Assembly (NCBI GenBank): GCA_937868485.1 | Contig: CALMML010000017.1 | Span: 1 to 39,011 of the forward strand | Origin: an uncultured Myxococcales bacterium | GTDB taxonomy: Bacteria; Myxococcota_A; Polyangia; Palsa-1104; JAEUJZ01 | Direction of reading: 5' to 3' | DNA: 39,011 nucleotides | In this document: piece after piece, positions 1 to 39,011 of the stretch | Position numbering within the stretch: position 1 is the first letter of the stretch | How the letters are laid out: each line of letters opens with the position of its first letter | Notes under the pieces: generated by a model | What the model saw: only the letters and a program-made list of their open reading frames with translations | What the model was told of the DNA's origin: nothing | Databases searched by the model: none | Program-made: the position numbers and the translations under genes

Positions 1-1298
1 AGCGTGGCGTTGGTGCCACCGAAGCCAAAGCTGTTCGACAGTGCGACGCTGTTTTTGGCTTGGCGCGCGGTGTTCGGAACATAGTCGAGATCGCACTCTG
101 GATCGGGCTTTTCCAGGTTGATCGTGGGCGGCACCGCTCCGTCGAGGATCGACAGAATCGAAAACGCTGCTTCCACACCACCGGCTGCCCCGAGCATGTG
201 TCCCGTCATCGACTTGGTGGACGACACCGCCAGCTTGCGCGCGTGATCGCCGAACACGGTCTTGATCGCGACCGTCTCTGCGATGTCTCCTTGCTTGGTC
301 GAGGTGCCGTGCGCGTTGATGTAGCCAATGTCGGACAAGCTGATGCCGTGGCTGTGCGCTTCTCGAAGGGCCATTCGCATGCAGCGCTGCGCACCTTCTC
401 CATCGATGCACGGCGACGTCATGTGATAGCCATCTGCCGAGCGACCGTAGCCAACCAGCTCGGCCAGGATGTTTGCGCCGCGACGAAGGGCTGACTCGCG
501 CTCTTCCAGAATCAGCACGCCCGCGCCTTCCGCAATCACGAAGCCATCGCGATCGATGTCAAACGGACGCGAGGCTCTTTCCGGCGCATCGTTTCGCGTC
601 GAGAGTGCGCGCATTGCATTGAAGCCTCCGACCCCGAGCGGTGACACCGTGGCTTCGGTTCCTCCCGCGATCATGACATCGGCAGCGCCTTCGATGATCG
701 TGCGAGCGGCTTCTCCGATGGCGTGGGCTCCCGTCGCGCAGGCCGAGACCTGGCTGAAGTTTGGACCCTTGATTCCCTTGCGAATCGACAAAAGTCCCGG
801 CGCCATGTTGATGATGATCTGCGGGACAAAGTAGGGAGAGATGCGTCCCGGTCCGCGCTCGGTCAGCGTGGCGTGCGTCGATTCGATGTGACTGACGCCG
901 CCGAGTCCTGCGCCGATGAACGTACCGATTCGGTCGCACGGATAGCTGCCGTCCGCGCGCGCGCCGGTTTCGAGCGTCAGGTTCGGGTTAAACAGACCGG
1001 GCTTGTCGGCGGGCTCTGGATTGATCAGAAGGCCCGCGTGCGCGATCGCTTCTTCCGCCGCATGCAGCGCGTAGATCACAAACAAGTCCAGGTGCTTCGC
1101 TTCGCGCTTGTCGATGAACGTCGTCGGGTCGAGCCCTTTGACCTCGCCGCCAAAGTGCGTGCTGTACAGGGTCGTGTCGAAGTGGGTGATGGGTCCGATT
1201 CCGCTCTGGCCCGCCAGGCACGCTTTCCACGATGCCTCGCGTCCCAGTCCAAGCGGCGTACAGAGCCCGATGCCAGTGACCACAACTCGTCTTTGCAT
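1..1298 (-). CDS. fabF: Beta-ketoacyl-ACP synthase II, 3' end cut by window edge
   Basis: Condensing enzyme of type II fatty-acid synthesis, which elongates acyl-ACP with malonyl-ACP in the cytoplasm. The reverse-strand reading starts [17 protein letters not shown]. It carries the nucleophile motif [11 protein letters not shown] (Cys about residue 187), the histidine motif NAHGTST and the C-terminal [13 protein letters not shown], where the window ends. Judged against E. coli FabF, only a few C-terminal residues should be missing. The active-site Cys lies later than in E. coli FabF (Cys163) because of an insertion at about residues 91-121, between the AGLL helix and the [12 protein letters not shown] strand. 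The start is the ATG at 1298; the next gene diverges 67 bp away. FabB or a specialised ketosynthase is possible, but the overall motif set fits FabF best. Confidence 0.93.
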
Positions 1299-1365
1299 AA
1301 GCTTGCGGTGTATCACAAAGCCCGCAGCTAGGCTACGAACTGGAGTAATTTCAGGTGAGAGAGAC

Positions 1366-2781
1366 ATGGCGGTGCCGACTACGGTTCGACCAGCGCTGCG
1401 TGGGGTGAAGCAGCCAGCTTGTGCGGCTTCGAAAGCGCCTGCGCGAGGTACGGGACTGCGCTGGCTGCTCGGGGGACTGCTCGCGGTTGGGCTCGGCCTT
1501 TCGTCTGTGGCACGCGCGGACTTGGCGCTTTCCGTTGATTCCATCGTCGAGGTATCGTCTAGTCCCTCGGTTCCTGTTCCGCAGGTTGGCTCGACGAGCG
1601 CTGCGATCTCTGTGGATGTAACGGGAACGATCGGTGGTGTCTGTCCGGCTCCGCTGCTGCGCAGTCTGGTCCGCAGGCTGTCCGATGTGCGTGATGTACG
1701 TCTGCGCTTTTATCCGCTACGCAGCGTCAGTGAGCGGGGAGAAGAGCTGCTCTTGACGGCCTGTCAGCAGCGTCCCAGCCAGTGCGTTCCGTTTCTGCTC
1801 GAGCTGTGCGCGCATCCCGCCTGGTTTGCTGGCAGTTCTGTCGCAGAGCTAAGCGACGAGCTGTGGAGCGCCGCGTCGCGACTTGGGCTTTCGGTTCCAG
1901 ACCTACAGACTTCTCTGCGGGTTCATCGCCAGCGTCGGGCCTTGCGGTCTCTGTGGGAAGGTCCGCTGAAGAATCAGCTTCTGTCGGATGTGCGCGTCAA
2001 CAGCAAGCGCATCATCGGTTCGCAGGTGGAGTCGCGTCTGTTCGACGAGCTGGATCTTCAGCGTGAGCGAGCCGCAGAGGCGCTGCGCAGCGGTGTCACG
2101 CCCGCTTCCCTTCACGATCACCTGATGGATCCGCGCCGCGATCGCGATGACGACAGGCGCTCGCTGGCTCGCTTTTCGCCGAGTTCGTTTGGACGTCTGC
2201 GTGAGCCGCCTCGTCATCCAGAGAGCGTCGAGATCTCGCTGTCCGGTCTGCCCTGTCAAGGTCCAGAGATCACGCCGACCACCGTCGTCTTTGTCTTTCA
2301 TCACGAGCAGTGGAATGCCGGTGCGCAGGCGCGTGCGGTGTTTGATGTGTGGTCTTCGCTCCGAGACCGTGTGCGACTCTGTATGATGCTGGCTCCGGTG
2401 TCACCCAGTGCGCGACGCGTGAGTGAGCTGCTCGGACAAGTTGCTGCGGTGGATTCGCATCTGTATTTCCGCGTGCTGGATGATCTGCTCGATGTGATGA
2501 CGCGACGTCTGTATCTTCGCTACGAAGATGTTGTGGCCGTGCTGCGTCGTCGCGGAGATCTGGCCAAGGTCGAATCCAAAGTCGCGCAAGGAAGACTGCG
2601 GATCGCAAATGATCGCGCGCAACTTCAGCTGCTGGATCTGCAATCGGCCAGCTACGTGATCATTGGGAATCGTGTCGTGGGATCGTGGAGCAGAGACACT
2701 CTGCTCTCGGATCTGACGAAGGAAACACGGCGCGGTCTCCTCGAAAGACTGCGGCAGAGCAGCGTTTCCGCAAAAAAATAA
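1366..2781 (+). CDS. Secreted protein with two thioredoxin/DsbA-like halves lacking CxxC
   Basis: A 471-residue protein. A signal-peptide-like segment ([21 protein letters not shown], residues 31-51) sends it out of the cytoplasm. Two halves resemble DsbA-like thioredoxin folds. The first (about 85-230) ends in [12 protein letters not shown] and the second (about 300-455) ends in [11 protein letters not shown]; both look like the 'V-N-G-x-x-I-x-G' strand-loop at the end of DsbA-type domains. Where a CxxC would sit, the first half has CPAP (93-96) and the second QWNAGA, so neither half can be a dithiol oxidoreductase. The start is the ATG at 1366 preceded by AGGTGAG; the open frame extends further upstream but would run antisense into fabF. 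The fold assignment is by eye and moderate; the function is unknown (chaperone-like or binding role inferred). Confidence 0.75.
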
Positions 2782-2955
2782 CTGCGCCCCCCTTGCTCGG
2801 TTTCGCAGCCGAACTTATCTCTTTCTCTGACCGCAAGGGAACTCTCTCAACGCTGAGCAGAGACTCCCTCCGGTTACATCCAGACCGTTATGCGCCACAT
2901 GCAGAGCCTGTGGTGCGAGCAACTGATAGGTCATCACGTCTTGAGGAGGAATCTC

Positions 2956-3432
2956 ATGGCTACCATCATCCGTCGTCCTGTGTCTGCTCCGAACTTCCCG
3001 TCGCTGTTTGCCGAGTTTGATCCGTTCCGTGCGATGGAAGGACTGTTCCGTGTGCATCCAGCTGCGGACGCTTCTCTGCGTCATGCGGAGTTTGCGCCGA
3101 GCTTCGATGTGAAGGAAACCAAGGATGCGTTTCTGTTCAAAGCGGATCTGCCCGGCGTCAAGGAATCGGAGCTGGAGATCTCGCACAATGGCAATCGCCT
3201 GAGCATCGCCGGAAAGCGCGAAGCGGAAGAGCGCAAAGACGGTGAAAACTACTTCATGGTCGAGCGCAGCTTCGGCAGCTTCCAGCGTACGTTCACGCTT
3301 CCAGAGAGCGCCGATGTCGAACAGATCAAAGCCGATCTGAGCGCCGGCGTCCTGAGCATCGTGATTCCCAAGCGAACGGCATCGCAGCCGCGCAAGGTGT
3401 CGATCAACGTCGGTGACGCGAAGAAGCAATAG
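2956..3432 (+). CDS. Small heat-shock protein, Hsp20/alpha-crystallin family
   Basis: A 158-residue ATP-independent holdase that binds unfolding proteins in the cytoplasm. The alpha-crystallin domain spans about residues 45-145. It begins with FDVKETKDAFLFKADLPGVKE and contains the family signature ADLSAGVLSIVIPK (the A-x-x-x-G-V-L motif) near the end. The short N-terminal arm contains FPSLFAEFDPF, of the aromatic kind that drives oligomerisation. The start at 2956 is chosen because a strong Shine-Dalgarno (GAGGAGGA) lies just upstream; the open frame begins at 2890. It stands alone and converges on the cyclase gene. I did not see a convincing CIRCE element or heat-shock sigma promoter in the 174 bp upstream gap. 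Confidence 0.93.
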   Translation: MATIIRRPVSAPNFPSLFAEFDPFRAMEGLFRVHPAADASLRHAEFAPSFDVKETKDAFLFKADLPGVKESELEISHNGNRLSIAGKREAEERKDGENYFMVERSFGSFQRTFTLPESADVEQIKADLSAGVLSIVIPKRTASQPRKVSINVGDAKKQ

Positions 3433-3443
3433 CGTGGACACAA

Positions 3444-3468
3444 GCGGAAAGCGTGCCCGCTGGTCCGC
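3444..3468. terminator. Hairpin between convergent hsp20 and cyclase genes
   Basis: Nested inverted repeat: a 5-bp outer stem (GCGGA / TCCGC), small internal mismatches, and a 4-bp inner stem (AGCG / CGCT) around a TGCC loop. It sits in the 63-bp gap where the two genes converge and could end transcription in both directions. There is no U-tract on either strand, so this is a position-based guess. Confidence 0.35.
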
Positions 3469-3495
3469 AAGCGGTACGCGGAGTGAATCGCGAGA

Positions 3496-5385
3496 TCAGA
3501 CCCGCTGGCTTGCCTCGTGCGGATAGACTGTCCAGCGCATGACCTCGACGGCAGCGCGCAGGGAAGGGGACTCATACTGCTGTGCGCTGAGATCGGCCTG
3601 TTGCGCCGCAAGCCACTCCTTCACTCCGGGGGCTTCATACACGCGCTCGCTCATCGCCACCTGCCACGCACCAGCCAGACTCTGTAGCTTGGCTGCGATG
3701 TTGACGGTGTGACCAAAGTAATCGATGTCTGTGTTGAGCTTTACCGCGATGCACGGTCCGGTGTTGAGCGAGATGCGCAGTCGTGTCACAGAGTCCGTTT
3801 TTCCCGGTGGGAATCGATCGTGAATCTGCTTCGCGGCAGTCACTGCATCGAGCGGATTGGTAAACGCGCCCATCACCGCGTCTCCGATGGTCTTGACCAC
3901 TGCGCCGCGATGACTTCCGATGATCGAAAACACATCCGCAAAGTGACGTCGTACTTCACGAAACGCGATCGCATCACCTTGTTGTGCGTACAGCGCGGTG
4001 GATCCAACCATGTCCGTAAACAGGATGGTCTGTTCTCCGATCGCAAGCTGTACGTCTTGTCCCAGATACTCTTCACTAAACAGATCGCGGAACTCTTGCA
4101 GGCTCAGGAGTCGTCCGGGATGCAGCGCAAGATCGCTCCACGTTGCGGTTTCCACAATGAAGGTCTGCGCGGTCTGAGAGTCGTTTGACAGCGTCAGCAC
4201 CGGATCGGGACCGAGCGAGATCCGCTGCGGAAGCGTACTGCTTGTCCAGTCAAAGGAACGCGACTCCGCGTGGACAGAGACATCGAGGAATCCGTAATCC
4301 TTCTGTCCTTGTAGGCGCATCCGATAGCGTCCCGGTCGCAGCGAAACGGTGTGCTGGATTGCGGCCTGGGGCAACACACGCTGCTGAAGACGGATGTGTT
4401 CTTTCGTCGCTGGCTCTGCACTACAGAAGGTTCGGTGTGCCACTTCGCGAATCGAGGGATGAACGTGAAACGTGATCTCGATCGCATCAGCGACATCGGT
4501 TCCAAAGTCGATCAGACAGACATCACAGTGTCCTTCCGTAGACACCGATCCGAGGCTGCCATTTTGTTTGCTGACCCCTCGACAGTGCGGACACATCACA
4601 TCCCACGATAGCTCTAGGAGTCCGAGTCGCGTGGCATGCAGACAGACCCGAAGCAGGGCATCTTCATCGACGCCAAACGCTTGTGCGCGCTCGCGAACTT
4701 GGATGCGAAACAGATCTTGTTCGTCACCATGACGGATCCAGTCTGTCAGCTTGCGAATACAGACATCATCCAGCGATTTTTTTCGCAGCTCTTGTGCGAT
4801 CGAAATCAGTCGCTCTTCTGCACGCTCGGAAAGGGGTCCCTGTTCTTCCAACAGGGAAAACGGACGACGATTCCGAACTTCCTCAGCCAGCGTCGGAAGC
4901 AGTCGCTGATAGTCTTTGTGCAGGCTCGCAAAGCCGAGCTTGAGAAGCGGAATGCTAAAGACACCGCTTGGGATCGATCCAAAGTACGCATACAGCCGCG
5001 TGTTTGCTTCATCGATCGGCTGCAAGCGAAACACGGCGTAGACGACCTTGGAAAATCCGTGTGTGTAGATGCGAACAGAGTCCATCTGTCGCTCGGACAC
5101 CCAGTTCCACGGAACCTCCATCCACTCGTGAAAGACACCGGCGGGACGAGACGTTCCCCACAGCACGCCATCGCGCTCAGAGAACTTCATCTCGCTGACC
5201 TTCAGCGCGCGATTCATCCGCGACGTATCGGAAACCAGCCGCCACAGCTCGCTTGCTGACAGCTCGACATCAAAGTGCCAAAACCACTCGAGCCGCTTGT
5301 GCTGCGCATATTCACTCGGCCAGGGATGCGCGAGCAGAAACTGTTCCTTGCTAAGGAGAGAAGGCTGGGACGCTGCATCCGCCAT
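3496..5385 (-). CDS. Class III adenylate/guanylate cyclase with N-terminal SRPBCC-like domain
   Basis: Makes a cyclic nucleotide, probably cAMP, from NTP; no membrane segment is seen, so it is likely cytoplasmic. The 629 residues read in order: an SRPBCC/START-like ligand-pocket domain (about 30-175), a helical linker, a zinc-ribbon-like pair of Cys motifs (CPHC near 265, CDVC near 287), a beta-rich segment, and the catalytic domain from about 450. The metal-binding aspartates are in FTDMVGST and TIGDAVMGAF. The purine-selecting Lys (VVKTIGD) and Asp (DYFG) favour ATP. The catalytic Asn is in VNIAAKL, where the usual transition-state Arg is Lys, so activity may be low or altered. The start ATG follows AGGAG. 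The single-chain architecture suggests a hydrophobic ligand or zinc tunes the cyclase; that is inference. Confidence 0.88.
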   Translation of the reverse strand: MADAASQPSLLSKEQFLLAHPWPSEYAQHKRLEWFWHFDVELSASELWRLVSDTSRMNRALKVSEMKFSERDGVLWGTSRPAGVFHEWMEVPWNWVSERQMDSVRIYTHGFSKVVYAVFRLQPIDEANTRLYAYFGSIPSGVFSIPLLKLGFASLHKDYQRLLPTLAEEVRNRRPFSLLEEQGPLSERAEERLISIAQELRKKSLDDVCIRKLTDWIRHGDEQDLFRIQVRERAQAFGVDEDALLRVCLHATRLGLLELSWDVMCPHCRGVSKQNGSLGSVSTEGHCDVCLIDFGTDVADAIEITFHVHPSIREVAHRTFCSAEPATKEHIRLQQRVLPQAAIQHTVSLRPGRYRMRLQGQKDYGFLDVSVHAESRSFDWTSSTLPQRISLGPDPVLTLSNDSQTAQTFIVETATWSDLALHPGRLLSLQEFRDLFSEEYLGQDVQLAIGEQTILFTDMVGSTALYAQQGDAIAFREVRRHFADVFSIIGSHRGAVVKTIGDAVMGAFTNPLDAVTAAKQIHDRFPPGKTDSVTRLRISLNTGPCIAVKLNTDIDYFGHTVNIAAKLQSLAGAWQVAMSERVYEAPGVKEWLAAQQADLSAQQYESPSLRAAVEVMRWTVYPHEASQRV

Positions 5386-5520
5386 GGGGGACTCCTGTGG
5401 GAGAGCGCTTCTTTGGCCAATTTTGGATGCGATCCGTCGCGGAGTCTAGGTGTGCAGCTTCCGTACCTTTTGGCGGAGCGTTTGTTTTCCGCAGCACGGT
5501 CCGACAGTCTGTACGCCGCG

Positions 5521-6819
5521 CTAGCTGCGAAGACAGAACGAAGCGCCGAACACCGAGACACAGCGACCGCCGGGACAGTCTGTCGCTTTGCTACAGCGCT
5601 TGGGCGCGCAGACTTGGGTCGTCATTGGCTCACCGCTGAGCGTAAAGCCCAGGCCGCCGCTGCCGCCACCGGGAAGGCACTCCAGCAGCGGATCGGCGCA
5701 CGGACGGCTGGCGTCGCAGCGAAGCAGACAGCGAGGCCCGGTTGGAGCGGGCGCGATCGTGGTTCGCCAGGTTGCGCAGGCCGCGCTCAGTGGACAGCTG
5801 ACGCCGCTGGGGCCACAGGCGATGGTGCACAAGTGACGCGCGCCGAGCGTCTCACACAGGCCCGTTGCGCAGGATGTGCGATCGGGTAGCTCGTCGGGAC
5901 CGATGCAGCTTGCGCCGACACTACCGGGAACTGCCGCGAAGCAGACCTTGCCAAACTGAAGCGGAGCGCTGGCGACAGCACCGGGCGCACTGATCGGTAG
6001 CTCTCGGCAGCTGTGGTCGGCACGGCAGTCGGTATCGAGTGAGCACGACTTGACGCAGATGGGCTGACGATAGCCGTCGCCAGTTCCGGCATCACCGACG
6101 ACGTTGCTGCGCGACAGGTTGAGGCACGAGCTGCCGCTTGGACAAGCCACACCGTCGCAGCTCTTGGTACACAAGCCGCTGCCGAGAGAGCCCGGACACT
6201 TTCCGTCCCGTCCCGGAGTCGCACTTCCGCACAGACAGCGCAGGCCCGTGTCGCACTGATCGTCGCTGTCACAGCTCGAACCGATCGTGCCGCTGCCGAC
6301 GACGATCTCGCCGCTTGCTGTGCTGGTTCCACCGGGTCCAGCGACGGCTACAGAGACCAAGTAGCTGCCTGGACGGGTGAGCGTCAGCGTCGGGCTCTTG
6401 CTCTTGCTCTGCGCTTCATCGAGGATCGATCCAAGGCCACCATCGCCTGATCCACCGTCGGAAAGTCCACCATCTGCACTGCTTCCCGACGAAGGCGTGA
6501 CTTGCCAGCGATACATCGTCACACCGACGGGAAGAAGCACAAGCTGCACCGTCAGTGGCGCTTTGCCCTGACAGCGTGGTTCATCATTCGGAAACGTCAG
6601 CTTTTGACAGCCGGAAATCGTAAACAGACCCAGCACGCCTTGTGCTTGGCCATCGTCGGAAACTGGCGCAATGTCGAGCGATCCATCGCTGCGAACCAGC
6701 TGTCCCAGATCGAGCGGAGCCGACAGACAAGCCCACAGCGCAGACATCGCACACGACAGGCTCAAAAGACCCACCAGCGTCCAGTTTCTCGACGATGAGT
6801 TCGCTCTGTGCTGCGCCAT
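5521..6819 (-). CDS. Cysteine-rich secreted lipoprotein of myxobacterial type
   Basis: A 432-residue protein with a signal peptide ending in a lipobox-like LWAC (about residues 28-31), so a membrane-anchored lipoprotein is likely. A first beta-sandwich segment (about 60-170) has a PKD-like look, with the phrase RPGSYLVSVAVAGPGG, and is interrupted by a Gly/Asp/Ser-rich loop (SADGGLSDGGSGDGG). The rest is disulfide-rich modules with repeated C-x(5-7)-C spacing, such as SCDSDDQCDTGLRC and SCSLDTDCRADHSC, a style common in large Myxococcota genomes. Its ATG overlaps the stop of the recD2 gene upstream (TGATG), implying co-translation. The function is unknown; a surface or periplasmic role is inferred. 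Confidence 0.85.
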   Translation of the reverse strand: MAQHRANSSSRNWTLVGLLSLSCAMSALWACLSAPLDLGQLVRSDGSLDIAPVSDDGQAQGVLGLFTISGCQKLTFPNDEPRCQGKAPLTVQLVLLPVGVTMYRWQVTPSSGSSADGGLSDGGSGDGGLGSILDEAQSKSKSPTLTLTRPGSYLVSVAVAGPGGTSTASGEIVVGSGTIGSSCDSDDQCDTGLRCLCGSATPGRDGKCPGSLGSGLCTKSCDGVACPSGSSCLNLSRSNVVGDAGTGDGYRQPICVKSCSLDTDCRADHSCRELPISAPGAVASAPLQFGKVCFAAVPGSVGASCIGPDELPDRTSCATGLCETLGARHLCTIACGPSGVSCPLSAACATWRTTIAPAPTGPRCLLRCDASRPCADPLLECLPGGGSGGLGFTLSGEPMTTQVCAPKRCSKATDCPGGRCVSVFGASFCLRS

Positions 6820-9092
6820 CAGCCTGGAAGTATACTGCGAAGCCGCTCGCGTAGTCCGGTGTAGCGAAGCAAGTCGCCGGTCTGGGTCACTGCGCGTCGG
6901 ACCGCGCGTCGTCCACCGACCAGCACCACCAGCTTTTTGCCGCGCGTCACCGCTGTGTAGACCAAGTTTCGACGCAGCAGCGGATAGTGCTGAATGTGCA
7001 GCGGAACCACGACCGCTTTGTACTCGCTGCCTTGGCTCTTGTGGACGCTCACCGCGTAGGCCAGCTCCAGATCCTCGCGCGCTGTCGCATCGTAGGTCAC
7101 TTCGCGATCGTCCTCGAAGCGAACCTGAAGCAGATCGTCTTCTTCGTCGCGTGAAAGGATGACGCCGATGTCGCCGTTCCAGACATCCAGCTCGTAGTTG
7201 TTTTTGACCTGCATCACCTTGTCACCGACGAAAAAAGTCGGCTTTCCAGGTGCCTGCGTGGTCGGCTTGTCTGCGAGCGCTGCCTTCGCCACCGGGTTGA
7301 GCGCCACTTGGAGCGCGCGATTCAGCTCCTCGGTTCCGACTTCGCCGCGATGCATCGGCGTCAGCACTTGCACGTCGGTGAGCGGCGCAAAGCCAAAGCG
7401 CTGCGGAATCCGCTCCGACACCAGCCGAACCACCGTGTCCTTGGCTTTCTGCGCGTCGTCCGTCTCAATCCAGTAAAAGTCCGCCTGCTTGTCGCCAATC
7501 GGTGCCGACTGCGGCAGCTCGCCTCGCAGGATCGACTGCGCGTTGTCGATGATTCCCGAGCCTTCTTTCTGACGGAAAATCTCGCGCAGCCGTGTCACTT
7601 GCAGCCGCTCTGAATCGATCAAGTCCGCCAGCACCCGGCCTGGGCCCACCGACGGAAGCTGATCCACGTCGCCAACCAGCACCACCGTCGCTGCGCTTGG
7701 CACGGACCGAAGCAGCGTCACCGCCAGCGGCAAGTCCAGCATCGACGCTTCGTCGCAGACCAGCAGATCCACTTCCAGATCCTTGGCCGTCTTTACGCGC
7801 TCGCCGGGAATCAGGTTGAGCTGACGGTGAATCGTCCGGGCCGGATGTTCCGTCGCATCGCTCAGTCGCTTGGCTGCCCGTCCCGTTGGAGCCACCAGAC
7901 ACACCCGCAGTCCAGCCCGCAGATACGCCCGCACCAGCGCCGAAATGATCGTCGTCTTTCCCGTTCCCGGACCGCCGGTGATGATGCTAAGCGGCGAGCT
8001 TTCCACCCGATGCAGCGCCGCGCGCTGACCCTCAGCCAGCGTGATGGCAATGTCATGCTCTGAGATCGTCGGAATCCGCGTCCGAATCGCCTGCGTGAGC
8101 CGCGCTGCCTGTCGAGTCAGCTCTACTTCTTGCTGATGCAGCGACGTCAGATAGATCGCATCGCCTTCGTGAATCGTCTCACCGTGAGATTGCAGCGACG
8201 CAATCGCATCGACAATTCCCCCCGTGAGCTTGTCATCCACCGGCGGTGGCGGACTGTTCGGCGGTGCATCGTCGGGCAGCGGCGGCTGAAGCAGCAGCAC
8301 CGATCGCGCCACCAGCTCTCGCTCGGGCAGATAGCAGTGTCCCGACTCACAGCCCGTCGCCAGTGCATGACGCACCCCAGCCAGCAGACGCAGCGGTGAC
8401 AGCGGCTCGACGCCCATCGCTTTGGCAATCCGATCCGCAATCTGAAAGCCAATGCCCGCGACATCACGAGCCAGCGCATATGGATTTTCGCGCACTTTGG
8501 TGATCGCCGCCTGGCCCCACTGCTTGCGAATCCTCGACGCGTACGCCGCTGAAATCCCGAGCCCTTGCAGAAACACCATCACCGCGCGCTCTTCGTGCCG
8601 AGCCCGCGCATCCGCCAGCGCTCGCTGCGCCCGTTTTTTGCCTACACCTTTGACCTGAGCGACGCGAAACGTCTCTTCTTCCAGCGCCGTCAGCGCCTTG
8701 GTTCCAAGCTCCTGCACGATCCGTCGCGCAAGCTCTGGTCCGATGCCCGCCAGCGTCGCCATGTAGCGCTCGATGCCCAGCCGAGACTCGGGAAGCTGCG
8801 GCAGCGCTTGTTCCGCCCGCAGTCGCTGACCGTAGCGCTCGTGCTGTTCGTAGCGACCGATGATCTTGACCGTTTCCCCGACGCGCAGACCCGCCAGCGC
8901 ACCGATCGTCACCACCGGACGAATCTGTCCTGGCACATCCAGGCGAATCACCGCAAAGTCCGCGTCCGGCGACACAAACACCAAGCTACCGACGATGCCT
9001 TCGACCTGAACCTGTCCTTCTGTCAGCGCAAACGCCATCGGCGAAGGCAGCGGAAGGAGCGACTGCTTGGCGGAGCTGATCTCGGATGTCAT
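6819..9092 (-). CDS. recD2: RecD2-type (RecD/TraA family) ATP-dependent DNA helicase
   Basis: Superfamily 1B 5'-3' DNA helicase that works without RecB/RecC partners, none of which is nearby. With the start chosen it has 757 residues. An N-terminal OB-like domain begins near QVEGIVGSLVFV. A helix-hairpin-helix region follows (LAGIGPELARRIVQ and VKGVGKKRAQRAL). The motor then shows Walker A GGPGTGKTT, motif II DEASMLD, the Q-motif-like VGDVDQLPSVGPG, and motif VI VYTAVTRGKK. The frame stays open to a TTG at 9191. The ATG at 9092 was preferred because conserved sequence begins shortly after it, although no strong ribosome site decides the start. It overlaps the following lipoprotein gene by 1 nt and diverges from the thioredoxin gene. 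Confidence 0.92.
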   Translation of the reverse strand: MTSEISSAKQSLLPLPSPMAFALTEGQVQVEGIVGSLVFVSPDADFAVIRLDVPGQIRPVVTIGALAGLRVGETVKIIGRYEQHERYGQRLRAEQALPQLPESRLGIERYMATLAGIGPELARRIVQELGTKALTALEEETFRVAQVKGVGKKRAQRALADARARHEERAVMVFLQGLGISAAYASRIRKQWGQAAITKVRENPYALARDVAGIGFQIADRIAKAMGVEPLSPLRLLAGVRHALATGCESGHCYLPERELVARSVLLLQPPLPDDAPPNSPPPPVDDKLTGGIVDAIASLQSHGETIHEGDAIYLTSLHQQEVELTRQAARLTQAIRTRIPTISEHDIAITLAEGQRAALHRVESSPLSIITGGPGTGKTTIISALVRAYLRAGLRVCLVAPTGRAAKRLSDATEHPARTIHRQLNLIPGERVKTAKDLEVDLLVCDEASMLDLPLAVTLLRSVPSAATVVLVGDVDQLPSVGPGRVLADLIDSERLQVTRLREIFRQKEGSGIIDNAQSILRGELPQSAPIGDKQADFYWIETDDAQKAKDTVVRLVSERIPQRFGFAPLTDVQVLTPMHRGEVGTEELNRALQVALNPVAKAALADKPTTQAPGKPTFFVGDKVMQVKNNYELDVWNGDIGVILSRDEEDDLLQVRFEDDREVTYDATAREDLELAYAVSVHKSQGSEYKAVVVPLHIQHYPLLRRNLVYTAVTRGKKLVVLVGGRRAVRRAVTQTGDLLRYTGLRERLRSILPG

Positions 9093-9264
9093 CGCGGCGC
9101 CACAATAGTCCAGCCCACGCATCGTCGAAAGCGCGAATGTAGGCAGCGGACAAGGACGACGAATCAAGGCTTTTTCCGTCGCTGAAAGCAAAAATTACAG
9201 TTGCCCCCCTTTCGCAACCCGCTTGCCAGATTAGATTTGAGGCTAGAAGTTCGAAGGAGAACCC

Positions 9265-9624
9265 ATGTCTCACGCTCATACCCACTCGCATCACCACATC
9301 AAGGTCCTGACCGACGCAAGCTTCTCGGCGGATGTGCTTCAGTCCGACAAGCCGACTCTGGTGGATTTTTGGGCTACTTGGTGCGCTCCGTGCCGAGCCA
9401 TTGCCCCGCACGTCGAAAAGCTCGCCGATAAGTTCAGCGGCAAGCTCAACGTCGGCAAGATGGACATCGACAGTAACCCCAAGATTGCCACAAGCTACGA
9501 TGTGCGCTCGATTCCGACGCTGCTCATCTTTCACAAGGGCAAAGTGATCGGTCAGCTCGTCGGTGCGGCGCCGCTTCCCAAGATCGAAGCCTTTGTGACG
9601 GACGCGCTCAACAAAGCTGGCTAA
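9265..9624 (+). CDS. Thioredoxin with His-rich N-terminus
   Basis: Small dithiol oxidoreductase of 119 residues, cytoplasmic since no signal peptide is seen. The fold reads VDFWATWCAPCRAIAPHVEKLA, then MDIDSN, the cis-Pro loop SIPTLLIF, and the final FVTDAL helix. The active site is WCAPC rather than WCGPC, a variant also known among thioredoxins. The N-terminus is HAHTHSHHH (residues 3-11), six histidines in nine residues, which could bind metal. The start is well supported by AAGGAGA a few bases upstream. The gene diverges from recD2 across a 172-bp gap and is followed by lolA after 109 bp. Confidence 0.95.
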   Translation: MSHAHTHSHHHIKVLTDASFSADVLQSDKPTLVDFWATWCAPCRAIAPHVEKLADKFSGKLNVGKMDIDSNPKIATSYDVRSIPTLLIFHKGKVIGQLVGAAPLPKIEAFVTDALNKAG

Positions 9625-9733
9625 CCGTCGCACCCGCTCGCTGTTTGTCCCACCACTTGGCGGCGGCTTGTGAATAGACAGTCGCCGCGCCGCATCTGTA
9701 CCTTGTGAAATCATCCGCTTGTGGAGAACCCGA

Positions 9734-10495
9734 ATGAGGCGCTTTCTGCCCCGACTCGCTGCGCTGCCGATCCTGTCCTTGGTTGCTGCGTCCGGTCCGT
9801 CTGCTCCGCCCGCTGCGACGACACCGGCGGCTTCTGCGAAAGCTCCAGCGACGGCACCGGCTGCTCCTCCGCGCAAAGCGGCACCTACCGCTGATGCTCA
9901 AGCACGACCGCCCGTCGCTGAAGTCGTCGGTCAGCTTCAGAAAAGCTACGAGAGCATCTCCGCGCTGCGTGCGCGCTTTGCCCAGACGCTGTCCGGTCCG
10001 ATGGGAAAGCGCTCAGCCTCGGGCGGCGTTGCACTGAAGAAGCCGGGCAAGATGCGCTGGGACTACGAAAAGCCCGAAAAGAAGCTGTTTGTCGCCGACG
10101 GCACGACGCTGTGGGTCTATGAACCCGAAGACGAGCAAGCCTACAAGCAGCCGCTTAGCTCGTCGCAGCTTCCCGCGCAGGTCAGCTTTTTGTTCGGACG
10201 CGGCAAGCTGCAAGAAGAGTTCGAGATCGCGTACTACGACGATCAGCCGCTCGGTGAGCCGGGCGATCTGGTGCTCAAGCTCGTGCCCAAGGTCGCGAGC
10301 GCCCAGTATCGACACCTGCTGTTCGTCGTGCAGCCGAAGACGTTCCTGGTCAAAGAGACGATCCTGTTTGACCAGCAAGGCGGCACAAACGATCTGGTCT
10401 TTTCCGCCATCGAGACCAATCCCAAGTCTGGCGTCGATGACTCGCGCTTTTCGTTCACGCCTCCGCCAGAGACCAAGATCATCTCGCCGCGCTAG
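9734..10495 (+). CDS. lolA: Outer-membrane lipoprotein carrier protein LolA
   Basis: Periplasmic chaperone that carries lipoproteins from the LolCDE transporter to the outer membrane. It has 253 residues: an N-terminal signal peptide (RRFLPRLAALPILSLVAASG), then an Ala/Pro-rich linker of about 50 residues longer than in E. coli LolA, then the LolA domain. Family signs are the LQKSYESISALRARFAQT helix, the KKPGKMRWDYEKP strand, VADGTTLWVYEPEDEQ, and the NDLVFSAIETNP strand. The start ATG at 9734 has GTGGAGA upstream; a TTG at 9719 would be the only in-frame alternative. Fits the lipoprotein-rich gene content here. Confidence 0.92.
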   Translation: MRRFLPRLAALPILSLVAASGPSAPPAATTPAASAKAPATAPAAPPRKAAPTADAQARPPVAEVVGQLQKSYESISALRARFAQTLSGPMGKRSASGGVALKKPGKMRWDYEKPEKKLFVADGTTLWVYEPEDEQAYKQPLSSSQLPAQVSFLFGRGKLQEEFEIAYYDDQPLGEPGDLVLKLVPKVASAQYRHLLFVVQPKTFLVKETILFDQQGGTNDLVFSAIETNPKSGVDDSRFSFTPPPETKIISPR

Positions 10496-10542
10496 CGCCG
10501 TCGTCTGTTTTAGCAGACAACCATCCGTTTTCTTGAGCAGAT

Positions 10543-10571
10543 GTCCAATCAAGCGGACAAGTCGGTCCGTT
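10543..10571. promoter_or_regulatory. Hairpin downstream of lolA overlapping a weak operator-like 16-mer
   Basis: The gap between convergent lolA and the reductase gene contains a 7-bp inverted repeat (AGCGGAC at 10552-10558, GTCCGTT at 10565-10571, one G-U pair). It overlaps a 16-mer (10543-10558) matching the sirC-upstream site at 13 of 16 bases. A second small hairpin (GTCTG / CAGAC) lies at 10503-10518. The simplest reading is transcription termination for lolA; an extra regulator site is possible but weak, as it matches the reductase site at only 10 of 16 bases. Confidence 0.3.
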
Positions 10572-10593
10572 TGTTGACGCTGAGCCGTTGAGG

Positions 10594-12366
10594 TTATCCA
10601 GCGGCTTCCGCGTCGCCCGAATCGCTGCTGTACGGTGCGGTCTGACCGTGATCGATGAAGTCGGCAGGCGTCGCAGTGGTTTCGTCGATGTCCAGCAGAT
10701 CAGCGACGGCAGCTTTGACCTTATCCAGCGGTACGCTGCGATAAAATGCGCTCAGTGTCTCGTCGTCGCGCTGACGATCGGTCTTCCACAGCGAAAGCAG
10801 CCTGTCGATGGCCTGTGGTCCTCGCTGCGCAGGCAGCTTGCCGACGAGCCGGGTAAAGTGCGCGCGATCTCCGTCGATGCCGCCACCGACGCCCAGGTGA
10901 TAAACAGGCAGCGCCTTGCCGCCGAGCTTCCGCAGACCGCCTTGCAGGCCGATCGTCGCGACGTGGTGCTGACCGCAGCCGTTGGGGCAGCCCGACAGGT
11001 GAAGGCTCGCGCCCGTCAGGCCCGGATCGTCGCCAAGCTGGGTCAGGTGCTGCCGCAGCGCGCGTCCCATCTGTCGAGACGTCGTGACCGCAATCGCGCA
11101 AGTCTCCGCGCCCGGACAGCTGACCACGTCGGAAAAGTGACCGGCTCCCGTCGCGGTAAGGCTTGCGGGCAGCAGCTCTTGGTACAGCGCGGCTACTTTT
11201 TCCGTCGGAACGTAGCGCAGCGTGATGTTTTGCTCGACGGTGGTTCGGGCAAAGCCATCGCCAAAGCGCTCGGTCAGATCGGCCAGAAGCTGAAGCTGCG
11301 TCGCTGTGAGTCCGCCCATCGGCAGCGTCACCGTCACCGCTGAAAAGCCAGGCTGCTTCTGACGGAGCACATTGCTTTTTTGCCAGCGCACAAACGCCGG
11401 ATCGGACAGCACTTCAGACGGGCTTGTGATCGTCCCGAGCGCTGGTCTTTCAGGAAGCGGCTCGACGGGAGGATGCTGCGGATCGAACGGCAGCGACGTC
11501 AGTCCTTCGGCTTTGACCTTCTGCCACTCGACGAGAATCAGCTCTTTGAAGCTGGGAAAACCGAGCTTTTCGATCACCCACTTGATGCGCGCGCGGTGGC
11601 GATTTTTGCGATTTCCTTCGCGATGAAAGACCCGCACCACCGCTTCGCTCAGCGACAGCAGATCTTCGGCGGGCAGGAAGTCGATAAGCTCGCCACCACT
11701 GCGCGCCAGCGTCGAGGTTCCACCGCCGCACAGCACCAAAAAGCCGGGCTGTCCCGACGGGGAAATCCGCGCCACAAACGCCAGATCGTTGATCGGAGCA
11801 CGCACACAGCCTCGGCGGCAGCCCTCGAACGCGACCTTAAACTTGCGTGGCAGCGACGACGAAAGCGGTCCCCGCAGCAGGTAGCGCGTGAAGGCATCGG
11901 CATACGGCGTCACATCGAAGATCTCGTCGGGAAAAACGCCAGCGAGCGGACATGCTGTGACGGTGCGAATGCTGTTGCCGCACGCTTCTCTCGTCGTCAT
12001 TCCGACGTCGGCCAGCGTGTACATGGCGCGCTCGATGTGCGCCAAGCGAATGTTGTGAAACTGGAAGTTCTGACGGGTTGTGACATCGCAGCGTCCGTCG
12101 CCATCCCGCACTGCGACCAGCGCCAGCGCACGAAGCTGCGTCGCCGACAGGATGCCTTGCGGAACCTTGACCCGTAGCATCTGCACGTCGGTCTGCCGCT
12201 GGTGATAGACGCCGCGTAATAGTCGGAACGCGCGCCACTCCTCGGCGGTCAGCTCGCCTTTTTCGTAGCGCTCCAGCGTCGCGACAAACTCTTCGATGTC
12301 AGCGGTGGTGGCAAAGCCGAGTCGACCGGGAAAGTACGTCCCCGAAGCAGCAGCGAGTTCAGACAT
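10594..12366 (-). CDS. Siroheme/4Fe-4S nitrite or sulfite reductase (NirA/SirA-type)
   Basis: Six-electron reductase converting sulfite to sulfide or nitrite to ammonia with a coupled siroheme and 4Fe-4S cluster, probably ferredoxin-dependent, cytoplasmic. It has 590 residues in the usual duplicated half-repeat layout: TTRQNFQFHNI in the first half and TTVEQNITLRYV in the second. Cluster ligands are CPGAETC (Cys 417, 423) and GCPNGCG (Cys 460, 464). Anion-site arginines are plausible in TRQN and GCRRGC. The start at 12366 is chosen over an upstream GTG (12450) because a perfect palindrome lies 13 bp before this ATG, as at the sirC start. The siroheme genes and a regulator resembling sulfur regulators favour sulfite; sequence alone does not settle sulfite versus nitrite. 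Confidence 0.9.
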   Translation of the reverse strand: MSELAAASGTYFPGRLGFATTADIEEFVATLERYEKGELTAEEWRAFRLLRGVYHQRQTDVQMLRVKVPQGILSATQLRALALVAVRDGDGRCDVTTRQNFQFHNIRLAHIERAMYTLADVGMTTREACGNSIRTVTACPLAGVFPDEIFDVTPYADAFTRYLLRGPLSSSLPRKFKVAFEGCRRGCVRAPINDLAFVARISPSGQPGFLVLCGGGTSTLARSGGELIDFLPAEDLLSLSEAVVRVFHREGNRKNRHRARIKWVIEKLGFPSFKELILVEWQKVKAEGLTSLPFDPQHPPVEPLPERPALGTITSPSEVLSDPAFVRWQKSNVLRQKQPGFSAVTVTLPMGGLTATQLQLLADLTERFGDGFARTTVEQNITLRYVPTEKVAALYQELLPASLTATGAGHFSDVVSCPGAETCAIAVTTSRQMGRALRQHLTQLGDDPGLTGASLHLSGCPNGCGQHHVATIGLQGGLRKLGGKALPVYHLGVGGGIDGDRAHFTRLVGKLPAQRGPQAIDRLLSLWKTDRQRDDETLSAFYRSVPLDKVKAAVADLLDIDETTATPADFIDHGQTAPYSSDSGDAEAAG

Positions 12367-12378
12367 AGACGGACGATA

Positions 12379-12392
12379 TCCGTTATAACGGA
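12379..12392. promoter_or_regulatory. Perfect palindromic operator upstream of the reductase gene
   Basis: TCCGTTATAACGGA is a perfect 14-bp palindrome ending 13 bp before the reductase ATG, in the divergent gap shared with the XRE-cupin regulator. The right arm TATAACGGAC recurs in front of sirC. A further ACGGAC half-copy lies at 12369-12374. It is placed to block transcription or translation initiation of the reductase and may also serve regulator autoregulation. Confidence 0.7.
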
Positions 12393-12459
12393 CGTGGTCA
12401 AATGAAACAGCCGCAAGTCCGCTCGAGCGAGCTGCGATGGTTTCTGGCACACTGCGGTC

Positions 12460-13155
12460 ATGACCGGCACCACCAAGCGCAAGTCCGTGAATGCAAAGAC
12501 CAAGTCACCCGCTCGTTCCTCGACGGCGGCGGATGTCGCAGAGCCAGCAGCCAGTGCTGATGCGTCGCCAGAGCACGAGCCTCGCGTCGGTGACAACCTG
12601 CGGATCTTGCGGATGGAGCGCGGGATGTCGCTGGCCGAGCTGGCCGAGCGCAGCGAAGTCAGCAAAGCGATGCTCAACCAGATTGAGATGGGCAAGAGCT
12701 CTCCGACGATTGCACTCGGCTGGAAGATCGCAAACGGGCTGGGCGTGCCGTTTGGCGCGCTGCTCGGTGAGCCGATGCCCGGCGACTTCGTGGTTCACCG
12801 TCGGGATCAAATGCAAGTGCTGTATTCGGAAGGTCGGGCGCTGCGCTCGCGGGCGCTGTTTCCGTCGGGAGATGCCCGCGTCGCTGAGATGTATGAGCTG
12901 TCGCTGGATCCCGGTGCCGAGGAGCGTGCGTCGGCCCACATTCCCGGTACGCGTGAGCAGATCCTGGTTACCGACGGTCAGCTTCAGGTCGAGTCCGCAG
13001 GCAGCCAAGCAGTTCTTACCGTCGGTGATGTGCTGTTTTTCTGCGCGGATCGCCCGCACCGCTACCACAACCCCGGCAAAGAGACGATGCGCTGCATCTT
13101 GGTGATGCTGTATCCGCGCGATCGCAAGCCGCCCGTCGACGCTGCCAAGGTCTAG
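12460..13155 (+). CDS. XRE-family transcription regulator with C-terminal cupin (SutR-like)
   Basis: DNA-binding regulator of 231 residues. After a 43-residue low-complexity N-terminal arm comes an XRE helix-turn-helix (about 44-104: LRILRMERGMSLAELAERS, then VSKAMLNQIEMGKSSPTI). A small-molecule-binding cupin follows (about 145-218: SAHIPGTREQILVTDGQL and GDVLFFCADRPHRYHNPG). Metal-site histidines are only partly conserved by eye. The architecture matches E. coli SutR (YdcN), a known regulator of sulfur-utilisation genes. It sits between the reductase, from which it diverges, and cobA-sirC, onto which it converges, and both target units carry the same palindrome. It is therefore the natural candidate to bind those sites; this is inference. 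The start ATG lacks a clear ribosome site, so the arm could be shorter. Confidence 0.92.
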   Translation: MTGTTKRKSVNAKTKSPARSSTAADVAEPAASADASPEHEPRVGDNLRILRMERGMSLAELAERSEVSKAMLNQIEMGKSSPTIALGWKIANGLGVPFGALLGEPMPGDFVVHRRDQMQVLYSEGRALRSRALFPSGDARVAEMYELSLDPGAEERASAHIPGTREQILVTDGQLQVESAGSQAVLTVGDVLFFCADRPHRYHNPGKETMRCILVMLYPRDRKPPVDAAKV

Positions 13156-13164
13156 CGTCTGCGG

Positions 13165-13935
13165 TCAGCCCACGGATGCGCGTAGCTCCGTCTGAGCCGA
13201 TAGATACGGCAGCAGCTGTGCTGACAGCGCCACCGTCTTTCCAATCACCAGCAGCGACGCGGCACTGTCCGCGAGGTCAAGCTGCTCACTCGGCTGCTGA
13301 AGTTCAAACAGCGTCCCGAGCCACTGCGTTTGATCGGGCAAGCTGGCGGACTGAATCACCGTCGCTGGCGTCTGCCGAGGCCAGCCCGACGAAAGCAGGA
13401 TCTGCGCCAGCGCTGCGCGGTTCTGACGAGCCATCAGGATGACGACCGTGGTGCTCAGCGGAATCAGCGACGAAAGAATCGTCCGTGCGCTGTCCACGTC
13501 GTGTCCACTTGTGACCAGCAGCGACGCGCTCAGCCCACGATGCGTCACTGGAATGCCACACAGCGCCGGAGCAACGAGCGCGCTCGACAGGCCCGGCACG
13601 ATGTCCCATGAAATCCCCGCCCGTGACAGCGTCAGCGCTTCTTCGCCGCCCCGTCCGAACACAAACGGATCTCCGCCTTTGAGCCGCACCACCTTCCAGC
13701 CGCGTCGCGCCAGCCGAACCAGCAGTCGTTCCGTCGCTGCCTGCGCCACTTGTCGCTTGCCACAGCGCTTGCCGACATCGACACAGCGCGCCTTGTGGGC
13801 CAAGTCGAGCACGCGACGATCGACCAGCGCGTCATAGAGCACGACATCCGCTTCGGCCAGCCGCTTGACCGCGCGCACCGTCAACAGCTCTGGGTCGCCG
13901 GGCCCCGCACCGATGAGAGAGACATGACCGCTCAT
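13165..13935 (-). CDS. cobA: Uroporphyrinogen-III C-methyltransferase (SUMT)
   Basis: Uses S-adenosylmethionine to methylate uroporphyrinogen III twice, giving precorrin-2, the branch point to siroheme and cobalamin. It has 256 residues. Family motifs are the N-terminal GAGPGDPELLTVRA, DVVLYDALV, the RLKGGDPFVFGRGGEE loop, VPGLSSALVAPALCGIPVTHRG, and TVVILMARQN. The start overlaps the end of sirC by 4 bp (ATGA), so the two are co-translated. No cobalamin genes are seen here, so siroheme for the neighbouring reductase is the likely purpose. Confidence 0.95.
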   Translation of the reverse strand: MSGHVSLIGAGPGDPELLTVRAVKRLAEADVVLYDALVDRRVLDLAHKARCVDVGKRCGKRQVAQAATERLLVRLARRGWKVVRLKGGDPFVFGRGGEEALTLSRAGISWDIVPGLSSALVAPALCGIPVTHRGLSASLLVTSGHDVDSARTILSSLIPLSTTVVILMARQNRAALAQILLSSGWPRQTPATVIQSASLPDQTQWLGTLFELQQPSEQLDLADSAASLLVIGKTVALSAQLLPYLSAQTELRASVG

Positions 13936-14594
13936 GCTGCCCGCTCCTTGCTTTCGCTGGTCGCCGAGTGTTCTTCTAACGCCGTCGCTGAAGTCGCTTT
14001 CGCTGCCTGTTGTTGCGCAATCGATCCGTCGAGCAGCCTCTGAAGCAGCTCACGATAGCGCTCACCGAGCGGCACTTCATCACGCTTCCACGTCGCTCGG
14101 AGCGCGCTGGCTTGGGCCATCCAGTTCGCGATCTGCTCGTCGCTGGGTAGGATCTGTTCGATCACTTCTCGCAGCAGCCGGGACAGCGCGGGCGCCCGGC
14201 CTCCCGACGAAATCGCGACGGTTACACCACCGCGAACGATCTGCGCTGCCGCATACGCCGTGGCTGCTGGTGGATCGTCGACGGCATTGACAAACACACG
14301 ACGGGCCGCAGCGGCCTTGGCGACCTCGGCGTTGACCGCGTGATCCGCCGTGGCTGCAATCACCAGATACACACCATCGAGATCGGCAGCATCCACGCGA
14401 CGGCAGTGCCAGCGCAGCTCGCCTCGCGCGGCTGCTTGCGCGATGACGTCGCTGGCATCGGGAGCCACCACCGTGATGTCTGCTCCTGCCGTCTGAAGCG
14501 CAGCGAGCTTTTGGGTCGCAACTTGTCCCGCACCGACGAGCAAGACCGGACGATCTTGCAGATCCAAAAACAACGGATAGAGCGGTCGCTTCAT
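13932..14594 (-). CDS. sirC: Precorrin-2 dehydrogenase / sirohydrochlorin ferrochelatase
   Basis: Oxidises precorrin-2 to sirohydrochlorin with NAD+ and, in the Met8p/CysG-N family, may also insert iron to give siroheme. It has 220 residues with an N-terminal Rossmann motif VLLVGAGQVATQK. The downstream signature NAVDDPPAATAYAAAQIVRGGVTVAISSGG is split here into NAVDDPP and VAISSGGRAPALSRLLRE. The open frame begins at 14621, but the ATG at 14594 was chosen: it aligns with family starts (KRPLYPLFLDLQDRPVLLVG) and leaves the operator palindrome just upstream, as at the reductase gene. It is the first gene of a sirC-cobA operon with a 4-bp overlap. The C-terminal 20 residues are a loose acidic tail. 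Confidence 0.92.
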   Translation of the reverse strand: MKRPLYPLFLDLQDRPVLLVGAGQVATQKLAALQTAGADITVVAPDASDVIAQAAARGELRWHCRRVDAADLDGVYLVIAATADHAVNAEVAKAAAARRVFVNAVDDPPAATAYAAAQIVRGGVTVAISSGGRAPALSRLLREVIEQILPSDEQIANWMAQASALRATWKRDEVPLGERYRELLQRLLDGSIAQQQAAKATSATALEEHSATSESKERAA

Positions 14595-14603
14595 TTGTAT
14601 GTC

Positions 14604-14619
14604 GTCCAATATAACGGAC
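14604..14619. promoter_or_regulatory. Operator-like inverted repeat upstream of sirC-cobA
   Basis: GTCCAATATAACGGAC, an imperfect palindrome matching the reductase operator at 13 of 16 positions, including an identical right arm TATAACGGAC. It ends 10 bp before the sirC ATG, much like the 13-bp spacing at the reductase. Two divergently placed operons sharing one rare motif around an XRE-cupin gene is the pattern of a local regulon. Confidence 0.65.
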
Positions 14620-14802
14620 ATCGTTTGATTGTCACAAAGATTGGAAGACGAGCGCTTGGCTCAGTCGGACAGACGCAACACAGGCTGGCGCTGCGAGCGT
14701 GTTGTCAGCCGGTTTGGTGCAGGCGCTGGCTGTGGGCTTGGCGAGGACGAGGATGAGGACGAGCGGTCGAAACGAGGCGTGCGGTGGGCAAGGGCAGGGC
14801 GA

Positions 14803-16959
14803 TTACTGCGGCAGCGTGTGCAAGATGGTTCCGCTCATGCCGCTCACCCACACGTCGCTCTGGCTCAGTCCCGAGATGCTGAGCAAGCGGTTGCGGGTGT
14901 TCGTCTCTTTGGCGCTCCACATCGTGCCTTCCATCTTCCACAGCGTGCCTTGGTCGCCGACGATCCACAGGTCGCTGGTGCCGCTCTGTCGCCACAGTCC
15001 GCCGAGGTTTACCGCCGGAAGGCCCGTGCTTACGATCTGCCAGCCGCCGCCGTTGTTTTGATAGACGAGTCCGCCATCACCGACGGCCCAGACATCGGTG
15101 GACGACGTGCCGAAGATGCTGCGAAGCTCCGCGCCGCTGGTGGGGAAGCCGAAGCTGGTGTTGGCGGTGGTGCCAGCGACGTTGCTAAACGCGACGTACG
15201 ACTTGCCGCAGAAGTAGAGCAAGTTGTTGGTGCCCTGCGTCGTTCCCCACATGCTGTTGACGTTGGTGACGCGGTTGGCGTTCGGATCGCTCATGGTGAA
15301 GCCGGACCAGGTCACGCCGTTATACTGGAACAGCCAGGACTGATTCGGCGTGCTCGACGTGGCAACGGACCAGATGTTGGCGGATCCCGAAGCCCAGACG
15401 CCGCGTGCATGCACCGATACCGTCGGATACGAACCGACGGTCCAGTTTTGCCCGAGATAGCGCAGGAACGTGTTGTTGTCACCGACGGCGTAGATCTCGT
15501 TGGGCGACACAGCCCAGATGCCGCTGAGGTTCGCGGTGGTGCCGCTGTCCACTTGGGTCCAGGTGGTGCCGTCGTAGTGCGCGATCAGTCCACCGTCGCC
15601 GATGGCCCAGATGTTCTTGGCGGAAAGCGCTGCGATGTTGCGGAAGTTGGTCTCGAGTCCCCGTCGAGAGCTGCTCCACTTGGTTCCGTCGAAGTGCGTC
15701 AGCTGACCGCCGGCTCCGCTCACCCAGATGTCGCTGGGGCTGCTGCCTCGGGCGGACGTCAGGGCCAAGTTGGTGCTGGCTCCTTGTGGGGTCCAGGTTC
15801 CGCCGCTGCCGCGTAGGATCAGTCCGTTTGTGCCGACGGCGAGATACTGGCCTGCCATCGGGGAAAACACGCCGCCGAGCTGTTCGGTGGTGCCGCTCGT
15901 CTGCATGGACCAGGCAGTGCCCGTCAGGCCGATGATGGTTCCGTTGGCACCGACGGCTACGGCAGTGGTTGCATCGCCCCAGATGCTCGCCAGGTTGGCG
16001 GTCGTCGGGCTGGTCATCGCCGTCCAGTTGTTGCCGTCGAACTTGCGAATGACTCCAGCGTCGCCAACGGCGTACACTTCCGAAGCGGCCCGACCCCAGA
16101 CGCTGGTTAGGTTGGTGGTGACGCCCGACGTCAGCGGGTTCCACGTTCCACCGCTGCGGCGCAGGATGGTTCCGCCTTCACCAACGGCAAATGCGTTGAT
16201 TCCGCTGCCCCAAATCGCTGACAAGCGCTTGGTGCTGCCGGTGGTCTCGGCGGTCCACTGGGTTCCGTCGTAACGGAAGGCCTTTCCATTTGTTCCGACG
16301 GCGATGACTTCCGTGGCAGACGCGGCCCAGACCGACAGCAGGTTTTCGGTGGTTCCGCTCGCGACCGCTGTCCACTTGCTGCCGTCGTAGTGATGAATCG
16401 TTCCGGCGTCACCGACGGCCCAGACATCATTGGCCGCGACCGCCCACAGGCTCTGGAACGTATTTCCCTGCGGCAGCGGATTGGACCAGCAAAACAGGTT
16501 CGGCGCGCACGTCTTGGCCGGTGGCGGCGGCGGACACTGCCGAGGCGATACCGTCTTCATCGACGCGGTGATCTCAAACCGATACGGGCTGCCCACTGGC
16601 GTCGATACGGAGCCACTTCCCACCTTGCACAGCTCTGCGTCGTAGGCATCAATGCCCACCGTCAGCGTGCCCGTCAGCTCTTTGGCCAGTCGCAAGCCGA
16701 AGCGAGTGAGCTTCGTCGTGACTTCCATTGGCTCCGTGTTGGTGGTTGCTTTACCGTCGAGCGTCGTCGTAACAACCAGCTTGGTTGCGTCCGTAGCCAG
16801 CCCGAGTACGTTGATGGCAATGGCGTTGGCGTCCGGCTCGAGCTGACCGGGATCGCAGCTCGACGCCAGCATCGGAAGCGCCAGCAGCAGCGTGTTTCGC
16901 CGCAGCCACGTTGACAAACCACACGACAAAACAGGGCGGAAGGCGAGCTGCTTAATCAT
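14803..16959 (-). CDS. Lipoprotein of about 14 propeller-like W-x-VG-D-G repeats
   Basis: A 718-residue protein with signal peptide and lipobox LASSC (about residues 31-35). A short N-terminal beta domain (to about 150) and a Pro-rich CPPPPPAKTC linker come first. About 13 full repeats and one partial repeat of roughly 39 residues follow. A typical unit reads 'S-I-W-G-x-S-x-x-D-V-W-A-V-G-D-x-G-T-I-x-x-Y-D-G-x-x-W-T'. Units 10 and 11 are longer and more divergent. Such repeats suggest beta-propeller blades, and 14 would fit two seven-bladed propellers. Secreted and membrane-anchored; the function is unknown. It is separated by 9 bp from the TPR gene upstream and may be in one transcription unit with the kinase couplet. 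Confidence 0.85.
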   Translation of the reverse strand: MIKQLAFRPVLSCGLSTWLRRNTLLLALPMLASSCDPGQLEPDANAIAINVLGLATDATKLVVTTTLDGKATTNTEPMEVTTKLTRFGLRLAKELTGTLTVGIDAYDAELCKVGSGSVSTPVGSPYRFEITASMKTVSPRQCPPPPPAKTCAPNLFCWSNPLPQGNTFQSLWAVAANDVWAVGDAGTIHHYDGSKWTAVASGTTENLLSVWAASATEVIAVGTNGKAFRYDGTQWTAETTGSTKRLSAIWGSGINAFAVGEGGTILRRSGGTWNPLTSGVTTNLTSVWGRAASEVYAVGDAGVIRKFDGNNWTAMTSPTTANLASIWGDATTAVAVGANGTIIGLTGTAWSMQTSGTTEQLGGVFSPMAGQYLAVGTNGLILRGSGGTWTPQGASTNLALTSARGSSPSDIWVSGAGGQLTHFDGTKWSSSRRGLETNFRNIAALSAKNIWAIGDGGLIAHYDGTTWTQVDSGTTANLSGIWAVSPNEIYAVGDNNTFLRYLGQNWTVGSYPTVSVHARGVWASGSANIWSVATSSTPNQSWLFQYNGVTWSGFTMSDPNANRVTNVNSMWGTTQGTNNLLYFCGKSYVAFSNVAGTTANTSFGFPTSGAELRSIFGTSSTDVWAVGDGGLVYQNNGGGWQIVSTGLPAVNLGGLWRQSGTSDLWIVGDQGTLWKMEGTMWSAKETNTRNRLLSISGLSQSDVWVSGMSGTILHTLPQ

Positions 16960-16968
16960 GGGCCTCTC

Positions 16969-17736
16969 TCAAAATTGAGGATTTAAGACGGTATCATTCG
17001 GCTGAAAGGGCTCGGGCGTTGCGGGAAGTGGCTCTTTCTTGGCAGCGGTCACACCCACGGCGGTTCCAACGGCTCCTGCGACGACAACGCCACCGATGAT
17101 CGTCCAAAACCACCATTTTTTGTAAATCGGCGTCGCGAGCGTCTGCGACTCAGCGGGGGCGGGCGGCGTCAGGTTGAGCGGCTGCGGACTCGTCGGAGCC
17201 TGCGGCGGCTGCATCGTCAGCCCAGGCGTTCCCGTCGGATTTTGCTGATTTCCCGTCGGATTTTGCTGATTTCCCGTCGGATTTTGCGCCACCAAATCCG
17301 GCTGCGCGGGCGTGTTTTCCAGCAGCGCTTGCGCTTGCTCGATGTACTTGTTTACCCGTCGCTCCGTCTCTGGGTCGATGTTCGGATCGGCTTTTTTGTA
17401 GCGCTCGTAGTAGCCAATCGCTTCTTTGGGACGACCCAGGCGCTGCACCGTGCGTCCGATGTTCAGGAGCAGCCACGGCATCTGTCGTCGCGCATACGCA
17501 CCTTGAAAGCCGCTCAGCGCCTCTTCGTAGCGACCTTCGTCATACAGCGCCAGCGCCTTTTGGTACGCGGTGCGACAGACGGTATCGCGTAGGCAGCCAT
17601 CGTCCTTTTTCTTCGGAGCCGGGCTCTGCGCATTGGCACCGGGATCTCCGTCAGCTGACGCAACCTGAGGCGCGCCTGCAACCAACACAACACCGAGAGC
17701 CAGCTGTCTAGTCCACGATGCGAGGTTGTTCATCAT
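16969..17736 (-). CDS. TPR protein with signal peptide and C-terminal membrane segment (kinase partner 1)
   Basis: A 255-residue protein. The signal peptide (LALGVVLVAGAPQVASA) is followed by two or three TPR-like helices (AYQKALALYDEGRYEEALSGF and NIGRTVQRLGRPKEAIGYYERY). A Gln/Pro/Thr-rich spacer with three QNPTG repeats comes next, then a membrane segment (WWFWTIIGGVVVAGAVGTAVGV) and a short tail. The TPR part should lie in the periplasm. Its start lies inside the 3' end of the kinase gene (29-nt overlap; a second ATG gives 26 nt). The two are thus translationally coupled, and the protein may be a partner or input module of that kinase (inferred). Confidence 0.85.
   Translation of the reverse strand: MMNNLASWTRQLALGVVLVAGAPQVASADGDPGANAQSPAPKKKDDGCLRDTVCRTAYQKALALYDEGRYEEALSGFQGAYARRQMPWLLLNIGRTVQRLGRPKEAIGYYERYKKADPNIDPETERRVNKYIEQAQALLENTPAQPDLVAQNPTGNQQNPTGNQQNPTGTPGLTMQPPQAPTSPQPLNLTPPAPAESQTLATPIYKKWWFWTIIGGVVVAGAVGTAVGVTAAKKEPLPATPEPFQPNDTVLNPQF
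17231..17287. repeat. 21-bp tandem repeat, two full copies plus partial
   Basis: Units beginning CCCGTCGG start at 17231, 17252 and 17273, a period of 21 bp that keeps frame and encodes QNPTGNQ repeats in the linker of the TPR protein. The copies are identical at the DNA level, so the expansion is recent or slippage-prone. Confidence 0.9.
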
Positions 17737-19231
17737 TGCCCTTGCTTGGCGTCGAAGTGGTTTTGCCGATTCCGGGCCGTGGCTTCAGAATCGGACGAAC
17801 GACCGGGGCTTTGTCGAGCGTCTCTTTGCGTGTCTCGTTGTCCGCGAGGCTGAGCTTGATCACCTTGTCGGCAAATCCTGGCAGCTTCAGCTTGACCTCG
17901 CAGGATCCGTCCGACGCGCTCTGGTCCAGCTCCATCGGTGTTCCGCCCAGGATCTGTCCGTCGGAAACTCGGACGATCTGCGCGCCCGGCGGTGTCGTCT
18001 GCACCGACCAGTGAATCTGCTTGGGCTTGGCTGCCACAGGCTGCGGCGGTGCTGGGCTCGCCATATCGACGGGAATCGTCTTGACTGGCTGAACCGTCAC
18101 CACCGGCTTCGGCTGCGGACGCAGCAGCAAGATCGCCAGCACCCCGAGCAGCGCCGTGCCACCACCGAGTAGCCCGAGCAGCAGCATCTTCGGCGAGCGA
18201 CCATTTTGCGCTTGTCCTGCCGACAGTCCCAGCGTCGAAGAAGCCGAGGTTCCTGCCGTCGGGGTCTGGTGCGGATTCGTTCCCGGCGGTGTCAGCGACG
18301 GAGGCAGCAGCGCCGCCATCGAGATCGCCGGCAGCATCGACGTCGGATGTCGCTGTCCCAGCTCTTCCAGACGAGCCATCACCTGCTTCATGTTCGGGCG
18401 CTCTTCGCGCTTCTTCGACAAGAGCAGATGAACAAGCTGCGCAATCTCCTCGGGAACGTGCGGTGCCAGCGTCTTGAGCGGCTGCGGCGGCTCATAGATG
18501 TGCATCGCCAGCACTTCACCCGAGCCACCGACGAACGGCGGACGACCCGCGAGCATCTCGTACAGCATCACACCGAGCGAGTACACGTCGGCTTTGTCGT
18601 CGATCTGCACGCCGCCTTTGCACTGCTCGGGCGCCATGTAGCGTGGTGTACCCATCACCACGTCCGTCGACGTCTTCGGCTGAGCCTGTCCCGGCGCTGC
18701 ATCGTCGGCCTGCGCCACCTTGGCAATGCCAAAGTCGAGCAGCTTCACCCGCTCGCGACCCGGAACCTCCGAGTCATGATCGGGCACCAGCATGATGTTG
18801 TCCGGCTTGAGGTCGCGGTGATAGACGCTCTTTTCGTGGGCGGCTGACAGTGCGGAGGCAATCTGCCGAGCCAGGCGCATCACCTCGGGCAGCGGCGGCA
18901 TCCCTTTGGACTTCTGTCGCTGACTCAGCGTCTCGCCCTTCAGATACTCCATGACGAGATACGCTGTCCCGTCGGGAAGCTGCCCGTAGTCCGAGATTTG
19001 GACGACGCCAGCGTGATCGATCAGGTTGACCGCACGCGCCTCATTAAAGAAGCGAGCGCAGATGCTTGGGTCTTGCGCGTACTTGGGATGAAGGATCTTG
19101 ATGGCGACCCGACGTCCGATGGGGTCTTGAACGGCTTCATACACCGCTCCCATTCCACCTTCGCCCAGCTTGCGAACGACCTGATATGGACCGATACGAT
19201 CGAGAGACACTTTGCGGCTCTTACTTGTCAC
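17708..19231 (-). CDS. Transmembrane Ser/Thr protein kinase with PEGA-like C-terminus
   Basis: PknB-type Hanks kinase of 507 residues. The catalytic domain (about 14-292) has the glycine loop GEGGMG, VAIK (Lys45), HRDLKPDN (138-145), DFG (166-168) and APE (200-202), so it should be active. A Ser/Pro/Thr linker leads to one membrane segment near 350-370 (LLLGLLGGGTALLGVLAILLL). The extracytoplasmic tail holds a PEGA-like domain (SVQTTPPGAQIVRVSDGQIL, GGTPMEL, then KLKLPGFADKV). The GTG at 19231 is the longest start; GTG at 19210 would give MSLDRIGPYQVV, closer to usual kinase starts. The gene overlaps the TPR gene downstream by 29 nt. Confidence 0.93.
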   Translation of the reverse strand: MTSKSRKVSLDRIGPYQVVRKLGEGGMGAVYEAVQDPIGRRVAIKILHPKYAQDPSICARFFNEARAVNLIDHAGVVQISDYGQLPDGTAYLVMEYLKGETLSQRQKSKGMPPLPEVMRLARQIASALSAAHEKSVYHRDLKPDNIMLVPDHDSEVPGRERVKLLDFGIAKVAQADDAAPGQAQPKTSTDVVMGTPRYMAPEQCKGGVQIDDKADVYSLGVMLYEMLAGRPPFVGGSGEVLAMHIYEPPQPLKTLAPHVPEEIAQLVHLLLSKKREERPNMKQVMARLEELGQRHPTSMLPAISMAALLPPSLTPPGTNPHQTPTAGTSASSTLGLSAGQAQNGRSPKMLLLGLLGGGTALLGVLAILLLRPQPKPVVTVQPVKTIPVDMASPAPPQPVAAKPKQIHWSVQTTPPGAQIVRVSDGQILGGTPMELDQSASDGSCEVKLKLPGFADKVIKLSLADNETRKETLDKAPVVRPILKPRPGIGKTTSTPSKGNDEQPRIVD

Positions 19232-19404
19232 TATACCGAGTTGGCTCGTCTTTGTCGCTCATCTTGTGTTTTCCAGATTACTTAAACAAAGTTATGAAAA
19301 AGCGGGCTTGATGGATGGTGATGCGTCGTCTCGGCGCATTCGCGCACGCGGGGCTCGATGACGGCTGCTGTGGGCGGCCCGGGAAGCTGGTAGGCTACGC
19401 AGCG

Positions 19405-20076
19405 ATGAGTCAGCAGACAGGCAACAGCGCACTTCGTCTTGGGCTCCGACCTGTAGTCGGCAAGGCGTGGCTGTGGGCGCTTGCGGGCAGTGCGCTGCTT
19501 TGTGCGTCTCAGCTGTGGGCCGGACCCGAGCTTCGCAGTCGAGAGTGGGCGCTCGATGGCTTCAAGCCGCCGCCGCGCTGGGAAGTGACGCCGCGCGATC
19601 GGCCCAGCTATCCGCAGCTGATTGCGTGGGCCAGTCGCGGTGATGGCCAAGAGCGCGCCGTGATAAGTCTCGTCGGAAAGCGTGTCGCACCGGGGACGAC
19701 CGTGCGGGATCTTTTGCCCGAAGCCAGCGCCATCAAGAGCCTGCCGCGACTGGAAAACCTGCGGGTGCAGATTCTCTCGACGGTCGGCTGGGCGCCAGGC
19801 TGGACGGGGAACCTGCGGTTGCAAGTGGATGCGATCCAAGCAGCCAGTGGCAAAGAGCGCGCGCAGGTCATTCGCCAACATCTCTTTGTAAATGGATCGA
19901 TCGCGTACACCATGACGCTGATGGCTCCTCTCGATCAGGCGACGGCACGGCTGCGCGATCTGGATGACACCGCGTCGGGCTTGACTCCGCTCGATAGTTC
20001 TCCGTCGGCGATAAGTGACACGATCTCGCCGCCAGCGACGCCACCGGACGCTGGTACAGCCCGCCCTGATCGCTAG
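19405..20076 (+). CDS. Secreted protein of unknown function
   Basis: A 223-residue protein, not recognised. The ATG at 19405 is chosen over 19315 because it puts a signal peptide near the start (KAWLWALAGSALLCASQLWAG). The mature part has alternating strands and short helices: WALDGFKPPPRWEVTP, RAVISLVGKRVAPG, VDAIQAASGKERAQVIRQHLF. It ends GSIAYTMTLMAPLDQA, somewhat like small periplasmic proteins of the DcrB/PsbP kind, but I cannot confirm that. A Pro/Ser-rich tail follows. It diverges from the kinase and precedes the TPR-TonB-Exb cluster by 182 bp. Confidence 0.75.
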   Translation: MSQQTGNSALRLGLRPVVGKAWLWALAGSALLCASQLWAGPELRSREWALDGFKPPPRWEVTPRDRPSYPQLIAWASRGDGQERAVISLVGKRVAPGTTVRDLLPEASAIKSLPRLENLRVQILSTVGWAPGWTGNLRLQVDAIQAASGKERAQVIRQHLFVNGSIAYTMTLMAPLDQATARLRDLDDTASGLTPLDSSPSAISDTISPPATPPDAGTARPDR

Positions 20077-20083
20077 CGATCGG
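20066..20083 (+). terminator. Palindrome spanning the stop codon, possible terminator
   Basis: GATCGCTAGCGATC (20068-20081) is a perfect 14-bp palindrome containing the TAG stop of the gene before it. With flanking C-G and T-G pairs it can fold as a 7-bp stem around CTAG, followed by a T/G-rich stretch. Termination is a reasonable but unproven role. Confidence 0.4.
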
Positions 20084-20258
20084 TTGGTTGGTCCCACACT
20101 GCGGGCAGACGGATGTCGAGCGTGTCCTCAGACGGAGATCCACCCGATCGCGGTGCGCTTTCTGACGGCGTCCTTATACAAGCACGGCCAGAAAAAGACA
20201 GATGAGCGCACGAAACCCTTGCGATGGGTCGGCCCACATTGGTAGCGTCTCGCGCATC

Positions 20259-21520
20259 ATGAGCACGTCCCGCACCCTCTTTTCGCTCGCCTTGGTCGCG
20301 CTTGTGGCTGGCTCCACTGGCTGCGACACGCTGCGTGCTCGTGCGCGCGCACAAAAAGGCGTCGAAAAGTACCGAGACGGGGATATTGCAGAGGCCGCTC
20401 GGCTCTTTCGTGAAGCAGCCGAGATCGACCCGACGGTCCCTCCGATCATCATCAACCGTGGCTTTACCCATCTGGCGCTGTATCAGCTCAATCCGCGAAG
20501 CAAGGAAGGTCAGGAAGCGGCCAACCTCGCGGTGCAGTCGTTCCGTCAGTACATGGATATGCCCAAGCTCAAGCCGGAGCAGCGTCAGCGCGCACGCGAC
20601 TACCTGCTTCAGACCTTCGTGGACGCGAAGAAGTACGACGAGGCTGTCGACTACTTCAAGCCGCAGGTCGAGCGCGAACATCCAGACATCGAAGCGCTGA
20701 CGATCCTTGGCAACATCGCCAAGAGCATCGGCAAGCTGGATGCCTGCCGAGGCTGGCTTGAGCGACGCGTGAAAGCCAACCCGAAGGATCCAGACGGCTA
20801 CGTCTCGCTGGCGATCATGACCTGGGACGAGCTGTGTGCCGATTCGCAGTGTCGGACCGCGCTAGAGCTGCGGAAAAATCAGCTCCAGATGCCGTACGCG
20901 GATCGGATCAGCAAGGCGAACCACGCGCTGGATCTGATCGAGACAGCTCGTCAGCTGTCACCGCAGGCTCCGACGCCGGTGATCTACGGAAACCTGCTGC
21001 TGCGAGAGCGCTCGTACGCGCAGCCAAGCGACGATCTGAAGCGTCAGGACTTGGAAGACGCGGGCAAGCTGCTGCAGCTCGCGTTGGCGATGCAGAAGGC
21101 CGCGACGCAAGCAAGCGCAGGAAAGCCTGCTGATGCAGCTCCCGCCGACGGAAAACCAGCGGAAGCAGCGAAGCCAGGTGACGCCGCCAAGCCCGCGGAA
21201 GCAGCGAAGCCAGGTGACGCCGCCAAGCCTGCGGAAGCAGCCAAGCCTGCAGCACCAGCCAAGCCTGCGGAAGTCGCAAAGCCAGCAGAGCCGCCAAAGC
21301 CACCGGAGCTTACCAAGCCGCCGGTTCCGCCGAAGCCGACTCCGCCGCCAGCGCCTCCCGCTGTGCCTGCTGCACCGAAGAAAAAGAAAAAGGCCGCAGA
21401 GCCTGAGTCTGATCTTCCGCCTCCGGCTGATGCGCCGTTTGCTGGCGGAGCCGCTGAAAAGAAGGAAACGCCTCCTCCCGCAAAAGAGGAAGCCAGTCCG
21501 GCAGCGACGGAGAAGCAGTG

Positions 21521-21521
<1 letters not shown>
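20259..21521 (+). CDS. TPR lipoprotein with long Lys/Pro/Ala tail
   Basis: A 420-residue protein. Signal peptide and lipobox GSTGC (about residues 17-21) make it a lipoprotein. About 260 residues of TPR-like helices follow (KGVEKYRDGDIAEAARLFRE, KKYDEAVDYFKPQVE, LGNIAKSIGKLDACRGWLE, NHALDLIETARQLSP). The last 120 residues are low complexity, with AEAAKPGDAAKP repeats and a Pro/Lys/Glu-rich end. Such tails can span the periplasm or cell wall. The ATG at 20259 is chosen because it starts the signal peptide; the frame opens at 20202. The stop overlaps the TonB-like start (TGATG), so it is the first gene of a motor operon and likely the outer-membrane-side partner. Confidence 0.88.
21159..21243. 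repeat. 36-bp tandem repeat in the lipoprotein tail
   Basis: Near-identical units beginning GCGGAAGCAG start at 21159, 21195 and 21231, period 36 bp, encoding the 12-residue unit AEAAKPGDAAKP. The third unit diverges after about 12 bp. In-frame slippage could change tail length. Confidence 0.88.
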
Positions 21522-22237
<716 letters not shown>

Positions 22238-22266
22238 GCAGACTCGATCGACGCGTAGACAAAAGA

Positions 22267-22337
22267 GCTGCATCGGCGACAGGTGGTGCTCGTAAGAGGG
22301 TGACGCGAGTCACCAAGCCGATGGCAGCAGGTTTTTT
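22267..22337 (+). terminator. Branched hairpin plus T6 between tonB and exbB (attenuator or structured leader)
   Basis: An 11-bp helix with one bulged G pairs 22267-22277 (GCTGCATCGGC) with 22317-22328 (GCCGATGGCAGC). Inside it are two hairpins capped by GNRA tetraloops: CTC-GTAA-GAG (22289-22298) and GGTGAC-GCGA-GTCACC (22299-22314), giving a three-way junction. T6 follows at 22332-22337, three bases after the helix. In an otherwise overlapping operon this could set the TonB to ExbB ratio by attenuation, protect a processed mRNA end, or be a leader with a ligand. I could not match it to a known riboswitch. Confidence 0.6.
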
Positions 22338-22364
22338 CGGTTACCCGGGGAAACGAGGAACAAC

Positions 22365-23072
22365 ATGGAACAAGGAATTAGTTTTAGCCCGAAGGCGATA
22401 TGGGACTCGACGTCCGTCGCCGGTAAGTCCGTCATCATCGTGCTGGCCATCATGGGCATCTACATGCTGGCCGTGAGCATCGAGCGCTGGATTACCTTCT
22501 CTCGTGCCAAGCAGCGGTCTCTGCAGTTCGTGTTCGCGCTGCAGAAGAAGCTGGCGGATCGTGACATCAAGGGCGCTCTCAGCCTCGCCCAGGTGAAGCC
22601 GCAAGGTCCGATTGCCATCGTGATCGAAGCCGCGCTGCAAGAGTACATCGATGGTCTGCAAGCACTGAAGTCGATTGGTCCAGACGAAATTGGTGACTTT
22701 GATCTGCTGGATGCTGTCAACCGCGCCATCGATCGTGTCAAAGAGCGTGAAATTGCTGACCTCAAGAAGGGCCTCGGCGGTCTCGCGACCATCGCTTCTG
22801 CTGCTCCGTTCGTCGGTCTGCTTGGAACCGTCGTCGGTATCATCACCGTGTTTGCAACCATGTCGACGAAGGGCGCTGGCGGTATCGCGGCTGTGGCCGG
22901 TGGTATCGGTGAAGCACTCGTGACCACTGCGTTCGGTCTGCTCGTCGCAATTCCTGCGGTTATGGTGTTCAACTTCTTCACGAACGCCATTGACGAGTTC
23001 GTCGTGGACATGAACGAGACGAGCAGCGAGCTGGTTGCGTTCATCCTGCGCGAAGGCCGACGGGCCGCGTAG
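22365..23072 (+). CDS. exbB: MotA/TolQ/ExbB-family proton channel subunit
   Basis: Inner-membrane stator subunit that conducts protons with ExbD and drives TonB or a Tol/Agl-type machine. It has 235 residues with the usual three membrane segments: about 19-41 (GKSVIIVLAIMGIYMLAVSI), 141-163 (the conserved APFVGLLGTVVGIITVF), and 182-205 (GEALVTTAFGLLVAIPAVMV). The cytoplasmic loop between segments 1 and 2 contains the AIDRVKEREIADLKKGL helix. A ribosome site (ACGAGGA) precedes the ATG. The name exbB is by family and by neighbouring TonB; TolQ or AglR would be equally compatible by sequence alone. Confidence 0.93.
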   Translation: MEQGISFSPKAIWDSTSVAGKSVIIVLAIMGIYMLAVSIERWITFSRAKQRSLQFVFALQKKLADRDIKGALSLAQVKPQGPIAIVIEAALQEYIDGLQALKSIGPDEIGDFDLLDAVNRAIDRVKEREIADLKKGLGGLATIASAAPFVGLLGTVVGIITVFATMSTKGAGGIAAVAGGIGEALVTTAFGLLVAIPAVMVFNFFTNAIDEFVVDMNETSSELVAFILREGRRAA

Positions 23073-23126
23073 TTGCAGTAACCGTGCGGTCTTTTTGACC
23101 GTCGGCTCATGGACGAAGGACCAAAG

Positions 23127-23651
23127 ATGTCCGACTTGGATGAACTGCTCAAAAATCCTCCTCGGTTGCCTCCTCGGAAGCACCGACGTCATGCGCGCCA
23201 TTCGATCAAGAACGCGGGGATCCGTTCAGAGATCAACGTCACGCCGCTCGTCGACGTCGTGCTGGTGCTCCTTATCATCTTCATGGTCGTGACGCCGATG
23301 ATCACGCGCGGTATGCCTGTCGAGCAGCCGGTGACTCGCCACCACGATAAGAAGAACGACTCCGGCGAGCAGATCGTCGTTTCGGTTACCTGCGAAGGCG
23401 GCAAGATGGGCGCAATCCACTGGGAATGCGCGCAGTCGCGGATGTTTGTCGGCTCGGACCTTGCGACGGACGAAACGCTGGGTGAGCTGGTGCAGAAGGA
23501 AATGCGCAAAGGCTCCGGTGGCCGTGAAGTCCACATCAAGGGTGATCGGCGTGCGTCGTATGGCGCGGTTCGTCACGCGATGGAGCTGGTCAATGCTGTC
23601 GGTGTGCCGCAGGTTCACCTTGGCTCCGAAGAGTACAAGGAGGCCAACTAG
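23127..23651 (+). CDS. exbD: ExbD/TolR-family motor subunit 1
   Basis: Single-pass partner of ExbB. It has 174 residues with a basic N-terminus (RKHRRHARHSIKN), then INVTPLVDVVLVLLIIFMVV with the proton-carrying Asp at residue 43. A periplasmic domain follows, longer than usual, with an insert holding two cysteines (VTCEGG and HWECAQS). It ends with the conserved IKGDRRASYGAVRHAMELV. The ATG at 23127 is chosen because AAGGA precedes it at good spacing; an in-frame ATG lies at 23109. A second exbD follows after 2 bp. Confidence 0.92.
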   Translation: MSDLDELLKNPPRLPPRKHRRHARHSIKNAGIRSEINVTPLVDVVLVLLIIFMVVTPMITRGMPVEQPVTRHHDKKNDSGEQIVVSVTCEGGKMGAIHWECAQSRMFVGSDLATDETLGELVQKEMRKGSGGREVHIKGDRRASYGAVRHAMELVNAVGVPQVHLGSEEYKEAN

Positions 23652-23653
23652 CC

Positions 23654-24064
23654 ATGGCATTCTCAGCAGGTGGCAATAAAGGCCCACGCTCAGACATCAA
23701 CGTCACGCCGCTTATCGACGTCGTGCTCGTGCTTCTTATCGTGTTCATGGTGATGGTGCCGAAGCTGCTGAACCAGACGCAGATCGACGTACCGCCCAAA
23801 GCGCCGCCGACCAGCATGAATGAACCGCCGCCTTCGTCGGATCAGCTGGTTGCGACGGTGGCTGAAGACGGTCGCGTCGCCATCAACGGTGAAGCAATTC
23901 CCATCGATGGTCTGGCGGACAAGGTTCGGTCGCTGCTTCAGAACCGCTCGAAGAAGATCATCTTCTTCAACCCCGACGATGCTGCGCCGTATGGCGATGT
24001 CGTCAAGGCCATGGATATCTGCCGAGGCGCTGGTGTGAAGACGCTCGGCATCATGACCAAGTGA
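23654..24064 (+). CDS. exbD: ExbD/TolR-family motor subunit 2
   Basis: A second ExbD/TolR protein, 136 residues, shorter than its neighbour. It carries DINVTPLIDVVLVLLIVFMVMVP with the key Asp at residue 22 and a compact periplasmic domain ending MDICRGAGVKTLGIMTK. AGGAGG-like bases in the end of the first exbD serve as ribosome site. ExbB with two different ExbD proteins is the arrangement seen in myxobacterial motor sets such as AglR-AglQ-AglS. The two Asp-bearing subunits may form a heterodimer in the channel. Confidence 0.93.
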   Translation: MAFSAGGNKGPRSDINVTPLIDVVLVLLIVFMVMVPKLLNQTQIDVPPKAPPTSMNEPPPSSDQLVATVAEDGRVAINGEAIPIDGLADKVRSLLQNRSKKIIFFNPDDAAPYGDVVKAMDICRGAGVKTLGIMTK

Positions 24065-24123
24065 TCACGACCGCTTCCTGCCTGTCCCGCCTCGTTTCCT
24101 CTTCCTATCCAACTTGAGCTGAC

Positions 24124-24151
24124 GCTGCACGATGATCTGCATCGTCGCAGC
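24124..24151. terminator. Strong hairpin between convergent exbD2 and aat
   Basis: GCTGC plus ACGATG (24124-24134) pairs with CATCGT and GCAGC (24140-24151) across an ATCTG loop, 11 bp with one bulged C. It touches the aat stop codon (24151-24153) and lies 60 bp after exbD2, well placed to terminate both. No T-tract follows on either strand. Confidence 0.55.
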
Positions 24152-24864
24152 TATTCGTCTGCGATCAGCGGATCAAGCTGCCACTTTCCCTGCTTGGTGG
24201 GCTTTTGCACCGAGCGGGCCAGCGTCGTCATGTAGTCACTGCGCGGAATCAGCGAAAAGCCCAGGCGCGACAGGTGAGGATTCATCACTTGCCCGTCGAC
24301 CAGATCGAAGTTCCAGGTCGTAAGCTGCTGACACAGCCGCGCCATTGCGACCTTGCTGGCATCGTCGACCGTGGCAAACATCGACTCGCCAAAGAACATG
24401 CCGCCGATGGACACGCCGTACAGTCCGCCAACCAGCTCGCCGTCTAACAAGGTCTCGACGGAGTGCGCAAAGCCTGCCTCGTGCAGCGCGCAGTAGGCTT
24501 CGATCATGTCGGACAAGATCCACGTTCCCGATTCGTGACGACGGGGAATCTTGGCGCAGGCGGCGATCACCTGGGGAAACGCGGTGTCCATCCGAACCTC
24601 GAACGGACCGCGCACGACGACCTTGCGCAGGCTGCGACCGACATGAAGCGCTGACGGAGCCACGACGGCACGCTCTGCCGGAGCAAACCACAGCAGCGGC
24701 ATTCCTTCACTCGGCCACGGAAAGATTCCCGACGCGTAGGCGAGCAGCAGCCGCTCTAACGACAGGTCTCCACCGACGGCAAGTAGACCATCGCGGGTTG
24801 CCAGACCAACCGGCGGGAAGACAAGCTCCTGCGGGAGCCAGATGGGAGTCCGTACGCGTGCCAA
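24151..24864 (-). CDS. aat: Leucyl/phenylalanyl-tRNA-protein transferase
   Basis: Adds Leu or Phe from charged tRNA to proteins with N-terminal Arg or Lys, marking them for ClpAP in the bacterial N-end rule. It has 237 residues, close to the family norm. Signatures are FPPVGLATRDGLLAVGGDLS, LLLAYASGIFPWPSEG, LLWFAPAERAV, the HSVETLLDGELVGGLYGV core, GGMFFGESMF, DDASKVAMARL and DGQVMNPHLSRLG. The strand is opposite to the exb genes and a hairpin separates them. No clpA or clpS is in the window. Confidence 0.96.
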   Translation of the reverse strand: MARVRTPIWLPQELVFPPVGLATRDGLLAVGGDLSLERLLLAYASGIFPWPSEGMPLLWFAPAERAVVAPSALHVGRSLRKVVVRGPFEVRMDTAFPQVIAACAKIPRRHESGTWILSDMIEAYCALHEAGFAHSVETLLDGELVGGLYGVSIGGMFFGESMFATVDDASKVAMARLCQQLTTWNFDLVDGQVMNPHLSRLGFSLIPRSDYMTTLARSVQKPTKQGKWQLDPLIADE

Positions 24865-24987
24865 GCTGCAAAATGGTGCCTCTGCGCTGTCAGCTTGGCA
24901 ATGGTGATGTCGGTTGAGGTGGAAAGGACGGAAGAAACGAAGGCGGAAGCGGGCGAGGGCGGGTGACGTACGGTACGTCGCTACCGA

Positions 24988-26010
24988 CTATTCGTCGGGC
25001 AGGTTGTCCTTGGCGATCTTGCGGATCTTCGTCGACGCATTGACCGAGTCAACCCACGCTTTGTCAAACTGCTCCAGATCGTCTTTCTTCGACTCTTTGC
25101 TCATCTTGCGCAGGCAGCTTCCCCACGCTTGGCTCAGACGATCGTAGTCCGCGCTGAACTTGTTGAACGTGGCGCGGAACGTCGGAGGCGTCTTGGTGGG
25201 GACTTCGCCCGTCGCTTCGCCGATGCAGGTATCGCGCAGCTTGGCCAAGAACTCCGGGTCGGTCTTCCAGCCCTTGGTCTTGTTTTCGGTGCACTTGCTG
25301 GCGAGGAACTCGAGCAGCTCCTGACCGTCCTTCATCTTGTCGATGTTCGGCACCGCGCAGTGGATGAACTTGTCGTACTGCCACGCAGCGGGATCGGCCT
25401 TGTTTGGGTTGTCGGTGGTGCTCCAGGTATCGCCCGCCGACACGATCTTGTTTTCGCGCTGCTTGGTTTCGACGCGCTTGCCTGCGCCTTCCGCCCAGGT
25501 GTTGAGCGTGTTGGCCAGACCCGCGAGCGCCTTGCCGTACTCATCGAGCGCTTGCTCATAGGCAACCGGCGCGGGCGGCGAAAAGTCACGAATCTTGCGC
25601 GACGCATCGAGCGCTTTTTTCACGCACTCGTTGGCAACTTTTTCGGGGAAGTTCTTCGGGTCCGCGTACAGCGCAGCTTCGAGCTGACCGTTGAGCTGCT
25701 CGGGCTGATTGAAGCGACGACCATCGCCTTCCTTGCCGAACAGACAGCGCCAGAACGCGTTCACGGTGTTCTTTTCGTAGTCCTGAAGCTGCTCCAGGAA
25801 TGCGACGTGAACTTTGCGCTCCTCTCGCTTTTTGTGGCTGCGGAATGCCAAAAAGCCGATCACGGCCACCGCCGCAATTCCGATGGCGATGTACGCGGGC
25901 CATGGCAGACCCTTCTTTTTCAGCTCAGCACCTGGGTCGTAGCCAAACGCGCTACCGACCCCAGGCAAGTTCGCAAGATCGTCCTGCTTGTCACCGTCCA
26001 GTTGGCTCAT
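24988..26010 (-). CDS. Single-pass membrane protein of unknown function
   Basis: A 340-residue protein, not recognised. A short cytoplasmic N-terminus (SQLDGDKQDDLANLPGVGSA) precedes one membrane anchor at about 38-57 (YIAIGIAAVAVIGFLAF) and a KKREERK stop-transfer stretch. The rest is a helical, Lys/Asp-rich extracytoplasmic domain with scattered Cys (WRCLFG, NECVKKA, IHCAVP, SKCTEN, DTCIGE, SCLRKM), six in all, so three disulfides are possible. Repeated phrases around 'K-x-R-x-F/I' suggest an internal duplication, not proven. Start at ATG 26010 or 26019; a GAGGA stretch lies close upstream of the former. It stands alone between aat and a divergent lipoprotein gene. Confidence 0.78.
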   Translation of the reverse strand: MSQLDGDKQDDLANLPGVGSAFGYDPGAELKKKGLPWPAYIAIGIAAVAVIGFLAFRSHKKREERKVHVAFLEQLQDYEKNTVNAFWRCLFGKEGDGRRFNQPEQLNGQLEAALYADPKNFPEKVANECVKKALDASRKIRDFSPPAPVAYEQALDEYGKALAGLANTLNTWAEGAGKRVETKQRENKIVSAGDTWSTTDNPNKADPAAWQYDKFIHCAVPNIDKMKDGQELLEFLASKCTENKTKGWKTDPEFLAKLRDTCIGEATGEVPTKTPPTFRATFNKFSADYDRLSQAWGSCLRKMSKESKKDDLEQFDKAWVDSVNASTKIRKIAKDNLPDE

Positions 26011-26226
26011 GGTCCTCATCTTTGATCGGTGCGCTTCCCCTTGTGAAGCCTGTTTTCGGCGTTCTCATGGTTCGTCGCTGGCGCAGTGGTTCGGAAAGCT
26101 TCCTATCTTCGCGACTTGCTTGACGATCGCGGCCTGCTTCGCGTTTGATGGTTCGACAATCCGTGGCAGACAAACCGACTACTTGACAGCGGAACACTGC
26201 CACTCCATCCGTGCAAAGGAATCGTC

Positions 26227-26838
26227 ATGAGCAGCAAAGTGAAGAGCTTTTTTCGTGCGGTGAGTGTGTCGGCAGCCCTTCTTCTTGGGGCCGCGACGGT
26301 GGGCGGCTGTGGACCAGCGTGGACGGTGGTTCGTCAGGCGCAGCCGAGTCCGTTTAACGCGCAGTCGACGTTCGCCGTCGAGCCGATCGCGTACGAAGGT
26401 CTCAAGGTCGGTGACAAAAACGAAGCCGATTACCTGGCGGAAAAGAAGCCCGAGCAAGTGGAAGCGTGGCGATCGGATCTGGGCAAGCTAAACCAAGTGT
26501 TTGCCGACACGCTGGTGAAGGAAGGCAAGGGCCTGCAAGTGACGGCGGGCGCGGCGGCGGCTCCGGGTCCGTATTCGGTGAAGCCAATGGTCAGCTTCAT
26601 CGAGCCAGGCGCTTGGGCTGCCATCGTCAACATTCCGTCGGAAGTGCGCATGACCCTGCGCATCGTCGATGGTCAGGGCACGGTCGTCGATGAAGTCTCG
26701 ACGTCGGTGAAGTACGCCACGCAGAGCGCCTTTGGCGTGCCGGTCAACGTCAGCGTCACCGAGCGTCTCAACGAGTGCGGCAAGCGCCTGGGTGAGTCGG
26801 CGGCGCAGTACCTGAAGGTTCGCGCCAACGTGAAGTAA
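26227..26838 (+). CDS. Small lipoprotein, DUF4410-like
   Basis: A 203-residue protein with a clear signal peptide and lipobox VGGC (about residues 25-28). The mature part has QSTFAVEPIAYEGLKVGDKN, a helix with KLNQVFADTLVKEGKGLQV, and a strand-rich end MTLRIVDGQGTVVDEVSTSVKY. The order of a beta strand, a 'F-x-x-x-L' helix, then paired strands recalls DUF4410-type lipoproteins that look like small TolB/LPS-assembly folds; this likeness is tentative. The ATG follows AAAGGAA at good spacing. Confidence 0.82.
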   Translation: MSSKVKSFFRAVSVSAALLLGAATVGGCGPAWTVVRQAQPSPFNAQSTFAVEPIAYEGLKVGDKNEADYLAEKKPEQVEAWRSDLGKLNQVFADTLVKEGKGLQVTAGAAAAPGPYSVKPMVSFIEPGAWAAIVNIPSEVRMTLRIVDGQGTVVDEVSTSVKYATQSAFGVPVNVSVTERLNECGKRLGESAAQYLKVRANVK

Positions 26839-26861
26839 CCTGCTCGACGAGTCCGCTCGAC

Positions 26862-27875
26862 TTAGGTCTTGCCCGTAGGACTCGCCATCAAGAATGGGTC
26901 GGCCAAGATCTCGCGCCGGCTGCATCCCTGCATAAACACCTGCTTGCGGAGCGCCGTCACAAGCTGCGCGTCTCCGCACAAGAACACGCGCTGTCCGCCA
27001 AGCTTCGGAAAGCGCGTCCGAATCACGTCCTCAAGCGGCGAGACGATCGGTGCGGTGATCGGCGCTGCGGCGTGCTGCGAACCTTCCTCACTGGCGGCTT
27101 CTTCCGTCAGCACCACAGGCAGATACGTCACGCTTGGATGACTCGTGGCGAGCGCGGTCAGCTGCTCACGCAGATACAGACCACTTGGCGAGCGGGCTCC
27201 GTGGACGATCGCGATCGGTCCGCTGTGACCTTGGGACAGAGCATCGCGCAGCACGCCATACAGCGGCGCAAGCCCGGTTCCAACCCCGCACAGCAGCAAG
27301 GGCTGCGTCGGACGACCTGGAACGTAAAAGCACTCGCCCGCAGGACCGCGCAGCGCAAGCTTGGTGCCCCGTTGCGCAGCCTGGAGCCACGACGACATCC
27401 GGCCCAGCGGCAGGATTCGAACATGAAGGATCAGCGCGGAATCGATCTGTGGCACCGACGCAAGCGAATACGATCGAACCAAGTTCCCGTCGACAACCAG
27501 GTTTATATACTGACCGGGCTGATACGGAAACGAAGACTCAGGACGGAGCGTGACTTGCAGCACCGTCGGTGACAGCCAGGTTTTGTCCACAAGCTCGGCG
27601 GAAACTTGCAGCGCGTCGCTGTCATCCGTCACCACGGTCAAGTCTTCCGTCGGTTTGGCGACACAGGACAGAAAGTAACCGCGCGCTCGCCACGAGTCCT
27701 TGAGTCCCTGCTGCGCGCTCGGCGGTGGCGTTCCTTCCGTCGCTCGGACCAGACACGACTGACAAACGCCACTTCGACACGAGTTTGGCACCCGAATGCC
27801 TTCTCGCAGCAGCCGTTCCAGCACCGTTTCATCCGCTAGATCAAATACGCACTGACCATGCCTAATTTTAGTCAT
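26862..27875 (-). CDS. 2Fe-2S ferredoxin-flavin oxidoreductase
   Basis: Electron-transfer protein of 337 residues that passes electrons between NAD(P)H, FAD and a plant-type 2Fe-2S cluster. The N-terminal ferredoxin domain has CRSGVCQSC (Cys 33, 38, 41) and a fourth ligand in FLSC (Cys 71). The FAD-binding barrel shows YQPGQYINLVV and VRSYSLAS. The NAD(P)-binding part shows LLCGVGTGLAPLYGVL and FLCGDAQLV. The layout matches reductase components of oxygenases and CDP-deoxyglucoseen reductase. The frame stays open to 28103, but start 27875 (TKIRHGQCVFDLADE) fits the family. The partner oxygenase is not next to it; supply of electrons to the siroheme reductase is only a possibility. Confidence 0.9.
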   Translation of the reverse strand: MTKIRHGQCVFDLADETVLERLLREGIRVPNSCRSGVCQSCLVRATEGTPPPSAQQGLKDSWRARGYFLSCVAKPTEDLTVVTDDSDALQVSAELVDKTWLSPTVLQVTLRPESSFPYQPGQYINLVVDGNLVRSYSLASVPQIDSALILHVRILPLGRMSSWLQAAQRGTKLALRGPAGECFYVPGRPTQPLLLCGVGTGLAPLYGVLRDALSQGHSGPIAIVHGARSPSGLYLREQLTALATSHPSVTYLPVVLTEEAASEEGSQHAAAPITAPIVSPLEDVIRTRFPKLGGQRVFLCGDAQLVTALRKQVFMQGCSRREILADPFLMASPTGKT

Positions 27876-27975
27876 GGCAGACATTGTGCCAGCGCTTGCG
27901 GAAAGGATGAAGGGCTCGTCGTCGGTGTTGTTCGCATTTTTTGACTTCCGTCGCCGGGCAAGTAGAAACGGCTGC

Positions 27976-28722
27976 ATGTCCATGTCTTCGCCCAAGCCGG
28001 TCGCGCAACCGAGAGCGGCTGAGCGCTTGCAGCGACGGCTGAGCCAGCACATCGGAGCGCTTTCAACGGAAGCTCCGACGCTGGATATTCGGCTGACCAA
28101 CAACCGATCTACGATGCTGTCGGTCCGGCGCGAACCGGGACGATATCGACTGCGACTTCATCACATGTTTGTGGCTGCGTCGCCGCAAGTGGTGGCCGCG
28201 CTCGGTCGCTATGTGATCCATCCTGAAGCGGAAGCTTCTGCGACGCTGGATGCGTTCATTGCCGAGCGCTCCGCGCAGCTTCAGCCCGCGCGCGACGCCA
28301 CGCGACGAGTCATCCGTGTCATCGAGCGTCCGAGCGGACAGCATCACGACCTGAGAGCGATCTTCGACGAGCTGAACGTGGGCTATTTTGGCGGAACCAT
28401 CGACGCCAAGATTACGTGGGGACGACGCAAGCGCGGCGACGAGGAGCTGCGACCGCACAAGACGCTGACGATGGGCTCGTATTCGGTGGAAGATCGGCTG
28501 ATTCGGATTCATCCGACGCTGGATCGTCCCGATGTGCCGCGCTACTACGTCGCGTGGATCGTCTATCACGAGATGCTGCACCAAAAGCACGGCATTCCCG
28601 AGCTGGGTGGCCGTCGCTGTTATCATCCTCCGTCGTTTTTGGCGGAAGAGCGGCTGTTTGACGAATACGAGCTGGCTCATCGCTGGGAACGACAGCATCA
28701 GCATCGGCTGCTCATGTACTGA
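27976..28722 (+). CDS. SprT-like zinc metalloprotease domain protein
   Basis: A 248-residue protein. It contains the zinc motif VYHEMLHQKHG (HExxH) with a further His in CYHPPSF that could be the third ligand. Upstream is FDELNVGYFGGTIDAKITWGRR in shortened form, typical of SprT-like folds, and RLIRIHPTLDRPDVPRYYVAWI before the motif. SprT/SPRTN proteins often act on DNA-protein crosslinks, but many bacterial members are uncharacterised; here the role is unknown. The frame opens at 27874, whose ATG shares bases with the divergent oxidoreductase start. ATG at 27976 is a more likely start since residues before it look non-conserved. No strong ribosome site is seen for either. Confidence 0.85.
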   Translation: MSMSSPKPVAQPRAAERLQRRLSQHIGALSTEAPTLDIRLTNNRSTMLSVRREPGRYRLRLHHMFVAASPQVVAALGRYVIHPEAEASATLDAFIAERSAQLQPARDATRRVIRVIERPSGQHHDLRAIFDELNVGYFGGTIDAKITWGRRKRGDEELRPHKTLTMGSYSVEDRLIRIHPTLDRPDVPRYYVAWIVYHEMLHQKHGIPELGGRRCYHPPSFLAEERLFDEYELAHRWERQHQHRLLMY

Positions 28723-28791
28723 GCGCCCACGCGGTCCAATCTGCGCCAAAGGGTGGATGGTGCGGGCTTTTCCGGGCATCATAGAGTCAAC

Positions 28792-29922
28792 ATGCAGCGC
28801 GGCGCTCACACGGTCGGTTGGCCAATCAGGAGTTCCCTGTCGAAGGGTCTGCTGCTGTGTGCGCTCGTCGGGACAGGGACGATGGCACAGGCCGATGAGC
28901 CGACGCCCGTTCGACAAGTTCCGCTCGAAGCGTTTTACGATGTGCTGCGCGAGCACGGCACGTTCATCGAGACGGATCGATACGGAACGGCGTTTTGTCC
29001 TCATCCAGATCTCGTCGGTGCGGACTTTCAGCCGTATCGTCGCGGTCACTGGGTGATGACCGAGTACGGCTGGACCTTCACAAGCGATCTCAAGATCAGC
29101 TGGGTGACGGATCACTACGGTCGCTGGGTCGAAGCGGGCCTGCAAAACTGTGCGTGGGCTTGGGTTCCGGGCGGTGAGTGGGGCCCCGCGTGGGTCGATT
29201 TTCGCGTCGGAGAGAAGGTCGTCGCGTGGCGGCCTCTGCCGTATCAAGGTCCGAAAGTCCGGCTCAAGCTGGCTGAGGCCAAGTCGTTTCCGCGCTTCAA
29301 CTTGCCCGAAGTTCCCCCGAGTGATTCCGCGTATGTGGTGGTGCGCGAAGGGGAGTTTTCGGCCAAGCGGCTCGACTATGTGGCGCTGTCGGGTGTGCAG
29401 CAGTTTAACTCGCTGCGAGAGACGGTTCCGGTGCGGGATCTGCGCGCGGGGCTGCACTCGTATGAGTACGACGTGATGATGGCTCGCAAAGAGCAGCGAC
29501 GTGGACCGGCGGTGGCGCAAGATCCCGCGAACGGCGGTCGGCCCGCTGCGGGACCGGCCACGGCGCAGGCTCATGGTCCAGCGGCTTCGGGAGACGGCTC
29601 GGAACCGGCGCAAAGACGACGCAAGCCCGATGCCACAGCAGCGGCGGCGGGTACGGTTCGCGCAGGTCTTCCCGGTGCAGATCTCCCGAAGAATCCGGCG
29701 GCGCGTGAAAAGCTACCGCTTGCGGGTGGTCAGACGGGCGATAATCCGCCCAATCGAACGAGTGCGACGACTGGTAGCAGCGCGGGCAACCCAGGTGAGT
29801 TTGGCGGCGTCAAGGTGCTCGACTGGGGCAAGCCGAAGCAGCCAGAGCCTGCGAAGTCGACGGTGCGCGATCTGAACCGCACGCTGGCACCCAGTCCAGC
29901 CAAGTCGACGACGCAGAAGTAG
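28792..29922 (+). CDS. Secreted Trp/Tyr-rich protein, DUF6600-like
   Basis: A 376-residue exported protein; the signal peptide ends near GTMAQADE. The first 150 mature residues hold the pattern of DUF6600 proteins: FYDVLREHGTFIETDRYG, RRGHWVMTEYGWTF, DHYGRWVEAG, WAWVPGGEWGPAWVDFR, VAWRPLPYQG. These aromatic repeats likely form a small beta fold at the cell surface. The last 140 residues are Ala/Pro/Gly-rich low complexity. Start ATG at 28792 rather than 28753, placing the signal peptide properly. It is 18 bp from the convergent recombinase gene. Confidence 0.82.
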   Translation: MQRGAHTVGWPIRSSLSKGLLLCALVGTGTMAQADEPTPVRQVPLEAFYDVLREHGTFIETDRYGTAFCPHPDLVGADFQPYRRGHWVMTEYGWTFTSDLKISWVTDHYGRWVEAGLQNCAWAWVPGGEWGPAWVDFRVGEKVVAWRPLPYQGPKVRLKLAEAKSFPRFNLPEVPPSDSAYVVVREGEFSAKRLDYVALSGVQQFNSLRETVPVRDLRAGLHSYEYDVMMARKEQRRGPAVAQDPANGGRPAAGPATAQAHGPAASGDGSEPAQRRRKPDATAAAAGTVRAGLPGADLPKNPAAREKLPLAGGQTGDNPPNRTSATTGSSAGNPGEFGGVKVLDWGKPKQPEPAKSTVRDLNRTLAPSPAKSTTQK

Positions 29923-29939
29923 CATCGACGAGCCGACGG

Positions 29940-31106
29940 TTACTTGTCGCTGATCGTCGGCAGCACCGCGAGTAGCTTGGCCAAGTCCGCTTCAGACAGC
30001 GTCGCGAGCTGGGAAAGTAGCGCACTCTTTGTCGGCGAAGGCGAGTCGCTGGGTGGGCTGGCGTTCGGGCTGTGCGACGAATCGGGGTCTGTGGCGAGCA
30101 GTCCGCTGACCTTGCGAATGCGGGTGTTTTCAATCGCGCCGGGACGAACGTAGTGAAGCGCGGTGACGCCGAAGCTGCCGTGTCCCAGCTGCGCGGCGAC
30201 TTCCTGGCTGGTGCGTCCCGCTTCGACAGCCAGCGAGGAGTGAAGACCGCGCAAGCTGTGCGGACACACCGTCGGTAGCGCGAGCTTTTCACAGTAGCGC
30301 CGCAGCCCTTTCCACATCCAGGCCTGACGATGTCCGCTTGTGCCGCCGAACAGAAAGGCATCGGGCGCTTTGTGCAACGATTGACCACGCAACAGCTCGG
30401 CCAGCACGTCGGGAACTTCCAGTCGTCGGCGCGCGTTTTCGGTCTTTCCTGACGGAATGATCAGCATGCGACCTCCGTCGTCGACATCGCGAACCTTGCG
30501 CAGCAGCACTTCGCTGGTTCGCAGCCCGAGCAGCACTTGCAGAAGCAGCGCCAGCGACAGCTCGTCACCTTGTCGGGCATCGGTCAGCAAGTCCCGACTC
30601 AGCTTGCGCGCTTCATCGAGTGAGAGCTGGAGCTTTCCCCGTCGAGGCTTTCCCACCGGCTTGATCTGCGCAAACGGATTCACCGACACGAGCTTGCGCT
30701 CCATTGCCCAGCGATACAGCTCTTTGGCGCGCTTGAGTGCTGCGTGGTGCGTCGCCGTCGCAAAGCGCTCACCCAGCGATTCGTAGATCTGCTTCGCTTC
30801 CTCTTCCGAGATGCTCGCCATCGGTCGATCCGTCGGAAGAAAGCTGCTCAGTCGATCGAAGACCGCTTGCACCGACAGTGGCTTACAGCCGCTGCGTCGC
30901 TTGTCATCGGCAAACTGCGTCAGCGCTTCGCCGATCAAGATGACGTGCTGCTGCAAGTGTTCGCCAATCGAGGCCCGCGCTGCTTCGGCCTGCTCGACGC
31001 TGCCAAAGATCATGCTCTTGCGACTTGGACCGTCGATGATGACCAGTCGCCACTTGTCGCGGGCTTGGTACGGACCAAGGATTCGCGTGCTCGGAGTGCC
31101 TCGCAT
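29940..31106 (-). CDS. Tyrosine recombinase (phage-integrase family)
   Basis: Site-specific recombinase of 388 residues. It has an N-terminal arm-binding-like part (ARDKWRLVIIDGPSRKS), a SAM-like core-binding domain (about 55-145) and the catalytic domain. Catalytic residues are all present: Arg196 (LRTSEV), Lys221 (PSGKT), His283 and Arg286 (HSLR), His309 (LGHG), Tyr319 (HYVRP). After the catalytic Tyr it has a 69-residue Ser/Pro-rich tail (SSHSPNASPPSDSPSPTKS) and a final helix, unusual for the family. No tRNA, att repeat, excisionase or other phage gene is seen nearby, so it may be a stand-alone or domesticated recombinase. The ATG at 31106 follows an AT-rich stretch with a small inverted repeat (TTATG / CATAA). 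Confidence 0.92.
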   Translation of the reverse strand: MRGTPSTRILGPYQARDKWRLVIIDGPSRKSMIFGSVEQAEAARASIGEHLQQHVILIGEALTQFADDKRRSGCKPLSVQAVFDRLSSFLPTDRPMASISEEEAKQIYESLGERFATATHHAALKRAKELYRWAMERKLVSVNPFAQIKPVGKPRRGKLQLSLDEARKLSRDLLTDARQGDELSLALLLQVLLGLRTSEVLLRKVRDVDDGGRMLIIPSGKTENARRRLEVPDVLAELLRGQSLHKAPDAFLFGGTSGHRQAWMWKGLRRYCEKLALPTVCPHSLRGLHSSLAVEAGRTSQEVAAQLGHGSFGVTALHYVRPGAIENTRIRKVSGLLATDPDSSHSPNASPPSDSPSPTKSALLSQLATLSEADLAKLLAVLPTISDK

Positions 31107-31278
31107 GTTATGAAAATCACATAAAAAATCGGCGATTAGAAGGGCTCGTGTGTGATGTTGGCGCGTTGCGATGCCGGTCGTGCGGGCGCTGCCAGGGATC
31201 CGCGAGATGTTGATTCAGCGTCTTGATTCCCGTCGTGTGTAGGGTCATTCTGAGGAGTAAGTAGGAAGGAGTACCCCA

Positions 31279-32049
31279 ATGATCACTCAACCGGCCTTGC
31301 TGTCTGGCCTTGTCGCAGCGTCGTTTTTGGTTGGCGCTGTCGGGACTGCTTCGGCTCAAGTGGCTCCTGTCGCGCCGGCTCCGGTGCCGCCACGGATTGT
31401 GAACGCGCCGCCGCCTGTTGGTGCAGCGGTGGTTCCGCAGCCGTATTACGCTCCGCCTGGCACGGTGGTGTATCCGGGGGGGCAGCCGTACTACGCGCCC
31501 ACGCCGCCGCCACCGCCGCCGGGCTATCAGGCGCAGCCGTATCCGCCGCCGCCGCCGGGCTATCAGGTGCAGCCGTATCCGCAAGCGTACGGTCAGCCGA
31601 TGCCGCCGCCGCCGCCGGTGCGCTACGAGTATCGTCGTCCGAACCGAGGCATGCTCATCGCGGGCATTGCGATCTTGGGCGGTAGCTACTTTCTGACGGC
31701 AGTTCCCGCTGCGCTGTGGAACGCCGTGGACAACGGCGCGAGCAGCCTCAATGGTACGACGACGCACGGAACCTACTGGCCGCTCTATGTGCCGGTGTTT
31801 GGTCCGTGGATCGAGCTTCGGTACCTGAACACCAACCCGTTCTACGACGGCTGGAGCGTCCTGGCGGGCATTCCCTGTGTGCTGTCGGGCCTGGCGCAGG
31901 CGACGGGTCTGGCGCTGACGATTGCGGGCGCTCTCACGGGAAGCCGCGTGCCGGTTCAGGAAAGCCAGGTGATGTCGTCTTCGGTTCAGGTGGTGCCGAT
32001 CACGCTGCCGGGTGGTGGTGGCGGTCTGGCTGCGTCGGGAAGCTTCTAG
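31279..32049 (+). CDS. Pro/Tyr-rich exported membrane protein
   Basis: A 256-residue protein, not recognised. A signal peptide (LSGLVAASFLVGAVGTASA) is followed by about 90 residues of Pro/Tyr/Gly repeats (PPPPPGYQAQPYPPPPPGYQ and similar). Two or three hydrophobic segments come next (GMLIAGIAILGGSYFLTAVP, SVLAGIPCVLSGLAQATGLA, LALTIAGALTG), then a Gly/Ser tail. Such proteins with a proline-rich exported part and a small membrane domain are common in myxobacteria. A very strong ribosome site (GGAAGGAG) precedes the ATG, suggesting high expression. The FAD monooxygenase gene follows after 42 bp and may be co-transcribed. Confidence 0.85.
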   Translation: MITQPALLSGLVAASFLVGAVGTASAQVAPVAPAPVPPRIVNAPPPVGAAVVPQPYYAPPGTVVYPGGQPYYAPTPPPPPPGYQAQPYPPPPPGYQVQPYPQAYGQPMPPPPPVRYEYRRPNRGMLIAGIAILGGSYFLTAVPAALWNAVDNGASSLNGTTTHGTYWPLYVPVFGPWIELRYLNTNPFYDGWSVLAGIPCVLSGLAQATGLALTIAGALTGSRVPVQESQVMSSSVQVVPITLPGGGGGLAASGSF

Positions 32050-32091
32050 CGCACCTCTGCGCTCGATCGTCGATATCAGGGGGATTGGGAT

Positions 32092-33786
32092 ATGTTATCG
32101 GAACCGCAGATTCCGGTGCTGATCGTCGGTGCCGGTCCGGTTGGGCTGACCTTGGCGTGCGAGCTTCGTCGCCACAAGGTTCCCTTTCGGATCATCGATC
32201 AAGCCGCCGGGCCGACGATTTACTCGAAGGCGCAGATTCTTCACTCACGGACGATGGAGGTCTTTGAAGACCTCGGGCTTGCGTCGAAGCTGTGTGAGCA
32301 AGCGCGTCCCGCTCGGGCGATGAACGTGTTTACGCCGAGCTGGGAGCGCGTGGTTCACGTCGCGGTGGGTGAGCAAGACACGGCGTATCCGTACATGCTG
32401 AACCTGTCGCAGCGCGATACCGAGCTGGCGCTGGCGGAACACCTGTCGCTGCTCGGTGCGGACGTCGAGCGCAAAGTGCTGCTGCACTCGTTTGAGCAGA
32501 CCGAAGACCTCGTTCGCTGTCAGCTTGGGCACGAAGGCGGCAAGATCGAGACGGTGACGGCGCGCTACCTGATTGGCTGCGATGGCGCGCACAGCTCGGT
32601 ACGCAAAGGTCTGGGTCTGCCGTTCGTCGGTGAAACCTATGAGTGGCGTCTGACCCAAGCGGACATTCGGATTGACTGGTCCAGCGCGCTGCCGACGGAT
32701 GAAGCGGTGGTGTTTTGGTCGCAGCACGGACCGCTCGCGGCGTTTCCGCTGCCGGGTGAGCATCGCTATCGCCTGATTGCCTTTGATGCGACCGAAGATC
32801 CGACGCTGGAGACCTTTCAGCGACTGATGGACGAGCGCGGTCCGCCAGGCTGTCGGGTGAGCGATCCGCACTGGATGGTTCAGTTCACGATTCACTGTCG
32901 CCAGGTCGAGCGCTATCGCTCGGGGCGCGTGCTGCTGTGCGGGGATGCGGCGCACATACACAGTCCCGTCGGTGGCCAAGGACTCAATACCGGCGTGCAA
33001 GATGCATACAACCTGGGCTGGAAGCTCGGGCTTGTGCATCACGGTGTCGCGCAGGACAGGCTGCTCGATTCGTATCATGAAGAGCGTCATCCCGTGGCGG
33101 CGGCGGTTTTGCGTAGCACCGACGGTGCGACCAAAGGCATGAACCTGCTGGTCAAGCTGTCGAGCGACTGGGCCCAGAGCCTGCGCAACAGTGCCATTCG
33201 CTTTTTGACGAGTCTGTCACCGCTTCAGCGCGCTGCATCGCGAACCCTGTCCGAGCTGGATGTCGCGTATCACCACAGCCCGATTGTCGGTCAGGTTCAG
33301 TCGACTCCGTGGAATCGTCACGGTGACGACGGACATGAGTCGCCCGGCCTGCGCGATCTGCTGACGTTTTCCGACGGACCTGCGCCGGGTGATCGGGTGC
33401 CCGATGTTCACTTCGTCGATGATCAGTCCGAAGATCGTCGCCTGCTTCCGCTGCTTCACGGTGGACAGCATCACGTCCTGTTGTTCGATGGCTCCGCTGC
33501 AACTGCCGAGGGATATCGCAACCTGCTCGGCATCGTATCGTCGCTGTCACCGATCTACGGCGAGCGCTTCGTCTGTCACATCATCGTCCCCAGTCGCGAT
33601 CGTCCCGAGGACTTGGCGGGCTACAGCGGCTCGCTCATCCTCGATCCACGCGGCGAGCTTCATCGCGCCTTTGGTGCCCGCAGCGAGAGCCTGTATCTGA
33701 TCCGTCCCGACGGCCACGTCGCATTCCGCAGCCAGCCCGCGTCCGGCGAGACCTTGCTCGAGTTCCTCGGCCAAATCTTCGGCTAA
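32092..33786 (+). CDS. FAD-dependent aromatic-ring monooxygenase (PHBH family)
   Basis: Flavin hydroxylase of 564 residues using NAD(P)H and O2, of the type acting on phenols and polyketides. FAD motifs are VLIVGAGPVGLTLACEL (GxGxxG), IGCDGAHSSVRKGLGL (DG motif) and RVLLCGDAAHIHSPVGGQGLNTGVQDAYNLG split as GDAAHIHSP and GGQGLNTGVQDA (GD motif). The C-terminal 150 residues look like the thioredoxin-fold domain of pentachlorophenol-type hydroxylases (HHVLLFDGS, then IRPDGHVAFRS). The substrate cannot be read. The ATG follows a GGGGGA stretch. The gene could pair with the preceding membrane protein, but no biosynthetic cluster is evident. Confidence 0.92.
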   Translation: MLSEPQIPVLIVGAGPVGLTLACELRRHKVPFRIIDQAAGPTIYSKAQILHSRTMEVFEDLGLASKLCEQARPARAMNVFTPSWERVVHVAVGEQDTAYPYMLNLSQRDTELALAEHLSLLGADVERKVLLHSFEQTEDLVRCQLGHEGGKIETVTARYLIGCDGAHSSVRKGLGLPFVGETYEWRLTQADIRIDWSSALPTDEAVVFWSQHGPLAAFPLPGEHRYRLIAFDATEDPTLETFQRLMDERGPPGCRVSDPHWMVQFTIHCRQVERYRSGRVLLCGDAAHIHSPVGGQGLNTGVQDAYNLGWKLGLVHHGVAQDRLLDSYHEERHPVAAAVLRSTDGATKGMNLLVKLSSDWAQSLRNSAIRFLTSLSPLQRAASRTLSELDVAYHHSPIVGQVQSTPWNRHGDDGHESPGLRDLLTFSDGPAPGDRVPDVHFVDDQSEDRRLLPLLHGGQHHVLLFDGSAATAEGYRNLLGIVSSLSPIYGERFVCHIIVPSRDRPEDLAGYSGSLILDPRGELHRAFGARSESLYLIRPDGHVAFRSQPASGETLLEFLGQIFG

Positions 33787-33806
33787 CGCTTCCGTCGCCA
33801 CCGCGA

Positions 33807-33824
33807 CCCCGCTTGGGGCCTTTT
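33807..33824 (+). terminator. Short intrinsic-type terminator after the monooxygenase gene
   Basis: CCCC-GCTT-GGGG stem-loop (33807-33818) followed by CC and TTTT, 20 bp after the stop codon and just before the convergent protease gene. The stem is short but all GC, and the T-run is correctly placed for the plus strand. Confidence 0.5.
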
Positions 33825-33827
33825 GAC

Positions 33828-34922
33828 CTACTTTGCTTCGTCGGCGATCTGCTTGAGGTGCTCGACGGCTTTTTCGACCTGCTGCTGCAGCGGCTGCTCG
33901 GCGGAGTCGCGCGCGCCTCGGTTGTGCTGCGAGACCTGACCGAGCTGAATCAGAAAGCGCGGAATGAGCTGCCCGACGGTGAGATCTTCGGACAAGATCC
34001 GGTCGCTCAGGTGCTCGACTTCCACCAAGGCACTCTGCACGGCGCTTTCCGCCTGACGGTTCGGACGCTCTTTGTTTAGCTTGCGCAGCTTTTCAATGTC
34101 CTGACGGACGACAATCGCGAGCAGCGGCATCGGGTTCTTCGTGAGCGGAAGGGCCGGTGGTCCGTCGCTATCCGTCGGAACCGAGTGTCCATGAAAGCGC
34201 TGCAAAAAACGCTGGGCTTGCGTGACGGGAATCGCGAAGCCGAACACTGGACCTTGCGAGTCGCGACGAATCGACGTGTTGATTCCGACGAGCCGCGCGT
34301 GCAGATCGAGCAGCGGTCCACCCGAGTTGCCGTGATTGAGAGGCGTATCCGTCTGAATCCGATCGTTGCGCAGCGCCGACACCGTCCCGGTCGTAAACGT
34401 CCACGTCAGCCCGAGCGGATTGCCAATGGCGACGACATCTTGACCGATCTGTAGCGAGTCGAGATCACCCAGCTCAATCGTCGGATAGCCCGCCTCTTTG
34501 GTTGGAAGCTGAACCAGCGCCAGATCGAGAAGCGCATCGCTCTTTACAATCTTGCCGACGATCGGAGTGTGGGTGCGAACGTACTCGCCAATTGACGACG
34601 CCAGCGTCCGTTCCTTCGGGTTGTACAAAAAGACCTGCACTTTTTCCGTCGAGCTTTCGACGACGTGTGCATTGGTCAGGATCAGTCCATTCGATTCGAC
34701 GATGACGCCGCTGCCGATGCTGCCTTTGCCTTGACCGGGAATCACGATCAGCACCGTCGCTGGCGCTGCTTTGGCAAAGACCGCTTCTTTCTTGAGCAGC
34801 TTGCCACCCTTTTTGGCCGTCGCCAGTGCAGACGCTGGGGCTGCGTACGTCCCGCTCAGCATCGCACCCGCCAAGACGGCAGCCAGCGTAGTGCCAAGCC
34901 GAGACGATCGCGAAAGTCCCAC
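33828..34922 (-). CDS. HtrA-like trypsin-fold serine protease without PDZ domain
   Basis: Exported serine protease of 364 residues. The signal peptide (LAAVLAGAMLSGTYAAPASALA) precedes a trypsin-fold domain (about 50-250) with the triad His86 (TNAHVV), Asp134 (LLDLALV) and Ser201 (HGNSGGPLL). The usual PDZ domain of DegP/HtrA is absent. Instead there is a 110-residue helical, charged tail (ESAVQSALVEVEHLSDRILS, then LQQQVEKAVEHLKQIADEA), possibly a coiled coil for assembly. The frame stays open to a TTG at 34976, but GTG at 34922 gives a normal signal peptide. It diverges from the Sel1 lipoprotein gene. The substrate is unknown; quality control of the envelope is likely. Confidence 0.9.
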   Translation of the reverse strand: MGLSRSSRLGTTLAAVLAGAMLSGTYAAPASALATAKKGGKLLKKEAVFAKAAPATVLIVIPGQGKGSIGSGVIVESNGLILTNAHVVESSTEKVQVFLYNPKERTLASSIGEYVRTHTPIVGKIVKSDALLDLALVQLPTKEAGYPTIELGDLDSLQIGQDVVAIGNPLGLTWTFTTGTVSALRNDRIQTDTPLNHGNSGGPLLDLHARLVGINTSIRRDSQGPVFGFAIPVTQAQRFLQRFHGHSVPTDSDGPPALPLTKNPMPLLAIVVRQDIEKLRKLNKERPNRQAESAVQSALVEVEHLSDRILSEDLTVGQLIPRFLIQLGQVSQHNRGARDSAEQPLQQQVEKAVEHLKQIADEAK

Positions 34923-34994
34923 GCACTTATCATATCGCGCCCTGCACGCGGTTGGTGCTGCTTGGGCTGCGCACAATTGATAACCTAGGAAGCT

Positions 34995-36008
34995 ATGGGA
35001 ACCGCGATCGCCGCTGGGCGCGGGGGGATCGTCCGTCGCTCGGTGCTGTGGCTTTCGGTGCTGGCCAGCGTGGGCGGCTGCGCGTCGATTCCGTCGAGCC
35101 TACGCAACCTTCACCGAGGCTGCTCACAAGGAAACAGCGCGTCGTGTGTCTCACTCGGCAGCGCGCTGTACGAAGGCAAAGATCCCAGCGGCGGTCACGT
35201 CGATCTGGACTATGCCAAAGCGCGTCAGGCCTTCACCGCAGGCTGTAAGCGCGACGACGCGGCCAGCTGTCAGCGACTGGGAACGATGCTCGACAAAGGC
35301 GAAGGCGGAGAGCGCGACAAAGTGCTCGCCGTCGAGCTGTGGCGACATAGCTGCGAGCTGGGCGACGGAATTTCGTGCAGCAAAACCGCCGAGAGCTACA
35401 TGACTGGCTCCGTCGGGATCAAGAACAACGACATCGCGTTTGCCTATGCCAAGACCGGCTGTGAGCAGCGCGACGAGCGCTCGTGTGTGCTGTGGAAAAA
35501 GCTCGGTGGAACGCCGCGCGTGCTGGTGGCGCCGGTGGGAAGTGAGCTGGCGTCGCTCATCAGCGCGTGTGAACAACAGAATGACTCACGCGCGTGCTTT
35601 ACCGTCGGTGAGCGCTTCGACAAAGGCGACGGAGCCGAGCAGAACAAAGAAAAAGCCGCCGCCAGCTATCGCTTTGCCTGTCAAAAAGGCGACATGCGCG
35701 GCTGTCACAACCTGGGCGTGATGATGATAAACGCCGAGGGAATTCCCGCCGATCGTCCGGGCGGACTGCTCTTGCTCAACAAGTCGTGTGACTCGGGCCA
35801 GCGCGCAAGCTGCGATCAGATGGTGCGTCTTCTGACGGTGCTGTGTGGTCGTAGCGACGGGGACGCTTGCACGATCCTCGGGCGACTCTACATCAAGGGC
35901 GACAAAGGCTTGGAAACCAACGTCACCAAAGGACTCGAGTATCTTCGCCGAGGCTGTAGCGCGGGTGACAAAGACGGCTGCGACGATGTAAAGCGGCTCG
36001 GTCTGTAG
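34995..36008 (+). CDS. Sel1/Hcp-like repeat lipoprotein with paired cysteines
   Basis: A 337-residue protein. Signal peptide and lipobox VGGC are near residues 26-29. It is built of Sel1-like alpha-alpha repeats (LGTMLDKGEGGERDK, YAKTGCEQRDERSC, NLGVMMINAEGI, LGRLYIKGDKGLETN). Nine repeats carry Cys pairs, nearly all spaced C-x7-C: GCSQGNSASC, GCKRDDAASC, SCELGDGISC, GCEQRDERSC, ACQKGDMRGC, SCDSGQRASC, LCGRSDGDAC, GCSAGDKDGC, plus one C-x8-C. This is the disulfide-stapled repeat of Helicobacter Hcp proteins. Being a lipoprotein, it should act in the oxidising periplasm, probably as a protein-binding scaffold. AGGAAGC precedes the ATG. Confidence 0.9.
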   Translation: MGTAIAAGRGGIVRRSVLWLSVLASVGGCASIPSSLRNLHRGCSQGNSASCVSLGSALYEGKDPSGGHVDLDYAKARQAFTAGCKRDDAASCQRLGTMLDKGEGGERDKVLAVELWRHSCELGDGISCSKTAESYMTGSVGIKNNDIAFAYAKTGCEQRDERSCVLWKKLGGTPRVLVAPVGSELASLISACEQQNDSRACFTVGERFDKGDGAEQNKEKAAASYRFACQKGDMRGCHNLGVMMINAEGIPADRPGGLLLLNKSCDSGQRASCDQMVRLLTVLCGRSDGDACTILGRLYIKGDKGLETNVTKGLEYLRRGCSAGDKDGCDDVKRLGL

Positions 36009-36032
36009 TGAATCGTCCGTCGCTGAGTTGGC

Positions 36033-36872
36033 TTAGCGCTGATACGCGTCGACGCCGAACAGCACCGCAGAGATTCCAAACATCACGCCGCCCGTCGCCA
36101 GCAATCCGACGCCCGGCCACTTGGTCGCGAGCGGATCGTTACACAGGCTCGGAAAGTCGCTACAGCTGCGCATTCCGTCGATCCCGAGCAGCGTGCCACC
36201 GACGCCCATCGTCGCAATCCCGATCACACCGAGCGTCCACTTGGCCGCGCGCAGTCCCGTTCGCGGCTGTGGTGTCGTCAGATAGGCGCTGCTGACATCG
36301 ACGGATGTAATCGACTCTCCGCTCTGATCGGCGACCTTGATGGTCTTGATTTCGGCGGCTCCGATGCTGATCTGTTCGATGTCGTCGGCCATCACCAAGC
36401 GATGCGTGCCTGGCTCGACCCACGCGTCGAGTGAACCTTTGGGAATCGGCGCTTCTTCGTCGATTCGCAGGGGCGACAACAGCGCATGGGAAAACACCAA
36501 GTGCCCCAGATCTTTTTGCAGGCGAGTGATGGCTCCCGTCGCATCTTCGGTCTGTCCCGGCAGTCGCTCCGCGTGTGGCACCTTGCGCAGAAACTGCTGA
36601 TACGAGCGCATCGCCGACAGCTTTTGACCGACCGCTTCGTAGACGCGCGCCAGGCTGTACTGGATCTTTTCCGTCGGATACAGCATGTACGCCGCTTCAA
36701 GCAGCATCTGCGTCTTGGTAAAGTCCCGTCGCTCAAACGACTGCGTGGCTTCTTGCGCCAGCGAACGAGCCACGAGCCGCGCTTTTTCTTTTTGCGGATC
36801 GTCGCTGCGCTTTTCGGCCCAAGCGGTGGACTGACAGCACAACAGCGTGAGGAGCAGAGCGCGCGCGTTCAT
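36033..36872 (-). CDS. TPR protein with PEGA-like and membrane segments (kinase partner 2)
   Basis: A 279-residue protein. The signal peptide (ARALLLTLLCCQSTAWA) is followed by TPR-like helices (ARSLAQEATQSFERRDFTKT, YSLARVYEAVGQKLSAMRSYQQFL). A PEGA-like stretch comes next (LSPLRIDEEAPIPKGSLDAW, WVEPGTHRLVMADD), then a Ser/Thr linker and two membrane segments (TLGVIGIATMGVGGTLLGID and VGLLATGGVMFGISAVLFGV). The ATG overlaps the kinase stop by 1 nt (TGATG), so production is tied to the kinase. In order it resembles the TPR protein at 16969-17736, but with an added PEGA-like part. The function is inferred as a sensing or docking partner of the kinase. Confidence 0.85.
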   Translation of the reverse strand: MNARALLLTLLCCQSTAWAEKRSDDPQKEKARLVARSLAQEATQSFERRDFTKTQMLLEAAYMLYPTEKIQYSLARVYEAVGQKLSAMRSYQQFLRKVPHAERLPGQTEDATGAITRLQKDLGHLVFSHALLSPLRIDEEAPIPKGSLDAWVEPGTHRLVMADDIEQISIGAAEIKTIKVADQSGESITSVDVSSAYLTTPQPRTGLRAAKWTLGVIGIATMGVGGTLLGIDGMRSCSDFPSLCNDPLATKWPGVGLLATGGVMFGISAVLFGVDAYQR

Positions 36873-38683
36873 CACACCCCGGGATCGATTTTGATGCGCT
36901 TCGAGCTGTCGCTCGGCGTTCGTGAGCTGGGCCGCTTGCCGGAGCCGGTGCTGCGACCGCTCGGTTGACTGGTCTTGCTGGGCGGACTGTCGTCGCTGCC
37001 GACTGTGGTTGCGCCGCCATCGCTGGCCGTTCCGTTGTCGTGCGGCTCGGTGGTCGCCGGCGGGCTGCTGACGGCCTGGGTTTTTTCGCTGGTTCCATCG
37101 CCGCTGAGCAGCCAGATAAGACCCGCGATGCCAAACACGATGGCCGCGCCGCTGAGTCCCAGTCGCAGGTTCGATCGAGGCTGGACGCCGATCGTCGACA
37201 AGATCAGGGCAACCGGCGCACTGCTGGTGGCGCGAATCGCGGAAGAAGACAGTGCTCCGCCGGAAATCGCTTGCTGTCCCGTCGCGCGCGACAGCGTGCT
37301 CGGATACGGATCAAACGGACGATCTTCGGTCGGAACCCGCAGTCCTGGTTCCGCGACGGGTGGCGTCGGGTCGTTGCTGCCGGTGAGCCGCGTCGGACCT
37401 TGCTCGAACTCGCGGGCGACTGCTTCCGGTGACACCGGCGTGGCCGCAGACCGACTGAGCAGCGCCTGCATCTCCGCTTCATTGAGCACGATGTTGGTCG
37501 GCGTATTTCCGCTCGGTGCCCGAGGCTGCGAGCGGGTCTCTACCCGCGTAGGAACCGGCGTAATCGGCGGTGTGACCTGTGGGGTCGTCGGCGGATCAAA
37601 CTTCGGCGTCGGGGTTCCGCCCACCGTCAGACCGCCTTTGACCGGCAGTCCGCCTGGTCCCGTTGGCATGTGTCCAACGCTCGGCATCGCAGCAGGCAGC
37701 CGAGGCTGCGCAACTTGCGGCGGCGGACTTGGCTGCGAGCGCGCGGGCTCAACCGGCTGCGCAGGGCTTAGGTTCAGTCGCGACGCGGCGGCTCCGGTCT
37801 GACCCAAGATGGCTTTGACGAAGTCGACCATCCGAGGGAAGCGGTCTTCCTTCTTCTTCGACATCGCCCGCTCGATGGCAGCGACGACATGATCCGGCAG
37901 ATCCGGCGCAAGCTGCTTGAGCGGCACCGGCTTTTCATGCACGACCATGTACAGCACGCCGACCGGGTTTTCGCTGTCAAACGGCAGCCGTCCCGTCAGA
38001 CACAGGTACATGATGACCGCCAGCGACCACTGATCTGCGCGTCCATCGATCGCGGAGTTTTGCCCAAGCGCTGCTTCCGGCGACATAAACTGCGGCGTGC
38101 CAAGCAGCGTCATGTCGCGCGTCATCTGCGCGCCGTTGCGTCGAATCTTCGAGATGCCAAAGTCCACGACCTTGGCCACTTCCGACACCATGTCCGCGAT
38201 GTCGTGACGCACCAGGAAGATGTTTTGAGGCTTGACGTCGCGGTGTACGATGCCCTTGTCGTGGGCGGCGTGCAGTGCTGAGCCCACTTGACGCGCGATG
38301 TCGATGACTTCGGGCAGCGGCAAGCGGCGAACGCGACACAGACGCTGATACAGGTCTTCGCCTTCGAGCAGCTCCATGACGATAAACGGCGTGCCGTCTT
38401 CGTCTTGGTCAAAGTCGGTGACTTGCACGATGTGCGGATGACGCAGCGCCGACACCGTCTTGGCTTCATCTTGGAAGCGCTTGTAGATCTCGGCATCGGC
38501 AGCCGTTTCGCGATGCAGCACTTTGACCGCAAACAGTCCGCCGGTCCGAACATGACGCGCTGCGTAGACTGCGCCCATGCCGCCACCACCGAGCACTCGC
38601 TCTACGTGATAGGTGCGGCTCAGCGTGCGTCCCAGAAGCTCGGCGCCCTGTTGGGCCTGCGCAGTCAACGGCTGTCTCTCCAC
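36872..38683 (-). CDS. Transmembrane Ser/Thr protein kinase
   Basis: PknB-type kinase of 603 residues. The catalytic domain (about 25-290) has the glycine loop GGGGMG, FAVK (Lys54), HRDVKPQN (147-154), DFG (174-176) and the SPE variant of APE (MSPEAA), so it should be active. About 230 residues of Pro/Thr/Ser-rich linker follow (PTPKFDPPTTPQVTPPITP), a likely autophosphorylation region. One membrane segment (LSGAAIVFGIAGLIWLLSG, near 520-538) comes next, then a short Ser/Thr/Pro/Arg tail with no folded sensor, unlike the kinase at 17708. The TPR gene overlaps its stop by 1 nt. A TATAGT hexamer lies 33 bp before the start, a possible -10 box without a clear -35. Confidence 0.93.
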   Translation of the reverse strand: MERQPLTAQAQQGAELLGRTLSRTYHVERVLGGGGMGAVYAARHVRTGGLFAVKVLHRETAADAEIYKRFQDEAKTVSALRHPHIVQVTDFDQDEDGTPFIVMELLEGEDLYQRLCRVRRLPLPEVIDIARQVGSALHAAHDKGIVHRDVKPQNIFLVRHDIADMVSEVAKVVDFGISKIRRNGAQMTRDMTLLGTPQFMSPEAALGQNSAIDGRADQWSLAVIMYLCLTGRLPFDSENPVGVLYMVVHEKPVPLKQLAPDLPDHVVAAIERAMSKKKEDRFPRMVDFVKAILGQTGAAASRLNLSPAQPVEPARSQPSPPPQVAQPRLPAAMPSVGHMPTGPGGLPVKGGLTVGGTPTPKFDPPTTPQVTPPITPVPTRVETRSQPRAPSGNTPTNIVLNEAEMQALLSRSAATPVSPEAVAREFEQGPTRLTGSNDPTPPVAEPGLRVPTEDRPFDPYPSTLSRATGQQAISGGALSSSAIRATSSAPVALILSTIGVQPRSNLRLGLSGAAIVFGIAGLIWLLSGDGTSEKTQAVSSPPATTEPHDNGTASDGGATTVGSDDSPPSKTSQPSGRSTGSGKRPSSRTPSDSSKRIKIDPGV

Positions 38684-38841
38684 ACTCGAGGGCTGGCCTG
38701 TGGACCCTCGGTATCACTATAAAACACTGGCCCGCCCAAGTACCAGCACGCATGTTGGGATAACTCGGATTGCTACGGATTTGCGGGTCGCGGCTGTGGG
38801 TGTTGACGGACACGCGCCGCTGCGACATACCTAAACCCCTT

Positions 38842-39011
38842 GTGAGCACACACACCGACGCACAACCGGCGACGCGACCGTCCGGGCAGGTCATCTTGTC
38901 CGCCGTCGTAGCTGCTTTTTTGGTGACCTGCTGGGAGCTTCTGCGCGGTGGTGTCGGATGGCAGCGCTTTTTGCCCCACAGCAAGTGGCAGCTGTGGGGG
39001 TTTGTCGGTGG
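38842..39011 (+). CDS. Start of a membrane protein, cut by window edge
   Basis: An open frame from a GTG at 38842 runs without stop to the window end (56 full codons). It reads STHTDAQPATRPSG, a hydrophobic segment VILSAVVAAFLVTCWELL, then RGGVGWQRFLPHSKWQLW. High third-position GC and a membrane segment directly after a short polar start support a real gene. It diverges from the kinase across 158 bp, and no strong ribosome site is visible. The product cannot be named from this piece. Confidence 0.55.
   Translation, partial: MSTHTDAQPATRPSGQVILSAVVAAFLVTCWELLRGGVGWQRFLPHSKWQLWGFVG

Follow-up and report, generated by a model that had tools for sequence, protein, structure and literature searches.

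The stimuli that activate bacterial Ser/Thr kinases have been called an outstanding question (PMC6069109). In Actinobacteria, an operon encodes the solute-binding sensor lipoprotein GlnH, the membrane protein GlnX and the Ser/Thr kinase PknG, and the TPRs of PknG have been suggested to link the detection of the signal to the kinase (PMC6069109, PMC8546545, PMC9769921). PknG is soluble and has its TPRs fused to the kinase, while GlnX is a multi-pass membrane protein. PknB/Stk1 kinases combine a cytoplasmic Hanks-type domain with one transmembrane (TM) segment and an extracytoplasmic C-terminus bearing PASTA repeats. In BT4663 hybrid two-component sensors, tandem beta-propellers serve as periplasmic module and are fused to a histidine kinase. 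In Myxococcus xanthus, the Mkap proteins have been described as scaffolds that associate with a network of Ser/Thr kinases (PMC6458408).

This work describes two Ser/Thr kinase genes, both overlapping with a downstream gene whose product is an exported TPR protein. They lie in a stretch of 39,011 nt (hereafter the window), which is contig G000:C17 of an uncultured Myxococcota genome (G000; 6.36 Mb, 514 contigs). Similar to the actinobacterial operon, a lipoprotein, a membrane protein and a kinase are encoded together, and the third gene of some related loci encodes a solute-binding protein (Bmp or ANF_receptor; L167, L159, L177). In contrast to that operon, the kinase is transmembrane, the TPRs reside in an exported protein of their own, many paralogous sets occur per genome, the lipoprotein of module A carries propellers and couplet B has no third gene. 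Neither kinase shows the PknG-type layout of fused TPRs without a TM segment. By analogy, the module would work like the GlnH-GlnX-PknG system without being a member of it. The kinases resemble PknB/Stk1 in their predicted topology, but a PEGA domain or a disordered tail replaces the PASTA repeats, of which Pfam detects none in either kinase, and the partner is encoded by a separate gene. The best NCBIfam match, PknB_PASTA, is limited to the kinase domain and reaches 264 bits against a cut-off of 450. The propellers recall BT4663, yet here they belong to a separate lipoprotein beside a Ser/Thr kinase. With Mkap the couplets have in common the scaffold idea and a kinase network in a myxobacterium; export or overlapping gene pairs are not reported for Mkap, and the two are set apart by description only. 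No description of the kinase-TPR pairing or of the lipoprotein domain reported below was found in the open-licence literature searched. The parts are of known kinds, and their arrangement appears to be a new one.

Gene content of the two kinase loci

Pfam Pkinase matches exactly two genes on the contig, kinase A and kinase B. They and their neighbours are encoded as follows:

14803..16959, minus strand: third gene of module A, a lipoprotein of 718 aa with an N-terminal beta-sandwich domain and two beta-propellers
16969..17736, minus strand: TPR-A, an exported TPR protein with signal peptide, two TPRs and a capping helix, Pro-rich linker, YKKWWFW-TM helix and short tail
17708..19231 (likely start 19210), minus strand: kinase A, a Ser/Thr kinase of 507 aa (Pfam Pkinase E 2.1e-51, PEGA E 2.5e-4)
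34995..36008, plus strand: Sel1-repeat lipoprotein gene (Sel1 E 1.1e-18, lipobox-like start)
36033..36872 (ATG start) or 36033..36875 (GTG start), minus strand: TPR-B, an exported TPR protein with signal peptide, TPR, PEGA-like domain and two C-terminal TM segments
36872..38683, minus strand: kinase B, a Ser/Thr kinase of 603 aa with catalytic motifs and a TM segment (Pfam Pkinase E 5.5e-45)

The catalytic motifs are complete in both kinases (Gly loop, VAIK-type Lys, HRDxKPxN, DFG, M[AS]PE). Hydropathy predicts a single TM segment in each, between the kinase domain and the C-terminal region; with a complete Pkinase domain and one predicted TM segment, they are Hanks-type transmembrane Ser/Thr kinases. 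In kinase B, the catalytic domain (aa 25-255) is followed by a long Pro-rich linker, the TM segment (~aa 508-526) and a disordered tail; based on hydropathy, the catalytic domain is predicted to be cytoplasmic and the tail periplasmic. Kinase A has its TM segment at ~aa 350-368, a PEGA domain at aa 409-469, likewise predicted to be periplasmic, and a tail ending in PRIVD.

The preliminary description had stated that both kinase genes run into a gene whose product is an exported TPR protein with membrane segments, and this is seen at both loci. Couplet A (16969-19231) has an overlap of 29 nt. At the junction of couplet B, GGGGTGTGATG (TGATG), the overlap is 1 nt when TPR-B starts at the ATG at 36872 and 4 nt when it starts at the GTG at 36875. 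These start-stop overlaps suggest translational coupling at both junctions. The congeneric genome G002 carries both couplets as well, with the TPR genes ~19 kb apart on one contig, and all couplet genes are under purifying selection relative to G002 (dN/dS 0.09-0.20).

Both partners carry a signal peptide and belong to the TPR superfamily (tandem 34-residue helix-turn-helix repeats), TPR-A by Pfam, AlphaFold2 and Foldseek and TPR-B through its relatives. The C-terminus comprises one hydrophobic segment in TPR-A and two in TPR-B. The AlphaFold2 model of TPR-A has a pLDDT of ~97 for aa 50-140, a TM helix at aa 207-229 and a short, low-confidence cytoplasmic tail. Carboxylate-clamp TPRs, which bind the EEVD of Hsp70/90, have three repeats with a Lys/Asn/Asn/Lys/Arg clamp; TPR-A has two repeats and a cap, and its N92 is nearly invariant. 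TPR-B on its own gives a weak Pfam match (TPR_14, E 0.039), but in the ten-row alignment of its family (A3) TPR_2 is found in 8 and PEGA in 5 of the rows, and the relatives have a TPR-PEGA-two TM architecture.

Module A (14803-19231) is a three-gene operon and not a two-gene module: its third gene starts 9 nt behind TPR-A, with a plausible Shine-Dalgarno sequence. The 718-aa product has no Pfam or NCBIfam match. AlphaFold2 predicts an all-beta N-terminal domain (~aa 46-141, moderate confidence) followed by two beta-propellers, and Foldseek matches tandem propellers, including the periplasmic sensor domain of BT4663, at the fold level only (~13% identity). Couplet B (36033-38683) has no third gene on its own strand in the window. 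The Sel1-repeat lipoprotein gene is convergent to TPR-B at 24 nt and is taken as a neighbour only, not as a module member; a convergent gene likewise lies behind the TPR-B orthologue of G002. Elsewhere in the window (20202-24064), a TPR protein gene precedes small membrane protein genes on the same strand that look TolQ/ExbB- and ExbD-like by eye; they may form a separate envelope energy-coupling cluster.

Kinase-TPR and TPR-lipoprotein linkage across Myxococcota

Surveys were performed on retrieved stretches of genomes, using a purpose-written, simple codon-usage gene caller that reproduced the window genes. The TPR detector misses degenerate TPRs, so that survey counts are more likely low than high. 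In G003, a genome of the same family as the source, 19 of 42 TPR-A family places lie on the same strand and at most 2.6 kb behind a kinase domain, versus an expectation of ~2% per place (binomial 4e-21); three further places are divergent and one is convergent. Among named metagenome-assembled genomes (MAGs), a kinase is encoded directly upstream in 22 of 58 TPR-A loci, these 22 being spread over 15 of 28 assemblies. Of the 427 remaining neighbours on that strand in these stretches, 17 have a kinase upstream (p 8e-13). The kinase-TPR gaps include -29, -13, -11, -4 (four times) and -1. For TPR-B, a gene matching the kinase HMM lies directly upstream in 12 of 27 usable best relatives from other genomes. 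The genes mostly overlap or abut (gaps -11, -4, -1, -1, -1, 0, 0, 2, 22, 23, 31 and 184). Pfam Pkinase is present in nine of the ten upstream kinases scanned; the kinase at L033 is unconfirmed, with no Pfam match, and as the stretch ends ~1.5 kb upstream of the TPR match its domain may lie beyond. The proposed pairing of kinase and TPR genes thus shows strong enrichment and is found again in many genomes of Myxococcota, often with overlapping genes; the lack of enrichment elsewhere that would have spoken against the preliminary description is not observed. Still, over half of the TPR-A loci lack a kinase gene directly upstream, so that the kinase is not an obligate partner.

The MAG assembly JADYYK has at least 11 TPR-lipoprotein pairs without a kinase directly upstream (L201, L205, L208, L212, L216, L226, L232, L236, L238, L245, L246), some with lipoproteins of 1,200-1,700 aa; pairs of this type may work with distant kinases or without a kinase. 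At L176 (G000:C255) and L193 (JAEUKB), a close TPR-A paralogue lies 60 nt behind the gene for a polytopic membrane protein of ~830 aa, with no kinase.

The gene behind TPR-A is linked even more closely. Its products have in common an N-terminal domain of ~110 aa, predicted to be all-beta (14803-16959, L175, L185, L144, L178, L190-L262); in the propeller members, Pfam does not match it. In 48 of 53 GTDB cases, which supplied most of the training sequences, a domain HMM detects it in the product encoded next to TPR-A on the downstream side. In G003, it is present in 11 of the 17 genes that follow a TPR gene versus 3 of 255 others (four G003 lipoproteins were in the training set), and in G000 in 7 of 13 versus 0 of 519 (partly training). 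Two of the three off-slot genes in G003 adjoin such a slot or sit one gene beyond it. The domain is almost only found in the gene directly behind TPR-A family genes. It is followed by FG-GAP repeats at L178, and slots without it can hold ANF_receptor/Peripla_BP_6 (L177) or BMP-type (Bmp; L167, L159) binding proteins. In the named MAG loci, the gap between the TPR gene and the next gene is often -4 or -1. This domain linkage and these close gaps mark the TPR gene and its lipoprotein gene as the tighter unit; a kinase gene often, but not always, comes first. A lipobox gene follows in 8 of 27 TPR-B relatives.

A first alignment of 21 rows was too diverse for a pattern scan. One exact codon spelling of YKKWW[LF]W was found in 25 of 284 genomes in a phylum-wide scan; the motif appears to be patchy across the phylum, and a single-spelling pattern is too narrow for more.

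A proposed periplasmic adaptor model and its alternatives

The preliminary description proposed the TPR protein as the periplasmic sensor or scaffold of its kinase, a role that is plausible. We consider it rather probable that each couplet comprises a kinase and a dedicated exported TPR partner, and that the latter serves in the periplasm as an adaptor between a receptor and the transmembrane Ser/Thr kinase. The catalytic domain would reside in the cytoplasm, and the PEGA domain and/or disordered tail at the kinase C-terminus would face the periplasm. The TPR protein would be exported and anchored by one or two C-terminal helices, displaying its TPR unit (in type B together with the PEGA-like domain) in the periplasm. 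In type A, the adaptor would receive its signal from the lipoprotein receptor encoded next, probably bound via the N-terminal domain. A type B adaptor would sense the signal directly or take it from a receptor whose gene lies elsewhere. The adaptor would then act on the extracytoplasmic part of the kinase, thereby changing kinase association and autophosphorylation. The resulting envelope relay would run from receptor lipoprotein to periplasmic TPR adaptor, kinase ectodomain and cytoplasmic phosphorylation. For this model we infer the topology (from hydropathy), the physical contacts and the direction of signalling; the order and overlap of the genes, their enrichment, conservation and purifying selection, the domain content and the lipoprotein-TPR linkage are observed. 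The model is favoured by the frequent pairing and by the overlaps at both junctions, and the kinase ectodomain and the TPR unit are predicted on the same membrane side. The third gene encodes an exported lipoprotein with an N-terminal domain largely confined to this slot and a variable remainder, which can be of the ligand-binding families ANF_receptor and Bmp or a double propeller with a fold-level match to the BT4663 sensor domain. The GlnH-GlnX-PknG system serves as a precedent (PMC6069109, PMC8546545). Against the model stand the non-obligate kinase, the lack of a same-strand third gene in couplet B and the failure of a tail-docking idea.

That idea held that the TPR protein docks on a hydrophobic-tipped, disordered C-terminal tail of the kinase. 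Such tails occur in 9 of 12 partnered versus 11 of 57 unpartnered kinases in G000 and in 19 of 20 versus 7 of 35 in G003, by a criterion set after inspection of those tails (RIVD, EIAD, IDPF). With the criterion fixed beforehand, there was no difference in G031 (3 of 6 versus 16 of 30), a genome in which the TPR detector under-calls, and docking on the tail is kept as a lead only. Many single-pass kinases of distant Myxococcota (L190-L260, L330-L368) have [IL]DPF-like ends (TIDPFK, TLDPFRKK, LTLNPFR), with or without a TPR gene next to them.

The signal could also run in reverse, with the TPR membrane protein as output or substrate whose cytoplasmic tail is phosphorylated by the kinase, affecting lipoprotein assembly or display. 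The TPR-lipoprotein pair being the tighter unit, often without a kinase gene, fits this reading. We nevertheless regard it as unlikely, given that the cytoplasmic tail of TPR-A is short and modelled with low confidence and that some third genes encode solute-binding proteins, better suited to a receptor than to cargo. Less likely still is a self-contained export or anchoring pair of TPR protein and lipoprotein, comparable to the use of TPRs in BamD/PilF, with a merely co-regulated kinase. Its points of support are the many kinase-free TPR-lipoprotein loci and a weak similarity of the TPR proteins to BamD and PilW models, but these similarities lie far below curated cut-offs and are generic for TPRs, and co-regulation by itself would explain neither how often kinase and TPR genes are linked nor how tightly they overlap.

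Relationship of the two couplets

The two loci had been viewed as one repeated two-gene module. The same layout indeed occurs twice; the kinases, however, belong to separate clades, the partners have only the TPR unit in common, and A comprises three genes. Kinases A and B are 43% identical over the catalytic domain. BLASTP finds no similarity between TPR-A and TPR-B, and alignment of their family profiles is confined to the TPR unit (96 columns, 99.7%). In a tree of 165 kinases of G000 and G003 (FastTree only), 27 of 29 partnered kinases fall within one half of 66 rows, and the partner label changes 17 times versus 27 when shuffled (0 of 500). Kinase A belongs to an all-partnered clade of five (FastTree support 95). 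Kinase B lies outside the partnered half, among mostly unpartnered kinases and in a set of four (98) with the unpartnered L121 and L162; when B-type kinases of other genomes were added, it fell among ten rows (96), five of them B-type and five unpartnered. The placement of the kinases and the restriction of partner similarity to the TPR unit indicate two types of partner, which have related TPR units and go with different kinase lineages. PEGA as a feature of only one of the two partners was rejected, as several B-type kinases carry PEGA and so does the family of their partners.

A duplication of one two-gene module would account for the common layout and for the profile-level alignment of the TPR units, but it is very improbable in view of the separate kinase clades, the different membrane anchors, the lack of similarity outside the TPR unit and the third gene in A only. 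Chance adjacency in a genome rich in both kinase and TPR genes (the G000 stretches retrieved contain ~120 genes or gene fragments for kinases) is dismissed with near certainty by the counts of three separate surveys (G003, named MAGs and TPR-B relatives).

Many G000 kinase matches are incomplete and located at the ends of contigs. It seems that the assembly is broken inside conserved kinase domains, which makes kinase counts in such MAGs uncertain. Against some 120 kinase genes without obvious inputs in G000, the gene pairing links ~10-20 kinases per genome to a candidate partner and many of them also to a candidate receptor. The pairs probably show which sensor feeds which kinase, and some candidate receptors are of ligand-binding families, so that kinase inputs become directly testable. 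More tentatively, and with slightly less than even confidence, we propose a modular receptor system of Myxococcota in which exported TPR adaptors, tens per genome, would plug interchangeable lipoprotein receptors (propellers, FG-GAP, solute-binding), many via the unnamed N-terminal domain, into transmembrane Ser/Thr kinases, with the TPR-PEGA-two-helix couplet B as a second wiring on a different kinase lineage. If this is true, chemoreceptors that work with periplasmic binding proteins would have a Ser/Thr-kinase counterpart in this system.
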